Part shown: positions 1 through 64,000 of the stretch, in pieces
Position numbering within the stretch: the stretch's first letter is position 1
Layout of the letters: each line of letters opens with the position of its first letter
Assembly (NCBI RefSeq): GCF_016921195.1
Contig: NZ_JAFGYF010000001.1
Span: forward strand, 496,001-560,000
From: Cellulosimicrobium cellulans
Lineage (GTDB): Bacteria > Actinomycetota > Actinomycetes > Actinomycetales > Cellulomonadaceae
Direction of reading: 5' to 3'
Length of the DNA stretch: 64,000 nucleotides
Position numbers and translations under genes: made by a program
The notes under the pieces: model-generated
What the model saw: only the letters and a program-made list of their open reading frames with translations
Told to the model about the DNA's origin: nothing
Databases searched by the model: none

Positions 1-2
1 AC

Positions 3-928
<926 letters not shown>

Positions 929-932
<4 letters not shown>

Positions 933-1726
933 CCACCACGACCCTCCCGGGCGGAGCGCCCGCCGCGGCCCTCCCCGGGCCGCTGCGCCTCACCTGGTTG
1001 CACCTCAAGTACCAGTTCCTCGAGACCGTGCGCGTGCCCGTCGCCGTGCTGGGCAACCTGCTGTTCCCCGCGCTCGCGATGTTCTTCTTCGTCGTGCCGC
1101 AGAAGGAGGTCGCCGGCAACCCCGTGGCTGCGACCATGGCCGTCGCGTCGCTCGGCCTGTTCGCGATCTGCTCGGCGAGCCTGTTCACGTACGGGCTCGG
1201 CGTCGCGGAGGACCGGCAGCTCCCGTTCGACCCGTTCGTGCGCTCGCTGCCCGCGGGCCCGGCGCCGCGCATGGCGGCGCGCGTGCTCAACGGCGGGATC
1301 TTCTCGCTGTTCGGCCTCGTGCCGCTCATCCTCATCGGCTGGTTGTTCACCGACGCGAGCGTGACCTGGGGCCAGCTCCTCGCGGGCGTCGGGACGGTGC
1401 TGCTCGTGTCCGTGCCGTTCGTGCTGCTGGGCATGGCGATCGGTTACTCGCTGTCCGCGAAGGCCGCGCTGCCGGTCGTGCAGGTGATCCTCTTCCCGCT
1501 CGCGTTCGCCGGCGGACTGTTCCTCCCGCCGTTCCTCTTCCCGGACTGGCTGGACGCGATCTCGATGGCCACCCCGACGCGCGCGGGTCGCGACCTGCTC
1601 GTCCAGGCGCTCACCGGCGAGCCCGCGTACGCGGGCGCGTGGTTCGTGCTCCTCGGCTGGACGGTGCTGTTCGCCGTCCTCGCCGTCGGCGCCTACCGTC
1701 GCGACGAGGGCCGCCGTTTCCGCTGA
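929..1726 (+). CDS. ABC-2 type exporter permease
   Basis: This 265-residue membrane subunit pairs with the ATPase just upstream (ATGA overlap). About six hydrophobic segments are visible: near residues 35-55, 67-90, 115-137, 145-170, 180-200 and 235-257. This is the usual layout for ABC-2 permeases of the DrrB type. The ATG at 929 is preferred because it is coupled to the upstream stop; the frame is open further upstream, but only inside the ATPase gene. Substrate unknown; drug or cell-envelope export is only a family-level guess. A strong hairpin begins 12 nt after the stop. Confidence 0.9.
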
Positions 1727-1738
1727 CCCACCGGTGCC

Positions 1739-1813
1739 GAGCACGACGTCGCTGTCGCTACCCGCGGGACGACAGCAACGTCGTGCTCGACCGTGCGCAG
1801 GGTCGTGCTCGAC
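1739..1813 (-). repeat. 3'-UTR modular hairpin element, copy A
   Basis: Read on the minus strand, the element begins 18 nt after the oxidoreductase stop codon with GTCGAGCACGACCCTG (1813-1798). A 9-nt spacer follows, then a hairpin with 19-nt arms (1788-1770 and 1757-1739, one C/A mismatch) and a 12-nt loop. The hairpin also lies 12 nt after the stop of the convergent ABC permease, so it can act as a terminator in both directions. No T-run follows, as is common in high-GC actinobacteria. Copies B (27873-27949) and C (31019-31088) share the module and spacer length but have different hairpin arms. Confidence 0.8.
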
Positions 1814-1831
1814 GGCGAGGGCGCGGCCTCG

Positions 1832-2701
1832 TCAGCGCGCGCGTGCCGCGGCCCGGCGCGCGCCAGGCGCCGCGTCGCTCGCGGGCGGGAAGCGGTCCGC
1901 GAGGAACTGCTCCCAGGTCCCGCGGCTCACCGTCGCGGGCCCGACGGCGGGACCCTGCACGAGGTTCGCGCCGTCCCGGTACGCCGCGCCCGCCGCGCCG
2001 GGCACGGGGACCTGGACCACGAGGCGGCGCCGCCCGGTCGCGCGGAGGTAGTCGCGGACGAGGTCGGCCATCCGGTAGGTCCCGGGCCCGCCGAGGTCGT
2101 CGACGAGCCCCGCGGGCGAGCCGAGTGCGAGGTCGACGAGCCGGTCCGCGACGTCGTCGGCGGCGACGGGCTGGAACCGCACGCCGCGGAAGACGGGCAC
2201 GACGGGCAGCTTGGCGAGCGGCTCGGTCAGCGCGAGCACGAAGTCGTGGAACTGGGTCGCGCGCAGCGTCGTCCACGGCAGCCCCGACGACGCGACCACA
2301 CGCTCGGCCCCGAGCTTGGCGGCGAAGTAGCCGAACATCGCGTGGTCGACCCGGCTCACGACGGGCACGCGGTCCGCGCCGACCACGGAGATCAGCACGA
2401 CGTGCGGCCGCCCACCCGTCCGCGCGACGGCGTCCACGAGCGTGCGCGTCTTCTCCTCGTCGCCGGTCGTGGAGCCCGCGCAGTGGACGATCGTCGCGAC
2501 GCCCGCCACCGCGGCCTCGACGCCCTCACCGGTCGAGAGGTCGGCCGTGACGTGCTCGACGAGCGGGTCGCGCACGGCGCCCTCGGGCTCGGGGGCGTGG
2601 CGGCTCAGCACGCGCACGGGGAGTCCGGCGTCGCGCAGTCGCGCGACGACACGGCGTCCGAGCGTGCCGGTCCCGCCGGTCACCAGCAGGGGAGCGGTCA
2701 T
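1832..2701 (-). CDS. NAD(P)-binding atypical short-chain dehydrogenase (NmrA-like)
   Basis: This is a 289-residue soluble Rossmann-fold protein. The N-terminal motif TGGTGTLGRRVV binds the dinucleotide, and VRVLSRH at the end of strand 2 suggests NADP. The protein resembles NmrA-like or epimerase-type atypical SDRs; substrate unknown. The ATG at 2701 is chosen because GAGGAGAAGGAG sits just upstream; a longer frame to 2725 would place that ribosome site inside the gene. It is transcribed divergently from an ECF41-type sigma factor. In that family the neighbouring gene is typically a carboxymuconolactone decarboxylase, oxidoreductase or epimerase and is the main regulatory target, so this gene is probably the sigma factor's target. 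Confidence 0.85.
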   Translation of the reverse strand: MTAPLLVTGGTGTLGRRVVARLRDAGLPVRVLSRHAPEPEGAVRDPLVEHVTADLSTGEGVEAAVAGVATIVHCAGSTTGDEEKTRTLVDAVARTGGRPHVVLISVVGADRVPVVSRVDHAMFGYFAAKLGAERVVASSGLPWTTLRATQFHDFVLALTEPLAKLPVVPVFRGVRFQPVAADDVADRLVDLALGSPAGLVDDLGGPGTYRMADLVRDYLRATGRRRLVVQVPVPGAAGAAYRDGANLVQGPAVGPATVSRGTWEQFLADRFPPASDAAPGARRAAARAR

Positions 2702-2802
2702 GATGGTCTCCTTCTCCTCGTCCACGTGCCGGGGCCTCCGGTCACGTCCGCGGGGTGCCGCGGGTCTACCGGAGTGACACCGCCGACGAGAGGAACGTGA
2801 CC

Positions 2803-3702
2803 GTGGACGAGAACTGGCTGACCGACCGCTTCGAGGAGCAGCGTCCGCGGCTGCGCGGGGTGGCGTACCGGATGCTCGGCTCCGCGAGCGAGGCGGACGA
2901 CGCCGTGCAGGAGGCGTGGCTGCGCCTGCACCGCAGCGGCGCCGACGACGTCGAGAACCTGCAGGCGTGGCTCACGACCGTCGTGGCCCGCGTGTGCCTC
3001 AACATGCTGCGATCACGCGACCGACGGCGCGAGGCGCCCCTCGACGACGCGCCCGACGCCGTGCCGCACGGCGGGGACCCGCTCCTCGCCCCGAGCGCCG
3101 GCGTCGACCCGGAGCAGGAGGCCGTGCTCGCCGACTCGGTCGGGCTGGCGCTGCTCGTCGTCCTCGACTCCCTGGCACCGGCCGAGCGCCTCGCCTTCGT
3201 GCTGCACGACATGTTCGACCTGCCGTTCGACGAGATCGCGCCCGTGGTCGGCCGCACGACGGAGGCGACGCGCCAGCTCGCGAGCCGCGCACGGCGCCGG
3301 GTCCGGGGCAGCGAGCCCCCGCGCGACGCGGACCTCGCTCGGCGTCGGCGCGTCGTGGAGGCGTACCTGGCCGCGACCCGCGCGGGAGACTTCGAGGGCC
3401 TCGTCGCGGTGCTCGCGCCCGAGGTCGTGCTGCGGGCGGACGCCGGCGCCCTGCCGTCCGGCCGGCCCGTCGAGATCCGGGGCTCGCGCGACGTCGCGCT
3501 GGGTGCGCTCGCCTCGGCCGAGCGCGCACGGCTCACCGAGGTCGCGCTCGTGGACGGCGAGCCGGGGCTCGTCATGCTCCACGAGGGCCGCCTGGCGGTC
3601 GTGCTGCGCCTCCGGGTCGTCGACGGGCTCGTCACCGAGATCGACGTCGTCGGCGACCCGGACCGGCTCGACCGGCTCGACCTCGCGCTGCTCGACGCCT
3701 GA
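2803..3702 (+). CDS. ECF41-type RNA polymerase sigma factor with C-terminal SnoaL-like domain
   Basis: This 299-residue alternative sigma factor has region 2 near residues 10-75 (VAYRMLGSASEADDAVQEAW) and region 4 near 115-175 (LPFDEIAPVVGRTTEATRQL). A SnoaL/NTF2-like extension of about 110 residues fills the rest. That extension is the hallmark of the ECF41/SigJ group, where it replaces a separate anti-sigma factor and tunes activity. The terminal VGDPDRLDRL resembles the group's conserved NPDKL motif. The GTG at 2803 is preferred because GAGAGGA lies 9 nt upstream; an in-frame upstream start (2755) lacks such a site. The divergent oxidoreductase is the expected target. Confidence 0.88.
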   Translation: MDENWLTDRFEEQRPRLRGVAYRMLGSASEADDAVQEAWLRLHRSGADDVENLQAWLTTVVARVCLNMLRSRDRRREAPLDDAPDAVPHGGDPLLAPSAGVDPEQEAVLADSVGLALLVVLDSLAPAERLAFVLHDMFDLPFDEIAPVVGRTTEATRQLASRARRRVRGSEPPRDADLARRRRVVEAYLAATRAGDFEGLVAVLAPEVVLRADAGALPSGRPVEIRGSRDVALGALASAERARLTEVALVDGEPGLVMLHEGRLAVVLRLRVVDGLVTEIDVVGDPDRLDRLDLALLDA

Positions 3703-3718
3703 CCGGCGGCACGGCGGC

Positions 3719-6328
3719 TCAGCCGGCGCGGCGCAGGCGGAGCGAGTTGCCGACGACGAGCACCGAGCTCGCGGCCATCGCCGCGCCCGCGATCATCGGG
3801 TTGAGCAGGCCGGCCGCCGCGAGCGGGATCGCCGCGACGTTGTACGCGAACGCCCAGAACAGGTTCTGCTGGATCACGCGCAGCGTCCGGCGCGACAGCC
3901 GGATCGCCGTCGCGGCGCTGCGCAGGTCGCCGCGGACGAGCGTGAGGTCGCTCGCCTCGATCGCGACGTCCGTCCCGGTCCCCATCGCGAGCCCGAGGTC
4001 GGCCGTCGCGAGCGCGGCGGCGTCGTTCACGCCGTCCCCGACCATCGCGACGACGCGCCCCTCGCGCCGGAGCCGCGCGACGACGTCGACCTTCTGGTCG
4101 GGGAGCACGCGCGCGACCACGTCCGTCCCCGCGATCCCGACGGCGCGCGCCACCTCCCGGGCCGCGCCCTCGCCGTCGCCCGTGAGCAGGTAGGGCCGCA
4201 GACCGAGGTCCTTCAGCTCGGCGACCGCCTGGGCCGACGTCGGTCGCACCGGGTCGCGCAGCAGGAGCACCGCGCGCGCCCGGCCGTCCCACGCGACGAC
4301 GACGGCGCTCGCCCCCGTCGCCTCGGCGGCGGCGAACGCGTCGTCGAGCCCGGGGTCGCTCGCGACACCCTCGCGCCCGAGCCACGACGGCTGCCCGACG
4401 AGCACGCGCCGGGCGCTGAGGCCTCCGCCCTCGCCGAGCGAGAGGCCGGAGTGCGCGGTGCGGACGACGGCCTCGACACCGCCGCCCGGGACGCTGCGGA
4501 AGTCGAACGCCTGGAGCGAGCCGACCGCGACGCCGTCGGCCCCCACCGGCGCGTCCTCGTCGGTCGACGCCGGGACGGCGGCCACGTCCGGGGCGGCCGC
4601 CGCGATCGCCCGGGCGATCGGGTGCTCGCTGAGCGCCTCGACGGCACCCGCGTAGCGCAGGGCGTCGCGCGCGTCGTCGACCTCTCGGCGAGAGCTGTCA
4701 GCACCTCGCGGCGGGGCGCCCCTCTCGGCCGACAGGTCGGCGAGCGGGACGGTGCCCGACGCCGTCACGACCGCCTCGAGCGCCATCGCGCCCTGGGTGA
4801 CGGTCCCCGTCTTGTCGAGCACGACCGTGTCCACCCGCCGCGTCGACTCGAGGATCTCCGGGCCCTTGACGAGCACGCCGAGCTGCGCGCCGCGGCCCGT
4901 GCCGACGAGCAGGGCCGTCGGCGTCGCCAGACCCAGCGCGCAGGGGCACGCGATGATGAGCACCGCGACGGCGGCCGTGAACGCGAGCTGCGCGCCCGCC
5001 CCGGCGAGCAGCCAGCCGACGAGCGTCGCGACCGCGAGCGCCAGGACGACCGGCACGAACACCGCCGAGACCCGGTCCGCGAGCCGTTGCACCGGCGCCT
5101 TGCCCGTCTGCGCCTGCGTCACGAGCCGCCCGAGCTGCGCGAGCGTCGTCTCCTCGCCCACGCGCGTCGCGCGGACCAGCAGCGCGCCCGCCGCGTTGAC
5201 CGTCGCGCCCGTCACGTCGTCGCCCGGGCCGACGTCCACCGGCACCGGCTCGCCCGTGAGCAGCGACGTGTCGACCGCGCTCGCCCCCTCCAGCACCACG
5301 CCGTCCGTCGCGACCTTCTCGCCCGGCCGCACGACGAACACGTCACCCACCGCGAGGTCCGCGACCGGGACGCGCTCGGTGACCCGTGCGCCGTCGGCCC
5401 CCGTGCGCGGAGAACCGTCCGGCCCGAGCACCACGCGCTCCGCGTCCTTCGCGCCCAGCTCGAGCAGCGACCGCAGCGCGTCGCCCGCGCGGCGCTTCGA
5501 GCGGTGCTCCGCGTACCGGCCGGCGAGCAGGAACGTCGTGACGACGGCCGCGACCTCGAAGTACAGCTCGGGCGTCCCACCCGAACCAGCACCGTGGTCG
5601 CGGGACGGGACGAGCGTCGGCTGCATCCGCATCCCGAGTTCGCCCGCGCCGCCGAGCAGCAGCGCCCACAACGACCACAGCGTCGCCGCGACCACGCCGA
5701 GAGAGACGAGCGTGTCCATCGTCGACGCCCCGTGCCGTGCGGCCCGGAACGCCGCCGCGTGGAACGGCCACGCGCCCCACGTGACGACCGGCAGCGCGAG
5801 CGCCGCGACGACCCACTGCCACCCCGTGAGCTGCAGCGCCGGGACCATCGAGACCGCGACCACCGGGACCGTCAGCACCGCCGCGACCCGGAGTCGTCGT
5901 GCCAGGACGACGTCCGACGCCGTCCCGGCGGGCGCCACGGCCGCCTCGCCCTGGCCCGCCGAGGTAGAGCCCTGGTCCGCCGAGGTAGAGCCCTGGCCCG
6001 CCGAGGTAGAGCTCTGGTGGCGGGCGCCGGCGGTCGGGGGCGTCGGGGTGCGGCGGGTGGTGACCCGGGCGGTGTAACCGGCCTTCTCGACCGCGGCGAC
6101 GAGGTCGGCGTCGGTGACGTCGGACGCGAGGACGACGTGCGCGCTCTCGAGCGGGAGGTTGACGGTGGCGGTGACGCCGTCCACGCGGTTGAGCCGCTTC
6201 TCGACGCGCGCGACGCACGAGGCGCACGTCATGCCCTCGATCGCGAGGTCGACCTCGGCGAACGGTCGACCGTCGGCGTCGCCCGCCGGGAGGGCGGTCG
6301 TCGGGGTGGGCGTGGGCTGGGCGGTCAT
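3719..6328 (-). CDS. copA: Copper-exporting P1B-type ATPase
   Basis: This 869-residue membrane pump exports Cu(I) from the cytoplasm. The N-terminal HMA domain has the ligand pair GMTCASC (Cys35, Cys38). The membrane core carries the transport motif CPC ([13 protein letters not shown]). The actuator has LLTGEPVP, the phosphorylation site is DKTGT (near residue 505), the nucleotide domain has SEHPIA, and [13 protein letters not shown] marks the hinge. The last helices contain [10 protein letters not shown] and [14 protein letters not shown], typical of copper-specific P1B-1 pumps. The ATG at 6328 has GAGGAG 9 nt upstream. Between the HMA domain and the first helix (residues about 104-126) lie three in-frame copies of STSA(G/D)QG, encoded by a dispersed DNA repeat. 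It is the last gene of csoR-copZ-copA. Confidence 0.95.
5950..6012 (-). repeat. Three 21-bp GAGGTAGA repeat units embedded in copA
   Basis: Three head-to-tail 21-bp units (5950-5970, 5971-5991, 5992-6012) differ only at single C/T positions. A partial fourth follows to about 6017. Each has the core CCGAGGTAGAGCCCTGG on the plus strand. Because the unit is seven codons long, it reads through in frame as [14 protein letters not shown] and STSAGQG in a flexible linker of CopA. The same unit occurs in hemD (12988-13044) and in a large array at 56877-57078. Confidence 0.9.
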
Positions 6329-6543
6329 GCGGGTGACTCCTCGACGGGTGCTCGGGCGGAGGTCACCGACGGCGGTCCGGGTGGCGGACGTCGCGGCGTG
6401 CGGGCCCGTGCCGGTGGGGACGGGCGGCGCCGGGCGCGTCGCGGTGGCGACGGTCAGGCCCGTGGGGTGATGCCCGACGGCGGTGGCGACCTCGTCCGGC
6501 CGAGGCACGCTCCGGCGTCGGGCACCGGGGCAGCGGACGTGCC

Positions 6544-6575
6544 GGCGCCGCACGGGCCCGGAGCCGTGCGGCGCC
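6544..6575 (-). terminator. Hairpin between copZ and copA
   Basis: A perfect 12-bp stem, GGCGCCGCACGG (6544-6555) with CCGTGCGGCGCC (6564-6575), closes an 8-nt loop. It lies 18 nt after the copZ stop, in the 264-bp gap before copA. It could end part of the csoR-copZ transcripts, or act as a processing or stability hairpin that lowers copA expression relative to copZ. I see no other gene or clear promoter in the rest of the gap. Confidence 0.6.
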
Positions 6576-6592
6576 GACAGGTCGCGACCGGG

Positions 6593-6979
6593 TCAGGCGC
6601 GGGGCGGGACCTGGAGGTCGTAGGTCTTCGTCGCCGGGGTGGCGTCGTCGCCCGTGGACGTGCCCGGCGCGGTGCCGCAGCCGCACGCGCACGAGTGCGC
6701 CTCCTGCTTCTCGGCGGCCTGCTCGGCGTACTGGGCGGCCAGGGCGTCCTGCTGGACCTCGAGCGAGGCGACCTCGTAGCCGGCCTCGTCCACGGCCTCG
6801 CGCAGCGCGGCCTCGTCGAGCGGGTCGTCGGAGAAGACCGTGACCTCGGACGCGCCGCCGACGCGCAGCTCGACGCTCACGTTCTCGACGCCGGCGACGG
6901 CCTCGAGGTCCTTGGTGACGTGCGCGACGCAGTTGCCGCAGGTCATGCCGGTGACGCCCAGGGTGGTGACGGTGCTCAT
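6593..6979 (-). CDS. copZ: Heavy-metal-associated domain copper chaperone with extra Cys/His cluster
   Basis: This 128-residue cytoplasmic protein has a full HMA fold at residues 3-72. Its Cu(I) ligand motif is GMTCGNC (Cys14, Cys17). It most likely hands copper to CopA and CsoR. It is longer than the usual 68-70 residue CopZ: a helical stretch of about 20 residues is followed by HSCACGCG (His95, Cys97, Cys99, Cys101), a second likely metal site, and a disordered tail. It lies 24 bp after csoR and shares its operators. Confidence 0.9.
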   Translation of the reverse strand: MSTVTTLGVTGMTCGNCVAHVTKDLEAVAGVENVSVELRVGGASEVTVFSDDPLDEAALREAVDEAGYEVASLEVQQDALAAQYAEQAAEKQEAHSCACGCGTAPGTSTGDDATPATKTYDLQVPPRA

Positions 6980-7003
6980 GGTGCTCCTCGGGGATGGGGT
7001 GGG

Positions 7004-7342
7004 TCAGCTGCGGACGAGGCGGGCGATGGCGTCGGCGGCCTCCTTGACCTTGGCCGCACCCTCCTGCTCGGACTGGCGGGCCGCGTCGACGACGCAGTGG
7101 CCGAGGTGGTCCTCGACGAGGCCGATGCTCACGGCCTGCAGCGCCTTCGTGACGGCGGAGACCTGCGTGAGGATGTCGATGCAGTAGACGTCCTCGTCGA
7201 TCATGCGCGCGATGCCGCGCACCTGGCCCTCGATGCGGCGCATGCGCTTGAGGTACGCCTCCTTGTCGGACGCGTAGCCGTGCGGACCGGTGTGGCCCGC
7301 GTGCTCGTGCTCGACGGCCGGGGCCTCGGTGATCTCGGTCAT
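7004..7342 (-). CDS. csoR: Copper-sensing repressor CsoR
   Basis: This 112-residue all-helical repressor of the DUF156 family leaves DNA when it binds Cu(I). The ligand triad is present with exactly the family spacing: Cys54, then His79 (25 residues later) and Cys83 (4 later), in VYCIDIL and DHLGHC. The His-rich head HEHAGHTGPHG may also bind metal. The ATG at 7342 follows GAGGAGGAGA; the frame runs further upstream, but through the operator region. Two inverted repeats of the CsoR type lie 59-97 bp upstream, so the operon is probably autoregulated and controls copZ and copA. Confidence 0.94.
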   Translation of the reverse strand: MTEITEAPAVEHEHAGHTGPHGYASDKEAYLKRMRRIEGQVRGIARMIDEDVYCIDILTQVSAVTKALQAVSIGLVEDHLGHCVVDAARQSEQEGAAKVKEAADAIARLVRS

Positions 7343-7400
7343 GCTCTCCTCCTCGTCCAGGGCGCGGCGCCGCGTCCGCGGCGGGTCGATCGCGTCTCGA

Positions 7401-7439
7401 TACCCCATCAGGGTACGCGATAGATACCCCGGGTGGGTA
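7401..7439 (-). promoter_or_regulatory. Tandem CsoR operators
   Basis: Two inverted repeats occur 24 bp apart: TACCCC-ATCA-GGGTA (7401-7415) and TACCCCGGGTGGGTA (7425-7439). This matches the TACCCC...GGGTA pattern known for CsoR boxes. They sit directly upstream of csoR, so they should repress csoR-copZ-copA until copper is in excess. The second box may also overlap the control region of the divergent gene at 7595. Confidence 0.85.
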
Positions 7440-7594
7440 CGCGAGCCACGCCCGCCCGGGCGGCCGCAGGCAGGGCGTGACACCTGTCATGCGTCGGGCG
7501 TGACGCGACCACGCGCTCCGGTGACGGGACGCACTGCCGGTGCGGCGTCCGCGACGGGAGGCTGGAGGCACCACCCACGAGAGGCGCACACCCC

Positions 7595-8077
7595 ATGTCC
7601 GACATCGTCACCGGGCTCCAGGAGCTCACCCAGGACCTCCCGCCCCTGCTGCGCTGGATCGGGGTCCTCGTCGCCGGCGCGATCCCCTACGTCGAGGCCG
7701 AGGGGGCCGCGGTCCTGGGGGTGGTCGCGGGGGTCAACCCCGTCGTCGCGATCCTCGCCGCCGTGGTCGGCAACGCGATCGCCCTGGCGGTCGTCGTCTG
7801 GCTCATCGGGGCCGCGCGCTCGGGCGTCACGCGCGGGCGCACCGCCGAGAGGTCACCCAAGCGGCAGCGGATGCGCCAGGTCTTCGACCGCTACGGCGTG
7901 CCGGGCGTCAGCCTCCTCGGGCCCCTGCTGCTGCCGAGCCACGTCACCGCGGCCGCGATGGTCGGGTTCGGCGCACCGCGCGCCCGGGTCTTCGCGTGGG
8001 GCGTCGTCGCGGTCACGGCGTGGGCCGTCGTGCTCGGCGTCCTGGTGTACCTCGGTGTGAGCGCGGCCGTCGCCTGA
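7595..8077 (+). CDS. Small multidrug-export-like membrane protein (COG2426 family)
   Basis: This 160-residue protein has hydrophobic segments near residues 18-35, 40-58, 60-75, 105-125 and 133-157. The re-entrant-like motif IPYVEAEGAAVLG and the basic loop SPKRQRMRQVFDRYG are typical of the COG2426 family, which is related to DedA and annotated as putative small multidrug export proteins. The actual function is not established. It is divergent from csoR across 252 bp that hold the CsoR boxes nearer to csoR. TGACA-CC-TGTCA (7478-7489) lies about 105 bp upstream. Confidence 0.75.
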   Translation: MSDIVTGLQELTQDLPPLLRWIGVLVAGAIPYVEAEGAAVLGVVAGVNPVVAILAAVVGNAIALAVVVWLIGAARSGVTRGRTAERSPKRQRMRQVFDRYGVPGVSLLGPLLLPSHVTAAAMVGFGAPRARVFAWGVVAVTAWAVVLGVLVYLGVSAAVA

Positions 8078-8195
8078 CGGCAGGCCGAGCCGTCCCGACG
8101 GCGGTCCACGGCCTGGTCGGGGCAGCCCGGGTCACGGTGCTGTCACGGCCCCATCACGATTCGGAGCTCGGCGCGCGAGGCCCCGGGCCCACCCC

Positions 8196-8201
8196 TAACC
8201 T
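8196..8201 (+). promoter_or_regulatory. TANNNT -10 element placed for a leaderless start
   Basis: TAACCT (8196-8201) is followed by 7 nt and the ATG at 8209. No Shine-Dalgarno sequence lies in between. This spacing is the signature of actinobacterial leaderless mRNAs, where transcription begins at or next to the start codon. Confidence 0.6.
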
Positions 8202-8208
8202 CCCAAGC

Positions 8209-9309
8209 ATGGGCAGGGGAGCGGGGGCAGGACGGGCGGTCCGCGCGGCGGCGGTCGCGCTCGCACTGGCGGGCGGGGCGGTCGTCGCGGCACCACCCGC
8301 CGTCGCGTGCGCGTGCGGCGGGCTCGTCGACGGACCCGCGTACGACACGTCGGTCTCGCAGGAGACGGCCGTGCTCCAGTGGGACGGGACGACGGAGACG
8401 ATGCTGGTGGAGCTCGACGCGCTGTCGAACGCGCCGGAGGTCGGGCTGCTGCTGCCGACCCCGGCGCCGGCCGAGGTCGCGCTCGCCGACCCGGAGGTGT
8501 TCCGCGAGCTCGACGACCTGACCCAGCCCCGCGCCGTCGTCTCCGACCACCGGTGGTGGCCCGAGCTGGGGTTCGGCGGGGCCGGTGCCGACGGGGCCGG
8601 CGCTGCGGGCGTCGCGGTGCTCGACGAGGTCCGGCTCGGCCCGCTCGACGTCACGACCCTCGGCGCGACCGACGCCGGTGCGCTCGGGGCGTGGCTCACG
8701 GAGCGGGAGTTCCAGCTCCCGGAGTCGGTCCGGTCCGCGCTGGCGCCGTACGTGAGCGAGGGCTGGTCGTTCGTCGCCGCCCGGCTGGCGCCGGAGGAGG
8801 CCGCCGCGTTCGACGGGACGCTGCAGCCCCTGCGCGTCACGTTCGCGAGCGCATCGCTCGTCTACCCCATGCGCATGTCCGCCGTCGCGGACGGCACCCA
8901 GAGCACACGGACGTACGTGCTGGCCGACCACCGCGTCGACCGCACCGACGCGACCGCCGCCGCGCAGGAGCCCACGGTCAGGTTCGCCGGTCGCGTCGAC
9001 CCGGCGTCGGTGAGCTCGGACGAGCTCGCCGCGCTCCTCGCCGCCGGCAGCTTCGTCACGTCGCACGAGCAGGTCTTCACCGACCCCGGGACGGAGATCG
9101 TCTCCGACTTCTCCTTCGAGCCGGCCGCCGCCGACGTCGCGTACACGCCCACCTACGCGGTCGTGGCCGACAAGCGGATCGGCCCGTTCTTCGCCGGCCC
9201 CGTCCTCGCCTTCTCGGGCGTGCTCGCGCTGGCGGCGCTCGTCATCTGGTCGGGCCGACGCCGCCGCGCACCCGCGCCGGCGCTCGCGCCACGGCCCGCC
9301 CGCGCCTGA
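8209..9309 (+). CDS. Exported DUF2330 family protein
   Basis: This 366-residue protein has a signal peptide (Arg-containing head, then an Ala/Leu/Val-rich core, residues about 1-32). Next comes CACGG, which opens the mature domain as in DUF2330 proteins. The extracellular domain runs to about residue 320. A membrane segment (PVLAFSGVLALAALVIW) and a basic tail (SGRRRR) anchor the C-terminus. The Cys pair in CACGG may form a disulfide. No catalytic motif is recognised and the function of the family is unknown. The ATG is chosen for its placement 7 nt after a -10 element. Confidence 0.8.
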   Translation: MGRGAGAGRAVRAAAVALALAGGAVVAAPPAVACACGGLVDGPAYDTSVSQETAVLQWDGTTETMLVELDALSNAPEVGLLLPTPAPAEVALADPEVFRELDDLTQPRAVVSDHRWWPELGFGGAGADGAGAAGVAVLDEVRLGPLDVTTLGATDAGALGAWLTEREFQLPESVRSALAPYVSEGWSFVAARLAPEEAAAFDGTLQPLRVTFASASLVYPMRMSAVADGTQSTRTYVLADHRVDRTDATAAAQEPTVRFAGRVDPASVSSDELAALLAAGSFVTSHEQVFTDPGTEIVSDFSFEPAAADVAYTPTYAVVADKRIGPFFAGPVLAFSGVLALAALVIWSGRRRRAPAPALAPRPARA

Positions 9310-9448
9310 CCCTCGCCGCGAGCGGTCGGATCGCGCGGTTCGCCGCGACACGCAGGACCTGCGGGTGTTCCATGGAGGCGAAGCGGGAGGCGACACGGGC
9401 CCCGAGCCGCCGGTGAGCCGACCCGTCACCGAGCACGGGGGAGTGACC

Positions 9449-10042
9449 ATGACGACGCAGGACCCGATCCTCACCGCCTTCTCCACCACCGCGAGGCAGG
9501 TCTGGTACTGGCCGGTGCTCCGCGGGGTGCTCGCCATCCTCTTCGGCATCGTCGCGCTCGCGTGGCCGGACAAGACCGCGGCCGTGATCATCTGGGTGAT
9601 CGGCATCTTCGCGGTCGTCGACGGCATCGTCGAGATCGTCGAGGGCGTCCGGCGCCGTGGCACGGGCAGCGGCACCGCGTTCCTCGTGACCATGGGCGTG
9701 CTCAGCCTCGCGGTCGGCATCGTGCTGCTCGTGTGGCCGGGCAAGACCGCGATCGTCCTCACGTGGATCGTCGGGTTCTGGGCCGTCGTCTACGGCCTGT
9801 TCCAGACCGTCGCGAGCCTCGACCTGCGCAAGGTCCCCGGCAGCGGGTGGGGCTGGGGCGTCTTCGCCGGGCTCCTGGGCCTCGTCTTCGGTCTGCTCGT
9901 GCTGTTCAACGTCGACGCCGGCCTCGTGTCGATCGTCTGGGTCCTCGCGATCTTCGCGATCCTCTGGGGCGTCATGCTCATCGCGTTCGGCGTCCAGATC
10001 CGCTCGCTCGGCCGGCGGGCGGGCAAGGCCGCGACGTACTGA
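9449..10042 (+). CDS. HdeD family (DUF308) membrane protein
   Basis: This 197-residue protein has six membrane helices arranged as three pairs. Each pair repeats a pattern like ILFGIVALAWPDKTA...IWVIGIFAVVDGI; the second copy is VGIVLLVWPGKTA. This internal repetition is characteristic of HdeD/DUF308 proteins, which in enterobacteria are linked to acid resistance; the role in actinobacteria is not settled. The ATG at 9449 follows GGGGGAG. The stop codon lies inside the left arm of a 20-bp hairpin shared with hemL. Confidence 0.83.
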   Translation: MTTQDPILTAFSTTARQVWYWPVLRGVLAILFGIVALAWPDKTAAVIIWVIGIFAVVDGIVEIVEGVRRRGTGSGTAFLVTMGVLSLAVGIVLLVWPGKTAIVLTWIVGFWAVVYGLFQTVASLDLRKVPGSGWGWGVFAGLLGLVFGLLVLFNVDAGLVSIVWVLAIFAILWGVMLIAFGVQIRSLGRRAGKAATY

Positions 10043-10086
10043 TCCCGCGGGCGCCCGCCGGGGTCGGGCGGGCGCCCGCGGGATCA
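10040..10086. terminator. Bidirectional terminator containing both convergent stop codons
   Basis: A perfect 20-bp inverted repeat (10040-10059 and 10067-10086) closes a 7-nt loop. The left arm starts with the TGA of the hdeD-like gene and the right arm ends with the complement of the hemL TGA. One symmetrical hairpin therefore ends both convergent transcripts and supplies both stop codons. Confidence 0.9.
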
Positions 10087-11499
10087 GGCGGGGGCGGCCT
10101 CCGCGGCGGCGCGGGCGGCCGCGGGGAAGGCGTCGAGGATGCGGGCCACCGCGGCGTCGTCGTGGGCCGCGGAGACGAACCACGCCTCGAACACCGACGG
10201 CGGCAGGCTCACGCCCGCGTCGAGCATCGCGTGGAAGAACGCGCGGTACCGGAACGCCTCCTGCGCCTGGGCCTGCGCGTAGTCGCGCACGCCGGCGCTC
10301 GCGGCGAGGTCGCCGAAGAACACGGAGAAGAGCGACCCCGCGCGCTGCACGCGGTGCGGGACGCCCGCGGCGTCGAGCGCGGAGCCCACGGCCGACGACA
10401 GCACGCCCGCGACCTCGTCCACGCGCGCGTAGACCGCGTCGTCGGCGAGGCGCAGCGTCGCGAGGCCAGCCGCGACCGCGACCGGGTTCCCGGACAGCGT
10501 GCCCGCCTGGTAGACGGGACCGAGCGGCGCGAGCTGGTCCATGACGCTCGCCGGACCGCCCACCGCGGCGACCGGCATCCCGCCGCCCACGACCTTGCCG
10601 AACGTGAACAGGTCGGGCGTGTAGCCGTCCGCGCCCTGGCCGCGCAGGACCGCGTTCTCGAGGCCCCACCAGCCGCTCGGCCCGACGCGGAAGCCCGTGA
10701 GCACCTCGTCGAGGATCAGCAGCGCGCCGTGCGCGGCGGTGATGCGGCGCAGGCCCTCGTTGAAGCCCTCCGCGGGCGGGACGACGCCCATGTTGGCGGG
10801 CGACGCCTCGGTGATGACGGCCGCGATCTCGGAGCCGCGCTCCGCGAACGCCGCCTCGACCGCCGCGAGGTCGTTGTACGGGAGCACGAGCGTCTCGGCG
10901 GCCGACGCCTCGGTGACCCCCGCCGAGCCCGGCAGGGCGAGCGTCGCGACGCCGGAGCCCGCCTCCGCCAGCAGCGCGTCCACGTGCCCGTGGTAGCAGC
11001 CGGCGAACTTCACGACGACGTCCCGCCCGGTCACGCCGCGCGCGAGGCGGATCGCGGTCATCGTGGCCTCGGTGCCGGTGGACACGAGGCGCACGCGCTC
11101 GGCGGCGGGCACCCGACGGCGGATCTCCTCCGCGAGCTCGACCTCTCCGAGCGTCGGCGCGCCGAACGACAGCCCGCGGGCCGCGGCCTCCTGGACCGGG
11201 CGCACGACGTCCGGGTGCGCGTGACCGAGCAGCGCCGGGCCCCACGAGCACACGAGGTCCACGTACTCGCGCCCCGCGACGTCCGTGACGTACGGGCCGC
11301 GGGCCGAGGCCAGGAACCGCGGGTCGCCGCCGACGGACCCGTAGGCGCGGACCGGCGAGCTCACGCCGCCCGGCAGCACGCCCTGCGCGCGCACGAACGC
11401 GGCGTGGTTGTCCGCCCCGCCCGCGCCCGGCGCGCCGAACAGCGCCGCGTTCTCCGCCTGCACGGCCTCCGCCGTCCCGAAGCCTCCAGTGTCCGTCAT
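10084..11499 (-). CDS. hemL: Glutamate-1-semialdehyde 2,1-aminomutase
   Basis: This 471-residue PLP enzyme converts glutamate-1-semialdehyde to 5-aminolevulinate, the second committed step of the C5 heme pathway. PLP contacts are visible in [13 protein letters not shown]. The catalytic lysine sits in [18 protein letters not shown], and [14 protein letters not shown] marks the cofactor phosphate region. The length is slightly above the usual 430 because of an N-terminal extension. The start overlaps the hemB stop by 4 bases, so it is the last gene of hemC-hemD-hemB-hemL. Confidence 0.96.
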
Positions 11500-12530
11500 G
11501 CCCGCGTCCTTCCGTCGTTCTCGTCCAGCCAGCCCGCGAGCTCCGTCGCCCAGTACGTGAGGATCACGTCGGCGCCGGCGCGCTTGATGCCCAGCACCGA
11601 CTCCGTGACGGCGGCGCGCCGGTCGATCCAGCCGTTCGCGGCGGCGGCCTCGATCATCGCGTACTCGCCCGACACCTGGTACGCCGCGACCGGCACCGGC
11701 GACATCTCCGCGACCGCCGCGAGCACGTCCAGGTACGACCCGGCGGGCTTCACCATGACCATGTCCGCGCCCTCGGCGAGGTCCAGGTCCGCCTCGCGCA
11801 GGCCCTCGCGGGCGTTGCCCGCGTCCATCTGGTACGTGCGGCGGTCACCCTGGAGCGCCGAGTCCACGGCCTCGCGGAACGGCCCGTAGAACGCGCTCGC
11901 GTACTTCGCGGAGTACGCGAGGATGCCCACGTCGTCGAACCCGTCGGCGTCGAGCGCCTCGCGGATCACCGCGACCTGGCCGTCCATCATGCCCGACGGC
12001 GCGACGACGTCCGCGCCCGCGCGCGCCTGCGCGACGGCCATCGACGCGTAGCGGTCGAGCGTCGCGTCGTTGTCGACGACGACGGACCCGTCGCGCCCCG
12101 TGGTCAGCACGCCGCAGTGCCCGTGGTCGGTGAACTCGTCGAGGCACGTGTCCGCCATGACGACCGGCCCGCCGCCCGCGTGCTCGCGCGCCGCCTCGAC
12201 CGCGACCCGGATGCCGCGCTGCAGGATCCCGTCCTCCGCGTCCGCCTGCGTGCCCGTCGCGTCGCGCTCGGCGGGGATGCCGAAGAGCATGACGCCGCCG
12301 ACCCCGGCGCGCGCGGCCTCGCGCACGGCGTCCGCGAGCGTCGCCTCCGTGTGCTGCACGACGCCCGGCATCGACGAGATCGGGCGCGGCGCGTCGAGGC
12401 CCTCCTTGACGAACAGGGGGAGCACGAGGTCGGACGCGTGCACGCGCGTCTCGGTGACGAGCCGCCGCACGCGCGGGCTCGTGCGCAGGCGGCGCGGCCG
12501 GTGGTGCCCGACCGGGAGCTGGTGGGTCAC
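11496..12530 (-). CDS. hemB: Delta-aminolevulinic acid dehydratase (porphobilinogen synthase)
   Basis: This 344-residue enzyme condenses two 5-aminolevulinates into porphobilinogen. The two active-site lysines are in [16 protein letters not shown] and [10 protein letters not shown]. The metal-site segment is [14 protein letters not shown]. It keeps two of the three cysteines of zinc enzymes and has Asp at the middle position, a mixed pattern between the all-Cys zinc type and the Asp-rich magnesium type. I understand this pattern to be common in actinobacteria. It overlaps hemD upstream and hemL downstream by 4 bases each. Confidence 0.96.
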
Positions 12531-13543
12531 GAGGGATCTCCTTCGGGGGTCGGGTCGGCGGTGCCGGTGGTGCCGGCAGCCGGGGGGTCGGCCGGGTCGT
12601 CGGGCTCGGTGGTCGTGCGGGTGGCGGAGCCGGTGGCGGCGAGCGCGTCGGTGAGCGCGGCGGCCAGCGCGGCGTCGGTCGGGCGCTCCGCGACGGCGTC
12701 GAGCCGCAGCCCGACGTCGCGCGCGGCCCGGGCGGTCGGGTCGCCGATCGCGACGCCCACGACGTCGTCGCGCGGGCCGAGCTGGCGTGCCACCTCGCGC
12801 ACGACGCTCCCCGAGGTGAGCACGACGGCGTCCACCTCGCCCGCGCGCCAGGCCGCGACGACGTCCGGCGCGAGCGTGTGCGTGACGGTGCGGTAGACGG
12901 TGACGACGTGCGGGACGTACCCGAGGTCGTGCAGGCCGTCGTGCATCGTCGGTGCGGCGAGGTCCCCCTGCGGCAGCAGGACCACGCCTCTACCTCGCGA
13001 GGTAGAGCCCTGGCCTGCCGAGGTAGAGCCCTGGTCTGCTGAGGGGAGGGCAGCGAACGCGGCGACGAGGCCGCGGGCCGAGTTCTCGTCGGGCTCGAGC
13101 TCGACGGTGATGCCGACCGCCTCCAGGGCGCGGCGGGTCGCGGGCCCGACGGCGGCCCAGCGGGCCCGGCGCGCGGCGTCGGCGAGGCCGACGCCCTGGC
13201 GGACGGCGCTCGCGAGGAGCTCCTCGATCGCGTTGACGCTCGTGACGACGACCCAGGCGAAGTCGCCGTGGACCAGGCGGGCGAGGGCGCCGTCGACGGG
13301 CGCGGTGTCCTCGACCGGGGCGCGCTCGATCGCCGGGCTGACGAGGACGCGTGCGCCCGCGTCGCGGAGCGTCGCCGCAAGGTCCCCGGCGCGCTCGGGC
13401 GCGCGCGGGACCAGGACTGTCCGACCGGCGAGCGCGTCGGTCCGGCGGGCTGCGCCCGTGGCGTCGGCGGTGCCGCGCGCCGGGAGCGGCGGCACCACGG
13501 GCGCGGGCCCGCGCGACGGGTCGCGCAGCGGTCCGGGGCTCAT
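12527..13543 (-). CDS. hemD: Uroporphyrinogen-III synthase
   Basis: This 338-residue enzyme closes hydroxymethylbilane into uroporphyrinogen III. It has the two-lobed HemD fold: the first lobe runs from about residue 40 ([15 protein letters not shown], then [13 protein letters not shown]) and the second includes [16 protein letters not shown]. The start at 13543 overlaps the hemC stop by 4 bases, which rules out the longer open frame upstream. Residues about 166-186 consist of [15 protein letters not shown], encoded by the same dispersed 21-bp repeat found in copA. The last 40 residues are Thr/Pro/Asp-rich and look disordered. Both ends overlap neighbours in hemC-hemD-hemB-hemL. Confidence 0.92.
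12988..13044 (-). repeat. 21-bp GAGGTAGA repeats embedded in hemD
   Basis: The stretch opens with a perfect 20-bp palindrome, CTCTACCTCGCGAGGTAGAG (12988-13007), formed by one inverted and one direct unit. Two further direct units with the core GAGGTAGAGCCCTGG follow at 21-bp spacing, and a decayed end is at 13038-13044. Read in the hemD frame it encodes STSAGQG-like heptapeptides between the two lobes of the enzyme. It belongs to the same family as 5950-6012 and 56877-57078. Confidence 0.88.
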
Positions 13544-14640
13544 TCCGCCGCGCCGCGGTAGCCGCCGTCGCGGAGCTGCTCGCGAGCAGCCTCCACGGCG
13601 CGGTCGGTCGCCGGGGCCTCCGCGGTGGCGGCGTCGACGACGGGCGTGCCCGCCCCGGTCTCGCGCAGTGGGGCGAGGCGCGCGGCGCCGTCGGCGAGGA
13701 GCGCGTCGGCGACGCGCGCGCCCAGCCCGCGCGCGACGTCGTCCCGGGCTCTCGCGGCGGCCGCGGGCGACCCGGTGCGCGGGGGGAGCGCGGCCCGCGC
13801 GGAGTGCGTGAGCTGCTCGGCGCCGTCGACGCGCGCGACGACGGCCGTCAGCGCCACGTCGCCGTCCTCCACGACGGCGTGCGCGCCCACGGGGGCCGCG
13901 CACCCGGCCTCGAGCCGGCCGAGGAGAGCGCGCTCGGCGAGCACGGCGAGGCGCGTGGGCTCGTGGTCGAGGTCGTGCAGGGCGCGGGCGAGGACCGGGT
14001 CGTCGAGCGACGACGTGCGCACCTCGACGGCGAGCGCGCCCTGCCCGGCGGCGGGCGCCATGATCGCGGTGTCGACCACCTCGGACACCGCGTCGAGCCG
14101 ACCGAGCCGTGCGAGACCCGCGTAGGCGAGCACGACGGCGTCGAGGTCGGCGTCGGGGCCGAGCGCGCGGGCGAGGCGCGTGTCGACGTTGCCGCGGATG
14201 TCCACGACGTCGAGGTCCGGCCGTACGGAGCGGAGCTGCGCGGCCCGGCGCGGCGACCCGGTGCCCACGCGCGCCCCGCGCGGGAGCGTCGCGATGGTGA
14301 GGCCGCCGCGCGCGCACAGCACGTCGCGCGGGTTCTCGCGCTCCGGCGTGACGACCGTGAGCCCCGGTGCGGGCTCGGTCGGCAGGTCCTTGAGCGAGTG
14401 GACCGCGACGTCGCAACGGCCGTCGAGCAGCGCCTCGCGCAGCGCGGTGACGAACACGCCGGTGCCGCCCATCTGGGCGAGCGACCCGGTGAGGACGTCG
14501 CCGTCGGTGCGGATGCGCACGATCTCGACGTCCCGACCGGTCAGCTCCTCGAGGCGTCGGGCGACGTGGCCGGTCTGGGTGGTCGCGAGCGCGCTGCCGC
14601 GCGTGCCGACGCGGAGGGGAGGGGTACCTGCAGGGGTCAC
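13540..14640 (-). CDS. hemC: Porphobilinogen deaminase (hydroxymethylbilane synthase)
   Basis: This 366-residue enzyme polymerises four porphobilinogens into hydroxymethylbilane. The N-terminus LRVGTRGSALATTQT and the catalytic Asp region DLDAVVLAYAGLARLG are typical. The Cys that carries the dipyrromethane cofactor is in LLGRLEAGCAAPVGA. It is the first gene of the hemC-D-B-L run. The GTG start at 14640 lies 6 nt after GAGACT (14652-14647), a possible -10 for a near-leaderless message, and GGGGAGAG slightly further upstream is an alternative ribosome site. Confidence 0.95.
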   Translation of the reverse strand: MTPAGTPPLRVGTRGSALATTQTGHVARRLEELTGRDVEIVRIRTDGDVLTGSLAQMGGTGVFVTALREALLDGRCDVAVHSLKDLPTEPAPGLTVVTPERENPRDVLCARGGLTIATLPRGARVGTGSPRRAAQLRSVRPDLDVVDIRGNVDTRLARALGPDADLDAVVLAYAGLARLGRLDAVSEVVDTAIMAPAAGQGALAVEVRTSSLDDPVLARALHDLDHEPTRLAVLAERALLGRLEAGCAAPVGAHAVVEDGDVALTAVVARVDGAEQLTHSARAALPPRTGSPAAAARARDDVARGLGARVADALLADGAARLAPLRETGAGTPVVDAATAEAPATDRAVEAAREQLRDGGYRGAAE

Positions 14641-14720
14641 GGTCCCAGTCTCTCCCCACTTCGGCGGTGCACGGAAATGCGCACGTCACGGCGGGGGAAA
14701 TGCCGGCAGGAGTGACGCGG

Positions 14721-14739
14721 TCCTGACATCCGGTCAGGA
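14721..14739 (-). terminator. Small hairpin downstream of hemY
   Basis: TCCTGAC (14721-14727) pairs with GTCAGGA (14733-14739) around a 5-nt loop. It lies 76 bp after the hemY stop in the gap before hemC on the same strand. It may be a weak terminator separating the hemE-hemY transcript from hemC-D-B-L, or an operator for hemC. The rest of this 174-bp gap shows nothing clear. Confidence 0.4.
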
Positions 14740-14814
14740 ACGTCCGGACAATGCGTCAGGACAATTCCCGCGGATTTTCCGAACCCCTTTCTCGGGATTC
14801 TGGTCAGGGTGACC

Positions 14815-16296
14815 TCACCGCGCGACGGCGAGGCGCCGCGCACATTCCTGGGCGTGCCCGACGATCGCGGCGAGCCCGGTGCCGGCGATCCAGCCCCCCG
14901 TCACCCCGAGCCCGGGGACGGCGTCGACGCGCTCGACGAACGCCGCGACCTCGCGCCGGAACGCGGGGGTCGGCGGGGGCAGCGCGCCGTTCCAGCGCGT
15001 CACGAGGTGCCCCAGCACGCGGCCGTGCAGGTCCACGCCGAACAGCCGCGAGGCGTCCGCGACGACGCGGTCGAGGTCCGGTTCCGTCGTCGCACCGATG
15101 CGCCCGTAGCTGAGCCGCACCACGTGGTGGCCCGGGCCGACGGTGCCGCGCACGCGGGCGCGCAGCCACGGCCACTTGGCCGTCGAGTGCGTCAGCGCCT
15201 TCGCCTCGACGTCCGACGGCGGCGCGGCGCGGCCCGCGTCCCGGTGCGGCGGGGCGACCAGCAGGCCGGTCCCGCGCGGCGCGTCGTCGAGCTCGGGCGC
15301 ACGCAGGAGGAGCGTGACGAGGCGGACGTCCGCGCCGGGCTCCGGGTCGGGCAGGAGGTCCGCCGCGGTGCCGACGAGCGGGCCGAGCGCGTCGACGAGC
15401 GCCGGGGTCGTCACGACGAGTCGCGGCGCGGCGAGCTCGAGCGGGCCCTCGGACGTCTGTGCGCGGACGACCCAGGAGCTGGAGGCCTCGCGGCCGTCGG
15501 AGGGCCCGTGGCCCCGGTCCTGGTGGGCGATCTCCGTGACCTCGTGGCGCAACCGCACGTCGGCGCCGGCCGCGAGCTCCTCGACGAGCCGGTGCATGCC
15601 GCCGTCGATCCCACGCACGGCCGACCCCGCGGGCGCGAGCGCGCGCAGCGACGCGACGGCGCGCGCGAGCGAGCCCTCGCGCTCGAACGCCTCGCGGAGC
15701 CCCGGCGCGACCGCCGCCACGTCGAGCCGGTCGAGCGGCGCCGAGTGCACCCCGGCTGCCACGGGCGCGACGAGGCGCTCCGTGACGCGCGTCCCCATGC
15801 GCGACCGCGCGAACGTCTCGAGGGTGCGCAGGTCCGTGAAACGGCGGGGCAGGACGCGGTCGAGGCTCGCGCGCAGCGCACCGCCGACCCCGACCGCGCG
15901 GCGCACGTCGGGGGACCACGGGTGGGCCGGGATGCCGAGCACGCCGGCGCGGGGCAGCGGGTAGGCGTGGCCGGCGGCATACCCCCAGGCGCCCGCCCCC
16001 GACGGCTCGACGACGTCGAGGCCGAGCGCGGCGACGAGATCGCCGACGGCGGTGCCGCGGGCCGCGAAGGACTCGGCGCCCAGGTCGACGCGCACGCCGT
16101 CGAGGCCGGGCAGGTCCCCGCCGCGGACGGGCCCGCCGGGGACGTCCGCGGCCTCGAGCACGGCGACGCGCAACCCCTGCTCGCGCAGGGTCCGGGCCGC
16201 GGTGAGCCCCGCGACGCCCGCGCCGACGACGACCGCGTCCACCTCCTCGGGGACGGTCCCGGGGGAGGTGCGGGACGTCGTCGGCTCGCTGCTCAC
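14815..16296 (-). CDS. hemY: Protoporphyrinogen/coproporphyrinogen III oxidase, HemY/CgoX type
   Basis: This 493-residue FAD flavoprotein has the dinucleotide motif GAGVAGLTAARTLREQG near residue 24, then VAVLEAADVPGG. The C-terminal FAD contact GLGVTGGWIAGTGLAAIVG matches the family. In Gram-positive bacteria HemY acts mainly on coproporphyrinogen III (CgoX) before iron insertion, so that is the likely reaction. No hemH/cpfC or hemQ/chdC gene is in the window. The GTG start at 16296 overlaps the hemE stop by 4 bases. Confidence 0.93.
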   Translation of the reverse strand: MSSEPTTSRTSPGTVPEEVDAVVVGAGVAGLTAARTLREQGLRVAVLEAADVPGGPVRGGDLPGLDGVRVDLGAESFAARGTAVGDLVAALGLDVVEPSGAGAWGYAAGHAYPLPRAGVLGIPAHPWSPDVRRAVGVGGALRASLDRVLPRRFTDLRTLETFARSRMGTRVTERLVAPVAAGVHSAPLDRLDVAAVAPGLREAFEREGSLARAVASLRALAPAGSAVRGIDGGMHRLVEELAAGADVRLRHEVTEIAHQDRGHGPSDGREASSSWVVRAQTSEGPLELAAPRLVVTTPALVDALGPLVGTAADLLPDPEPGADVRLVTLLLRAPELDDAPRGTGLLVAPPHRDAGRAAPPSDVEAKALTHSTAKWPWLRARVRGTVGPGHHVVRLSYGRIGATTEPDLDRVVADASRLFGVDLHGRVLGHLVTRWNGALPPPTPAFRREVAAFVERVDAVPGLGVTGGWIAGTGLAAIVGHAQECARRLAVAR

Positions 16297-17453
16297 CGTC
16301 GGGTCGCCTCCTCGTGCGCGTCGTCCCGTCCCGTCCAGTCTGCGCCGAGCGCGTGGACCAGGCCGACCACGCGCGTCAGGACGTCCGGGTCGGTGTCCGG
16401 CGGGACCCCGTGGCCGAGGTTCACGACGTGCCCGGGCGCGGTGCGCCCGCGCCGCACGACGTCGCGCACGTGCGCCTCGAGCACGTCCCACGGCGCGGCG
16501 AGCAGCGCGGGGTCGACGTTGCCCTGCACCGGGACGGGGGCGTGGCCGTCGGCGAGGAGCCGGGCGGCGTCGTCGAGCGGCGTGCGGTAGTCGACGCCCA
16601 CGGCGACGTCCCGCACCCCGGCCGCGGTGACGGCGTCGCGCATCGCGGGGAGCAGGTGGCCCGTGCCCGTGCCGAAGTGGACGACGGGGACGCCGAGGTC
16701 GGCGACGTGCGTCAGCGCGCGCGTGCTGGCCGGGGCGGCGCCCGCCGCGTAGTCCGCGAGCGAGAGCGAACCGGCCCACGAGTCGAAGAGCTGCGCCGCG
16801 CTCGCGCCCGCCTCGACCTGCGTCCGCAGGAACGTGCCGGTGAGGTCGGCCGCCCAGTCGACGAGGCGCTGCCACGTCTCCGGGTCGCCGCGCAGCAGGG
16901 CGCGCGCCGCGAGGTGGTCGCGCGACGGCCGGCCCTCCACGAGATAGGCCGCGAGCGTGAACGGCGCGCCCGCGAACCCGATGAGCGGGGTCGTGCCGAG
17001 CGCGTCGACGGTCAGCGCGACGGCCTCGCGGATCGGGGCGAGCGACTCCTCGGTGAGCTCCGTCTCCACGAGGCGCGCGACGTCGTCGGGCGTCCGGTAC
17101 GCCTGGCCCATCACCGGGCCGACGCCCGGCGCGATGTCCACCTCGACGCCCGCGAGCCGCAGCGGCACGACGATGTCCGAGAAGAAGATGCCCGCGTCCA
17201 CGCCGTGCCGGCGGACCGGCTGGAGCGTGATCTCCGACGCGAGGTCCGGGCGCAGGCACGAGTCGAGCATGCTCACGCCCTGGCGGGCCGCGCGGTACTC
17301 CGGCAGCGACCGGCCCGCCTGGCGCATGAACCACACCGGTGTGATTTCCGGGCGATTTCCCGTCGTGCCCGCGCGCAGGGCCTGCACGAGCGGGGAGCGG
17401 TCCGTGCGGCCGTCGGTCAGGGGATGGCCCGGGGAAAGGGCGACAGGAATCAC
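16293..17453 (-). CDS. hemE: Uroporphyrinogen decarboxylase
   Basis: This 386-residue enzyme removes the four acetate carboxyls of uroporphyrinogen III to give coproporphyrinogen III. The signature PVWFMRQAGRSLPEYR is near residue 39, and GFAGAPFTLAAYLVEG follows in mid-protein. It competes with siroheme synthesis for uroporphyrinogen III, which links it to the nitrite reductase genes at 50-57 kb. The GTG at 17453 is the upstream-most reasonable start; its ribosome site is poor and an internal start cannot be excluded. It is divergent from hemA across only 50 bp. Confidence 0.94.
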   Translation of the reverse strand: MIPVALSPGHPLTDGRTDRSPLVQALRAGTTGNRPEITPVWFMRQAGRSLPEYRAARQGVSMLDSCLRPDLASEITLQPVRRHGVDAGIFFSDIVVPLRLAGVEVDIAPGVGPVMGQAYRTPDDVARLVETELTEESLAPIREAVALTVDALGTTPLIGFAGAPFTLAAYLVEGRPSRDHLAARALLRGDPETWQRLVDWAADLTGTFLRTQVEAGASAAQLFDSWAGSLSLADYAAGAAPASTRALTHVADLGVPVVHFGTGTGHLLPAMRDAVTAAGVRDVAVGVDYRTPLDDAARLLADGHAPVPVQGNVDPALLAAPWDVLEAHVRDVVRRGRTAPGHVVNLGHGVPPDTDPDVLTRVVGLVHALGADWTGRDDAHEEATRR

Positions 17454-17486
17454 AGCTACCGATTCTGCCTCCCTCCCGCGGGAATG

Positions 17487-17492
17487 ATTAAA
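17487..17492 (-). promoter_or_regulatory. Possible -10 element for hemE in the hemA/hemE divergent gap
   Basis: TTTAAT on the minus strand (17492-17487) matches 5 of 6 bases of the -10 consensus and would start hemE transcription about 27 nt before its GTG. It is the only A/T-rich patch in the 50-bp divergent gap. The gap also carries GGAGG (17495-17499), the hemA ribosome site. I see no convincing -35 element. Confidence 0.4.
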
Positions 17493-17503
17493 TCGGAGGC
17501 ACT

Positions 17504-18916
17504 GTGGCTCTTCTCTCCCTCACGGCCAGCCACCACGAGCTCGACCTCGACGCCCTGGAGCGACTCTCCACCGGGGCCCACTCGATCGGCGGCTCGGCGG
17601 TCGCGGCGTGCGACGTGATCACCGGTGCCGTCGTCCTCGCGACGTGCAACCGGTTCGAGCTGTACCTCGACGTGGACGCCCCCCTCGACGGGACGGGCGT
17701 GCAGCACGCGACCGAGCACGTCGCGCGCATGGTCGCCGACGCGTCGGGCGTGGACCCGGCCGAGGCGCTCGCCTCGTTCCGCACGCGTGCCGGGACCGAG
17801 GTCGCCGAGCACCTGTTCGCCGTCGCGTCAGGCCTGGACTCCATGGTCGTGGGCGAGCGCGAGATCGCCGGCCAGGTCAAGCGCGCCCTGGAGGCCGCGC
17901 ACGCCGACGGCGTGACCTCCTCGACCCTCGAGCTCCTGTTCCAGACGGCGTCGCGCACGTCCAAGAGGGTCAGCACGCAGACGACGCTCGGCGGCGCGGG
18001 CCGCTCCGTCGTCGCGCTGGGCCTCGACCTCGCCGCGGCCGAGCTGCCGCCGTGGCCCCAGGTGCGGACCGTCCTCATCGGCACCGGGTCGTACGCCGGC
18101 GCGAGCCTCGCGGCGCTGCGCGCGCTCGGGTGCGACGACGTGCGCGTCTACTCGCAGTCCGGGCGCGCCGAGGAGTTCGCCGCCGCGCGCGGGGTCGAGG
18201 CCGTGACCGACCTCGTCGCGGCGCTGGAGGACGCCGACCTCGTCGTGTCGTGCAGCGGCGCGCGGGGTCGCACGCTCGCCGGCGACCCCGGCGCGGCGTC
18301 CGCCCGGCGCGAGCAGGCCATCGAGCACGTGCTCGACGCCGCCGCGGTGGTCCGGGCCCGCGAGCGCGCCGCCGTCCGCGCGGGAGAGGAGCCGGAGGCG
18401 CGGCCCATGGTCGTGCTCGACCTCGCGCTGCACCGCGACGTCGACCCGCGCGTCGCGGACGTCGAGGGTGTGCTGCTGTACGACCTCGCCACCCTCGCCG
18501 CGCACTCGCCGTCGATCGCGTCGGAGCTCGTCGCGCAGGCTCGCGCGATCGTGGACGACGCGACGCGCGCGTTCGAGGAGACGCGGCTCGGCCGCGCCGC
18601 GGACACCGCGGTCGTCGCGCTGCTCGCCGACGCGGAGCGGCGCATCGCGCTCGAGGTGGCCGACGTCGTCGCGCTGCGCGAGGCGGACGGCGACCCGGTC
18701 GAGCCGGACGAGGCCGACGAGATCGCGCGTGACGTGCGACGTCGCATCCACGCCGACCTGCACCGCGCGATCGTCGCGGCTCGCGCGGAGGCCGTCGCGG
18801 CCGCCCAGGCGGAGGAGCGCGCCGTCGTCGCGGACGCGCAGGCGCTCGCCGACGAGGCGGCGGGCACGGGACGGCCGACGAGGCCGGGCTCCCTCCGCGC
18901 ACCCGCGGCACGCTGA
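17504..18916 (+). CDS. hemA: Glutamyl-tRNA reductase
   Basis: This 470-residue enzyme reduces glutamyl-tRNA to glutamate-1-semialdehyde with NADPH, the entry and control point of the pathway. The catalytic Cys is in ATCNRFELY near residue 48. The tRNA and dimer motifs ASGLDSMVVGEREIAGQVK follow, then the NADPH domain (VLIGTGSYAGASLAAL) and a helical dimerisation region. The C-terminal 40 residues are Ala/Glu-rich and longer than in E. coli HemA. The GTG at 17504 has GGAGG 4 nt upstream. It is divergent from hemE. Confidence 0.95.
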   Translation: MALLSLTASHHELDLDALERLSTGAHSIGGSAVAACDVITGAVVLATCNRFELYLDVDAPLDGTGVQHATEHVARMVADASGVDPAEALASFRTRAGTEVAEHLFAVASGLDSMVVGEREIAGQVKRALEAAHADGVTSSTLELLFQTASRTSKRVSTQTTLGGAGRSVVALGLDLAAAELPPWPQVRTVLIGTGSYAGASLAALRALGCDDVRVYSQSGRAEEFAAARGVEAVTDLVAALEDADLVVSCSGARGRTLAGDPGAASARREQAIEHVLDAAAVVRARERAAVRAGEEPEARPMVVLDLALHRDVDPRVADVEGVLLYDLATLAAHSPSIASELVAQARAIVDDATRAFEETRLGRAADTAVVALLADAERRIALEVADVVALREADGDPVEPDEADEIARDVRRRIHADLHRAIVAARAEAVAAAQAEERAVVADAQALADEAAGTGRPTRPGSLRAPAAR

Positions 18917-19088
18917 GGAGCCACCCGGCCTCGGCGCTGCGCCCTCCCCGACCGGCCGAGCAGTTCGCCGGGGCACGCAATTGACAGCGCAGTCATAGCC
19001 GGGAGAGAGTGGCCGACGGACGCCCGTCGTCGACCAGGAGCACCGTCGCCCCGCCACGAGCGGTCACGGGCGGCACCTGCTCGACGGA

Positions 19089-19117
19089 CCCGGGGCGCCC
19101 CGGGCGACGACGCCCGG
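19089..19117 (+). promoter_or_regulatory. Two mutually exclusive hairpins upstream of the GH92 gene
   Basis: A perfect 16-bp palindrome, CCCGGGGCGCCCCGGG (19089-19104), overlaps a second hairpin, CCGGGCG-acga-CGCCCGG (19100-19117). Both cannot form at once. They lie 23-52 nt before the GH92 start codon, so they could be an operator or an attenuation-like leader. TTGACA (18981-18986) further upstream has no good -10 partner. Confidence 0.4.
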
Positions 19118-19140
19118 TCGCACGTCGAAGAGGACATGGC

Positions 19141-21843
19141 ATGAGACGACCACGACTCGCCCTGCTCGCCGCGGGGCTCGCGCTCGCCGTCGCGCCGGGC
19201 ACGCTGCTGCCCGCCGCCGCGGGCGCCGCCCCCGGCGCCGAGGGCACCGTCACGGCGGCCGCGGACGCCGACCTCACGCTCGAGGTCAACCCGTTCGTCG
19301 GCACCGAGAGCGAGGGCAACGCCTACCCGGGCGCGACCGTGCCGTTCGGCATGGTCCAGCTCAGCCCGGACAACACGAACTCCTACGCCTCGACGTCGTA
19401 CAGCACGAACGCCGGGCGCGTGTGGGGATTCAGCCACCGGCACATCAACAGCGCGGGCTGCCCCGCGGCGGGCGAGCTGCTCGTCACGCCGGACACGAGC
19501 GCGACCCCGCGCACGTCGCGCTCGTTCATCGCCATCAAGGACCAGCAGAGCACCGAGCACGCGTCGGCCGGGTTCTACGAGGTGACGCTCGCCAACGACG
19601 TGCACGCGGAGCTCACCGCGACCACGCGCGTCGGCGCGCACCGCTACACGTTCCCCGCCGCGACGACGTCGCACCTGTCGTTCAACGTGGGCCAGACCCT
19701 GCGCGACGCGGGCGCGAGCTCGGTGACGTGGGTCGACGACCGCACGCTCGAGGGCTGGGTCGACAACGGCGGCTTCTGCGGCGGCACGCCGGACAAGCAG
19801 CGGTACTTCTTCAGTGCGACGTTCGACCGTCCGGTCGCGTCGAGCGGTACGTGGGGGACCGACGCACGCTACGTCGCGGGCTCCACGACGAGCGAGGTCG
19901 CGGGTGGCAACAACGGTGCCGTCGCGGTGTTCGACACCACGACCGACCGCGACGTCGAGGTGAGCGTGGGCGTGTCGTTCGTGAGCGTCGAGGGCGCGCG
20001 CGCCAACCGCGAGGCGGAGGCCACGGACGCGGGCGGTCAGGTCGCGTTCGACACCGTGCGCGAGGAGGCCCGCGACGCCTGGAACGCCGAGCTCGGCCGT
20101 GCCGCGATCGACGCGTCACCCGACCAGCGCCGGATCTTCTACACCCAGCTCTACAAGACGCTGCTGTCGCCGACGATCGGCAGCGACGTCGACGGCCGGT
20201 ACCGCGGCACGGACCTCCAGGTCCACCAGGCCGACGGCTGGGACTACTACCAGAACTTCTCGCTCTGGGACACGTACCGCACGCAGGCGACGCTGCACGC
20301 GCTCCTGCTGCCGGAGCGCGCGCAGGACATCGTGCGCTCGATGTACCAGCACCGCGTCGAGGGCGGCTGGTTGCCGCGCTGGTCGCTCGGTTCGCTCGAG
20401 ACCAACATCATGGCGGGCGACCCGGTGACGCCGTGGCTCGCGGAGAACTTCGCGCTCGGCACCGTCCCCGACGACATCGCGGACGAGCTGTGGGACTACC
20501 TCGTGGAGAACGCCACGACGACCCCGCCGGACGACGTCGCGTCCGTCGGGCGGCGCAGCACCGAGTTCTACGCCGAGCACGGCCACGTGCCGTTCTACCC
20601 CGAGGTCGAGGGCGGCCTCGGCGGCCAGTTCGAGGAGTACCGCCACGGCGGCTCCGCCACGCTCGAGCTCGCGCTCGCCGACGCGAGCCTCGGCGCCGCG
20701 GCGGAGCGCACGGGCCGCGAGGGTGGCCAGGCGTTCCTCGACAAGGGCCGCAACTGGCGCAACCTCTGGAACCCGGACGTCGAGCTCTCCGGCGGCTTCC
20801 GGGGCATGGTCAACGCGAAGCGCCCGACGGGCGAGTTCGTCACGCTGCCCGAGCTGACCGACGTCACGCGCTCCGGCTTCCACGAGGGCGTGCCGTGGCA
20901 GTACCAGTGGATGGTGCCGCAGGACGTCACCGGTCTCCAGGAGGTCATGGGCGGCGAGGACGGGTTCGTCGAGCGCCTCGACTACTACTTCGACCAGCCG
21001 GCGCTCGCCGCGAACCCCGGCGTCTCGCCGAGCACGTGGGCCAAGGGCGGCAGCTCGTACTACACGACGATCCGCTACAACCCGGGCAACGAGCCCACGA
21101 TCATGAACGCGTGGCTCTACGGGTACGTGGGCCAGCCGTGGAAGACGAACGACGTGCTCGCCGCGAACCTCAACCGCTTCCCGGACACCCCGGACGGCGG
21201 CGTGGGGAACGACGACCTCGGCACGCTCGCCGCCTGGTACGTCATGGCGTCGCTCGGGTTCGAGCCCGTCATGCCCGGCTCCGGCATCCTCGCGCTCAAC
21301 GCCCCCAAGGTGCAGGCCGCGACGCTCACGACCGACGCCGGCACGACGGTGCAGATCGACGCCGCGGGCGCCAACGAGAAGCTCCCGAGCTACGTCGCGG
21401 GCCTCGAGGTCGACGGCGTCGCGCACACCGCCGCGTGGCTCGACGTCGCGGCGCTGCAGGACGGCGGCACGCTCGACTTCGACCTGTCCGACACGAGCGC
21501 GGGCCTCACGTGGGGTACCGGTGCGGCCGACCGCATCCCGTCGGTCTCCGCGGCCGCCCCGCCCGCGCCGGTCGAGGTCGAGGCGAGCGCGCGCTGCCTC
21601 GGCGGCCGCGCGTTCGTCGCGGTCCGTGCGACCAGCACGGCCGACGAGCCCGTCGACGTGACGCTCACGACCCCGTTCGGCGAGCGGACGGTCCGGCACG
21701 TCCAGCCGGGCAAGAACGCCTACCAGTCGTTCACGACGCGCTCCACGTCCGTCGAGGCGGGCACGGCGACCGTGACCGTCGTGGCCGCGGACGGCGCGAC
21801 CTCCGCCATCGACGTGGCGTACGACGCGCTGGCCTGCGACTGA
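19141..21843 (+). CDS. Secreted GH92 family alpha-mannosidase
   Basis: This is a 900-residue exo-acting alpha-mannosidase of glycoside hydrolase family 92, most members of which cut alpha-1,2-linked mannose from yeast mannan or N-glycans in a calcium-dependent way. Residues 1-33 form a signal peptide (RRPRLALLAAGLALAVAPG). The family opener NPFVGTESEGNAYPGATVPFG follows at about 46. Later landmarks are HGHVPFYPE, YQWMVPQDVTGL, GNEPTIMNAWLYG and GNDDLGTLAAWYVMASLGF. The last 90 residues, after DRIPSVSAAAP, look like a separate beta-sandwich. The ATG at 19141 has GAAGAGGA upstream; an open frame to 19009 would put residues before the signal peptide. Confidence 0.92.
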   Translation: MRRPRLALLAAGLALAVAPGTLLPAAAGAAPGAEGTVTAAADADLTLEVNPFVGTESEGNAYPGATVPFGMVQLSPDNTNSYASTSYSTNAGRVWGFSHRHINSAGCPAAGELLVTPDTSATPRTSRSFIAIKDQQSTEHASAGFYEVTLANDVHAELTATTRVGAHRYTFPAATTSHLSFNVGQTLRDAGASSVTWVDDRTLEGWVDNGGFCGGTPDKQRYFFSATFDRPVASSGTWGTDARYVAGSTTSEVAGGNNGAVAVFDTTTDRDVEVSVGVSFVSVEGARANREAEATDAGGQVAFDTVREEARDAWNAELGRAAIDASPDQRRIFYTQLYKTLLSPTIGSDVDGRYRGTDLQVHQADGWDYYQNFSLWDTYRTQATLHALLLPERAQDIVRSMYQHRVEGGWLPRWSLGSLETNIMAGDPVTPWLAENFALGTVPDDIADELWDYLVENATTTPPDDVASVGRRSTEFYAEHGHVPFYPEVEGGLGGQFEEYRHGGSATLELALADASLGAAAERTGREGGQAFLDKGRNWRNLWNPDVELSGGFRGMVNAKRPTGEFVTLPELTDVTRSGFHEGVPWQYQWMVPQDVTGLQEVMGGEDGFVERLDYYFDQPALAANPGVSPSTWAKGGSSYYTTIRYNPGNEPTIMNAWLYGYVGQPWKTNDVLAANLNRFPDTPDGGVGNDDLGTLAAWYVMASLGFEPVMPGSGILALNAPKVQAATLTTDAGTTVQIDAAGANEKLPSYVAGLEVDGVAHTAAWLDVAALQDGGTLDFDLSDTSAGLTWGTGAADRIPSVSAAAPPAPVEVEASARCLGGRAFVAVRATSTADEPVDVTLTTPFGERTVRHVQPGKNAYQSFTTRSTSVEAGTATVTVVAADGATSAIDVAYDALACD

Positions 21844-21880
21844 GCGGCACGCCACCGCGGGTGCGCGCCGCGCACCGGAC

Positions 21881-21919
21881 GAGGGCCGTCGTCGGGCACC
21901 CCGCCCGACGGCGGCCCTC
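21881..21919 (+). terminator. Rho-independent-type hairpin after the GH92 gene
   Basis: Arms of 16 nt, GAGGGCCGTCGTCGGG (21881-21896) and CCCGACGGCGGCCCTC (21904-21919), pair with one G-U around a 7-nt loop, 37 nt after the stop. No T-run follows. The hairpin ends 10 nt before the -10 element of the next gene, which separates the two transcripts. Confidence 0.8.
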
Positions 21920-21929
21920 GCCGCGCCGC

Positions 21930-21935
21930 TAGGCT
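21930..21935 (+). promoter_or_regulatory. TANNNT -10 element for leaderless Ppx/GppA gene
   Basis: TAGGCT (21930-21935) is followed by 6 nt and the GTG at 21942, with no ribosome site in between. This is the leaderless-promoter spacing. Confidence 0.55.
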
Positions 21936-21941
21936 CGCGGC

Positions 21942-22877
21942 GTGAGCACCACCACGCGTCTGGGCGTCCTCGACATCGGCTCGAACACCGTGCACCTCGC
22001 CGTCGTGGACGCCGCCTACGCGGCGCGCCCCGTGCAGGCGGCGGGGGCGCGCACGGTCGTGCGCATCATGCGCTACCTCCGGCCCGACGGCTCGCTGTCG
22101 CCCGAGGGCGTCGCCGCGATGCTCACCGCGGTCGACGACGCGATGGCGCTCGCGCGCGAGTCGGCCGTCGACGAGATGCTGCCCATGGCGACGTCGGCGC
22201 TGCGCGACGCGACGAACGGACCCGAGGTCCTCGCCGCGATCGGCGAGCGCGTGGGCCAGCCCGTGCGCGTGCTGTCCGGGGAGGACGAGTCGCGCCTGAC
22301 GTTCCTCGCCGCACGGCGCTGGCACGGCTGGGCCGCGGGGCGTCTCCTCGTGCTCGACATCGGCGGCGGCTCGCTCGAGATCGCCTCCGGCGTCGACGAG
22401 GAGCCCGACCTCGCCGCGTCGCTCCCGCTCGGTGCCGGGCGCATGACCATGGCGTTCCTGCCCGACGACCCGCCCACGCCCGAGCAGGTCGAGGCGCTGC
22501 GCGAGCACGTGCGCGCGACGCTCGCGCCCACCGTCGAGGCGTTCCGGGCGCTCCCCGCGCCCGATCACGTCGTCGCGACGTCCAAGACGTTCCGCTCCCT
22601 CGCGCGGCTCGCGGGCATGCAGACCGAGGCCGTCGGCCCGGACGACCGGTGGCGCATGCGGCGCTCGCAGCTCGCCGACTGGGTGCCGCGGCTCGCGCGC
22701 ATCACGGCGGAGGGGCGCACCGCGCTGCCGGGCATCACGCCCGAACGCACGTTCCAGATCGTCGCCGGCGGCGTCGTCGCGGTCGAGACGATGCGCGCGC
22801 TCGGCGTCGACGAGGTCGAGATCTGCCCGTGGGCGCTGCGCGAGGGCGCGATCCTGCGCCGGCTCGACCACAGCTGA
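21942..22877 (+). CDS. Ppx/GppA family exopolyphosphatase / guanosine pentaphosphate phosphatase
   Basis: This 311-residue protein has the ASKHA-fold phosphate-binding loops LDIGSNTVHLAVVD (residue 7) and LLVLDIGGGSLEIASG (near 140). It is the short, two-domain form seen in actinobacteria, without the C-terminal HD-like domain of E. coli Ppx. Members hydrolyse polyphosphate or pppGpp; which one this protein uses cannot be read from the sequence. The GTG start is supported by the -10 element 6 nt upstream. It is convergent with the VOC gene, 27 bp apart. Confidence 0.9.
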   Translation: MSTTTRLGVLDIGSNTVHLAVVDAAYAARPVQAAGARTVVRIMRYLRPDGSLSPEGVAAMLTAVDDAMALARESAVDEMLPMATSALRDATNGPEVLAAIGERVGQPVRVLSGEDESRLTFLAARRWHGWAAGRLLVLDIGGGSLEIASGVDEEPDLAASLPLGAGRMTMAFLPDDPPTPEQVEALREHVRATLAPTVEAFRALPAPDHVVATSKTFRSLARLAGMQTEAVGPDDRWRMRRSQLADWVPRLARITAEGRTALPGITPERTFQIVAGGVVAVETMRALGVDEVEICPWALREGAILRRLDHS

Positions 22878-22904
22878 CGACCGCCCGCGCCGACGGCCGG
22901 GGGC

Positions 22905-23342
22905 TCAGCGAGCGGGCGGCGCGGTGCGCTCCGTGAGGCTGAACCAGTTCCCCGAGTCGTCGACGAACACGGCCTCGATCCCGTACGGGCGGTGCGCGGG
23001 CGGCTGGCGGAACGTCACGCCCTTCGCGCTGAGCTCGCGGTACGTCGCCTCGCAGTCGTCGGTCTCCATGACGCCCGCGCCCATCGAGCCCTTCGCGACG
23101 AGCGAGCGCAGCTGGGCGGCGGACTCCGGGTCACGGCCCATCGCGCAGTCGGACAGGATGATCGTCCGGCTCGGGTCGTCCTTCGGGCCCACGGTCAGCC
23201 AGCGGAAGCCTGCTCCCGCGCCCTCGAGCTCGGCGCCCATCGAGACGTCGTCGCGCAGCTCGAAGCCGAGCACGCCCGTGTAGAACTCCTTGGCCGAGTC
23301 CTGGTCCAGGACGTAGACGGTCGTGTGGGACAGGGTGAGCAT
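22905..23342 (-). CDS. VOC superfamily (glyoxalase/bleomycin-resistance-like) protein
   Basis: This 145-residue protein has paired beta-alpha-beta modules: the first begins TLSHTTVYVLDQDSAKEFYT, and the second ends YGIEAVFVDDSGNWFSLTE. The terminal Glu is a typical metal ligand of the family. Substrate unknown. It is the last gene of CoA-transferase / AraC regulator / VOC on this strand, 69 bp after the regulator. Small AraC proteins paired with VOC proteins are common in actinobacteria and suggest control of this gene by its neighbour. Confidence 0.82.
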   Translation of the reverse strand: MLTLSHTTVYVLDQDSAKEFYTGVLGFELRDDVSMGAELEGAGAGFRWLTVGPKDDPSRTIILSDCAMGRDPESAAQLRSLVAKGSMGAGVMETDDCEATYRELSAKGVTFRQPPAHRPYGIEAVFVDDSGNWFSLTERTAPPAR

Positions 23343-23411
23343 CGGGTCCTCCTCGTGCCGCCGGTCCGGCGGCGGCGGTCCGCGCGGCCGGGTGGCCGCG
23401 ACACCTCGACG

Positions 23412-23864
23412 CTACGGCTCGACGACGGTCGGCGGCTTCTCCGATCGTGCGGTCCCGCCGGGCCTCGGCTGGCCCCACGCGAGCGCGAAGCACCCCGGGA
23501 CGGGCGGCGGTCCGCTCCGCGCGTGGGCGTCCCGGTAGGCGCGCGGGCTGACGCCGACGATCTCGCGGAACCGCGCGGAGAACGAGCCCAGGCTCGTGTA
23601 CCCGACGGCGTGGCAGACCTCCGTGACGGTGAGGTTCGCCGAGCGCAGCAGGTCCTTGGCCCGCTCGACGCGTCGCGTGGCCAGGTAGGCCACCGGGCTC
23701 GTGCCGAACGCCCGGGTGAACGCGCGCGCGAAGTGGTACGGCGAGTAGCCGGCGTCCGCCGCCACGTCGGCGAGCCGCAGGGGCTCGGCGAAGTCGCGGT
23801 CCATGCGGTCCCGCGCCCGGCGCAGGTGCACGGCGACCTCGGGGCGCACGACGACCTGGCTCAC
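23412..23864 (-). CDS. Short AraC family transcriptional regulator
   Basis: This 150-residue protein consists almost only of the AraC DNA-binding domain. The first helix-turn-helix is LRLADVAADAGYSPYHFARAF and the second is TVTEVCHAVGYTSLGSFSARF, with GVSPRAYR closing the domain. There is no cupin or other sensor domain. A Pro/Gly-rich tail of 30 residues (PPVPGCFALAWG) contains one Cys. The GTG start at 23864 overlaps the CoA-transferase stop by 4 bases, so it is co-translated. The open frame further upstream runs antiparallel to nothing real and is rejected. Confidence 0.85.
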   Translation of the reverse strand: MSQVVVRPEVAVHLRRARDRMDRDFAEPLRLADVAADAGYSPYHFARAFTRAFGTSPVAYLATRRVERAKDLLRSANLTVTEVCHAVGYTSLGSFSARFREIVGVSPRAYRDAHARSGPPPVPGCFALAWGQPRPGGTARSEKPPTVVEP

Positions 23865-25177
23865 GACGACCACCGCGCCTCGTCCGCGCCCCACGGCCGG
23901 GCGGGGGCGGGGTAGTCGTCGACGGGCTCGCCGGCGAGGCGGTCGAGCGCGGGCCGGGTCGTCGTCGCGACGACCGCCCGGCCGTCCAGGCGCGCGGGGT
24001 GCTCGACGACGCAGCCGGCGCCCGGAGTCCGCGGCGCCCCGTGCGCGGGGTCGCGACCGGGCGCCGCGAGCAGGGCGCGGGCGGTCCGGGCGAGCGCCCC
24101 GTCGACCTCGCGACCGCGGCCGTCGGCCGCGCGGTCGGCGAGGGAGTCCACGACGGCGGCCGCGAGGAGGTAGCCGGTCGCGTGGTCGAGCGCCTGGGCG
24201 GGCAGCGCGCCGGGGGTCGCGTCCTCGCCAGGGGTGCCGTCCCGGGACCCCTCCACCAGCGCGATCCCGCTCGCCGCCTGGACGATCGAGTCGAAGCCTC
24301 GCCGCCCGGCCCACGGGCCGTCGTCGCCCCACGCCGTGACGCGCGCGTGCACGGCGCCCGGCGGGAGCCGCAGGCCGAACGCCTCGACCGCTCCGGGGCG
24401 GTAGCCGGTCACGAGGACGTCGGCGCGGTCGAGCAGGTCCTGGGCGAGGGCGAGACCGTCGCGCGTCGCGAGGTCGAGCAGCGTCGACCGCTTGCCCTGG
24501 CCCGTGTCGAGGTGCTGCACCTCGATCTCCGGCAGGCCCGGCGGGTCGACGCGCAGCACGTCCGCACCGAGCAGCGCGAGCGTGCGCGTCGCGATCGGGC
24601 CCGCGATCACGCGGGTGAGGTCCAGCACCCGGACCCCGGCGAGGGGTCGCGGCCCGCGCGCGAGCGGGCCAGGGCGTGCGGCGTCGTCGCGCACGCAGGC
24701 CCGCACGGGAGGGCCCGACGCCGCGGCGCGGCCGGGTGCGGACGCGCGCCACGCCTCCTCGGTGCGCACGCGGACGGCGATCGCCCCGACGTCGGCCGCG
24801 CGGTCCTCGACGGCCTGGGCCGAGCGCCCGGCGAGGGCGGCGGCGACGTCGTCGCGTGTCGGGGCGCTCGCGGCGGCGTCCGTCAGGTCGAGGAGCGAGA
24901 GCAGGCGCTCGCGGTGGTGCGGGTAGTTCGCGTGCGTGCGGACCCAGCCGTCCGCGGTCCGGAAGAAGCCCGAGAGCGGGGCGAAGCCGTCCACCGGGGC
25001 GCCGTCGACGCGCAGCAGCCGGTCGCTCGCGAAGGCCGCGGCGACCCGCTCGGGTTCGGGAGGCGGGCCGGCGTCGAACCCGCCCGCGCGGGCCGCGGCG
25101 TCGCGCACGGCGGCGATCGACGCGACCGCGAGGTCCAGGACCGGCAGCGTCGCGGCGAGGAACGGCTCGGCACCCAC
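23861..25177 (-). CDS. CaiB/BaiF-type (family III) CoA-transferase-like protein
   Basis: This 438-residue protein has the family III core RVLDLTRVIAGPIATRTLALLGADVLRVDPPG at about 175-206. The CoA-binding region GKRSTLLDLATRDG follows, then GYRPGAVEAFGL. The first 170 residues form an extra domain that resembles the C-terminal half of a second family III protein, so the gene may be a circularly arranged or fused form. The acyl substrate is unknown. The GTG at 25177 is 6 nt after a -10 element. It leads the operon with the AraC and VOC genes. Confidence 0.8.
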   Translation of the reverse strand: MGAEPFLAATLPVLDLAVASIAAVRDAAARAGGFDAGPPPEPERVAAAFASDRLLRVDGAPVDGFAPLSGFFRTADGWVRTHANYPHHRERLLSLLDLTDAAASAPTRDDVAAALAGRSAQAVEDRAADVGAIAVRVRTEEAWRASAPGRAAASGPPVRACVRDDAARPGPLARGPRPLAGVRVLDLTRVIAGPIATRTLALLGADVLRVDPPGLPEIEVQHLDTGQGKRSTLLDLATRDGLALAQDLLDRADVLVTGYRPGAVEAFGLRLPPGAVHARVTAWGDDGPWAGRRGFDSIVQAASGIALVEGSRDGTPGEDATPGALPAQALDHATGYLLAAAVVDSLADRAADGRGREVDGALARTARALLAAPGRDPAHGAPRTPGAGCVVEHPARLDGRAVVATTTRPALDRLAGEPVDDYPAPARPWGADEARWSS

Positions 25178-25183
25178 CCCGCG

Positions 25184-25189
25184 ACGATA
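25184..25189 (-). promoter_or_regulatory. TANNNT -10 element for leaderless CoA-transferase gene
   Basis: On the minus strand TATCGT (25189-25184) is followed by 6 nt and the GTG at 25177. There is no ribosome site, and the 40-bp gap leaves little room for a leader. This fits leaderless transcription starting at the GTG. Confidence 0.55.
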
Positions 25190-25195
25190 CGCCGT

Positions 25196-25213
25196 CGGCG
25201 TGGCCCCACGCCG
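25196..25213 (-). terminator. Compact hairpin after the WXG-like gene
   Basis: CGGCGTGG (25196-25203) and CCACGCCG (25206-25213) form a perfect 8-bp stem with a 2-nt spacer, 5 nt after the stop of the WXG-like gene and 6 nt before the next -10 element. It probably separates the two genes on this strand. Confidence 0.6.
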
Positions 25214-25217
25214 GGCG

Positions 25218-27008
25218 TCAGCGGCGCGTGACCGTCCCCGGGAACGCCGCGACGTCGTCGTTCGCGTAGTCGCCGTCCGCGCCCTGGTTGATGTCGGAGA
25301 TCAGCTGGACCAACTCGAGGTCGCTGCGTGGACCGCGGGCGAGGTTGAACGCGATCTGCTCCGAGCTGAGCGGCTTGCCGTCGTAGTCGGTGGTGAACAC
25401 CTGGCCCGGAGGAGCGCCGACGGACTGGTAGTTCTCGACGCTGTCGATCGAGGTCGACCGGAACTGGTCCATCTGGTCCTGGGTGAGCGAGATGGTCACG
25501 GTGTCGCCGGGCCGGATCGTCTGTGGCGAGTCGATGCCGGAGAACTCCCGCATGTTGAGGTACTGCGCCGACATGTCGTCGGCCGTGATGTCGTACGAGT
25601 ACGTGCGAGCCGAGAGGTCCTCGTTCCCCGACGCGTCGAAGGCCTGGGTCATGCGGAAGTCGCCGCGGTCGCCGTAGGTCGCGGTGAGGAGCTGCTCGGT
25701 GCTGCCGTCGGGGTTGGTCGTCGCGACGAGCGAGCCGGTGTTCTGGCCGATCTCCCACTCGGCGCCACCGACGGGCGTGTCGAAGCCGACGGTCGACGTC
25801 GAGTCGAACTCGATGCGCTCGATCTTCGTGGTGCCGGAGATGCCGGTCGACGGGTCGGCGGGGATCTCGCCGGTGACGAGGTACGCGTCGTACGCGGCCT
25901 GGCCCTCCGGCGTCGACAGGTCGAACTCGGCGCTGCGCAACGACGCGCCGTCGAGCGACGTCGTGTTGCCGAGCATGACCTTGACGGCGTCGAAGTCGAG
26001 GCCGAGGCCCGCGTGGTTCGCGATGGCCTCGGTGGGGCCCGCGGTCACGCGCACCGTGTCGTCGCCCGTGCGCTCGATGAGGCTCGTCACGCCGCTCGCG
26101 TCCTTGACGGACGACTCGACGGCGATGTGGCGGAACGCCGCGTTGAGCTCGGTCTCCGCGTAGCTGCCGCCGTCCATCGTGACGGACGAGCCCACCGGCA
26201 TGCTGCGGGGGTCGAACGGGTTGATGCTCCCGGGGTCGGTGACCTTCGCGTCGTCGGGCACCTTGACCGTGTACTCCGACGTGACGCCGGTCGTGTACCC
26301 GCCGCTGACGCCCGTGCCGCCCTTGTCGACGCCGCCCTCGACGCCGATCGAGACGTCGGACTTGGACGTGTACGTGGTGAAGCCGTCCTCGGACTTCTCG
26401 CCGACGGTGTACTCGGCGCCGCCGTTGACCCCGAACGAGATCTTCGAGCCGTTCGTCGTCTTCATCCAGTCGGAGAGCGAGCCGCTCCCCGAGTACGTGG
26501 TCTCGCCGCTCTCCGGGTCGTGGGAGACACCGAACCCGACCTTCGCGTCGGTGCCCTCGGTCGCCGGGTTGCCCAGGCTCCCGTTGTCCGTGCCCGACTC
26601 GTGGTCGCCCTTCACCGTGACCTTGGGGCCGCCGGGGCTCTCGTCACCCGAGCCCGACCCGCCGCCCGTGCCGCTGCCGCCCGGCCCGCCGCCGGAGCCC
26701 GGCCCGCCACCCGGTCCGCCGCCCCCGCCGGGGCCGCCCGAGCCGTCGGAGCTGGCGCTCTCCTGCTGGTCGGCGTTCTTGCGGACCTTGTCCGCCGCGT
26801 CCCGGAGCGTCGCGGCGGCGGCGGCCAGCGCGGGGCCGAGCTCGGCGGACCAGCGGCCGCGCAGCTCGTCTCCGTCCGGACCGGACCAGCGGGCACCGCT
26901 CACGGTCGAGTCGAGCGTGCTGCGCGTCGTGGTGAGCGCGTCGGACGCCGTCGTGAGGCTCTGCGCGAGCGCGCGCAGCTCGCCGATGTCGGCACCGTAG
27001 AACCCCAT
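25218..27008 (-). CDS. Large protein with N-terminal WXG100-like helical domain, unknown C-terminal domain
   Basis: This is a 596-residue protein without a signal peptide. Residues 1-95 are helical with WSGPDGDELRGRWSAELGPAL, a W-x-G turn between two helices as in type VII (ESX) secretion substrates. Residues about 100-140 form a Gly/Ser/Pro linker. The remainder is polar, Thr/Gly/Asp-rich and probably all-beta, with repeated patterns such as TYSGSGSLSDW and TTYTSKSDV, ending in a small helical region (SDLELVQLISDINQ). No catalytic motif is recognised. Secretion by a type VII system is an inference, since no ESX core gene is present here. The ATG at 27008 is chosen because MGFYGADIGEL starts the helical domain. 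Confidence 0.7.
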   Translation of the reverse strand: MGFYGADIGELRALAQSLTTASDALTTTRSTLDSTVSGARWSGPDGDELRGRWSAELGPALAAAAATLRDAADKVRKNADQQESASSDGSGGPGGGGGPGGGPGSGGGPGGSGTGGGSGSGDESPGGPKVTVKGDHESGTDNGSLGNPATEGTDAKVGFGVSHDPESGETTYSGSGSLSDWMKTTNGSKISFGVNGGAEYTVGEKSEDGFTTYTSKSDVSIGVEGGVDKGGTGVSGGYTTGVTSEYTVKVPDDAKVTDPGSINPFDPRSMPVGSSVTMDGGSYAETELNAAFRHIAVESSVKDASGVTSLIERTGDDTVRVTAGPTEAIANHAGLGLDFDAVKVMLGNTTSLDGASLRSAEFDLSTPEGQAAYDAYLVTGEIPADPSTGISGTTKIERIEFDSTSTVGFDTPVGGAEWEIGQNTGSLVATTNPDGSTEQLLTATYGDRGDFRMTQAFDASGNEDLSARTYSYDITADDMSAQYLNMREFSGIDSPQTIRPGDTVTISLTQDQMDQFRSTSIDSVENYQSVGAPPGQVFTTDYDGKPLSSEQIAFNLARGPRSDLELVQLISDINQGADGDYANDDVAAFPGTVTRR

Positions 27009-27150
27009 GGTCGTCCCTCTGTCGCGGCGGATCCTGCCCCCGGAGCGTACGCGGGGCGGCACCACCGCGTCTCGCCCGGCTCATGGGGCGAGGTCCCCAT
27101 GCGAGGCGGTCCCGGTTCGCGGGGTGACCGCCGGTCGGGACGTGCCGTCG

Positions 27151-27600
27151 TCAGGCGGAGAGGACGTCGGCGAGCCGGTCGAGGACGATCCGGCCCGCGG
27201 GAGGGACACGGTGCGCGTCGGCCGGCGTGAGCCACGCGAGCTCGGCGATCTCGGCGCTCGGCGCGGGTTCGGGGGAGCCGGTGACCGGCTCGGCGAACAT
27301 GCAGTGCATGCGCACGACGCGTCCGCCGAGGCCGTGACCGGGAGCCTCGGCGACGAAGCCGGGGCGGACCGACGTCGGGTCGAGGCGCACGCCCAGCTCC
27401 TCGCGGATCTCGCGCACCAGGGCCTCGGCGTCCGACTCGCCGGGCTCGACCTTGCCGCCCGGCATGAAGAAGCGGTCCTTGCCGGTCGTGCGGACGGCGA
27501 GCAGGCGCCCGTCGCGGACGTTCACCCAGCCGACGGTGCGCAGGGGCGGCAGCGTGGAGGGCTCGGGCGGGTCGGTGAGGGGAAGGTCGTGCGACGTCAC
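27151..27600 (-). CDS. Nudix hydrolase
   Basis: This 149-residue pyrophosphohydrolase of the MutT type has a complete Nudix box: GGKVEPGESDAEALV and then REIREELGV (pattern GX5EX7REUXEEXGU). The protein begins with the usual beta strand (TVGWVNVRDGRLLAVRTTG). The substrate is unknown; an oxidised nucleotide or nucleotide sugar is possible. The GTG at 27600 is chosen because the upstream frame lacks family similarity. The 142-bp gap to the WXG-like gene shows nothing clear. Confidence 0.87.
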   Translation of the reverse strand: MTSHDLPLTDPPEPSTLPPLRTVGWVNVRDGRLLAVRTTGKDRFFMPGGKVEPGESDAEALVREIREELGVRLDPTSVRPGFVAEAPGHGLGGRVVRMHCMFAEPVTGSPEPAPSAEIAELAWLTPADAHRVPPAGRIVLDRLADVLSA

Positions 27601-27679
27601 GGCCCCACTGTGCCATCTCCGTCGCGCCGTCTCCGCGCCGCCGTCCGGCGCCGACGGCTCACCACCACGTCCGAGGATC

Positions 27680-27722
27680 CCCGACGGCGCGTGGCGCACC
27701 CAGCGAGCCACGCGCCGTCGGG
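27680..27722. terminator. 16-bp perfect hairpin
   Basis: CCCGACGGCGCGTGGC (27680-27695) pairs perfectly with 27707-27722 around an 11-nt loop. It lies 80 bp upstream of the Nudix start and 240 bp downstream of GH6, so it is either a second GH6 terminator or part of the Nudix control region. Confidence 0.55.
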
Positions 27723-27760
27723 CCGGCCCCTCGCGCGGCCCCAGTTCCGGCGAAGGGCGA

Positions 27761-27786
27761 TCGTGCCGGGCCGCGGCCCGGCACGA
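27761..27786. promoter_or_regulatory. 26-bp perfect palindrome
   Basis: TCGTGCCGGGCCG and its exact complement meet without a loop. With no loop it is a poor RNA hairpin but a good site for a symmetrical DNA-binding dimer. It lies between GH6 and the Nudix gene; which gene it serves is not clear. Confidence 0.5.
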
Positions 27787-27872
27787 CGATCGTCACACCG
27801 ACCGGCGGATCCTGCTCGGTGCGGACTCGCCCCGGACCGGTCGAACGCGCGACGGCGGCCCCGGAAGACGCC

Positions 27873-27949
27873 GGACACGACACTGCTGCCGTGATGCGGG
27901 GATCACGGCAGCAGTGTCATGTTCGACGGCGAGCAGGGTCGTGCTCGAC
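27873..27949 (-). repeat. 3'-UTR modular hairpin element, copy B
   Basis: On the minus strand GTCGAGCACGACCCTG (27949-27934) starts 9 nt after the GH6 stop and is identical to copy A. A 9-nt spacer follows, then a hairpin of about 22 bp: a perfect 16-bp core (27902-27917 with 27880-27895), a 6-nt loop, and outer pairing with one C/A mismatch. It is the likely GH6 terminator. Confidence 0.82.
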
Positions 27950-27958
27950 CGCGTCGTG

Positions 27959-29308
27959 TCACCAGGACGCGTTGCGCGCGAGCTCGAGCGCGACCTCCTG
28001 CCACCACTGTCCGGCGGGCGGCCCGCCGTTGCACGACCCGTCGCTCTCGCCGGGCAGCTTGACCCACAGCAGCGCGTCGAGGTGCGTGCCGTCGTCGACG
28101 GCGCGCGGTTGGTCGCCGAGCGCACGACCCCGGGGGTTGCACCACTCGCCGTTGCTCCCGTTGCCGTTGCGCGACGTGTCGACGACGAACGACACGTCCC
28201 CGCCGAGCAGCGCTGCGACCTGCTCGCCGTACGCGCGCGACTCGGCGGTCGTGCGGTAGTTCGACGTGTTGAGCGCGAACCCCACGGCGTCGTCGAGGCC
28301 GACCTGCTGCAGGCGGGCCGCGGCGGTCGCCGGGCTCAGCCACGCGGAGTGGCCCACGTCCACGTAGACGCGCGCGCCCGCGTCGGTGAGGATGCGCGCC
28401 GCGTCACGGAGCATGCCCACGCGGTCGCCCTGGCCGGAGCAGTCCCCGAGCTGGGCGAGGGCGTCGGGCTCGAGGACGACCCACGGCTCGCCGACGATGC
28501 CCGACGCGACCGTCTCGACCCAGCTCCGGTACGCCGCCTCGGCGGTGCCTCCACCGGAGTGCGACCCGCAGTCACGGCCGGGGATCGCGTAGATCGTCAG
28601 GAGCGGCGTCGTGCCCTCGGCCGCGGCCGCGCTCGTGAACGCGGCGACCTTGGCGCGCGACACCTGCGCGTCCGCGTCGGTGACCCACGACGACTGCGGC
28701 GTGAGCGCGATCTTCGCGAGGAGGTCGCGGTCCGCCCCCGACGCCGCCTGCCAGGCCTCCCACGCCTGGTTCGTCTCGTCCACGTGGAACGTCACGTCGC
28801 CCGGCGTCTCGCTCGGGTCGGTGGGATCGGTGGGGTCGGGCGGGTCGGTGGGGTCGGGCGGGACGTCGCCGCACGTGACGCCGTCGAGCGTGAAGCTCGC
28901 GGGCACGGCCGGAGCGGACGCGGCCGTGCCCACGAGGCCGAAGGACGCGCTGCCGCCCGTGGCGAGCGACGCGTTCCAGCCGACGTCGCCCACGGTGACC
29001 CGGCCGCCGTCGCGCACGAGCGTGCCGTTCCAGAGCTGGCCGATGCTCTCGCCCGCCGGCAGGTCCCAGGCCAGCTGCCAGCCCGAGCGCGGGGCGCCGA
29101 GGTTCGTGACGGTCACGTCGGCCTGGAAGCCGCCGGACCACGAGCTCGTGATGCGGTAGTCGACCGTGCAGGCCGAGGAGGGCGCGGCCGCGGCGGAGGT
29201 CGCGATCGCGGCGCCGGCGGTCGCCGTGGCGCCCAGCGTCGCGAGGGTCGCGACAGCGGCGACGAACGTCGCCGCACGGGGTCGTCGGGTGGGGGAGGTC
29301 GCTCTCAT
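27959..29308 (-). CDS. Secreted CBM2-GH6 cellulase
   Basis: This is a 449-residue beta-1,4-glucanase of glycoside hydrolase family 6, secreted to attack cellulose. Residues 1-45 are a signal peptide (Ala/Thr-rich). Residues about 46-145 form a CBM2 cellulose-binding module (CTVDYRITSSWSGGFQADV, with W residues and a closing Cys). A Pro-Asp-Thr linker covers about 148-170. The GH6 domain has both signatures: IYAIPGRDCGSHSGGG with the catalytic-acid Asp, and WVVLEPDALAQ. An endoglucanase is more likely than a cellobiohydrolase, because the compact 280-residue domain leaves little room for tunnel loops. The ATG at 29308 begins the signal peptide. A LacI-type operator lies 71 bp upstream. Confidence 0.93.
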   Translation of the reverse strand: MRATSPTRRPRAATFVAAVATLATLGATATAGAAIATSAAAAPSSACTVDYRITSSWSGGFQADVTVTNLGAPRSGWQLAWDLPAGESIGQLWNGTLVRDGGRVTVGDVGWNASLATGGSASFGLVGTAASAPAVPASFTLDGVTCGDVPPDPTDPPDPTDPTDPSETPGDVTFHVDETNQAWEAWQAASGADRDLLAKIALTPQSSWVTDADAQVSRAKVAAFTSAAAAEGTTPLLTIYAIPGRDCGSHSGGGTAEAAYRSWVETVASGIVGEPWVVLEPDALAQLGDCSGQGDRVGMLRDAARILTDAGARVYVDVGHSAWLSPATAAARLQQVGLDDAVGFALNTSNYRTTAESRAYGEQVAALLGGDVSFVVDTSRNGNGSNGEWCNPRGRALGDQPRAVDDGTHLDALLWVKLPGESDGSCNGGPPAGQWWQEVALELARNASW

Positions 29309-29378
29309 CTCGGGGCTCCGTCGCCTCGGGGTCAGGACTCCGCCACGGTAGGGACTGCCGGGGAGCGGCGGGAAGGGT

Positions 29379-29392
29379 GCGAAACGTTTCGC
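29379..29392 (-). promoter_or_regulatory. LacI-family type operator upstream of GH6 cellulase
   Basis: GCGAAACGTTTCGC is a perfect 14-bp palindrome with the central CG typical of LacI/GalR repressors. It sits 71 bp before the cellulase start, in the gap shared with the divergent padR gene. Sugar-responsive repression of the cellulase by an unlinked LacI-type regulator is likely. It differs from the published CebR box (TGGGAGCGCTCCCA). Confidence 0.7.
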
Positions 29393-29430
29393 GCAGCGGC
29401 GTGTTGCGCTCCATGACTTTGCCACGAGGG

Positions 29431-29436
29431 TATGTT
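29431..29436 (+). promoter_or_regulatory. TANNNT -10 element for leaderless padR
   Basis: TATGTT (29431-29436) is followed by 7 nt and the ATG at 29444. The only purine-rich stretch, GAGGG, is 13 nt from that ATG and 1 nt from the alternative ATG at 29432, so neither has a normal ribosome site. Leaderless transcription from 29444 fits best. Confidence 0.55.
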
Positions 29437-29443
29437 CGTCGGC

Positions 29444-29857
29444 ATGTCATCGAAACCGCTCCAGGAACCCGCGTTCCTCGTCCTGTCCGCGCTCGCGGCC
29501 GGTCCCCTGCACGGGTACGGCATCGCGCAGGACGTCGAGTCCAGCTCCGGTGGCCGCGTGACGCTGCGTGCCGGGACGCTCTACGGCGCGATCGACCGGT
29601 TGGTCGCGGCCGGGCTCGTCGAGGTGGACCACGAGGAGGTCGTCGACTCGCGCCTGCGCCGCTACTACCGGCTCACCACCGAGGGCGCGTCGCGCCTCGC
29701 CGCCGAGGCAGAGCGCGCCGAGGCGCAGGCACGTCGCGCGATCGAGCGCCTCGGTGCCCGACGGCGCGCGGCCGGGCCGACGGCGGACAGCGCCTCCGCG
29801 CGTCCCGCCCGTGGGCGCGGGGCGGGCCTCGCCGACGAAGGGGCGGTGCCGGCATGA
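29444..29857 (+). CDS. PadR family transcriptional regulator
   Basis: This 137-residue repressor has the PadR winged helix at residues 5-85 (LVLSALAAGPLHGYGIAQDVE, then TLYGAIDRLVAAGLVEV and the wing RRYYRLTTEGASRL). A helical dimerisation tail follows. PadR proteins usually repress an adjacent membrane protein or transporter gene. The gene overlaps the next by 4 bases (ATGA), so that membrane protein is its likely partner or target. The start at 29444 is chosen for its spacing to the -10 element; 29432 is the alternative. Confidence 0.88.
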   Translation: MSSKPLQEPAFLVLSALAAGPLHGYGIAQDVESSSGGRVTLRAGTLYGAIDRLVAAGLVEVDHEEVVDSRLRRYYRLTTEGASRLAAEAERAEAQARRAIERLGARRRAAGPTADSASARPARGRGAGLADEGAVPA

Positions 29858-31008
29858 GCGGGGTCGACGTCCGCGCGGCGGGTGAGGGGACCGGGGACGC
29901 ACGGGTCGTGGGGAGCCTGACGGCGGAGCCCGGCGCGACGACGCTCGTCGCGCCGGTCCTCGTGCGGGACTTTCGCCGTCTCCTGCGGCTCTTCCCGTAC
30001 ACGTACCGGCGGGCGCACGAGGCCGAGATGCTCGGCCACCTGCTCGACGGCGCGGAGCCGGGCCGGTCGCGCCCGACCCGCGCCGAGCGGTGGGACTTGG
30101 TGTGTGCCGCCGCCCGCGAATGGCTGCTCGCGCCGCTGGGCTCGACGCCGCGGCAGCGGCGAGCGGCGACCGCTCTGCTGTTCGTGCTGCTCCCGGCCGC
30201 GCTCGTGGTCATGGCGGCGCGCGTCCTCGCGTTCGCCGCCGCGATCGTCCGGGCGACACTCGGTCCGGACGGCAGTGCGCCGCTCGTGGCGACCGTCCCG
30301 ACGGCGCTGATGTGGGCCCTGTGGGTCGTCGCGGTCACCCTCGCGCTCGCCGGGGCGCGACGCGTCGGCCTCGTGGTCGCGGTGCTCGCCGCCGCGGCGG
30401 GCGTGGCGGCGCTCGTCGTGTCGGTCGCCGTGGGCAGCGCCTATGCCGCGTACCTCGACGCGCCGTGGGTCGTCGCACTCGTCGCGTACGCGGGAGTGCT
30501 CGCCGCCCGACGGACGTGCCGGGTCGGTGCGGAGTCGCTGGCGCTCCGGGCGGCGACGGTCGGGGCAATGGCGCTGGCTCTCGGCGCGTTCGTCGCCGCG
30601 ACCTACTCCGACGCTGCGCGCCTCGAGACGCCGTGGTGGTCGGGCGGCGGCCTGGTCTCGTGGACGCTTCAGGCGATCGCCGCGCCGGTGGTCGTACTCC
30701 TCGGCGCCGCCCTGTTGTGGCGCCGAGCCCGGCAGGCGGTCCCGGTGCTCGGTGGGCTCGCGCTCGGGATGCTGCTGAGCCGCTCGACCTTCTTCTGGTC
30801 CGGCACCGTGCCCGTCGAGACGGCAGACCTGGGCAACGTCCTGGCCCTGCTCGGGTGCGCGGCCGCCGCGACGCTCGCGCTGCGCTGGGCCGTCAACCGC
30901 CTCGACGAGCTCTCCGAGGCGCGCGCCTCGCACCGCGCGCTGCTCGCCGCGGCGAGCGGGAGCCCGGGACCTCGCGCGCCGCACCCGGGTGAGATGACCG
31001 CCGTCTGA
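29854..31008 (+). CDS. PadR-linked multi-pass membrane protein
   Basis: This 384-residue protein has an N-terminal cytoplasmic part of about 105 residues (FRRLLRLFPYTYRRAHEAEMLGHLL, a motif often seen in proteins encoded beside PadR in actinobacteria). About eight hydrophobic segments follow between residues 105 and 345. No transport or enzyme motif is recognised. It is translationally coupled to the PadR gene and probably belongs to the same regulatory unit. It ends 10 nt before copy C of the modular 3'-UTR element. Function unknown. Confidence 0.75.
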   Translation: MSGVDVRAAGEGTGDARVVGSLTAEPGATTLVAPVLVRDFRRLLRLFPYTYRRAHEAEMLGHLLDGAEPGRSRPTRAERWDLVCAAAREWLLAPLGSTPRQRRAATALLFVLLPAALVVMAARVLAFAAAIVRATLGPDGSAPLVATVPTALMWALWVVAVTLALAGARRVGLVVAVLAAAAGVAALVVSVAVGSAYAAYLDAPWVVALVAYAGVLAARRTCRVGAESLALRAATVGAMALALGAFVAATYSDAARLETPWWSGGGLVSWTLQAIAAPVVVLLGAALLWRRARQAVPVLGGLALGMLLSRSTFFWSGTVPVETADLGNVLALLGCAAAATLALRWAVNRLDELSEARASHRALLAAASGSPGPRAPHPGEMTAV

Positions 31009-31018
31009 CACGCACGCC

Positions 31019-31088
31019 GTCGCGCAAGACCCTGCGCGCTCGCGAGAACGACATGAGGGCCGTCATCCACCGGACAACGGCCCTCATG
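31019..31088 (+). repeat. 3'-UTR modular hairpin element, copy C
   Basis: GTCGCGCAAGACCCTG (31019-31034) matches the copy A/B module at 14 of 16 positions and starts 10 nt after the stop of the PadR-linked gene. A 9-nt spacer follows, then GAGAACGACATGAGGGCCGT. Its 3' part pairs perfectly over 12 bp (31052-31063 with 31077-31088) around a 13-nt loop. It lies between two convergent genes and can also terminate purB. Confidence 0.78.
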
Positions 31089-31126
31089 CCGTGTCCGGTG
31101 CGTGCTGTGGTCGGCCCGCGGCCCGG

Positions 31127-32614
31127 TCAGTCCAGGTAGCCCGCCACGAGGCGGGACGCGAGGCCCGTGTAGGTCGCCGGGGTGAGGTCGGAGAGGCGCT
31201 GCGCGACGTCGTCGGGCAGGCCGAGGCCCGCCACGAACTCGCGGAGCCGCGCCGCGTCGACGCGCTGGCCGCGCGTGAGGTCCTTGAGGCGCTCGTACGG
31301 GTTCTCCATGCCCGGCACGCCCGCGACCGACGCCGCGCGCATGGCCGACTGGATGGGCTCGCCGAGCACCTCCCAGTTCTCGTCGAGGTCCGCCGCCATG
31401 AGGTCGGCGTTCGCGGCGAGGGCCTTGAGGCCGCGGCGCACGTTGTCGATCGCGAGGAGCGAGTGGCCGAACGCGGGGCCGACGTTGCGCTGCGTCGTCG
31501 AGTCCGTGAGGTCACGCTGGAGGCGTGACGTGACGAGGGTCGCACCGAGCGTGTCGAGCAGCGCGGAGGAGATCTCGAGGTTGGCCTCGGCGTTCTCGAA
31601 CCGGATCGGGTTCACCTTGTGCGGCATGGTCGACGACCCGGTCGCGCCCGGCACGGGGATCTGCGTGAAGAACCCGAGCGAGATGTACGTCCACACGTCG
31701 GTCGCGAGGTTGTGGAGGATCCGGTTGAACCGCGCGACGTCCGCGTACAGCTCGGCCTGCCAGTCGTGCGACTCGATCTGCGTCGTCAGCGGGTTCCACG
31801 TGAGCCCCAGGCCCTCGACGAAGTGCTTCGAGACCGACGGCCAGTCCACGCCCGGGACGGCGACGGTGTGCGCGCCGTACGTGCCCGTCGCGCCGTTGAG
31901 CTTGCCCAGGTACTCGGCGCCGCCGATCCGACGGAGCTGGCGGCGCAGGCGGTGCGCGAGGACGGCGAGCTCCTTGCCGAGCGTCGTCGGCGTCGCGGGC
32001 TGGCCGTGCGTGCGCGAGAGCATCGGCACGTCGGCGTGCTCGCGCGCCATGTCCGCGAGCTGGTCGGCGAGCGCCGTCGCGGCGGGCAGCCAGACCTGCT
32101 CGACGGCGCCGCGCACCATGAGCGCGTACGACAGGTTGTTGACGTCCTCGCTCGTGCACGCGAAGTGCACCAGCTCGCCCACGCCGGGCAGCACGGTGTC
32201 CGCGCCCAGGGCGTCCGGCGCAGCGGCGAGGCGGCGCTTGACGAAGTACTCGACGGCCTTGACGTCGTGCACGGTCTCGCGCTCGATCGCGGCGAGCTCG
32301 GCGATCTCCTCGCCACCGAACGTCGCGGGGATGCGGCGCAGGTACGCGACCTCGGCGTCGGAGAGCTGGGGAGCGCCGGGCACGACCGGGCGGACCGCGT
32401 TCTCGTCGACCGCCTGGACGCCGTTGCACAGCGTGATCAGCCACTCGACCTCGACGTGGATGCGAGCGCGGTTGAGCGCGGCCTCGCTGAGGTGGTCGAC
32501 GAGCGGGGCGATCGCGGCGCGGTAGCGGCCGTCGAGCGGGCCGAGCGCGATCGGCGGGGTCACCTCGGCGAGGCTCTCGCGGGCAGGGGCGTCTGCGGCA
32601 GGGTTCTCGGGCAC
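31127..32614 (-). CDS. purB: Adenylosuccinate lyase
   Basis: This 495-residue homotetrameric lyase acts twice in purine synthesis, splitting SAICAR and adenylosuccinate with release of fumarate. The family signature GSSTMPHKVNPIRFEN is at about 330. SRTHGQPATPTTLGKE carries the catalytic His. The length and the ending (YTGLASRLVAGYLD) fit the E. coli-like PurB group. The GTG at 32614 adds about 25 residues before TPPIALGPLDGRYR, where the family normally begins, so an internal GTG start is a fair alternative. Confidence 0.94.
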   Translation of the reverse strand: MPENPAADAPARESLAEVTPPIALGPLDGRYRAAIAPLVDHLSEAALNRARIHVEVEWLITLCNGVQAVDENAVRPVVPGAPQLSDAEVAYLRRIPATFGGEEIAELAAIERETVHDVKAVEYFVKRRLAAAPDALGADTVLPGVGELVHFACTSEDVNNLSYALMVRGAVEQVWLPAATALADQLADMAREHADVPMLSRTHGQPATPTTLGKELAVLAHRLRRQLRRIGGAEYLGKLNGATGTYGAHTVAVPGVDWPSVSKHFVEGLGLTWNPLTTQIESHDWQAELYADVARFNRILHNLATDVWTYISLGFFTQIPVPGATGSSTMPHKVNPIRFENAEANLEISSALLDTLGATLVTSRLQRDLTDSTTQRNVGPAFGHSLLAIDNVRRGLKALAANADLMAADLDENWEVLGEPIQSAMRAASVAGVPGMENPYERLKDLTRGQRVDAARLREFVAGLGLPDDVAQRLSDLTPATYTGLASRLVAGYLD

Positions 32615-32795
32615 GCCCCTGATTCTCCCACGCGCGCCCGACGGCGGCCCCGGCCTTTCGCAGTCCGGGCATGCGGTCCGGGCCGGGTGGGGCGATCTGT
32701 TGCGTCCCTGGGGTCGTGGCCGTCCCCAGGGGCGCTCCGCCCGGAGCCCGTCCACAGGGCGTCGTTGACCGTCACGGGTGGCGCGCGGCGCTGCG

Positions 32796-32801
32796 TACGG
32801 T
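32796..32801 (+). promoter_or_regulatory. TANNNT -10 element for the helical protein/hydrolase pair
   Basis: TACGGT (32796-32801) is followed by 7 nt and the ATG at 32809 with no ribosome site. TTGACC at 32765 is too far away (25 nt) to be its -35. The element fits a leaderless message for the two-gene unit. Confidence 0.5.
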
Positions 32802-32808
32802 CCTCGCC

Positions 32809-33123
32809 ATGTCCTCCTCGTCGCCTCCGCCGCCCTCGCCGTGCGGCGCCGCGCCGTTCGGCGTCTCGATCGCCCGGACCCGGGTCCTCACCGCCCAGGA
32901 CGACGTCGCGCGAGCGGGCGCCGCGCTCGTCGCGCCCGACCTGCCGTGGGCGGGCCACGCCCGCGCGTCGTACGACGCCGCGGCTGCCGAGCGCCGGAGC
33001 GGTCTGCTGCGCCTCGGCATGCTGCTCGACAGCTGTCTCCTGCGCCTCGACGCGCTCACCCTCCTCGCCGAGGCCGAGGTGGCGCGGATCCGGGCCGAGC
33101 TGGCCGCGACGGGCGCGGCGTGA
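32809..33123 (+). CDS. Small helical protein of unknown function, paired with a hydrolase
   Basis: This 104-residue protein has a Ser/Pro-rich head and two long amphipathic helices (about residues 25-65 and 68-102) around PDLPWAGHARASY. The size, the helix-turn-helix hairpin shape and a Trp-Ala-Gly turn recall WXG100 (ESX) proteins, but the match is weak. It overlaps the hydrolase gene by 4 bases (GTGA), so the two are made together. It may be a secretion partner or chaperone for the hydrolase. I do not recognise the family. Confidence 0.6.
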   Translation: MSSSSPPPPSPCGAAPFGVSIARTRVLTAQDDVARAGAALVAPDLPWAGHARASYDAAAAERRSGLLRLGMLLDSCLLRLDALTLLAEAEVARIRAELAATGAA

Positions 33124-34805
33124 GCACCGCCGAACCGTCGCCCGTGGTCGTGGTGCGCGGTGGGACGGAGCCCACCGCGGTCGAGACGGCCGCGGTCGTC
33201 GCGCAGGCGGTGGCGCTCGCGGCGCGCGCGGACATCGTCGCCGGGACCGTCGCCGCGCTCCGGGCCGCGCGGGACTCCGTGGACGCGACGACCGCGAGCC
33301 CCACGTCGTTCGCGGGCCGCTTCGCGGCACCTGCGCCGTTCCCGGCCACGTCGGGCTGGGACGTCCACGCCACGGCGTACTGGTCGGCCGAGGTGCGTGC
33401 TGCGCGCGCGGCCGCGCTCGAGGCCTTCGACCTCGCGATCGGCGTCGCGCAGGAGCAGGAGCGGGACCTGCGGGTCCTCGCGTCACGGTTGCAGCAGGCG
33501 GTCCGTGTCTACGACGACGCGGACGCCGTGGCGACGGCCCTGTGGCAGGACCTCGCGTTCCTGGCCGTCGGAGGCCTCAACCCGGTCGGGGCCGCGGCGG
33601 CCGGGGTCAACGCCGTCCTGACCCTGGGGACCATCGGGTTCCTGCACTCGCTCCTGCCGGGTCGCCCGTCCTGGCAGCGGGTCATCACCTCGGGGGAGTC
33701 GCTGCACCCAGCCACCATCCGCGCGCTGAGCCGGGCGATCGGCCTGCTCGACGCCGACCGGCCGTGGTACCGGATGCCGACCGTCGGCAACGGCGCGTCG
33801 GTGCTGCGCGGCCTCGCGCAGCCGCTGCGGGACCGCTTCCTGCCCGACCCCGACGTCCGGCTCGTCGACACGCCACGCGACCTGCCGACGCCCACGGACG
33901 TGCGGTCCGCGCTCGGCGCCGTGGACGCGCTCGCGACGGACTCGACGCTCAGCGTCCAGCGGATCGTCAAGGACGACGGCACGCCCACGTGGGTGGTGGC
34001 GATCCCCGGCACGCAGCCCGGCAACCTCAGGTCGGTCTACAACATGACGTCCAACTACCAGCTCATGGACGACGACCCGGCGCTCCGGGCGCAGGCCGAC
34101 AGCGCGCGCGCCGTGCTGGAGGCGATGCGACAGGCCGGGATCGGGCAGGGCGACGACGTCGTGCTCGTGGGGCACAGCCAGGGCGGCATGATCGCTGCGA
34201 CCGTCGCCGCGGCGACGGTCGGGACGTACTCCGTGCGGCACGTCGTGACGGCGGGCTCGCCCGTCGCCGGCCACGCCCTCCCGCCGGGGGTCAAGGGCAC
34301 GCACCTCGAGACCCAGGGCGAGGCGATCTCCGACCTCGACGGGGCGGAGAACCGGGCGACGCCCGACAGGGTCACGGTGACCGGGACCATCGTGGCACCG
34401 GGCGGCGGGCCGTCGCTCGAGTGGCCGCACAGCGTGCGCTTCCACCAGGAGGTGCTGGACGCCGCGGTCGAGGTGGGCGACCGGGGGCTCGAGGAGCACC
34501 TGGACGACGTCGAGCGGCTGCTCGACGGGGTGGCGGAGGAACCCCTCGTCTACGAGGCGCGCCTGGTACCCGACCCGGACACCACGTTCTGCATCGGTGA
34601 CGTGGCGGTCCCGCGGTCGCTCACGCCACCGTGGGCCCCTGGTACGCCGTTCCCTGGCGCGCCCGGGGTGCCGTTCCCCGGGGTGCCGTCGCCGGGGTCG
34701 CCGTCGCCGGTGGTGCCCGGGTTCCCGGTGACGGGTGGTCCGGGGGCCGGCGACCTCACCGCGCCCGGCCCGGACGGCGGGCGAGACGACGGTGACGCGC
34801 GGTAG
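33120..34805 (+). CDS. Alpha/beta hydrolase with N-terminal helical domain and Pro-rich tail
   Basis: This 561-residue protein lacks an N-terminal signal peptide. Residues 1-140 are helical. A hydrophobic stretch (LAFLAVGGLNPVGAAAAGVNAV) follows. The hydrolase core spans about 215-475, with the nucleophile elbow VLVGHSQGGM (Ser353) and a likely catalytic His in SLEWPHSVRFH. The last 55 residues are Pro/Gly-rich with repeats of the PFPGAPGVPFPGVPSPGSP kind. The layout (helical ESX-like head, lipase/esterase core) resembles type VII-secreted lipases, but the substrate and export route are unknown. It is co-translated with the small helical protein upstream. Confidence 0.72.
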   Translation: MSTAEPSPVVVVRGGTEPTAVETAAVVAQAVALAARADIVAGTVAALRAARDSVDATTASPTSFAGRFAAPAPFPATSGWDVHATAYWSAEVRAARAAALEAFDLAIGVAQEQERDLRVLASRLQQAVRVYDDADAVATALWQDLAFLAVGGLNPVGAAAAGVNAVLTLGTIGFLHSLLPGRPSWQRVITSGESLHPATIRALSRAIGLLDADRPWYRMPTVGNGASVLRGLAQPLRDRFLPDPDVRLVDTPRDLPTPTDVRSALGAVDALATDSTLSVQRIVKDDGTPTWVVAIPGTQPGNLRSVYNMTSNYQLMDDDPALRAQADSARAVLEAMRQAGIGQGDDVVLVGHSQGGMIAATVAAATVGTYSVRHVVTAGSPVAGHALPPGVKGTHLETQGEAISDLDGAENRATPDRVTVTGTIVAPGGGPSLEWPHSVRFHQEVLDAAVEVGDRGLEEHLDDVERLLDGVAEEPLVYEARLVPDPDTTFCIGDVAVPRSLTPPWAPGTPFPGAPGVPFPGVPSPGSPSPVVPGFPVTGGPGAGDLTAPGPDGGRDDGDAR

Positions 34806-34807
34806 CG

Positions 34808-34838
34808 ACGCCGGTCCCGCCGCGCGGGGCGGCGGCGT
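34808..34838. terminator. Imperfect hairpin between convergent genes
   Basis: The 33-bp gap between the hydrolase and the holin-like gene folds almost completely: ACGCCG (34808-34813) pairs with CGGCGT (34833-34838), with a second GC stem inside. It is a plausible shared terminator. Confidence 0.5.
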
Positions 34839-35228
34839 TCAACGGTCCTTGGCCTTGGGCACGACGGCCGAGACGGCGAAGTTGATGAGCCCGATGATCA
34901 GCGCCGCGAGCAGGGCCCACCAGAACCCGCCGATGATGCGGATGCCCCAGTCGGTCTGCTCGGTGATCCACGCGGTCAGCATGAGCATCAGCGCGTTGAC
35001 GACCAGGGAGAACAGCCCCAGCGTGAGGATGTAGAGCGGGATGGACAGGATCTGCACGATCGGCTTGATGATTGCGTTCACCAGCGAGTAGAGCAGCGCC
35101 ACCACGAGGATGATGACGACCTTCCCGCCGGCGGTGTCGGAGCCGACGATCTGGAAGTGCTCGTCGATGAACAGGCTCGTGAGCCAGATCGCGAGGCCGG
35201 TGACGAGGACGCGGACGACGAAGCTCAT
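34839..35228 (-). CDS. Phage holin family 4 / DUF-like four-helix membrane protein
   Basis: This 129-residue protein has four membrane helices (about residues 5-22, 35-55, 60-88 and 98-122). It matches the chromosomal phage-holin-4-type family (PF04020), with ALLYSLVNAIIKPIVQILSIPLYILTLG as its recognisable core. No lysis genes or other phage genes are nearby, so this is a housekeeping membrane protein of unknown role, not a prophage holin. The ATG at 35228 starts the first helix; the frame to 35264 is rejected. Confidence 0.82.
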   Translation of the reverse strand: MSFVVRVLVTGLAIWLTSLFIDEHFQIVGSDTAGGKVVIILVVALLYSLVNAIIKPIVQILSIPLYILTLGLFSLVVNALMLMLTAWITEQTDWGIRIIGGFWWALLAALIIGLINFAVSAVVPKAKDR

Positions 35229-35319
35229 ACCGGGCATCCTGCCACCCGGGCGGCGCCCGGGCACGGCGCCGAGCCGTGCGCCGCTGGGCCGTGCCGGGCA
35301 GGTGGCATGATCGAGGACC

Positions 35320-36399
35320 GTGGCCCACGAACCCCGCGTCCCCTTGCGTCCCGCCGTCGCCGCCCTGCCGGCCTACGTCCCCGGAGCCCGTGTCGCCCCG
35401 GGCGCGGCGGCGTTCAAGCTCTCCTCCAACGAGAACCCGTACCCGCCGCTGCCGTCGGTCGTCGCGGCGATCGCCGACGCTGCCGCCGACGTGAACCGCT
35501 ACCCGGACATGTACGCGACCGAGCTCACCGAGGCTCTCGCGGCCGACCTCGGTGTCGGCGCCGACGAGGTCGTCGTGGGCAACGGCTCGGTCGCTGTGCT
35601 CGCGCACGTGCTCCAGACGGTCGTCGAGCCGGGCGACGAGGTCGTGTACCCGTGGCGCTCGTTCGAGGCGTACCCGATCGCGGTCGCCGTCGCGGGCGGG
35701 ACGTCGGTCCAGGTGCCGCTGCGGACCGGGGCCGACGTCGGCCGGCTCGACCTGTCCGCGATGGCTGCGGCGATCACGGAGCGCACGCGCGTCGTGATGG
35801 TCTGCACGCCCAACAACCCGACCGGCCCGGTCGTGCACCGCGACGAGCTCGAGACGTTCCTCGCGGCCGTGCCGTCGGACGTGCTGGTCGTGCTCGACGA
35901 GGCGTACCTCGAGTTCGTGCGCGACCCCGAGGCCCCCGACGGCCTCGCCGTGTACGCGCAGCACCCGAACGTCGTGCTGCTCCGCACGTTCTCCAAGGCC
36001 TACGGCCTCGCCGGTCTCCGCGTGGGGTACGCCGTCGCGCGCCCGCGTCTCGCGGCGGGGATCCGTGCCGTCTCGACGCCGTTCGGCGTCTCGCACGTCG
36101 CGCAGCGCGCCGCGATCGCCTCGCTCGCGGCGCGCGACGAGCTGCTGCAGCGCGTCGAGCACCTCGTGGCGGACCGGACGCGTCTCGTCGCGGGCCTGCG
36201 CGACCAGGGCTGGGTGCTGCCGGAGTCGCAGGCGAACTTCGTGTGGTTCGACCTGGGCGAGCGGACCATGCAGCGCGCGGAGGAGGCTCGGGCCGCGGGG
36301 GCGATCGTGCGCCCGTTCGCGGGCGAGGGCCTGCGCGTGAGCGTCGGCGAGCCGGAGGCGACGGACCTCTTCCTCCGCGTGAGCGCCACCTGGTCGTAG
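35320..36399 (+). CDS. hisC: Histidinol-phosphate aminotransferase family enzyme
   Basis: This 359-residue fold-type I PLP aminotransferase begins with [15 protein letters not shown]. It has the aspartate motif [12 protein letters not shown] and the Schiff-base lysine in [21 protein letters not shown]. The family converts histidinol phosphate in histidine synthesis; close relatives act on aromatic amino acids (Pat). No other his gene is adjacent, so the aromatic aminotransferase role is a real alternative. The GTG at 35320 has GAGGA 4 nt upstream. It is convergent with the PIN gene, whose stop is 1 bp away. Confidence 0.88.
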
Positions 36400-36400
36400 G

Positions 36401-36802
36401 TCAGGTCTCCGCCCGGCGAGGCGAGAGAACCTGGACGAGCTCGTCGAAAGGGCGGAAGGCGTCGAGGTTCGCGGTCATCACCGCGGCGCCGTGCCGGTGC
36501 GCCTGTGCGGCGATGAGCGCATCCTTGCCGCGCACCCGGGCACCGGTGACGCGGCCCTCGGCGTGGGCTGCGAGCAGGCCGTAGGAGCGGGTGCAGTCGA
36601 GGTCGAAGTCGATCCAGTCGAACCGGTCGTCCAGGTCGTTGAGGTGCCGACGGCGCTCGGCGGCCTGGGTGGAGGACCGTGCGGCACGGATCCCGAGCTC
36701 GAGCTCGGCCCGGGAGAAGATGCTCGCGCCGTACGACGCCTGCGGATCGAGAGCGTGACGGGCCAGGCCGACGAGGACGTTCGTGTGGAGCAGGACGATC
36801 AC
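36401..36802 (-). CDS. PIN domain (VapC-like) toxin with first catalytic Asp replaced by His
   Basis: This 133-residue protein has a PIN ribonuclease fold. The family normally begins with LLDTN, whose Asp binds the catalytic metal; here it is VIVLLHTNVLV, with His6. The codon is CAC where GAC is expected. The other acidic positions are kept: SRAELELG, GKDALIAAQA and TANLDAF. Activity is therefore probably lost or reduced. The GTG at 36802 overlaps the stop of the upstream antitoxin-like frame by 4 bases (GTGA), a typical toxin-antitoxin arrangement. Confidence 0.8.
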   Translation of the reverse strand: MIVLLHTNVLVGLARHALDPQASYGASIFSRAELELGIRAARSSTQAAERRRHLNDLDDRFDWIDFDLDCTRSYGLLAAHAEGRVTGARVRGKDALIAAQAHRHGAAVMTANLDAFRPFDELVQVLSPRRAET

Positions 36803-36906
36803 CGCCGGTCCTCCCACGGGTCGCGGACGAGGTCGTCGTCGCGTGCCTGCTCGATCTGGCTCACGAGCGCCTCGGCATTCGCCGGGCTCATCGGGGGGAC
36901 GCTCAC
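36799..36906 (-). CDS. Truncated antitoxin-like peptide
   Basis: This 35-residue frame (start GTG 36906, GGGAGC upstream) ends in ALVSQIEQARDDDLVRDPWEDRR. That resembles the toxin-binding tail of antitoxins, but it has no DNA-binding domain. The neighbouring gene starts only 86 bp upstream on the other strand, so the missing N-terminal half is not hidden in another frame. It is translationally coupled to the PIN gene. With the His-for-Asp change there, the pair looks like a decaying toxin-antitoxin module. Confidence 0.55.
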   Translation of the reverse strand: MSVPPMSPANAEALVSQIEQARDDDLVRDPWEDRR

Positions 36907-36917
36907 GAAGTTGCTCC

Positions 36918-36943
36918 CGGGTGTAGACGTTGGTCTACGCCCG
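36918..36943 (-). promoter_or_regulatory. Inverted repeat upstream of the antitoxin remnant
   Basis: Eleven-nt arms (36918-36928 and 36933-36943, one G-U) with the core GTAGAC-gttg-GTCTAC lie 11 nt before the antitoxin-like start. It is probably the operator to which the intact antitoxin-toxin complex once bound. An RNA hairpin that masks the start region is the alternative. Confidence 0.55.
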
Positions 36944-36992
36944 GCGGTCGTCCGGGTTGCCGTGGGTCGCGAGCGCGAGAACACTCGCGTCC

Positions 36993-37259
36993 ATGGACTC
37001 CATCGACACCGACCAGCTCGTCGACGAGTACGGCTGGGCCTTCGGCACGGCCGCGCTGGTCGTCTACGTCGCGGTGGCGGTGATCTTCCTCATCGCCTAC
37101 GTCCGGATCATCCAGAAGGCCGGCTACTCGGGCTGGTGGATCCTCGTCGGGCTCGTACCCGTCCTCAACGTCGTGATGTTCCTGGTGTTCGCGTTCTCGC
37201 GCTGGCCCGTGCTGCGTGAGCGCGACGCGCTGCGCGCGGGCGGCGCGTACCCGCGGTAG
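36993..37259 (+). CDS. Small two-helix membrane protein
   Basis: This 88-residue protein has hydrophobic segments at about 17-40 and 47-70. The motif KAGYSGWWILVGLVPVLNVVMFLVFAFSRWPV is the form seen in many short actinobacterial membrane proteins related to DUF805 or SdpI-like families. Function unknown. It is divergent from the antitoxin remnant and ends just before a hairpin. Confidence 0.72.
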   Translation: MDSIDTDQLVDEYGWAFGTAALVVYVAVAVIFLIAYVRIIQKAGYSGWWILVGLVPVLNVVMFLVFAFSRWPVLRERDALRAGGAYPR

Positions 37260-37264
37260 GGGCA

Positions 37265-37284
37265 GCCCCCGCCGGCGCGGGGGC
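37265..37284 (+). terminator. Hairpin after the small membrane protein
   Basis: GCCCCCGC (37265-37272) and GCGGGGGC (37277-37284) form a perfect 8-bp stem with a 4-nt loop, 5 nt after the stop. Confidence 0.7.
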
Positions 37285-37350
37285 CGACCGGTGGGGATTG
37301 GAGGTTCCCTACAGCCCGCCGCGACGGATGTTGGGCGACACGTCGGCAGC

Positions 37351-37402
37351 CGAACCTACGGTGTCGTAGCCTACGCTTGCGTAGGCTACGGAGACGTAGG
37401 TT
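37351..37402 (+). promoter_or_regulatory. 52-bp nested palindrome upstream of the 2-oxoacid dehydrogenase operon
   Basis: Two 25-nt arms (37351-37375 and 37378-37402) flank a 2-nt centre. Outer 9 nt (GAACCTACG) and inner 12 nt (CGTAGCCTACGC) pair perfectly, and only a central 4-nt block differs. The site holds four CCTACG/CGTAGG half-sites, as expected for cooperative binding of two dimers. It lies 79 bp before the E1 alpha start. It is the probable operator for the operon; the regulator is not identified. Confidence 0.72.
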
Positions 37403-37481
37403 CCGACGGCGCCCCGACCGGGCGCCTCCTGCCCCCGAGCGGGCCGGCCGCCACGGCCGGGCCGCACCGAAGGAGAGTCGC

Positions 37482-38687
37482 GTGACCGAGAACGACGCGA
37501 GAACCGCCGCGCGGGACGGCGCGAGCACGCCCCCCGACCTCCCCGACGTCGCGGGCGGCCCCGACGACGCGCCCCTGCTCCAGCTCGTGACCCCGGCCGG
37601 TGCCCGCGTCACGACGCCCGAGACCGACGGCTACCGCGAGCGCGTCGCCCACCTGGACGCCCCCGCCCTGCGCGGGCTCTACCGCGACATGGTGCTCACG
37701 CGCCGCTTCGACGACGAGGCGACGTCGCTCCAGCGCCAGGGCGAGCTCGGCCTCTTCGCGCAGGCGAAGGGCCAGGAGGCCGCGCAGATCGGCTCCGGCC
37801 GCGCGCTCGCCCCGCAGGACTACGTCTTCCCGTCGTACCGCGAGCACGGCGTCTCGCACGTGCGCGGCATCGACCCGACGGCGCGCCTGCGCCTCTTCCG
37901 CGGCGTGGACCACGGCGGGTGGGACCCGACGGTGCACAACGTGCACCTGTACACGCTCGTCATCGGGTCGCACACGCTGCACGCGACCGGGTACGCGATG
38001 GGCGTCCAGCGCGACGGCCTCGTCGGGTCAGGCGACCCGGAGCGCGACGCGGCCGTCGTCACGTACTTCGGCGACGGCGCGACGTCGCAGGGCGACGTCA
38101 ACGAGGCGCTCGTGTTCGCGGCCGTGAACAACGCGCCGGTCGTGTTCTTCTGCCAGAACAACCAGTGGGCGATCTCCGAGCCCACGACCAAGCAGTCGCG
38201 CGTGCCGCTCTACCGGCGCGGCGGCGGGTTCGGGATCCCCAGCGTGCGGGTCGACGGGAACGACGTGCTCGCGTGCTACGCCGTGACCGCGGAGGCGCTC
38301 GAGCGGGCGCGGTCCGGCGGCGGTCCGACCTTCGTCGAGGCGTTCACGTACCGCATGGGCGCGCACACGACGTCGGACGACCCGACCAAGTACCGCTCGC
38401 GGGCCCAGGAGGAGTACTGGCGTCGTCGCGACCCGATCGACCGGCTCGAGAACCTGCTCCGGGCCGAGGACGCGTGGGACGACGCGTTCGCCGCCGAGGT
38501 CTCGGCCGAGGCCGACGCGCTCGGCGAGCGGCTGCGCGACGAGGTCCGCGCGCTCGCCGCGCCCGACCCGTCGACCATGTTCGACCACGTGTACGCGACC
38601 CCGAACGCCGTGGTCGAGCGCGAGAAGGCGTGGTTCGCCGACTACCAGCAGTCCTTCGAGGAGCCGGCCGCGGAGGTGGCCCGATGA
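37482..38687 (+). CDS. 2-oxoacid dehydrogenase E1 component, alpha subunit (BkdA/PdhA type)
   Basis: This 401-residue subunit decarboxylates a 2-oxoacid with thiamine diphosphate. The TPP motif runs from GDGATSQGDVNEAL to CQNNQWAIS. YGMGAHTTSDDPTKYR-like sequence (YRMGAHTTSDDPTKYR) forms the phosphorylation-loop region of branched-chain and pyruvate E1 alpha proteins. The N-terminal extension of about 60 residues is Asp/Ala-rich. Branched-chain 2-oxoacid dehydrogenase is the best guess by operon form (alpha, beta, E2 without E3), and pyruvate is the alternative. The GTG start has AAGGAGAG upstream. It overlaps E1 beta by 4 bases. Confidence 0.9.
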   Translation: MTENDARTAARDGASTPPDLPDVAGGPDDAPLLQLVTPAGARVTTPETDGYRERVAHLDAPALRGLYRDMVLTRRFDDEATSLQRQGELGLFAQAKGQEAAQIGSGRALAPQDYVFPSYREHGVSHVRGIDPTARLRLFRGVDHGGWDPTVHNVHLYTLVIGSHTLHATGYAMGVQRDGLVGSGDPERDAAVVTYFGDGATSQGDVNEALVFAAVNNAPVVFFCQNNQWAISEPTTKQSRVPLYRRGGGFGIPSVRVDGNDVLACYAVTAEALERARSGGGPTFVEAFTYRMGAHTTSDDPTKYRSRAQEEYWRRRDPIDRLENLLRAEDAWDDAFAAEVSAEADALGERLRDEVRALAAPDPSTMFDHVYATPNAVVEREKAWFADYQQSFEEPAAEVAR

Positions 38688-39676
38688 GCGAGAACAAGAC
38701 CCTGACCCTCGCCCGTGCGATCAACGAGGGCCTGCGCCGGTCGCTGGAGAACGACCCCAAGGTCCTGCTCATGGGCGAGGACATCGGCGCGCTCGGCGGC
38801 GTCTTCCGCGTGACGGACGGGCTGCAGAAGGACTTCGGCGAGGACCGGGTCGTCGACACGCCCCTCGCGGAGTCCGGCATCCTCGGCACCGCGATCGGCC
38901 TCGCGCTGCGCGGCTACCGGCCGGTGTGCGAGATCCAGTTCGACGGCTTCATCTTCCCCGCGTACGACCAGATCACGACCCAGCTCGCGAAGATGGGCTA
39001 CCGGTCGGGCGGGAAGCTCCAGGTGCCCGTCGTGATCCGCGTGCCGTACGGCGGCGGGATCGGCGCGGTCGAGCACCACAGCGAGAGCCCCGAGGCGCTG
39101 TTCGCCCACACCGCGGGGCTGCGCGTCGTGTCGCCGTCCACGCCGCAGGACGCGTACACGATGATCCAGGAGGCCATCGCCTCGCCCGACCCGGTGCTCT
39201 TCTTCGAGCCCAAGGGCCGCTACTGGGAGAAGGGTCCCGTCGAGACCACCGGGCGCGGCGAGGGCGCGACCGTGCTCGACCGCGCGCGCGTCGTCCGCCC
39301 CGGTACCGACCTCACGCTCGTCGCCTACGGCCCGACCGTCGCGACCGCGCTCCGAGCCGCCGCGGCGGCCGAGCAGGAGGGGCGCAGCGTCGAGGTCGTC
39401 GACCTGCGCAGCATCTCGCCGCTCGACACGGCGACCGTCGTGGAGTCCGTGCGCCGGACCGGGCGCTGCGTCGTCGTGCACGAGGCCCCGACCTACCTCG
39501 GCTCCGGCGCCGAGGTCGCCGCTCGCGTGACCGAGGAGTGCTTCTACTCGCTCGAGGCGCCCGTGCTGCGCGTCGGCGGCTTCCACACCCCGTACCCCGT
39601 CGCCAAGATCGAGCACGACTACCTGCCGAGCCTCGACCGCGTGCTCGACGCCGTCGACCGCGCGTTCGCGTTCTGA
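38684..39676 (+). CDS. 2-oxoacid dehydrogenase E1 component, beta subunit (BkdB/PdhB type)
   Basis: This 330-residue transketolase-like subunit completes the E1 heterotetramer. It has LLMGEDIGALGGVFRVTDGL with the Glu that activates TPP, DTPLAESGILGTAIGLALRG, and a C-terminal lobe from DLTLVAYGPTV to HEAPTYLGSGAEVAARV. The ATG overlaps the alpha stop by 4 bases, so the two are made in equal amounts. E2 starts 57 bp later. Confidence 0.93.
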   Translation: MSENKTLTLARAINEGLRRSLENDPKVLLMGEDIGALGGVFRVTDGLQKDFGEDRVVDTPLAESGILGTAIGLALRGYRPVCEIQFDGFIFPAYDQITTQLAKMGYRSGGKLQVPVVIRVPYGGGIGAVEHHSESPEALFAHTAGLRVVSPSTPQDAYTMIQEAIASPDPVLFFEPKGRYWEKGPVETTGRGEGATVLDRARVVRPGTDLTLVAYGPTVATALRAAAAAEQEGRSVEVVDLRSISPLDTATVVESVRRTGRCVVVHEAPTYLGSGAEVAARVTEECFYSLEAPVLRVGGFHTPYPVAKIEHDYLPSLDRVLDAVDRAFAF

Positions 39677-39732
39677 CGCGCGTCCGCCGCGACCTCGACA
39701 GCGCAGACCGGGACCACCAGGAGGACCACGCA

Positions 39733-41181
39733 GTGCCCACCTTCGAGAAGTTCAACCTCCCCGACGCGGGCGAGGGCCTCACCGAGGCCGAGATCGTGCA
39801 CTGGCACGTCGCCGTCGGCGACGCCGTGACGGTCAACCAGACGATCGTCGAGATCGAGACGGCCAAGTCGCTCGTCGAGCTCCCGTCGCCGTACACGGGT
39901 GTCGTCACGGAGATCCTCGCGCCCGAGGGGACGACGGTCGAGGTCGGCGTGCCGATCATCGTCGTCGACACCGACCCGACCGGTGCCGCGCCGGCGCCCA
40001 GCGCGCCGGCCGGCGTCGTGCCCGACGGCGCGGACACGGCTCCCGCGCCCGCCTCGCCCGCGGGTACCGGGACGGAGGGCGCGACGCCCGCCGCGGCCGG
40101 CGGCTCGGGCTCGGTGCTCGTGGGGTACGGGACGGTCGAGGCGGGCACGACCCGTCGCCGCCGCCGCGCGCCGGACGCGGCCCCGGTCACGCCCACCCCG
40201 GCTCCTGCCCCGGCGCCCGCCGTCCCCGCGGCGGACACGCCGACCCCCGCGCCCGCCGCCGTCGGGCACGTGCACCTGCCGGTGCTCGCCAAGCCGCCGG
40301 TGCGCAAGCTCGCCAAGGACCTCGGGGTGGACCTCGCGAGCGTCGCCGGCACGGGGCCGGGCGGGATCGTCACGCGCGAGGACGTGCAGGCGCACCACGA
40401 GCGCGCGACGGCGCAGCCCCTGGCGACGTACGCCGACGACGACCAGCCGTGGCTCGCGTCCGGCGCCGTCACCCCCGACGGCCGCCAGACGCGCGTCCCC
40501 GTGAAGTCGGTGCGCAAGCGCACCGCCGAGGCCATGGTGACGAGCGCGTTCACCGCGCCCCACGTCACGGTCTTCCACACGGTCGACGTCACCAAGACCA
40601 TGCGCCTCGTGCACACGCTGCGCGAGGACCGGGAGTTCGCCGACGTGCGCGTCACGCCGCTGCTCGTCACCGCCAAGGCGCTGCTCCTCGCCGTGCGACG
40701 CCACCCGGAGATCAACGCGAGCTGGGACGACGCGGCACAGGAGATCGTCTACAAGCACTACGTGAACCTGGGGATCGCCGCCGCGACGCCGCGCGGGCTC
40801 GTGGTGCCGAACATCAAGGACGCGCACCGCCTCGACCTGCACGGCCTCGCGAGCGAGATCGCGGACCTCACCGCGACCGCGCGCGCGGGCCGCACGTCGC
40901 CCACCGACATGTCCGACGGCACGATCACGATCACGAACGTCGGTGTGTTCGGCATCGACACCGGGACGCCCATCCTCAACCCGGGCGAGGCCGCGATCCT
41001 CGCGTTCGGTGCGATCCGCGAGCAGCCGTGGGTCCACAAGGGCAAGATCAAGAAGCGCTGGGTCACGCAGCTCGCCCTGAGCTTCGACCACCGCCTCGTC
41101 GACGGCGAGCTCGGCGCGCGCGTCCTGGCCGACGTCGCGAAGGTGCTCGAGGACCCGGCCCGCGGCCTCGTCTGGGGCTGA
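39733..41181 (+). CDS. Dihydrolipoamide acyltransferase E2 component
   Basis: This 482-residue core subunit of the complex has one lipoyl domain (residues 3-77), with the lipoylated Lys45 in IEIETAKS context (IVEIETAKSLVEL). A long Ala/Pro linker with RRRRR follows. The E1/E3-binding domain is PVRKLAKDLGVDLASVAGTG (about 190-225). The catalytic domain ends with the transferase motif LSFDHRLVDGELGARVLADV. One lipoyl domain and this linker fit branched-chain E2 in actinobacteria. No E3 (lipoamide dehydrogenase) gene follows, so E3 is encoded elsewhere. Confidence 0.93.
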   Translation: MPTFEKFNLPDAGEGLTEAEIVHWHVAVGDAVTVNQTIVEIETAKSLVELPSPYTGVVTEILAPEGTTVEVGVPIIVVDTDPTGAAPAPSAPAGVVPDGADTAPAPASPAGTGTEGATPAAAGGSGSVLVGYGTVEAGTTRRRRRAPDAAPVTPTPAPAPAPAVPAADTPTPAPAAVGHVHLPVLAKPPVRKLAKDLGVDLASVAGTGPGGIVTREDVQAHHERATAQPLATYADDDQPWLASGAVTPDGRQTRVPVKSVRKRTAEAMVTSAFTAPHVTVFHTVDVTKTMRLVHTLREDREFADVRVTPLLVTAKALLLAVRRHPEINASWDDAAQEIVYKHYVNLGIAAATPRGLVVPNIKDAHRLDLHGLASEIADLTATARAGRTSPTDMSDGTITITNVGVFGIDTGTPILNPGEAAILAFGAIREQPWVHKGKIKKRWVTQLALSFDHRLVDGELGARVLADVAKVLEDPARGLVWG

Positions 41182-41276
41182 CGTCGCGGGTGCTCCGCTT
41201 GCGGGGACCCGGGGAACGGCGAGCATGGCCTCGGAGAGGCCGGTGAACTTCATCGGTGTCGTTCGAGGGAGGTCAC

Positions 41277-41765
41277 GTGCGCAGCGCTCGGGGCGGGGAG
41301 GTCCGGTCGACGGCGGGAGCCGGGCCCGATGGCGGGCGTCGGGCTCGAACGGGGGTCGCCACCGGCGCGCTCGTCGGGCTCGCCGCGCTCGGGCTCGCCG
41401 CGTGCGCCGGGCCTGGCTCGGCGGAGGCGCGGGACGTCGTCGAGGACCTCGCGGGCGCGCTCGCCGCGGGCGACGGCGACGCGGCGTGCGCCCTGATCCT
41501 GCCCGACGCCGCGGACGCGCTCGCCACGGACGAGGGCGAGCCGTGCGCGGACGTGGTCAGCGCTCCGGACGGTCCGCTCGCCGCGCTCGCCGCGGCCGGT
41601 GACGACCTCGTCGTCGAGGACGTCCACGTGGCCGGCCGGCAGGCACAGGTCCTGACGACGACCGACACCGTCTTCCTCGCCGTGTCGGGTGACGGCTGGA
41701 TCGTCACCGCAGCCGGCTGCACGCCGCGCGAGGACCGCCCCTACGACTGCGAGGTGGAGGCATGA
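41277..41765 (+). CDS. Putative lipoprotein
   Basis: This 162-residue protein has an N-terminal basic stretch (GGRRAR), a hydrophobic segment and a lipobox (GLAACAG) with the predicted lipidated Cys near residue 43. The mature part of about 120 residues is acidic, has a few Cys, and looks like an NTF2-like exported domain of the kind VVEDLAGALAAGDGDAACALI. The GTG at 41277 has GAGGGAGG 4 nt upstream. Function unknown. Its stop overlaps the start of a 30-residue membrane peptide, and the three genes 41277-42552 are translationally coupled. Confidence 0.75.
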   Translation: MRSARGGEVRSTAGAGPDGGRRARTGVATGALVGLAALGLAACAGPGSAEARDVVEDLAGALAAGDGDAACALILPDAADALATDEGEPCADVVSAPDGPLAALAAAGDDLVVEDVHVAGRQAQVLTTTDTVFLAVSGDGWIVTAAGCTPREDRPYDCEVEA

Positions 41766-41854
41766 GGGTCCCGCGGCTGATGTTCTGGGCCACGCTCGTG
41801 CTCGTCTGCGCGGGCCTCGCCGTGACGTTCGTGCTCGCGGCGGCGCACCGATGA
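41762..41854 (+). CDS. 30-residue single-pass membrane peptide
   Basis: The frame encodes MRVPRLMFW, then a hydrophobic run (ATLVLVCAGLAVTFVLAAA) and HR. One membrane helix, with Arg residues at both ends. ATGA overlaps join it to the lipoprotein gene upstream and the DUF6766-like gene downstream, which is strong evidence that it is translated. Gene finders with a length cutoff would miss it. It may be a small regulatory subunit of the downstream membrane protein; this is inference. Confidence 0.65.
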   Translation: MRVPRLMFWATLVLVCAGLAVTFVLAAAHR

Positions 41855-42552
41855 GCGCCGGTTCCGGGAGGGGAGGCATCCTCGGCGGCCTCCGCGCGAG
41901 CTCGTTGAGCCTCTTCTTCGCCGCCGTGTTCCTCGCGTCGCTCGTCGCGCAGGCGGTGAGCGGGGTCGCGGTCTTCAACACGGACCAGCGCGCGGCCGGG
42001 CTCGACCCGGTGACGTTCGGCCAGTACGTGCTGTCCTCGGCGTTCTGGGTCGACGTCACCGAGAACTGGCAGTCCGAGTACCTCCAGTTCCTGCTCTTCA
42101 TCACCGCGACGGTGTGGTTCGTGCAGCGCGGCTCGCCCGAGTCCAAGAAGATCGAGGCGGCCGGCCGCGAGTCCGACGAGGACCAGAAGGTGGGCGAGCA
42201 TGCGACGACCGACTCCCCGGCCTGGGCGCGGGCCGGGGGCTGGCGGCTGGCGGTCTACTCGCGCTCCCTCTCGCTCGTCATGGGCGCGATCTTCCTCGGC
42301 TCCTGGGCGGCGCAGTCGGCGGCGGGCGCCGTCGCGTTCAGCGAGGAGCAGCTGCGCGAGCTCCAGGACCCGGTGCCGTGGACCGAGTACCTCTCGATGC
42401 CCGACTTCTGGAGCCGGACGTTCCAGAACTGGCAGTCCGAGATGCTGGCGGTCCTGAGCATGGTCGTGCTCGCGATCTACCTGCGCGAGCGGGGGTCGCC
42501 CGAGTCGAAGCCCGTCGGCTCGTCGCACGAGGCGACCGGCGTGGAGGGCTGA
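41851..42552 (+). CDS. DUF6766-like membrane protein with internal duplication
   Basis: This 233-residue protein has four membrane helices in two similar halves. Half one has SLSLFFAAVFLASLVAQAVSG, then FWVDVTENWQSEYLQF, then QRGSPESK. Half two repeats these as SLSLVMGAIFLGSWAAQSAAG, FWSRTFQNWQSEMLAV and ERGSPESK. The shared NWQSE and RGSPESK motifs show an old tandem duplication. I know of no function for the family. It is translationally coupled to the 30-residue peptide. The 117-bp gap after it shows nothing clear. Confidence 0.78.
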   Translation: MSAGSGRGGILGGLRASSLSLFFAAVFLASLVAQAVSGVAVFNTDQRAAGLDPVTFGQYVLSSAFWVDVTENWQSEYLQFLLFITATVWFVQRGSPESKKIEAAGRESDEDQKVGEHATTDSPAWARAGGWRLAVYSRSLSLVMGAIFLGSWAAQSAAGAVAFSEEQLRELQDPVPWTEYLSMPDFWSRTFQNWQSEMLAVLSMVVLAIYLRERGSPESKPVGSSHEATGVEG

Positions 42553-42669
42553 CCGCGGTGGCACTCACAGGCCGGCCCGGTACGGAGGTCCACAACGCCG
42601 AAGCGGTGCTGGGCGCTCGGCGGGGTCCGGGCGCCACCTCGGTCCATGCAGGAGAACCTGCCCGCCCGT

Positions 42670-43425
42670 TCAGCGGAAGCGCGACGGCGGTCTTCCGAAC
42701 GTGCGGGTGAACGCTGCCGTGTACGCGGCGGGGGTCGCGTAGCCGAGCCTCGCGGCGACCTGGGTCACGGTCGAGCGCCGCAGGAGCGGCAGGCTCGCCA
42801 GGAGGCGCGCGCGAGCGCGCCACGCCGCTGGGCTCGATCCGGTCGCGGCGCGGAACGCGCGGTCGAGCGTTCGCTCGCTGAGGGCGGCCGCGCGGGCCCA
42901 GTCGGCGTTGGTCACCCCGACGTCCGGGTCCGCGAGGTAGGCGGTGCACAGCTCGCGCAAGGGCCCGGCGTGCGGGAGCGTCACCGAGAGCGGTACCGGC
43001 GACACACGACGCAGCTCGTGCAGCGCCAGACGGACGACGAGGCCGTCGCGCCCGTCGGCGTCGTACTCGGCCTCGAGGTCGTTCGCCGCATGCAACAGCT
43101 CGCGCAGGAGCGGTCCCACCTCGACGACCGTGCACGTCGTGGGCCACCAGGGGACGGCGTCCGGCTCGATGTACAGGCTCCACGTGGTCACCTCGAGCAT
43201 CCGCACTGCGTGCGGCGTGGCCGGGGGGATGAGCACCGCGCGGTCCGTCGGGACGGTCCACGACCCGTCGTCCGTCTCGACGAGCATCACGCCCTGCGCG
43301 CCGTAGAGCACCTGCGCCCGGCGGTGCTCGTGGCGCTCCAGCAGCGTGTCGGGCGGGTAGTCGGTGCCGATCGGCAGCACGTCGACTCGAAGGTGGTCGA
43401 GATCGGCGAGGGCGACGTTCCGCAC
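42670..43425 (-). CDS. AraC family transcriptional regulator with N-terminal cupin domain
   Basis: This 251-residue regulator has a cupin-like sensor at residues 15-95 (HEHRRAQVLYGAQGVMLVET, then VPTDRAVLIPPATPHAV). The AraC DNA-binding domain lies at about 150-250 (NADWARAAALSERTLDRAF, then TVTQVAARLGYATPAAYTAAF and RTFGRPPSRFR). This layout is typical of AraC proteins that control a neighbouring exporter. It is divergent from the TauE-type exporter across 83 bp, which is the likely target. The GTG start lies 6 nt after TAGGGT. Confidence 0.88.
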   Translation of the reverse strand: MRNVALADLDHLRVDVLPIGTDYPPDTLLERHEHRRAQVLYGAQGVMLVETDDGSWTVPTDRAVLIPPATPHAVRMLEVTTWSLYIEPDAVPWWPTTCTVVEVGPLLRELLHAANDLEAEYDADGRDGLVVRLALHELRRVSPVPLSVTLPHAGPLRELCTAYLADPDVGVTNADWARAAALSERTLDRAFRAATGSSPAAWRARARLLASLPLLRRSTVTQVAARLGYATPAAYTAAFTRTFGRPPSRFR

Positions 43426-43431
43426 ACCCTC

Positions 43432-43437
43432 ACCCTA
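43432..43437 (-). promoter_or_regulatory. TANNNT -10 element for the cupin-AraC gene
   Basis: On the minus strand TAGGGT (43437-43432) is followed by GAGGGT and the GTG at 43425. The spacing fits a leaderless start, although GAGGGT could also serve as a close ribosome site. Confidence 0.45.
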
Positions 43438-43508
43438 GTGGCGGATCCGCGAAGAGATCAGGCAGGGAATCGATCGTCTGCCAACGTCGCACACCCTGAG
43501 ATGGGGGT

Positions 43509-44306
43509 ATGGAGCATCTCGTCCTCATCCTCGTCGGGGTCGGCGTCGGTGTGACCACAGTCCTCTTCGGCTTCGGCGGCGGGTTCGTCACCGTTCCTGT
43601 CGTCGCACTCGCCGACGCCGGCCTCGGTCAGGCCGCGCTCGGCGTGGCGACCGCGACCTCCGCACTCGTCATGGTCGTCAACGCCGCGGTGGCCACCGCT
43701 GCGTCGGACCGTCGCGAGCTCGCCCGGCTCGCCGATCGGGCCCCGCTGCTCGCGCTCCTGGCGGCGGGCGGAGCCGCGGGCGCCCTCGCCGGACGCCTGG
43801 CACCGGGCGAGCTCCTTCGCTGGGGCTTCGTCGCCTACCTCGCGCTCACCGTCGTCGACCTGCTCGTCCGGCCCGGCTTCTTCCGTCGTTCCCGGTCTCG
43901 AGACCCACGGAGCGGAGACGCGATCGGCGGGCGATCCTGGTGGGGGTTGCCGGTCGGTGGCATCGCGGCATTCCTCGGGGTCGGGGGGAGCGTCGTGACG
44001 GTGCCGCTCCTGCGCAGGGCCGGTGCGACGATGCGTACCGCGACGACTCTTGCCAACCCGCTCACGCTCGCGATCGCCGCCCCCGCACTCCTCGTCATGC
44101 TCATCGCGCGGGGACACGCGCCAGCAGCCCCGGGGCTCGTGGGAAGCGTCGACGTCGCGGCAGCCCTGGCCCTGCTGGCGGGAGCGACACCCGTCGTGGT
44201 CCTGCTACGCCGCCGACCACCCCGGATCCCCGACGGAGCCCACGCCACGGGCTACCTGCTGCTGCTCGTCGCCGCCGGTGCGACCGTCGCTCTTGCCGAC
44301 GTCTAG
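43509..44306 (+). CDS. TauE/SafE (TSUP) family permease
   Basis: This 265-residue membrane protein has about eight helices in two similar halves. GFGGGFVTVPVVALADAGLG in the first half is echoed by GVGGSVVTVPLLRRAGATMRTAT in the second. The family moves sulfite, sulfoacetate or other organic anions, usually outward; the substrate here is unknown. Divergent transcription from the cupin-AraC gene suggests inducible expression. Confidence 0.88.
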   Translation: MEHLVLILVGVGVGVTTVLFGFGGGFVTVPVVALADAGLGQAALGVATATSALVMVVNAAVATAASDRRELARLADRAPLLALLAAGGAAGALAGRLAPGELLRWGFVAYLALTVVDLLVRPGFFRRSRSRDPRSGDAIGGRSWWGLPVGGIAAFLGVGGSVVTVPLLRRAGATMRTATTLANPLTLAIAAPALLVMLIARGHAPAAPGLVGSVDVAAALALLAGATPVVVLLRRRPPRIPDGAHATGYLLLLVAAGATVALADV

Positions 44307-44382
44307 TCCGCGCCGGGGAACCGTGCCCGTCGGAGGTGCCCGCGCGCGCTCACAACGGCCCGGCGGTCCGTGTGCGGAAACC

Positions 44383-44420
44383 CTCACACGGGCTTAACGG
44401 CGGTCGCGCGCGGGGGAAAC
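44383..44420 (+). promoter_or_regulatory. GlnR-like box upstream of narK
   Basis: CTCAC-n6-TTAAC-n6-CGCGC-n6-GAAAC keeps the 11-bp phasing of the actinobacterial GlnR site (GTNAC-n6-GAAAC repeated twice). Three half-sites are recognisable and the third (CGCGC) is degenerate. It ends 52 bp before the narK start. GlnR activation of nitrate uptake and reduction genes under nitrogen limitation is well established in actinobacteria. Confidence 0.55.
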
Positions 44421-44472
44421 ACGGCGTTCCTAGCGTCCTGGTCACTGACCGGGACCTGCTGAAGGAGCCGCC

Positions 44473-45954
44473 ATGTCCGCGCCCACGAGCCCTACCAGCC
44501 ACGAGGGTGAGCAGTCCGCAGAGCACCCCTCGGGCACCACGACCGTCGCGACCTCCCCGCCTGGGGCCGTCGTCCGGCCGACCGCTGCGCCCGCCACCAC
44601 CGGGCCGCACCACCGGTCCGGGCGATGGATCGACCGCTGGGACCCGGAGGACCCGACGTTCTGGCGCGACGGCGGCCGCAGGGTCGCGGCGCGCAACCTG
44701 TGGATCTCGGTGTTCGCGGAATTCCTGGGCTTCGCGGTCTGGGCGCTGTGGTCGATCGTCGTCCCGCAGCTCCCCGCGGCGGGGTTCGCCCTGACGGTCG
44801 ACCAGCAGTTCTGGCTCATCGCCGTGCCGAGCCTGGTCGGCGCGACGCTGCGCATCCCGTACACGTTCGCGGTACCGCTGTTCGGCGGCCGCAACTGGAC
44901 CGTGGTCTCCGCGCTCCTGCTCCTGCTCCCGACGGCGGCGCTCGCCGTCGTCGTGCAGGACCCGGGGACGCCGTTCGGCGTCATGCTCGCGGTCGCGGCG
45001 CTCGCGGGCTTCGGCGGCGGCAACTTCGCGTCGTCGATGGCGAACATCTCGTTCTTCTACCCGGAGCGGGAGAAGGGCAAGGCGCTGGGCCTCAACGCCG
45101 CGGGCGGCAACCTCGGGACGGCGGTCGTGCAGCTCGCGGTGCCGCTCGTCATCGTGGCCGGGGCGGGCGTCGCGCTCGAGCGCGCGGGTCTCATGATGAT
45201 CCCGTTCATCCTGCTCGCGGCGTTCCTCGCGTGGCGGTTCATGGACAACCTGTCCACCGCGAAGGCGGACCCGAAGTCGTTCGCCGCCGCGACGCGGAAC
45301 AAGCACACGTGGATCATCTCGTTCCTCTACATCGGGACGTTCGGGTCGTTCATCGGGTACGCCGGGGCGTTCCCCATGCTGCTCAAGGGCCAGTTCCCCG
45401 AGGTGACGCTCTCGATCGCGTTCCTCGGCGCGCTCGTCGGCTCGGTCACGCGCCCGCTCGGCGGCGTCATCGCGGACCGGGTGGGCGGCACGCGCGTCAC
45501 CATCGCCTCGTACGGCGTCATGGCGCTCGGGGCGTTCGGCGCGATCCAGGCGCTCCGGTCGCACAGCTTCGGCCTGTTCTTCGCGTCGTTCCTCGTCCTG
45601 TTCGTCGCGACGGGCATCGGCAACGGCTCGACGTATCGGATGATCCCGGCCGTCTTCCAGGCGAGCGCCGTCCCGGGCGGCGCGCTCGACGGGCCGACGG
45701 CGGTCGACGCGGCGACGCTCGACGAGGCCCGGGCCCGCGCCCGCAAGGCCGCGGCCGGGTGCATCGGGATCGCCGGCGCGATCGGCGCGTTCGGGGGCTT
45801 CCTCATCCCGCGCGGGTTCGCGGCGTCCACCAGCCTCGCCGGCTCGCTCGTCCCGGCCCTGTGGGTGTTCATCGGGATGTACGCGGTCATGGCGGTCGTC
45901 GCCTGGGCCGTGTACCTGCGCAAGGGGTCGGCGCTCGCGTCGGCGGGGATCTGA
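44473..45954 (+). CDS. narK: Nitrate/nitrite transporter, MFS (NarK family)
   Basis: This 493-residue inner-membrane protein has 12 helices after a disordered 65-residue head. The nitrate signature GFGGGNFASSMANISFFYP and the paired glycine motif LNAAGGNLG are both present. It should import nitrate for the reductase encoded next, perhaps with some nitrite export. The second half has a long loop (VDAATLDEARARARKAAAG). The ATG has AAGGAG upstream. It is followed by nasA after 2 bp and lies behind a GlnR-like box. Confidence 0.94.
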   Translation: MSAPTSPTSHEGEQSAEHPSGTTTVATSPPGAVVRPTAAPATTGPHHRSGRWIDRWDPEDPTFWRDGGRRVAARNLWISVFAEFLGFAVWALWSIVVPQLPAAGFALTVDQQFWLIAVPSLVGATLRIPYTFAVPLFGGRNWTVVSALLLLLPTAALAVVVQDPGTPFGVMLAVAALAGFGGGNFASSMANISFFYPEREKGKALGLNAAGGNLGTAVVQLAVPLVIVAGAGVALERAGLMMIPFILLAAFLAWRFMDNLSTAKADPKSFAAATRNKHTWIISFLYIGTFGSFIGYAGAFPMLLKGQFPEVTLSIAFLGALVGSVTRPLGGVIADRVGGTRVTIASYGVMALGAFGAIQALRSHSFGLFFASFLVLFVATGIGNGSTYRMIPAVFQASAVPGGALDGPTAVDAATLDEARARARKAAAGCIGIAGAIGAFGGFLIPRGFAASTSLAGSLVPALWVFIGMYAVMAVVAWAVYLRKGSALASAGI

Positions 45955-45956
45955 GC

Positions 45957-48248
45957 GTGGCGACCACGTCCGCGACCGCCGCGCCGGAGGCCTCCGTGGG
46001 CCCCGGCAGGGCGCCCGCGCGCACCGCGGACTCGCACTGCCCGTACTGCGCGCTGCAGTGCGGCATGACCCTGACGCCCTCCGCCCCGGGGCGCGCGCTC
46101 CCGGTCGAGGTCGCCCCGCGCGACTTCCCGACCAACCGCGGCGGTCTGTGCCAGAAGGGCTGGACGAGCGCGACGGTCCTCCGCGCGGCGGACCGGATCA
46201 CGACCCCCCTGCTGCGCGGGAGCGACGGCGAGCTGCACCCGGCGTCGTGGGACGAGGCGCTGGACGTCGTGGCGGCCGGGATCGCGCGCGTGCAGGCCGA
46301 GCACGGCCGGGACGCGGTCGCGGTCTTCGGCGGCGGTGGCCTGACGAACGAGAAGGCGTACGCGCTCGGCAAGTTCGCGCGCACGGTGCTGCGGACCGCG
46401 AACATCGACTACAACGGGCGCTTCTGCATGGCGTCGGCCGCCGCGGGGGCGAACCGGGCGTTCGGCGCGGACCGCGGGCTGCCGTTCCCGCTCGCGGACC
46501 TCGGCGGCGCGGACGCCGTGGTCCTGCTCGGCTCCAACCTCGCCGAGACCATGCCGCCGTCGGTCCAGCACCTCGCGGGCGTGCGCTCACGCGGCGGGCT
46601 CGTCGTCGTGGACCCGCGCCGCAGCGCGACGGCGGCGCTCACGGGCGAGCCGGGGGACGTCGTCGGCGTGGGCGACCAGGGCGTCCACCTCCAGCCCGTG
46701 CCCGGCACGGACCTGGTGGTGCTGCTCGCGCTGCTGCACGTCGTGGTCACGGAGGGGCTCGCGGACGCGGAGTACCTCGCCGCGCGCACGTCGGAGTTCG
46801 ACGACGTCCGGCGCTCCGTCATGGCGTGGTGGCCCGAGCGCGCGGAGACGGTCTGCGGCGTCCCGGCCGACCGGCTGCGGTACGTGGCCCGGCTGCTCGC
46901 CGCGGCGTCGCCCGCGCGCGGCGGCGCGGGCGCGTACGTGCTCACGGGGCGCGGCGTCGAGCAGTCGTCGCAGGGCACCGCGACGGTGACGGCGGCGATC
47001 AACCTCGCGCTCGCGCTTGGTCTGCCCGGCCGCGCGGGGTCGGGGTACGGCGCGATCACCGGCCAGGGGAACGGGCAGGGCGGGCGTGAGCACGGCCAGA
47101 AGGCCGACCAGCTCCCGGGCTACCGCTCGATCGAGGACCCGGCCGCTCGGGCGCACGTCGCGGGCGTCTGGGGCGTGGACCCGTCGACGATCCCGGGCCG
47201 GGGGATGCCGGCCGTGACGCTGCTGCGCTCGCTCGGCGCCCGGCCAGGACCGGGCGGTGCGGGCACCACCTACGCGGAGGACGGGCGCCCGCGCGCGCTG
47301 CTCGTGCACGGGTCGAACGTCGTGGTGAGCGCGCCGGACGCGGACCAGGTCGCCGCGAACCTGCGCGCCCTCGACCTGCTCGTGGTGTGCGACCTCGTGC
47401 CGTCGGAGACGGCGCTCCTCGCGGACGTCGTCCTGCCCGTGACGCAGTGGGCGGAGGAGGAGGGCACGATGACGTCGCTCGAGGGGCGGGTGGTCCGCCG
47501 CCGTCGCGCGGTCGACGCGCCCGGCGAGGCGCGCTCGGAGCTGTGGATCCTCGCGGAGCTCGCACGACGCCTGGGCTCGGACGTCTCCTTCCCGACCGAC
47601 CCCGCGGTCGTCTTCGACGAGCTCGCACGCGCCTCCGTGGGCGGCGTGGCCGACTACTCGGGCCTGAGCCACGCGCGCCTCGACGCGGACGAGGACGACG
47701 GCGGCCCGGGGCTGTTCTGGCCCGTCCCGGCGGGCGCGCCGGACGCGAGGCGGGCCGGCGCGCACCACCCGGGGACGCCGCGGATGTTCCTCGACCGGTT
47801 CGCGACACCGGACGGGCGCGCGCGGATGGTCGCGGTCGACCACGCCGGACCGAGCGACGACGTGCGCGCCGACGCCCCGCTCTACCTCGTGACCGGGCGC
47901 GTGCTGCAGCACTACCAGTCGGGCGCGCAGACGCGTCGCGTGCCGGAGCTCGACCGCCTCGTGCCGGAGCCGTTCGTCGAGCTGCACCCGGTCCTCGGCC
48001 TGCGGCTCGGGGTCGGCGACGGCGACCGCGCCCGCCTCACGACGCGCCGCGGCGAGATCGAGGCCGTCGCGCGCTGGACCGACCGGATCCGGCCGGACAC
48101 CGTCTTCATGCCCTTCCACTGGAGCGGGGAGGGCAGCGTCAACCGCGTCACGACCGACGCGACCGACCCCATCTCGGGCATGCCCGAGTTCAAGGTGTGC
48201 GCCGTGGACGTGCGGCCCGCACGCGCAACCCAGGAGGTGGGCGCATGA
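45957..48248 (+). CDS. nasA: Assimilatory nitrate reductase catalytic subunit (molybdopterin)
   Basis: This 763-residue cytoplasmic enzyme reduces nitrate to nitrite. The N-terminal Cys cluster CPYCALQC, with a fourth Cys about 29 residues later in GGLCQKGW, binds a [4Fe-4S] centre. Molybdo-bis-MGD contacts appear in GSNLAETMPPSVQHL, GRGVEQSSQGTATV and GQGNGQGGREHGQKADQLPGYR. The C-terminal domain (LVTGRVLQHYQSGAQTRRVPEL, DPISGMPEFKVCAVDV) matches NasA/NarB-type enzymes. It has no signal peptide and no BFD domain; electrons come from the next gene's product. The GTG start follows the narK stop by 2 bp, and the stop overlaps nasB. Confidence 0.94.
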   Translation: MATTSATAAPEASVGPGRAPARTADSHCPYCALQCGMTLTPSAPGRALPVEVAPRDFPTNRGGLCQKGWTSATVLRAADRITTPLLRGSDGELHPASWDEALDVVAAGIARVQAEHGRDAVAVFGGGGLTNEKAYALGKFARTVLRTANIDYNGRFCMASAAAGANRAFGADRGLPFPLADLGGADAVVLLGSNLAETMPPSVQHLAGVRSRGGLVVVDPRRSATAALTGEPGDVVGVGDQGVHLQPVPGTDLVVLLALLHVVVTEGLADAEYLAARTSEFDDVRRSVMAWWPERAETVCGVPADRLRYVARLLAAASPARGGAGAYVLTGRGVEQSSQGTATVTAAINLALALGLPGRAGSGYGAITGQGNGQGGREHGQKADQLPGYRSIEDPAARAHVAGVWGVDPSTIPGRGMPAVTLLRSLGARPGPGGAGTTYAEDGRPRALLVHGSNVVVSAPDADQVAANLRALDLLVVCDLVPSETALLADVVLPVTQWAEEEGTMTSLEGRVVRRRRAVDAPGEARSELWILAELARRLGSDVSFPTDPAVVFDELARASVGGVADYSGLSHARLDADEDDGGPGLFWPVPAGAPDARRAGAHHPGTPRMFLDRFATPDGRARMVAVDHAGPSDDVRADAPLYLVTGRVLQHYQSGAQTRRVPELDRLVPEPFVELHPVLGLRLGVGDGDRARLTTRRGEIEAVARWTDRIRPDTVFMPFHWSGEGSVNRVTTDATDPISGMPEFKVCAVDVRPARATQEVGA

Positions 48249-50062
48249 CGCGCGTGGTCGTGGTCGGCAACGGCATGGTCGGGTCGCGGTTCGCGAGCGA
48301 CCTCGTGGCGCGGTGCGGCACCTCCGCGGGGACGACGGCCGTCGAGGTCACCGTGCTGGGTGCCGAGGAGTACGAGCCGTACAACCGCGTGCTGCTCAGC
48401 GAGGTCGTGGCGGGCAAGGTCGACGTCGCGGCGATCGGGCTGCCCGGTGCGGACGACGCCCGCGTCACCGTCCGGCGCGGCACGGAGGCCATCGCGATCG
48501 ACCGTGCCGCGCGCCGCGTCGTCACGGGGGAGGGCGCGTACCCGTACGACGTCGTCGTGCTCGCCACGGGCGCCGGCGCACGGATCCCCGACCTGCCGGG
48601 TCTGACCGACCTCCCGGGCGGCCTTCCCCGCGGCGCGCACGCGCTGCGCACGCTCGACGACGCGCGCGAGATCGTCGCGGCGTCGGTCAACGCCCGGCAC
48701 GCCGTGGTCGTCGGGGCGGGCGTGCTCGGGCTCGAGGTCGCGTGCGGGCTCGCGCGCCGCGGCGTCGCCGTGAGCCTCGTGCACGGGGGCGGGAGCGTCA
48801 TGGATCGCCAGCTCGACCGCGCCGCGGGCGGTGTCGTCGCGCGGAGCCTCGCGGGGCTCGGCGTGCGGACCTGGACCCGCGCGCGCACCGAGCGCGTCGT
48901 CGTGGAGTCGGGCTCCGTGCGCGGCGTGACGCTCCGCGTGCCCGACGGCGGGGGTCCCGCCGGGCGGTCGGCGGCCCGCCCGGGTGGTGGTGCCGGGGGA
49001 GCGGGGGACGACGCGACGCGGCTCGTCGACCTCGAGGCCGACCTGCTCGTGCTCGCGTGCGGCACCGTGCCCGAGGCGGGGCTCGCGCGCGCGGCGGGCC
49101 TCGCGGTCGACCGGGGCGTCGTCGTCGGGCACGATCTGGCGAGCCCCGACGACCCGAGCGTGTTCGCGATCGGGGACTGCGCACAGCCGCCCGAGGGCGG
49201 CACCGGGCTGATCGCGCAGGGCTGGGACCAGTCGCGACGGCTCGCGGACCACCTCGCGGAGCGGTTCGCGAGCTCGAACGACCGGGGCGGCGCGGGGAAC
49301 CCGGACGCTGCGCACGGGGCGGCATCGGGGCGCCCACGGGTCCGCCTGGGGGTCGACGCCGACCGGCCGAGCATGGCGCTGCGCCTCGCCATGAACGTCG
49401 TCGCGCGCCCGCTCGGGGAGCCGCCCGCGCCGTCGACACGGGGCCTCTCCCGGGTCGCCGCCCATCCTGGCGGTCCCGGGTCCACGGGTCGTCCGCGCCC
49501 TGCCGTGCACGGGAACCTCGGTGTGGACGAGCACCCGAGGGCTGGGACCGACGTCGTGCGCGTCAAGGCGGCGGGGTTGGAGATCGTGACGATGGGCGTG
49601 TGCGGCGAGCGGCGGACGCCCGATCCCGCGCACCGCTCCGTGACGCTGAGCGACCCCGCGGCGGGCCGGCACGTCGAGGTGGTCGTCGCGGACGGCCTGC
49701 TCGTCGGCGCGACGTGCGTCGGCGCGCCCGACGTGGGCGCCGACCTCACGGCGACCTACGCACGGCGGGTCCCCGTGCCCGCCGACCCGGCCCACCTGCT
49801 GCTCCGCCCGGTCGCGCAAGCGCCGGCACCGGCGTCGTCCCCCACCCACATGCCCGACCGCACCACCGTGTGCACGTGCAACGGCGTGACCAAGGGCGAC
49901 GTCGTGGGCTGCTGGCACGACGGCGCTCGCAGCGTCGACGACGTCGCGCGGGCCACGCGTGCCACGACGGGCTGCGGCGGGTGCAAGGACGTCGTGTGCG
50001 GGCTCGTCGACTGGCTCGAGAAGGCCGACCCGGAGCAGGCGAGCGTCGTGCTCGGCGCGTGA
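48245..50062 (+). CDS. nasB: Nitrate reductase electron-transfer flavoprotein with BFD-like iron-sulfur domain
   Basis: This 605-residue protein should pass electrons from NAD(P)H to NasA. It has a FAD motif (VVVVGNGMVGSRF), a NAD(P)H motif (VVVGAGVLGLEVACGLARRG) and an ATGTV-like FAD closing segment (SVFAIGDCAQPP). Near residue 535 a BFD-type [2Fe-2S] domain has CTCNGV and then TGCGGCK (C-x-C, then C-x2-C). Glycine- and proline-rich inserts lie at about 235-260 and 340-420. The layout matches NasB of actinobacteria and the N-terminal half of NirB. The ATG overlaps the nasA stop; a hairpin follows. Confidence 0.88.
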   Translation: MTRVVVVGNGMVGSRFASDLVARCGTSAGTTAVEVTVLGAEEYEPYNRVLLSEVVAGKVDVAAIGLPGADDARVTVRRGTEAIAIDRAARRVVTGEGAYPYDVVVLATGAGARIPDLPGLTDLPGGLPRGAHALRTLDDAREIVAASVNARHAVVVGAGVLGLEVACGLARRGVAVSLVHGGGSVMDRQLDRAAGGVVARSLAGLGVRTWTRARTERVVVESGSVRGVTLRVPDGGGPAGRSAARPGGGAGGAGDDATRLVDLEADLLVLACGTVPEAGLARAAGLAVDRGVVVGHDLASPDDPSVFAIGDCAQPPEGGTGLIAQGWDQSRRLADHLAERFASSNDRGGAGNPDAAHGAASGRPRVRLGVDADRPSMALRLAMNVVARPLGEPPAPSTRGLSRVAAHPGGPGSTGRPRPAVHGNLGVDEHPRAGTDVVRVKAAGLEIVTMGVCGERRTPDPAHRSVTLSDPAAGRHVEVVVADGLLVGATCVGAPDVGADLTATYARRVPVPADPAHLLLRPVAQAPAPASSPTHMPDRTTVCTCNGVTKGDVVGCWHDGARSVDDVARATRATTGCGGCKDVVCGLVDWLEKADPEQASVVLGA

Positions 50063-50130
50063 GGCCGGCACTCTCTGCTCGCATCGGCAGTCGCGACCGC
50101 CGACCTCGGCGCTGCGTGCCGACCTCGCCC

Positions 50131-50158
50131 CGCACCGCCGACTTCACACGGCGGTGCG
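50131..50158 (+). terminator. Terminator hairpin after narK-nasA-nasB
   Basis: CGCACCGCCG (50131-50140) and CGGCGGTGCG (50149-50158) form a perfect 10-bp stem with an 8-nt loop, 68 nt after nasB and just before the GlnR box of nirB. It divides the nitrate and nitrite operons. Confidence 0.75.
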
Positions 50159-50176
50159 CGCCCGGGTGAGAACACC

Positions 50177-50214
50177 GTTACGGAGGAGCAACGGACGGGG
50201 CACGGTCGCGAAAC
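50177..50214 (+). promoter_or_regulatory. GlnR box upstream of nirB
   Basis: GTTAC-n6-GCAAC-n6-GGCAC-n6-GAAAC has exact 5-6-5-6-5-6-5 phasing, matching the GlnR consensus GTNAC-n6-GAAAC-n6-GTNAC-n6-GAAAC with one change in each of two half-sites. It ends 105 bp before the nirB GTG. It should activate nirB-nirD-cysG-nnaR-cbiX when nitrogen is scarce. Confidence 0.75.
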
Positions 50215-50319
50215 CGCCCGTCCGTAGCGTCGATCGTGCCTTCCCGGAAGGCCCCGGGGACGACCCGGTCGGCGGGCCGGGGAGGTGGCCTCCCGCCCCC
50301 GATCCACCAGGAGCCCGCC

Positions 50320-53043
50320 GTGACCGGACCTCAGACCGATCCCGCCCCTGCGCCCGGTGCGCCTCGGCACCTCGTCGTCGTCGGCGGCGGCATGGTGGCG
50401 CAGCGGCTCGTCGAGGCGCTGCGCGCGCGCGACACCGACGGCGCGTGGCGCGTCTCGCTCTTCGCCGAGGAGCCGCGCAAGCCGTACGACCGCGTCGCGC
50501 TGACGAGCTACTTCTCGGCCCGCGACGCCGAGGAGCTCACGCTCGGCGACCCGGCCCTGTGGGACGACCCGTTGGTCACGCTGCACCGCGACTGCGCGGT
50601 GACGTCGATCGACCGTGAGGCGCAGACCGTCACCGACCGGCTCGGACGCGTGCACGCGTACGACGAGCTCGTCCTCGCGACGGGGTCGAGCGCCGCGATG
50701 CCGCCCATCCCGGGCAACGACCTCCCCGGCGTGTTCGTCTACCGCACGATCGACGACGTCGCGGCGCTGCGCGGGTGGGTCGAGGAGAAGCGCCGGACCG
50801 CCACGACCGAGGGCGGCTGGGAGCGGCCGGTGCGCGGCGCGGTGATCGGCGGCGGCCTCCTGGGCCTCGAGGCGGCGGGCGCGCTCAAGGCCCTCGGCGC
50901 GCAGGCGACCGTCATCCAGTTCGGCACGCACCTGATGGACGCCCAGATCGACCTGGGCGGCGGCGAGGCGCTCAAGCGCCTCATCAACGGCATGGGCATC
51001 GCGGTCCGGTGCAGCACCGGGACCAAGGAGATGAAGGTCTCCCGCAGGACCGGGCACGTGGGCCGGCTCGACTTCGCCGACGGCGGCCGGCTCGACGTGG
51101 ACGTCGTCGTGGTCGCGACGGGCGTGCGGCCGCGCGACGAGCTCGCCCGCGCGGCGGGGCTCGCGATCGGGGAGCGCGGCGGCGCCGTCGTCGACCTCGC
51201 GTGCCGCACCGAGGACGAGCACGTGTGGGCCGTGGGCGAGGTCGCGTGCATCGAGGGGCGGTGCATCGGCCTGGTCGCGCCCGGCTACGCGATGGCGGAG
51301 GTCGTCGCGGACCGCCTGCTCGGCGGCGAGGCGACGTTCCCCGGAGCGGACACGGCGACCAAGCTCAAGCTGCAGGGCGTCGACGTCGCAAGCTTCGGCG
51401 ACGCGCACGGTCGCACGGAGGGCGCCATGGAGCTCGTCTGGGCCGACCCGGTCGCGGGCGTCTACAAGAAGCTCGTGCTGTCCGACGACGCGCGCACGCT
51501 CCTGGGCGGCGTGTTCGTCGGCGACGCCGCGCCGTACGCGTCGCTGCGGCCGATGCTGGGCACGGAGCTCCCGGGCGACCCGGGGCTGTTCCTGCTCCCC
51601 GAGGGGTCCGGGAGCGGGGCGCCGAGCCTCGAGCTCCCCGACGACGCCACGGTCTGCTCGTGCAACAACGTCAGCGCGGGCACGATCCGCGGCGCGGTGA
51701 CCGAGCACGGGTGCGCCGACCTCGCGGGCGTCAAGGCGTGCACGCGCGCGGGGACGAGCTGCGGGTCGTGCCTGCCGCTCGTCAAGAAGATCACGACGAC
51801 CGAGCTAGCCCGCGCCGGCGTCGAGGTCTCCAGTGCGCTGTGCGAGCACTTCGACCTCTCGCGCGCGCAGCTCTTCGACGCGGTGCGCGTCGCGGACCTG
51901 CACACGTTCAGCGAGATCGTCGGGCGGTTCGGCAGGGTGCCCGAGCCCGTGACCGACACGCAGGGCGCCGTGCTCGTCCGCGACGCCGGGCGCGGCTGCG
52001 ACATCTGCAAGCCCACCATCGCGTCGATCCTCGCGTCGCTCGGCAACGGGCACATCCTCGACGGCGAGCAGGCGACGCTCCAGGACACCAACGACCACGT
52101 CATGGCGAACCTGCAGAAGGACGGCACGTACTCCGTCGTCCCGCGCATCCCCGGCGGCGAGATCACGCCCGACGGGCTGCTCGTCATCGGCCAGGTCGCC
52201 AAGGACTTCGGGCTCTACACGAAGATCACGGGCGGCCAGCGCATCGACATGTTCGGCGCGCGCATCGAGCAGCTCCCGCACATCTGGCGCCGGCTGGTCG
52301 AGCACGGGTTCGAGTCCGGGCACGCCTACGGCAAGTCGCTGCGCACGGTGAAGTCGTGCGTGGGGTCCACGTGGTGCCGGTTCGGCGTGCAGGACTCGGT
52401 GGGCATGGCGGTCGAGCTCGAGCTGCGGTACCGCGGCCTGCGCTCGCCGCACAAGCTCAAGCTCGGTGTCTCCGGGTGCGCGCGCGAGTGCGCCGAGGCG
52501 CGCGGCAAGGACGTCGGCGTCATCGCGACGGACAAGGGCTGGAACGTCTACGTCGGCGGGAACGGCGGGTTCACGCCGCGGCACGCCCAGCTCCTCGCCG
52601 AGGACCTCGACGACGAGTCGCTCGTCCGGACCGTCGACCGCTTCCTCATGTACTACATCCGCACGGCCGACCGCCTCCAGCGCACGGCCGCGTGGGTCGA
52701 GGACTACGAGGGCGGCCTGGACGCGATCCGCGAGGTGGTCGTCGAGGACTCGCTCGGCATCGGCGCCGACCTCGACGCCGCGATGGCCCGCCACGTCGGC
52801 GACTACGAGGACGAGTGGCGCGCGGTCCTCGAGGACCCGGAGAAGCTGCGCCGCTTCGGCTCGTTCGTCAACGCGCCCGCCGAGCCCGACCCCGACCTCG
52901 CGTACGTCACCGAGCGCGGCCAGATCCGGCCCGCGACGGCCGACGAGCGCGCCGCTCTCGAGGAGGCCCGCGCCGCGGGTCTCGCCACCGTCCCCGCCGG
53001 CCCCGTGGTGATCGCCGGCACGACCCTGGAGGTCCGTCGATGA
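50320..53043 (+). CDS. nirB: NADH-dependent assimilatory nitrite reductase large subunit
   Basis: This 907-residue cytoplasmic enzyme takes nitrite to ammonium with six electrons. Domains in order: FAD (VVVGGGMVAQRLVEAL), NADH (VIGGGLLGLEAAGALKALG), BFD-type [2Fe-2S] (VCSCNNVSAGTIRG and CGSCLPL, near 440-490), and two ferredoxin-like and siroheme domains. The siroheme-[4Fe-4S] ligands are in VKSCVGSTWCRFG and GVSGCARECAEARG. The length is about 60 residues above E. coli NirB, mainly at the C-terminus. The GTG at 50320 has AGGAG upstream; the frame to 50236 is rejected. Its siroheme comes from cysG and cbiX in the same operon. Confidence 0.95.
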   Translation: MTGPQTDPAPAPGAPRHLVVVGGGMVAQRLVEALRARDTDGAWRVSLFAEEPRKPYDRVALTSYFSARDAEELTLGDPALWDDPLVTLHRDCAVTSIDREAQTVTDRLGRVHAYDELVLATGSSAAMPPIPGNDLPGVFVYRTIDDVAALRGWVEEKRRTATTEGGWERPVRGAVIGGGLLGLEAAGALKALGAQATVIQFGTHLMDAQIDLGGGEALKRLINGMGIAVRCSTGTKEMKVSRRTGHVGRLDFADGGRLDVDVVVVATGVRPRDELARAAGLAIGERGGAVVDLACRTEDEHVWAVGEVACIEGRCIGLVAPGYAMAEVVADRLLGGEATFPGADTATKLKLQGVDVASFGDAHGRTEGAMELVWADPVAGVYKKLVLSDDARTLLGGVFVGDAAPYASLRPMLGTELPGDPGLFLLPEGSGSGAPSLELPDDATVCSCNNVSAGTIRGAVTEHGCADLAGVKACTRAGTSCGSCLPLVKKITTTELARAGVEVSSALCEHFDLSRAQLFDAVRVADLHTFSEIVGRFGRVPEPVTDTQGAVLVRDAGRGCDICKPTIASILASLGNGHILDGEQATLQDTNDHVMANLQKDGTYSVVPRIPGGEITPDGLLVIGQVAKDFGLYTKITGGQRIDMFGARIEQLPHIWRRLVEHGFESGHAYGKSLRTVKSCVGSTWCRFGVQDSVGMAVELELRYRGLRSPHKLKLGVSGCARECAEARGKDVGVIATDKGWNVYVGGNGGFTPRHAQLLAEDLDDESLVRTVDRFLMYYIRTADRLQRTAAWVEDYEGGLDAIREVVVEDSLGIGADLDAAMARHVGDYEDEWRAVLEDPEKLRRFGSFVNAPAEPDPDLAYVTERGQIRPATADERAALEEARAAGLATVPAGPVVIAGTTLEVRR

Positions 53044-53480
53044 GCGTCGTGTCAGCAGAGCAGGTTGCGCACTCCGTGGAGACGGCGGACGCGCTGGGGT
53101 GGGAGCGCGTGTGCCTCCTGCGCGACCTCCTCGTCGAGCGCGGCGCCGCCGCCCTCGTCGGTGGGGTGCAGGTCGCGCTGTTCCGCCTCCCCGACGACAC
53201 GGTGCGCGTCGTGCAGCAGCGCGACCCGTACTCCGGCGCGAACGTCATGTCGCGCGGCATCGTCGGCACGCGCGGGGGAGTGCCCACGGTCGCCGGACCC
53301 ATGTACAAGCAGGTCTTCGACCTCGCGACCGGTCGGTGCCTCGAGGCCGCCGGGTACGTGCCCGTCCAGGGCCTCGCCCCGGACCTGGCGACGTGGCCCG
53401 TCGAGGTGCGCGACGGCGTCGTCCACGTGGGGGACCGTCCCGTGGCCCACCCGGACACCCCCGCGGACGGTGCGTCATGA
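53040..53480 (+). CDS. nirD: Nitrite reductase small subunit
   Basis: This 146-residue Rieske-like beta protein lacks the Cys-His cluster ligands of true Rieske proteins, as usual for NirD. The core is VQVALFRLPDDTVRVVQQRDPYSGANVMSRGIVGT and then VPTVAGPMYKQVFDLATGRCLE. It stabilises NirB. The ATG overlaps the nirB stop and the stop overlaps cysG, so subunit ratios are translationally coupled. Confidence 0.93.
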   Translation: MSVVSAEQVAHSVETADALGWERVCLLRDLLVERGAAALVGGVQVALFRLPDDTVRVVQQRDPYSGANVMSRGIVGTRGGVPTVAGPMYKQVFDLATGRCLEAAGYVPVQGLAPDLATWPVEVRDGVVHVGDRPVAHPDTPADGAS

Positions 53481-54838
53481 CGACGCTCCTGGGCCTGGAC
53501 CTCGCCGGTCGCACGGTCCTCGTGGCCGGGGGCGGTCCCGTCGCGGCCCGCCGCGCGCGGGCGATGGCCGACGACGGCGCGCACGTCCGCGTCGTCGCGC
53601 CCCAGATCTGCGAGGACCTGCGCGACCTCGTCACCGCCGCGCTCCACGCCCCGCTCCTCGCGCCGTCGTCCGCCCAGCGGCAGCCCGACGGCGGTGCAGG
53701 GCCGGGCGGCCGCGTCACCTGGGCGCCGCGCGAGGTCCGCGAGTCGGACGTCGAGGACGCGTGGCTCGTGCTCGCCGCGACGGACGACTCGGGGACCAAC
53801 CGCGACGTCGCCGCATGGGCGGCGGCGCGCCGCACCTGGTGCGTCAACGCCGGCGCGGCGCACGAGGGCACTGCGCGCACGCCCGCGACGACCCACAGCG
53901 GCGACGTGCTCGTCGGGGTCGTCACGGACGTCCCCCCACGCCGTCCGTCAGCGGACGGTCGCGCTCGGGAGCGACGAGCGGCCGACGACGCGGCCGAGCG
54001 GCGCGGCGCCGACCCGCGGCGGGCCCGCGCCGTCCGCGACGCGATCGCCGAGCACCTGCGTTCCGGCGGCGCCGACCAACGGCGCCACCGGCCGGCCGAC
54101 GGCGGGCTCGGGCGCGTGACGCTCGTCGGCGGAGGCCCGGGCGCCGTCGACCTGCTCACCGTCCGAGGGCGCCGGGTGCTCGCGGAGGCGGACGTCGTCG
54201 TCGCGGACCGGCTCGGACCCGTCGACGTGCTCGACGAGCTCGCGCCCGGGGTCGAGGTGATCGACGTCGGCAAGACGCCCGGGAACCACCCCGTGCCGCA
54301 GCACGAGATCAACGCGATCCTCGTGGAGCAGGCGCAGCGCGGTCGTCGCGTCGTGCGGCTCAAGGGCGGCGACCCGTTCGTCTATGGTCGCGGCGGCGAG
54401 GAGGTCGTCGCGTGCCGGGAGGCCGGCGTGCCGGTCGACGTCGTGCCGGGGGTGTCCAGCGCGCTGAGCGTGCCGGCGCTCGCGGGCATCCCGCTCACGC
54501 ACCGGGGGACGGTCGCCGCGTTCCACGTCATCAGCGGGCACGACGGGCTCGATGCCGCCGCGCTCGCCGGGGTGCGCGACCGCACGGCTACGCTGGTGGT
54601 CCTCATGGGTGTCTCGCAGCTCGCACGCATCACGGCCCAGGCCCTCGGCGCCGGGGCCGACCCCGCGCTGCCCGTCGCGATCGTGGAGAGCGGCTCGACG
54701 CCGCGCCAGCGCGTCACGCGGGCCTCGCTCGGCGAGGTCGTCGAGCGTGCCGCCCAGGTCGGGGTCCGGGCCCCGGCCATCATCGTGGTGGGGGACGTCG
54801 CCGCGGAGGGACGGCTCGACCCGGCGACGGTCGCGTGA
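53477..54838 (+). CDS. cysG: Fused precorrin-2 dehydrogenase / uroporphyrinogen-III C-methyltransferase
   Basis: This 453-residue bifunctional enzyme makes sirohydrochlorin from uroporphyrinogen III. The N-terminal part (residues 1-150) has the NAD-binding loop VLVAGGGPVAARRARAM, and AATDDSGTNRDVAAWA follows. The methyltransferase part (about 215-453) has VTLVGGGPGAVDLLT, RLKGGDPFVYGRGGEE and VVPGVSSALSVPALAGIPLTHRG. The middle dimerisation and ferrochelatase segment of E. coli CysG is replaced by a short Arg-rich linker, so iron insertion is probably left to CbiX encoded two genes later. Confidence 0.92.
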   Translation: MTTLLGLDLAGRTVLVAGGGPVAARRARAMADDGAHVRVVAPQICEDLRDLVTAALHAPLLAPSSAQRQPDGGAGPGGRVTWAPREVRESDVEDAWLVLAATDDSGTNRDVAAWAAARRTWCVNAGAAHEGTARTPATTHSGDVLVGVVTDVPPRRPSADGRARERRAADDAAERRGADPRRARAVRDAIAEHLRSGGADQRRHRPADGGLGRVTLVGGGPGAVDLLTVRGRRVLAEADVVVADRLGPVDVLDELAPGVEVIDVGKTPGNHPVPQHEINAILVEQAQRGRRVVRLKGGDPFVYGRGGEEVVACREAGVPVDVVPGVSSALSVPALAGIPLTHRGTVAAFHVISGHDGLDAAALAGVRDRTATLVVLMGVSQLARITAQALGAGADPALPVAIVESGSTPRQRVTRASLGEVVERAAQVGVRAPAIIVVGDVAAEGRLDPATVA

Positions 54839-56055
54839 GCGGCACCGGCAGCACCGAGATCGACCCGCCCGTCGCGACGTCGGCCCACGGAGGGGCGGTC
54901 TCGGACGCACCGGTCGACGGCGCGTCCGGTCCCGACGGGGAGCGCCCCGCCCTCGGTCAGGTCATGGCCGGCTGCACGGTGCTCGTCACGGCCGACCGCC
55001 GCAAGAGCGAGCTCGCCGCCGCCCTGCAGCGCCGGGGCGCCGAGGTCCGCCACGCGCCCGCGCTGAGCATGATCCCGCACGCCGACGACGAGCGGCTCCT
55101 CGCGGGGACGCGCGACCTCGTCGAGCACCCGCCGGACGTCGTCGTCGTCACGACGGGCATCGGCTTCCGGTCGTGGGTCGAGGCCGCGGACGCGCACGGC
55201 CTCGCGGACCGCCTGCTCGAGGTGCTCGCCGACGCGCGGATCGTCGCGCGCGGGCCCAAGGCGCGCGGCGCGATCCAGGCCGCCGGGCTCACGGCAGACT
55301 GGGTCGCCGAGTCCGAGACGTCGGCGGAGATCGCCGACGTGCTGCTCGGCGAGGGCGTCGCCGGGTTGCGCATCGCCGTCCAGCACCACGGCGCCGGGGC
55401 CGACGGCCTCGACGTCGTGTTCGCCGAGGCGGGCGCCGAGGTCGCGAGCCTCGTCGTCTACCGCTGGGGGCCGCCGCCCGACCCCGAGGCGCTGCGCGCG
55501 TCCGTCGAGGCCGCGGCCGTCGGCGAGATCGACGCCGTCGTGTTCACCTCCGCGCCCGGTGCCGAGGCGTGGCTGAGCGCCGCCGAGGAGCACGGCGTGG
55601 GCCGCCTCGTCGTGTCGCGGTTCCAGGACGGGTCGATGGTCGCGGCGGCGGTCGGGCCGATCACGGCGAAGCCGCTCGAGCACCGCGGCGTCACCCCGCT
55701 CCAGCCCGAGCGCGGGCGCCTCGGCGCGCTCGTGCGCACGCTCGTCGCGCACTACGAGCAGGCCGAGACCCTCGCGCTGGCGACCGTCGCGGGCGTGCTC
55801 CAGATCCGCTCGCGCGTCGCCGTGCTCGACGGCGAGGTGCTGCCCCTCTCGCCCAGCAGCCTCGAGGTGCTGCGCCTGCTCGCCGCGCGCCGCGGTGACG
55901 TCGTCACGCGCGACGACGTGCTCGACGTCCTGCCCGGCGACTCGCGCGACCCGCACGCCGCCGAGGTCGCCGTCGCCCGTCTGCGCGAGGCGACCGGCCG
56001 GCGCGACCTCGTCAAGACCGTCGTCAAGCGCGGATACCGATTGGAGCTCGCATGA
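54835..56055 (+). CDS. nnaR: HemD-like transcriptional regulator (NnaR type) of nitrate/nitrite assimilation
   Basis: In this 406-residue protein, residues about 45-300 have the two-lobed uroporphyrinogen-III synthase fold (VLVTADRRKSELAAALQRRGAEV, then VVTTGIGFRSWVEAA and VVFTSAPGAEAWL). Residues about 315-406 form an OmpR-type winged helix (LDGEVLPLSPSSLEVLRLLAARRGDVV and LVKTVVKRGYRLEL). This fusion matches NnaR, which in Streptomyces assists GlnR at nitrate/nitrite genes. A true hemD lies at 12527-13543, so this copy is regulatory, perhaps sensing a tetrapyrrole. The GTG overlaps the cysG stop, and the stop overlaps cbiX. Confidence 0.88.
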   Translation: MSGTGSTEIDPPVATSAHGGAVSDAPVDGASGPDGERPALGQVMAGCTVLVTADRRKSELAAALQRRGAEVRHAPALSMIPHADDERLLAGTRDLVEHPPDVVVVTTGIGFRSWVEAADAHGLADRLLEVLADARIVARGPKARGAIQAAGLTADWVAESETSAEIADVLLGEGVAGLRIAVQHHGAGADGLDVVFAEAGAEVASLVVYRWGPPPDPEALRASVEAAAVGEIDAVVFTSAPGAEAWLSAAEEHGVGRLVVSRFQDGSMVAAAVGPITAKPLEHRGVTPLQPERGRLGALVRTLVAHYEQAETLALATVAGVLQIRSRVAVLDGEVLPLSPSSLEVLRLLAARRGDVVTRDDVLDVLPGDSRDPHAAEVAVARLREATGRRDLVKTVVKRGYRLELA

Positions 56056-56888
56056 GCGCGGAGATCGTGGCCTCTCCCTCGGGAGCGTCGTCGGACTCAT
56101 CGTCGGGGGACGTGGGCCGCACGACGCCCGCGTCCGTGCTCATCGGGTGCTCCCACGGCACGAGCGACCTCGCCGGCCGTGACGTGATCCGCGCACTGCT
56201 CGACGACGTCCGCGCCGCACGGCCCGACCTCGACGTGCGCGAGGCGTTCGTCGACGTGCAGCAGCCCGAGGTCGCGGACGTCGTGACGTCGGTCGTCGCT
56301 CCTGCGGCGACGGAGGACCCGGACGGTTCCGCGCCGGACGCCGGGGAACCCGGGGACGCGGTCGTCGTGCCGCTGCTGCTCTCCGGCGGGTTCCACGTGA
56401 GCGTCGACGTCGCGGCGGCGGTCGAGGACCGCGGTCCCGGCACCGGTCGCGCCGCCGCGTCCACCCCCCTCGGGCCGGACCCTCGCCTCGTGGACCTGCT
56501 CGCCGAGCGGCTCGCCGACGTCGGCCTGCGCCCGGAGGACGCCGTCGTGGTCGCCGCCGCCGGCTCGAGCCGCCCGGGAGCCGCCCGCGACGTCGAGGAG
56601 CTCGCCGCGGGCCTGCGCGAGCGCGTGCCCGGCCCGGTGACGGTCGGCTACGGCGCCATGGCCGAGCCCTCCGTGCCCGACGCCGTCGCCGCCGCCCGCG
56701 CCGACCTCGCCCCGGGCGGGCGCGTCGTCGTCGCGGCCTACCTCCTCGCGCCGGGGTTCTTCTACGACCGCGTCCTCGAGGCCGGCGGCGACGTCGTCAC
56801 CGCCCCGCTCGCCCCCGACGCCCGCCTCACCGCGATCGTCCTCGACCGCTACGCCACCGCCGCGGCCACCCTCGCTCAGCCGAGGTAG
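56052..56888 (+). CDS. Sirohydrochlorin ferrochelatase (CbiX/SirB family)
   Basis: This 278-residue chelatase should insert iron into sirohydrochlorin to give siroheme for NirB. It has the N-terminal metal site SVLIGCSHGTSDLAG, where the His is catalytic, and a second copy of the fold from VVVAAAGSSRPGAARDVEELA. GGRVVVAAYLLAPGFFYDRVLEAGG closes the protein. The double-domain form is typical of actinobacteria. The last codons and the TAG stop fall inside the 21-bp repeat array, so the C-terminus (AQPR) appears to have been rewritten by the repeat. Confidence 0.88.
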   Translation: MSAEIVASPSGASSDSSSGDVGRTTPASVLIGCSHGTSDLAGRDVIRALLDDVRAARPDLDVREAFVDVQQPEVADVVTSVVAPAATEDPDGSAPDAGEPGDAVVVPLLLSGGFHVSVDVAAAVEDRGPGTGRAAASTPLGPDPRLVDLLAERLADVGLRPEDAVVVAAAGSSRPGAARDVEELAAGLRERVPGPVTVGYGAMAEPSVPDAVAAARADLAPGGRVVVAAYLLAPGFFYDRVLEAGGDVVTAPLAPDARLTAIVLDRYATAAATLAQPR

Positions 56889-57078
56889 TACCGAGGTCGG
56901 CCGAGGGAGAACCCCTGGTCTCGCGAGATGGAACCGCGGCCCCGCGAAGGAGAACCGTGGTCTCGCGAGGTAGAACCGCGGTTCTATCTCGCGGGACCGC
57001 GGTTCTCCTTCGACCGACCACGGTTCTACCTCGGCCGACACGGGTTCCTTCTCACGCGACCGGGGCTCTACCTCGTGA
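56877..57078. repeat. Inverted array of 21-bp GAGGTAGA units between convergent genes
   Basis: About five direct and five inverted 21-bp units meet at TAGAACCGCGGTTCTA (56971-56986). The central arms (56945-56978 and 56979-57012) pair over 34 bp with only three G-U pairs and no loop; pairing continues outward with mismatches. Unit core: CGAGGTAGAACCG. The left edge provides the TAG stop of cbiX (56886-56888) and the right edge the TAG stop of the MFS gene (57070-57068). The structure can terminate both genes. Related units sit inside copA and hemD. Confidence 0.92.
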
Positions 57079-58558
57079 GGGTCGGACGGGTGCGGGGGGC
57101 CAGGAGGGCGACGCCCGCCGCGAGCAGCACCGTGACGCCGAAGCAGACGACGTACGACGCGAGGCCGAGCGTCGGGTGCAGGGCCCACAGGAGCGAGCCT
57201 GTGACGGCGAGCGCGGTCGCGGCGGCGACGGCGTCGGACACCTGGAGCGCCGACGAGTTGGCGCCCTGCTCGGCGACGGGCGAGAGCTCGAGCGTCAGCA
57301 CCGACAGCGTCGGGTGGGTCATGCCCATGCCGAGCCCCGCGAGGGTCCACGCGACCATGCCGACGACGGGCGGGACGGCGGTCCACGCGAGCAGCGCCGC
57401 GCCGCCGATGCCGAGCGCGACGAGCGTCCCGCCGAGGCGCACGTACCCGGCGTGCTGGAGCCCCCAGGTCGCGCGACCGCGCAGCCAGGACCCCGTCGAC
57501 CAGCCGACGGCGCCGAACGTCAGCACGGCGCCCGCGAGCGACGGCGCAAGGCCCCGCTCGTGCGAGAGCAGGAGCGGGAGCAGCACCTCGGCGCCGGTGA
57601 AGGCGGCGGCGACGAGGCCGCGGATCGCGATGACGCTCGGCAAGCCACGCGCGGCACGGGTCGTGCCGGGAGGCAGGAGTCGCGGGACGGCGAGCGCGAC
57701 GGCCGCGAGCGCGGCGACGAGCAGCAGCACGAGCCCGGTGCCGCGGAGCTGGCCCGCGTAGTTGAGCGCCCCGATCCCGACGGCGGCCACGACGGCCCAG
57801 GCGAGCGAGGCCTGGCGCGCGGTCCGGTCGAGGGGCGACTCGGCGTCGGCGGTCCCGTGCGGAGGGAGGTCGTCCGACGAGGACTGGAGGTCGTCGGAGA
57901 CGCGGGACGAGGCGTCCGGGGCCGAGCCGCGGGCGGCGCGCATGCCGGGCCGCATGAGGATCAGTGCCGGGACGGCGAGGACCGGGACCGCGAGGAAGAC
58001 CCACCGCCAGCCGACGTGCTCCACGACCAGCCCGGCGATGGCGGGGCCGACGATGGACGGGATCACCCACGCCGCGGCGAACGCGGCGAAGACCTTCGGC
58101 CGCCGGTCGGTGGGGAACACGCGCGCGACGAGCACGTAGAGCGCGACGATGTAGAGGCCCGTCCCGACGCCCTGGAGCACGCGGCCGGCGACGAGGACCA
58201 GCATGTCCTGCGCGAGCCCCGCCACCAGCAGGCCGGCGAGGAAGAGCCCGATGCCCGTCCACAGCGGCGTCGTCGGGCCCGCGCGGTCGCTCCAGCGGCC
58301 GGACGCGACCATGCCCACGACGCTCGACGCGAGCGACGCGGCGAACGCGAGCGTGTAGAGGGTGAGGCCGTCGAGCTCGACGGCGACGGTCGGCATGGCG
58401 GTGGCGACGGCGAGCGCCTCGAACGCGCCGAGGAACACGAACGCGACCATGCCGAACAGGACGGTGCGCTGCGTCCCGGGGGAGAGCGTGCCCGTGTGGG
58501 GCGCGTCGGGGGTGCCGTGCACCGGCGCGTCGGCGTCGGTGCGGGGGTCCGCCGTCAT
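57068..58558 (-). CDS. MFS drug-type efflux transporter
   Basis: This 496-residue transporter has 12-14 membrane helices. The MFS loop motif GRWSDRAGPTTPLW follows helix 2, and GVGTGLYIVALYVLVARVFP resembles motif C-like sequence of exporters. A polar loop (SAPDASSRVSDDLQSS) separates the halves. The ATG at 58558 overlaps the stop of the quinone oxidoreductase by 4 bases, so both are in one SoxR-controlled operon, which suggests export of redox-active compounds. The stop codon lies in the 21-bp repeat array. Confidence 0.88.
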   Translation of the reverse strand: MTADPRTDADAPVHGTPDAPHTGTLSPGTQRTVLFGMVAFVFLGAFEALAVATAMPTVAVELDGLTLYTLAFAASLASSVVGMVASGRWSDRAGPTTPLWTGIGLFLAGLLVAGLAQDMLVLVAGRVLQGVGTGLYIVALYVLVARVFPTDRRPKVFAAFAAAWVIPSIVGPAIAGLVVEHVGWRWVFLAVPVLAVPALILMRPGMRAARGSAPDASSRVSDDLQSSSDDLPPHGTADAESPLDRTARQASLAWAVVAAVGIGALNYAGQLRGTGLVLLLVAALAAVALAVPRLLPPGTTRAARGLPSVIAIRGLVAAAFTGAEVLLPLLLSHERGLAPSLAGAVLTFGAVGWSTGSWLRGRATWGLQHAGYVRLGGTLVALGIGGAALLAWTAVPPVVGMVAWTLAGLGMGMTHPTLSVLTLELSPVAEQGANSSALQVSDAVAAATALAVTGSLLWALHPTLGLASYVVCFGVTVLLAAGVALLAPRTRPTLTR

Positions 58559-59595
58559 ACGAGAACGACCTTTCCGGTGGTGGCGCGCGCTTCGAGCTCG
58601 CGGTGGGCGCGCGCTGCCTCCGCGAGGGGTACCTGGTGCGTGACGACGTGCCACGTCCCGTCCGCCGCGAGCGCGAGCGCGCGCTCCTGCAGGTCGAACA
58701 GGTCTCCCCAGGGTCGGGCCCGGGGTCCCACGGCCCACCGTACGTCGCGCGCGGCCGTCCCCGCCCTGGAATTCATGACGTCCTCGGCGTCGTGGTCGAC
58801 GTCACCGGCGCGGTTCGGCGTGCCCGACGACCACCCGAAGAGCACGAGCCGCCCGTTCGGGGCGACGAGCGCGGCGGCGTCCGTCCCCGCGTCCCCGCCG
58901 ACGCCGTCGAGCAGGACGGTCGCCCCGGCCGGGGCGTGCTGCGCGACGGCGGCCCGCGCCTCGCTCTGCCAGCCGTCGGTCCGGTAGTCGACGACCGCGA
59001 GCCGTTCGGCGCGCGACTCCCCGGCGAGCGTGCGCACGAGCGCGACCTTCTCCGGGCCGCCCGCGAGCGCGACGACCCGCGCCCCGGCCGCGAGCGCGCT
59101 CTGCACGAGGAGCGTGCCGAGCCCGCCGCCCGCGGCGGTGACGAGCACGGTGTCGGCCGCCGTGAGCTCGGCGAGGTCGAGGATGCCGACGGCGGTGCGG
59201 CCGGTCCCGATCATGGCGATCGCGTCGGGTGCGGTGACGTGGTCGGGGATGCGGTGCAGCGCGCCGACGGGGACGACGGCGAGCCGCGCGTACCCACCCC
59301 CGTCGGGCGTGGCGCCGAGGTGGGCGGCGACGCGGCGTCCGCGCCACGCGGCGTCGACCGAGGGTCCGACGGCGGCGACGACCCCGGCGACCTCGCGTCC
59401 GGGGATCGTCGGGAGCGCGGGGAGCGGGAGGGGGCCGCCCGCGGCCTCGCCTCGGCGCAGGGTCGTGTCGAGCAGGTGGACGCCGTGCGCACGGACGGCG
59501 ACGAGCACCTGGCCCGGCCCGGGGACGGGGTCGGGCACCTGGTCGAGGACGAGGTTCTCGGGCGGTCCGAACGCGTGCAGGCGGATGGCGTCCAC
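58555..59595 (-). CDS. Zinc-binding-dehydrogenase-like NADPH:quinone oxidoreductase
   Basis: This 346-residue medium-chain dehydrogenase lacks zinc ligands. It has the N-terminal GroES-like domain (IPGREVAGVVAAVGPSV) and the Rossmann motif VTAAGGGLGTLLVQSALAAGARV, as in QOR/crotonyl-reductase types. It should reduce quinones by NADPH. It is divergent from soxR, with a SoxR box 93-110 bp before its start. It is the first gene of the operon with the MFS exporter. Confidence 0.9.
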   Translation of the reverse strand: MDAIRLHAFGPPENLVLDQVPDPVPGPGQVLVAVRAHGVHLLDTTLRRGEAAGGPLPLPALPTIPGREVAGVVAAVGPSVDAAWRGRRVAAHLGATPDGGGYARLAVVPVGALHRIPDHVTAPDAIAMIGTGRTAVGILDLAELTAADTVLVTAAGGGLGTLLVQSALAAGARVVALAGGPEKVALVRTLAGESRAERLAVVDYRTDGWQSEARAAVAQHAPAGATVLLDGVGGDAGTDAAALVAPNGRLVLFGWSSGTPNRAGDVDHDAEDVMNSRAGTAARDVRWAVGPRARPWGDLFDLQERALALAADGTWHVVTHQVPLAEAARAHRELEARATTGKVVLV

Positions 59596-59687
59596 GGGTG
59601 CTCCTCACGTCGGGGTCGGCGTCGGCACGGGGCCTCGCCGGGGCGGCGGCACGCGTCCCGGTCCGGGCGCGCCCTGCTAGTCTCGAA

Positions 59688-59705
59688 CCTCAACAATTGT
59701 TGAGG
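59688..59705 (-). promoter_or_regulatory. SoxR box in the soxR/quinone oxidoreductase gap
   Basis: CCTCAACAATTGTTGAGG is a perfect 18-bp palindrome of the SoxR type (CCTCAA...TTGAGG). For the oxidoreductase gene it falls between a -35 TTGACC (59709-59704) and a -10 GAGACT (59684-59679) 19 bp apart. That overlong spacing is the one SoxR corrects by bending DNA when oxidised. It lies 51 bp before the soxR start. Confidence 0.88.
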
Positions 59706-59755
59706 TCAAGCCACCGCGGCACGTCCCCGTCGCGACCGTCCCGAGAGGAGCCCGC

Positions 59756-60226
59756 GTGCCCGACGACGCCCCGTCCCCGAGCGACGAGCTCACCGTCGGC
59801 CAGCTCGCCGCGCGCAGCGGCGTCGCGGTGTCCGCGCTGCACTTCTACGAGCGCGAGGGGCTCATCACGAGCCGCCGGACCCCGGGGAACCAGCGACGTT
59901 TCGCGCGCGAGACCCTGCGCCGCGTCGCGTTCGTGCGCGCGTCGCAGCGCGTCGGCATCCCGCTCGCCCGCATCCGCGACGCGCTCGCGACGCTCCCCGG
60001 CGACCGGACGCCCACCGCCAAGGACTGGCACCGCCTCTCGGCGGGGTGGCACGCGGACCTCGACGCGCGCATCGAGCAGCTCACGCGCCTGCGCGACCAC
60101 CTGACGGACTGCATCGGCTGCGGGTGCCTGTCGCTGCGCAAGTGCGTGCTCGTCAACCCGCACGACGCGCTCGCCGACGAGGGCCCCGGCCCGCGGACCC
60201 TGCTCGTGGAGGGGATCGAGGACTGA
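59756..60226 (+). CDS. soxR: Redox-sensitive MerR-family activator SoxR
   Basis: This 156-residue regulator has a MerR helix-turn-helix (LTVGQLAARSGVAVSALHFYEREGLI), a dimer helix, and the [2Fe-2S] motif CIGCGCLSLRKC. Oxidation by redox-cycling compounds switches on its target. In actinobacteria SoxR typically controls efflux and quinone-modifying genes directly rather than soxS, and here the target should be the divergent quinone oxidoreductase/MFS operon. The GTG has GAGAGGAG upstream. Confidence 0.95.
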   Translation: MPDDAPSPSDELTVGQLAARSGVAVSALHFYEREGLITSRRTPGNQRRFARETLRRVAFVRASQRVGIPLARIRDALATLPGDRTPTAKDWHRLSAGWHADLDARIEQLTRLRDHLTDCIGCGCLSLRKCVLVNPHDALADEGPGPRTLLVEGIED

Positions 60227-60236
60227 GCGCCGGGAG

Positions 60237-60959
60237 TCAGCCCGGCGCGAGCAGCGACCCGAAGCTCGGGCGGTGGCGCAGCGCGAACCCCAGCCGCTCG
60301 TACACACCGATCGCGCCGACGTTCTGGGCCGCGGCGTGCAGGAACGCGCGGTCGCCCCGCTCCTGCACGTGGAACGCGACGTCGCGCACGAGGCGGGAGG
60401 CGAGGCCACGACCGCGGTGGTCCGGGTCGGTCGTCACGGCGCTGATCTCCGTCCAGCCGGCGGGGTGCAGGCGCTCGCCCGCCATCGCGACGAGCCGGCC
60501 GGCGTCGTCCCGGAACCCGACGTAGCGCCCGAGCAGGTAGGTGCGGGCCTCGAACGGTCCCGGGCGGCTGCGCTCGACGAGCGCGAGCATGTGCGGCACG
60601 TCGGCCGCGCCGAGCACGACGGCGTCCGGGTCGGGACGGGTGACCAGGCGCTCGGTCTCGACGAGCTGGACCCCCTCCACGCGGGCCTCGAGCGTCCAGC
60701 CCTCCGGCGGCTCGACCCCGACGGGCGGCGCGGAGAAGCGGCCGCCCGGCCCGACGAGCGCGGCGATGGCGTCCCAGACCCCGGGCTCGTCCCACGAGCG
60801 CACGCCCGTGATGGGCGAGACGTCGACCGGGTAGCGCCGCGCGAGGTCGTCGCCCTCGGCGAGGTGCGCGTGGGCGCCGGTGAGGGCGCTCCAGGACGGG
60901 TTGTCGAGAGCAGCGTCGTCCACGCCGGTGGCGTGGCGCTGCGTGGTCGTCGCGGTCAT
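60237..60959 (-). CDS. GNAT family N-acetyltransferase
   Basis: This 240-residue acetyltransferase has the acetyl-CoA loop DPDHRGRGLASRLVRDVAF at about 190 and LHAAAQNVGAIGVYERLGFAL as the closing beta-alpha-beta unit. The first 110 residues form a poorly conserved N-terminal lobe. Substrate unknown. The ATG has GGAGGAG upstream. It is convergent with soxR, 10 bp apart. Confidence 0.88.
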   Translation of the reverse strand: MTATTTQRHATGVDDAALDNPSWSALTGAHAHLAEGDDLARRYPVDVSPITGVRSWDEPGVWDAIAALVGPGGRFSAPPVGVEPPEGWTLEARVEGVQLVETERLVTRPDPDAVVLGAADVPHMLALVERSRPGPFEARTYLLGRYVGFRDDAGRLVAMAGERLHPAGWTEISAVTTDPDHRGRGLASRLVRDVAFHVQERGDRAFLHAAAQNVGAIGVYERLGFALRHRPSFGSLLAPG

Positions 60960-61079
60960 CGTGCTCCTCCTCGCCCCGGTCTCCCGGGGGCCCTGGCGTC
61001 GTCACGGTCGTCCGGCCGTGCGGGTCCTCCGGGGCGAACGCACGCGAGCGCGCCCTTCTTCCGGGGCCCCCGGCGGGGC

Positions 61080-61118
61080 GGGCCCTGCCCGCCGTGGAGC
61101 GGGCGTCGCGCAGGGCCC
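61080..61118 (-). terminator. Hairpin at the end of the VWA/TPR operon
   Basis: GGGCCCTGC (61080-61088) pairs with GCAGGGCCC (61110-61118), with a further GC stem inside the loop. It begins 7 nt after the stop of the TPR gene on the minus strand. The rest of the 165-bp gap to the acetyltransferase shows nothing clear. Confidence 0.7.
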
Positions 61119-61124
61119 CGACCG

Positions 61125-62168
61125 TCACCAGTTCTTGGTGCCGCTCCCGCTGCCGTCGCCCGGGTCGGTGCCCGTCCCGGGCTGGTCGCCGTAGAGGTCG
61201 CGGTACTCCTGCTCGAGACGCTCCTGCTCCTCGCGCGCCTCCGAGCCCTGCTGCTCGAGCTCCTCCTGGCGCTGCTGCTCCTCGCGCTCGGCCTGGCTCT
61301 GCTGGTCCTCGCCCTCGGACCCCTCGCCCCCCGAGGCCTCGGACTGCTCGTCGCCCTCGGAGCCGTCGCCCTCCTGCGTGTCCCCGCCGCCCTGGTTCTC
61401 CGGCTGCGAGTCCTGCGCCTGCTGCTGCTTGTCCTGGAGGCGCTGCCGGGCGGCCTCGTCCTGCTCCTCCTGCTCGGGGGTCTGCTCGGACTCCCCGCAG
61501 TCGGGCCAGCCGCGGATCTGCTCCGCGGTCGCGTACTCCTGCTCGGCGTACTCGTACCAGTCCTGGACGTCCTGGCGCAGCTCCTCCGGGTCGGGCTCCT
61601 CGCTCCCGTCGCCGTACGGGTCGAGGATCTCCTCGTCGTACGGCAGCCCCGCGTCGCGGGCGGCGATGGCCTCCTCGACGAGCGCGAGCTCCGCCGCCTT
61701 GCCGTCCGCGTACGCCATGTCTCGGTCGCCCTGGATCTCGTACGCGAGCGAGAGGTTCGTCTGGATCATGCAGCGTTCCTCGGGGCTCTCGTGCTCCGCG
61801 AGGTCGTACGCGCGGTCGAGGGACGTGATCGCGTCGTACAGCGCCCACGAGTCCTCGGACCGGGCGAGCGCCGTCCCGTGGTTGTAGTGCGCCTTCCACG
61901 GCTCGACGATGTTGAAGACCCGCTGGATCCCGTAGTAGTCCGCCGCGGTCGTCGCCTCTCCGCCGTCGTAGCGGTCCTTGGCCGTGGCGGCGACCGGCGC
62001 GAGGAGCGTGAGCTTGACCCCGACGACGAGGAGCGCGAGCACGAGAGGCAGCGTCCCGACGAGCCACCAGGTGCGCCGGCGCAGCCGCGCGGCGCGGAGC
62101 GCGGCGACACCCGTGGGGCGCGGCTTCCGCCGCCCCGTCGGGGGCATGGGGGGAGGGGTCCAGGTCAT
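61125..62168 (-). CDS. Membrane-anchored TPR-like protein with acidic Gln/Glu-rich tail
   Basis: This 347-residue protein has a Pro/Arg-rich head, a membrane segment (WWLVGTLPLVLALLVVGVKL, about 34-54) and a helical region of about 100 residues of TPR type (NYHGTAL-like: HYNHGTALARSEDSWALYDAITSL, then TNLSLAYEIQGDRDMAYADG). A tail of about 130 residues rich in Gln, Glu, Gly and Ser follows. It resembles the TPR partner of VWA pairs in MoxR/Bat operons. The ATG overlaps the stop of the VWA gene upstream. It ends the operon. Confidence 0.8.
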   Translation of the reverse strand: MTWTPPPMPPTGRRKPRPTGVAALRAARLRRRTWWLVGTLPLVLALLVVGVKLTLLAPVAATAKDRYDGGEATTAADYYGIQRVFNIVEPWKAHYNHGTALARSEDSWALYDAITSLDRAYDLAEHESPEERCMIQTNLSLAYEIQGDRDMAYADGKAAELALVEEAIAARDAGLPYDEEILDPYGDGSEEPDPEELRQDVQDWYEYAEQEYATAEQIRGWPDCGESEQTPEQEEQDEAARQRLQDKQQQAQDSQPENQGGGDTQEGDGSEGDEQSEASGGEGSEGEDQQSQAEREEQQRQEELEQQGSEAREEQERLEQEYRDLYGDQPGTGTDPGDGSGSGTKNW

Positions 62169-63349
62169 CGCCGGACCTCCACCGCGTCCGCCGTGAGGGC
62201 GCCCGACGGCGGTCGCTCGCCGTCGCCCTGCCCGCCCGGCTGCCGTGCGCCCGGGTCGCGCGCGGGTCCCCCGGTCGCCGGCGGCCGGGACGTCGTCGGG
62301 CGCACGAGCGAGCGGCTGGCCGAGCGCGACCAGAACCATGCCTCGAGGCCGAGCAGCGCGACGAGCACGAGCGCGAACGGCCAGACCACGGGGCGGTACG
62401 CCGTGACGTCGCGTCGTCCGTCGGCCGCGACCTGCTGCGGGTCCACGCCCGCGACGAGCGACGCCGTCTCGGACGGCTCCTGCCGGTGCACGTACGGCAC
62501 GCCGAGCTGGTCCGCGAGCGCGGTGAGCGACTCCTCGTCGAGCACGGACAGCGCCTCGACGGGCTCGCCGTCGTCGCTCGGCTGCGACCAGTCGATGATG
62601 TACTCCGCGTCCTCGGGGTCCACGTCGGGGTCGTACTCCTTCATGCGCCCGCCCTCGGGCGTGCCGTAGCCGAGCACGGCACCGCCGTCGACGAGCGGGG
62701 CCAGCTCGGCGAACGAGCGCGGCTCGCCCTCCGCCGTCTGCTCCCCGTCGGTGAGGAAGAAGACGAGGCGCACGTTCGCGGGGTGCTGCTCGGCGGACCC
62801 CTGGAGCGCGGACCGCAGCTCGTCGAGGGGCCGGTCCGTGAGCGAGCCCTGCGAGTACCGCGTGATCTCGCGGTTGAAGGTCTCCGCCCACGACGTGATC
62901 GCGCGCGCGTCGGTCGTCAGGGGCAGCTGGCGCGACGCCTGCGAGTCGAACGAGATGATCGAGTAGCGCGCGCCGGGGATCGCCTCGGTGAGGCTCGTGA
63001 TGTCGTGCCGCACGCCGTCGAGCCGCTCCTGGCCGCCCTCGGGCCCGTAGTCCTCGGCCGCCATCGAGCCCGTGCGGTCGACGACGAAGAACATGTCGAC
63101 GTTCGCGACCGACGTGTCGCGGTCCGTCGACGCGACCGACGGCGCGAGCCCGATGATCCCGAGCAGCACCACCGCGCCGGCGCGGCGCAGCCACGCCGCG
63201 CGCGGGGCGCCCGGGCGCGGGACGCCGTCGGGGCCGGGGCGTCCGGCCACGACCGCCTGCCACACCGTGAGGCCGAGCAGCGGCAGGACGAGCAGCGTGA
63301 GCGCCCACACGGGCACGAGCGGCTGGAGCGTCAGTCCGGCGAGGTTCAT
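62165..63349 (-). CDS. VWA domain membrane protein (Bat-like)
   Basis: This 394-residue protein has a first membrane segment at about 10-32 and a second at 52-70. The VWA domain has a MIDAS site at about 85 (FFVVDRTGSMAAEDYG, with DxTGS) and LVFFLTDGEQTAEGE further on. A last membrane segment lies near 335-357, and a Pro/Ser/Arg-rich tail ends the protein. This matches BatA/BatB proteins of MoxR operons, which assist complex assembly or envelope stress tolerance. It lies 7 bp after the preceding VWA gene and overlaps the TPR gene. Confidence 0.85.
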   Translation of the reverse strand: MNLAGLTLQPLVPVWALTLLVLPLLGLTVWQAVVAGRPGPDGVPRPGAPRAAWLRRAGAVVLLGIIGLAPSVASTDRDTSVANVDMFFVVDRTGSMAAEDYGPEGGQERLDGVRHDITSLTEAIPGARYSIISFDSQASRQLPLTTDARAITSWAETFNREITRYSQGSLTDRPLDELRSALQGSAEQHPANVRLVFFLTDGEQTAEGEPRSFAELAPLVDGGAVLGYGTPEGGRMKEYDPDVDPEDAEYIIDWSQPSDDGEPVEALSVLDEESLTALADQLGVPYVHRQEPSETASLVAGVDPQQVAADGRRDVTAYRPVVWPFALVLVALLGLEAWFWSRSASRSLVRPTTSRPPATGGPARDPGARQPGGQGDGERPPSGALTADAVEVRR

Positions 63350-63356
63350 CGGCCCG

Positions 63357-64000
63357 TCACTCCTTCACCCGCCACGCGACGACGAGCAGCAGCGCGACGC
63401 CGAGGACCGCGACGAGGAACCAGCCCGCGGGCCGGTCCGTGACGATCACCTCGGGCGACGCGTCGAGCTCGACGGCCTGCTGCGCGACGACGTCGTCCAC
63501 CATGCCCTGCACCGCGGCCGGGTCGTCGGCGAGGAAGTAGAGCCCGCCGCCGTCCTCGACCGTGCTGCGGTACTCGGTCTCCTCGGGCGTGCCCTCGTAG
63601 CGCTGCGACCCGCCGAAGATCCCGTGCAGCGTGATGTCGCGCGACGCGACGAGGTCGGCCGCCTGGGGCAGCGTGTAGATCGGCTCGCCGGAGACGTAGT
63701 TGTCGGTCGCGAGGATGATCGAGCGCGAGCGCTCGGTGTCCTCCGCGTCGAACTGGAGCGCGCAGCTCGCGAGCCCGTCGCCGATGAGGCTCGCGCCGGA
63801 GAGGTTCGCGGTCGTGCCCGCGGTGAACTGCGCGTACTCCAGGATCTCGGCGTCGTCGGACCCGCCCGTGTAGTCGAACGTGGAGGGGTCCTTGTCGAGC
63901 GCGTCGATCCCGGCCTGGAGCTCCTCCTGCACGAGCGTGTAGTCGTCGGTGAGCGGAAAGACGGTGCGCGACGAGGAGTTGAAGATCGACAGCGCGATCC
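63357..64000 (-). CDS. VWA domain membrane protein (5' part outside the window)
   Basis: The frame is open to the window edge, so only the last 213 or so residues are seen. They include the second half of a VWA domain (SIILATDNYVSGEPIYTLPQAADLVASRDITLHG) and a C-terminal membrane segment (GWFLVAVLGVALLLVVAWRV). The GTG at 63932 lies inside the conserved domain and is not the start. Two VWA genes followed by a TPR gene is the usual order in MoxR/Bat operons, so a MoxR ATPase and a DUF58 gene are expected just beyond 64000. Confidence 0.85.
   Translation of the reverse strand, partial: IALSIFNSSSRTVFPLTDDYTLVQEELQAGIDALDKDPSTFDYTGGSDDAEILEYAQFTAGTTANLSGASLIGDGLASCALQFDAEDTERSRSIILATDNYVSGEPIYTLPQAADLVASRDITLHGIFGGSQRYEGTPEETEYRSTVEDGGGLYFLADDPAAVQGMVDDVVAQQAVELDASPEVIVTDRPAGWFLVAVLGVALLLVVAWRVKE

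Follow-up and report, generated by a model that had tools for sequence, protein, structure and literature searches.

A 21-bp palindromic repeat family at convergent gene ends and in protein linkers of Cellulosimicrobium

In a 64,000-nucleotide stretch of the Cellulosimicrobium cellulans genome (the window), the converging genes cbiX and an MFS transporter gene meet at an array of 21-bp units laid out as an inverted repeat, and both genes end inside it. What such an array is, and how it came to stand at the ends of two genes, is the question raised by this locus. The initial annotation, made from the sequence alone, proposed a dispersed, possibly mobile palindromic element that had overwritten both gene ends and also enters copA and hemD in frame. 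Here we compare the source genome (G000; 4.58 Mb in 23 contigs) with related genomes, which are given other G numbers.

The array between cbiX and the MFS gene

The inverted array at 56881-57075 consists of nine good 21-bp units found by pattern match and a degenerate tenth recognized by eye, in agreement with the initial count of about ten (Table 1). By eye, the degenerate unit, near 57043 in the reverse arm, differs at 4 of 12 core positions. The core CGAGGTAGAACCG, with up to two mismatches, occurs 18 times in the window against 1.99 expected, and none of 100 shuffles reached 18. Nine of these 18 matches belong to the cbiX-MFS array, five forward and four reverse. The repeat does supply both stop codons, as had been claimed: the TAG of cbiX (56886-56888) lies within the first, outermost forward unit, and that of the MFS gene (57068-57070) within the outermost reverse unit.

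Table 1. Repeat arrays and neighboring genes in the window.
Feature	Position	Strand	Description
copA array	5948..6017	+	3 units antisense to the gene, between HMA and E1-E2 ATPase matches
hemD array	12985..13044	+	2 forward units (antisense), preceded head to head by 1 reverse (sense) unit
cbiX	56112..56888	+	Start by our own gene caller; longest ORF from 56052; Pfam CbiX
Forward arm	56881..56978	+	5 units, starting at 56881, 56902, 56924, 56945 and 56966
Reverse arm	56979..57075	-	Units at 56979, 57000, 57021 and 57063, and a degenerate one near 57043
Whole inverted array	56881..57078	.	Predicted single hairpin
MFS transporter gene	57068..58558	-	Start by our own gene caller; longest ORF to 58738; Pfam MFS_1

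Folded as RNA, positions 56870-57090 gave -140.4 kcal/mol (z -9.14). A simple terminator scan of 56600-57300 returned four matches, compared with 0.1 in shuffles; three of them overlap at 56955-57002 on the plus strand inside the array, with the tail TTCTCCTT, and the fourth is at 56744 inside cbiX. There is no U-tract after the whole cbiX-MFS hairpin. Searches of the window array and repeat family against Rfam yielded only matches below the gathering score, nearly all of them to miRNA hairpin models.

The site takes several forms across the genus. In G002 and G010, which a four-gene tree places closest to G000, there is no array, and cbiX and the MFS gene have an 11-nt overlap. A single hairpin is present in G006 and G013 (gap 24-25), and arrays in G000, G005, G011 and G016 (gap 139-179). 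Six forward units are present in G004 (gap 713), four forward units and one reverse in G012, and forward units, a core of a second repeat termed B (see below) and reverse units in G015 (gap 257). A short hairpin-like form with TAG stands at the site in G003 and G014. No unit was found there in G007, G008 or G009, and since this is also the case for G002 and G010, the array at this site is not essential. In this comparison no MFS end was obtained for G007, G009, G012 and G014 and no CbiX end for G018, and G001 gave no cbiX match.

The proposal that the repeat overwrote both gene ends is not upheld by these relatives. The C-terminal tails of CbiX and the MFS protein are of equal length in G000 and in the array-free G002 and G010, evidence against an overwritten MFS end. 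All three genomes end the MFS gene with TAG, and only the cbiX stop differs (TGA in G002 and G010, TAG in G000). The array has inverted ends, and no target duplication was recognized by eye when it was set against G002 and G010, a comparison of a single empty site with diverged flanks. Either the array would have inserted between overlapping genes, taking over only the cbiX stop, or G002 and G010 would have lost it, and their MFS TAG might then be a relic of it.

Distribution, placement and arm structure of the unit

The unit is found far beyond the window, so the refuting case named by the initial annotation, a unit with no further copies in the genome, does not apply. With up to one mismatch, CGAGGTAGAACC occurs 499 times in G000 compared with 15 for a reversed control, and 57 to 484 times in each of the other 16 genomes of the genus. 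G026, from another genus, has 183 copies, and most other relatives have tens, at or slightly over the control. A tandem pattern of two units 21 bp apart, with up to three mismatches, gave 328 matches in G000 and none in the control. This pattern is present in 16 of 59 genomes (G000 included), namely 15 of the 17 of the genus and, once, G026. The positive genomes of the genus have 7 to 328 matches each, with sister species varying widely (328 in G000, 94 in G002, 27 in G010), and G003 and G014 have none; genome completeness is only 75% for G001 and 83% for G014. When 396 genomes were drawn evenly from the order, the tandem unit turned up in G000 only, the 395 other sampled genomes being free of it. 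Among named genomes, the exact tandem pattern was found in 16 stretches, 14 from Cellulosimicrobium, one from Promicromonospora iranensis and one from a MAG labelled Bacteroidales, in a scan that may have left out records near the window's own.

Unit spacing is mostly 21 bp, with 20-bp spacing at one locus (L049) and 22-bp spacing in the window, and the 12-bp core is better conserved than most of the unit linker. Among the matches listed, unit variants look species-biased by eye, GAGGTAGAGCC being common in G005 and GAGGTAGTACC in G007. The matches listed for G008, G014 and G003 also include a recurrent form of about 48-49 bp, composed of a unit, a second unit and a reverse unit with a short-stem hairpin end, which may be a separate subfamily.

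Placement was assessed in 864 kb of G000 (the window and 40 stretches of 20 kb), with genes from our own codon-usage caller, whose calls were unchecked against an annotation. This sample contains 23 array clusters, compared with a mean of 0.07 for 30 shuffled patterns and 0 for the reversed pattern. Thirteen clusters lie in convergent gaps, two in tandem gaps, two in one divergent gap, five in genes and one at an edge. Counted by gap, arrays occur in 10 of 123 convergent, 2 of 495 tandem and 1 of 121 divergent gaps (convergent against all others, one-sided Fisher p 2e-6). Forward units are to the left of reverse units in all nine convergent gaps that hold both orientations; the tenth array-bearing convergent gap has forward units only. 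The TAG of the unit is the stop codon at 7 of 20 convergent and 1 of 2 tandem gene ends (8 ends in G000), and TAG makes up 18% of stops at convergent ends versus 9% at tandem ends. Arrays in one direction exist, for example at L071:2224 in G000 and at cbiX in G004, and there the large hairpin therefore cannot form. Samples from G008 (466 kb; six clusters, with three convergent, one tandem, and two in the genes copA and hemD) and G026 (400 kb; three clusters, one convergent and two tandem) hold too few clusters to show a convergent bias on their own.

A composite element in G005 (C15, ~77690-78178) and a short array in G008 (C1, ~808168-808228) stand where G000, G002, G006 and G011 have 1.4-3.2 kb of other sequence, called as small genes in the window by our own caller. 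This site suggests that deletion or replacement may occur at arrays.

In G026 the motif is present as single hairpins with a stem of the CGAGGTAGAACC...GGTTCTACCTCG type. Eleven hairpins of 38-39 nt, drawn from 12 distinct ones among the matches listed, of 20 places, have 97.8% of pair cells paired and 16 double-changed cells, a covariation matched by none of 500 shuffles; it is evidence for the inner pairs, because the search pattern fixed the outer eight. When 32 inverted arrays from G000, its relatives and G026, some of them orthologous, were pooled, facing units were more alike than in shuffled order (15.66 vs. 15.25 of 21, p 0.001), and arms of the same locus were more alike than arms of different loci (15.15 vs. 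13.36). The effect of arm symmetry is small. Taken with the single hairpins of G026, the likeness of facing units suggests that the arrays most likely grew by duplication of a hairpin arm, with both arms kept matched.

Copies inside genes and the B core

Five arrays of the G000 sample are located inside genes, namely those for CopA, HemD, GcvP, an EamA transporter and a protein that we take to be molybdenum-hydroxylase-like, the first four of which are confirmed by Pfam. The in-frame units that the initial annotation reported in copA and hemD are among them (Table 1). Relative to the best Pfam stretches, the CopA copy is between two domains, the GcvP copy just past the first and the EamA copy past the first, and the HemD array falls within the HEM4 match. 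All units are antisense to their gene, the sole exception being the sense unit that heads the HemD array. In antisense orientation the unit consensus is stop-free in all frames, and all five arrays share one antisense frame, encoding heptapeptides of the form S(T/P)S-x-x-Q-G (STSxDQG-type).

Comparison of orthologues, which had been suggested as a check, showed that these heptapeptides are variable or missing in HemD of sister species. Judged by eye across 17 genomes, the HemD linker carries from none to four STSxDQG units: none in G003, G009 and G012, for example, about two in G000, G002 and G005, four in G011 and G016, and three in others. Copy number in HemD differs between species by whole heptapeptides. 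In G002, CopA has a different linker and, under the cluster criterion, carries no array. It had also been considered that distant genera might carry the same heptapeptides on different DNA; this is answered in part, in that the tandem DNA unit is absent from the 395 genomes of the order and the single HemD inspected from another genus (G018) is without the heptapeptide.

Several arrays enclose the second repeat, B, which has a core of some 110-140 bp with conserved blocks GTGGCGGGYCTGGCGGGAG, GAGGAACGAG and GGATGGTAG within a freely varying, covarying stem. By exact pattern B is absent from the window; examples elsewhere are at L053:1600-1790 (G000:C17), L021, L022 and L050. The exact pattern occurs 39 times in G000 and in 16 of the 17 genomes of the genus (none in G007; control 0). 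Outside the genus there are nine matches in G025 and one each in G026 and G054, and none in the other 39 relatives. The G054 match (L278), in another family of the order, is a single B-like element far outside the genus, and may point to an older structured element. B gave no match in Rfam 15 or in the plasmids and phages searched. By our own count, a B copy is within 70 bp of at least 16 contig ends, spread over 13 of the 23 G000 contigs, and because of this clustering we conclude that the assembly tends to break at B hairpins.

With one coding B copy as the query, blastn returned 11-43 matches in each of the 17 genomes, the high counts possibly being minimum values. The 43 copies gathered comprise 24 intergenic copies and 11 sense and 8 antisense copies in called genes, a sample weighted toward coding copies by the use of a coding query. 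Complementarity at the 20 outer pairs is 88% in 14 distinct intergenic copies, compared with 66% for swapped partners (maximum 76%), and the inner stem reaches 89% compared with 58% (maximum 74%). In 13 in-gene copies only the inner stem is supported (95% vs. 73%, maximum 88.5%), because the outer stem is hardly above swapped partners (50% vs. 44%, maximum of 500 swaps 50.4%). Host genes of B in relatives, identified by Pfam, encode a CopA-type ATPase, a DUF3418 helicase-like protein, UvrD, MMPL and SDR proteins. One DUF3418 (helicase-type) gene in G003 (L306) contains B twice, once in sense and once in antisense orientation. Between the HemD linker of G014 and the CopA insert of G006, blastn gives an 83% match over query positions 16-143, including a stretch of ~57 nt with two differences by eye.

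We tentatively raise the possibility that arms and B are one mobile structured element of a new kind, organized as forward units, B hairpin and reverse units. Such an element would move as a hairpin through a host or other enzyme and land behind stop codons and also, throughout the genus, in frame in linkers of CopA, HemD, DUF3418 and UvrD helicases, MMPL and SDR proteins. Arrays lacking B, such as that of the window, would then be remnants or minimal forms.

Competing explanations and comparison with known systems

We read this dispersed family, with its bias to 3' ends and convergent gaps, its similar arms, its change in copy number between species and its in-frame copies, as probably a set of genus-wide palindromic gene-end elements that serve mainly as bidirectional terminators or 3'-end stabilizers, with arms grown by duplication and copies that spread. 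The basic form would be one hairpin, with the stem CGAGGTAGAACC...GGTTCTACCTCG, after a stop codon, the stem TAG itself acting as the stop in a fair share of cases. In gaps between convergent genes both transcripts would carry the identical hairpin, which would most likely act on each as a transcription terminator and 3'-end stabilizer. In lineages like G000 the arms would have been lengthened by tandem duplication of the 21-bp arm unit; either selection acting on the hairpin or the copying of one arm onto the other would have kept them alike. Copies would have spread by some process to further gene ends and into protein linkers, entering the latter in the orientation that is stop-free in every frame and in the frame reading STSxDQG.

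The terminator or stabilizer role is the best supported because the elements are positioned right behind stop codons, are biased to convergent genes and form the same hairpin on either strand. Spread to new sites is indicated by the copy number and the in-frame copies. The putative stages at cbiX-MFS (empty, single hairpin, array) would also count for this explanation. In-gene copies have no terminator role and count against the terminator reading, and the several-fold copy difference among sister species fits selfish spread equally well.

That selfish spread, as a mobile palindrome (REPIN-, MITE- or RPE-like) moved by some transposase or recombinase, with no host function and with gene ends and linkers as tolerated landing sites, is a doubtful explanation of the whole, though it draws on several observations: the copy numbers of sister species, the species-biased look of unit variants among the matches listed, the G005 and G008 elements where four other species have other sequence, the unrelated genes with in-frame copies, and the composite elements with their conserved core B. 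The higher share of convergent than divergent gaps with arrays in G000 and the covarying hairpins suggest, against it, a constraint on the hairpin, and no target duplication was visible at cbiX-MFS. A mobilizing RAYT is also missing, as a profile search for Y1_Tnp (RAYT) found none in the 17 genomes of the genus; among all 59 genomes searched two were positive, both from other families, as were 5 of 14 control genomes. A resident RAYT is thereby ruled out as the mobilizer. Of the initial description as a dispersed, possibly mobile palindrome, dispersal holds, and mobility gains no support from the RAYT search or from the cbiX-MFS flanks.

The units are unlikely to be protein-binding or chromosome-organizing sites, in which 21 bp, as two helical turns, would place one protein on one DNA face: the 21-bp period of most arrays and the conservation of the 12-bp core agree with this, but the 20-bp and 22-bp spacings do not, and neither covariation of single hairpins nor inverted symmetry would be required. 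A DNA-uptake-type signal recruited for use in terminators, as seen in Neisseria and Pasteurellaceae, is very unlikely, since the conserved 12-mer, inverted pairs, gene-end position and genus-specific form that recall one come with some 500 copies, many in tandem, whereas known signals generally number at least 1000 according to the cited sections of PMC1852404. Plain replication slippage of chance sequences without dispersal is highly improbable: it likely remains the mode of array growth, consistent with whole-unit copy changes in HemD and at cbiX, but as a full explanation it is ruled out by the same unit at hundreds of unrelated places and, in one frame, in five unrelated genes.

Among known systems, GTAG/CGTC-tagged REPs are described in the cited sections of Di Nocera (2013; PMC3733652) as high-copy short palindromes near the 3' ends of convergent or unidirectional genes. 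There, GTAG REPs often form opposite-orientation dimers, their GTAG termini often supply a TAG stop, and some copies occur within genes, many of which function in DNA synthesis and repair; the term Actinobacteria is absent from that paper's main text. The 21-bp family likewise is high-copy, palindromic and mostly extragenic at 3' ends, provides TAG stops and has in-gene copies. Unlike the unpaired tag of GTAG REPs, its GTAG pairs with CTAC in the stem in 11 of 11 G026 hairpins, where the search pattern required both, and the window fold pairs it too. The family further differs in having tandem 21-bp arms and the B core, and in lacking Y1_Tnp in the 17 genomes of the genus. The family works like a REP or RPE yet fails two defining features of GTAG REPs.

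We found no description of this family by title or abstract start, which does not prove that none exists. The family adds a large genus-specific set of gene-end palindromes from an actinobacterial genus whose 17 genomes gave no RAYT; the empty site, single hairpin, array and array with core are visible together at one site in relatives. Two questions thereby become testable: how REP-like elements originate and spread where no RAYT is resident, and whether GC-rich bacteria make bidirectional terminators out of repeats.

Uptake signals of Neisseria and Pasteurellaceae combine a conserved short motif with close complementary pairs that act as terminator hairpins, in the sections cited (PMC1852404). 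The 21-bp family shares the short motif in inverted hairpin pairs, and differs in its tandem arms, its lower copy number and in having no known uptake role. Inverted short repeats that flank other repeats and stop-bearing repeats at gene junctions are known from the NIME arrays of Neisseria (dRS3/RS) and mycobacterial MIRU, and the 21-bp family has such habits in common with them, a likeness by description only.

Rickettsia palindromic elements (RPEs) are about 150 bp long and occur in frame in unrelated proteins, in the cited parts of PMC10969869 and PMC3733652. The likeness in concept drawn by the initial annotation is sound: the 21-bp family is palindromic, is in frame in five unrelated genes of G000, and varies among orthologues, being missing from some HemD proteins. 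Compared by description, its unit is far shorter than an RPE and usually lies outside genes, at 3' ends; in size the B core comes closer to an RPE. Both the in-frame heptapeptides and the B core illustrate the route from such DNA to protein linker. If arms and B do form one element, RPEs would have a counterpart in actinobacteria, one whose structured core matches no Rfam 15 family.
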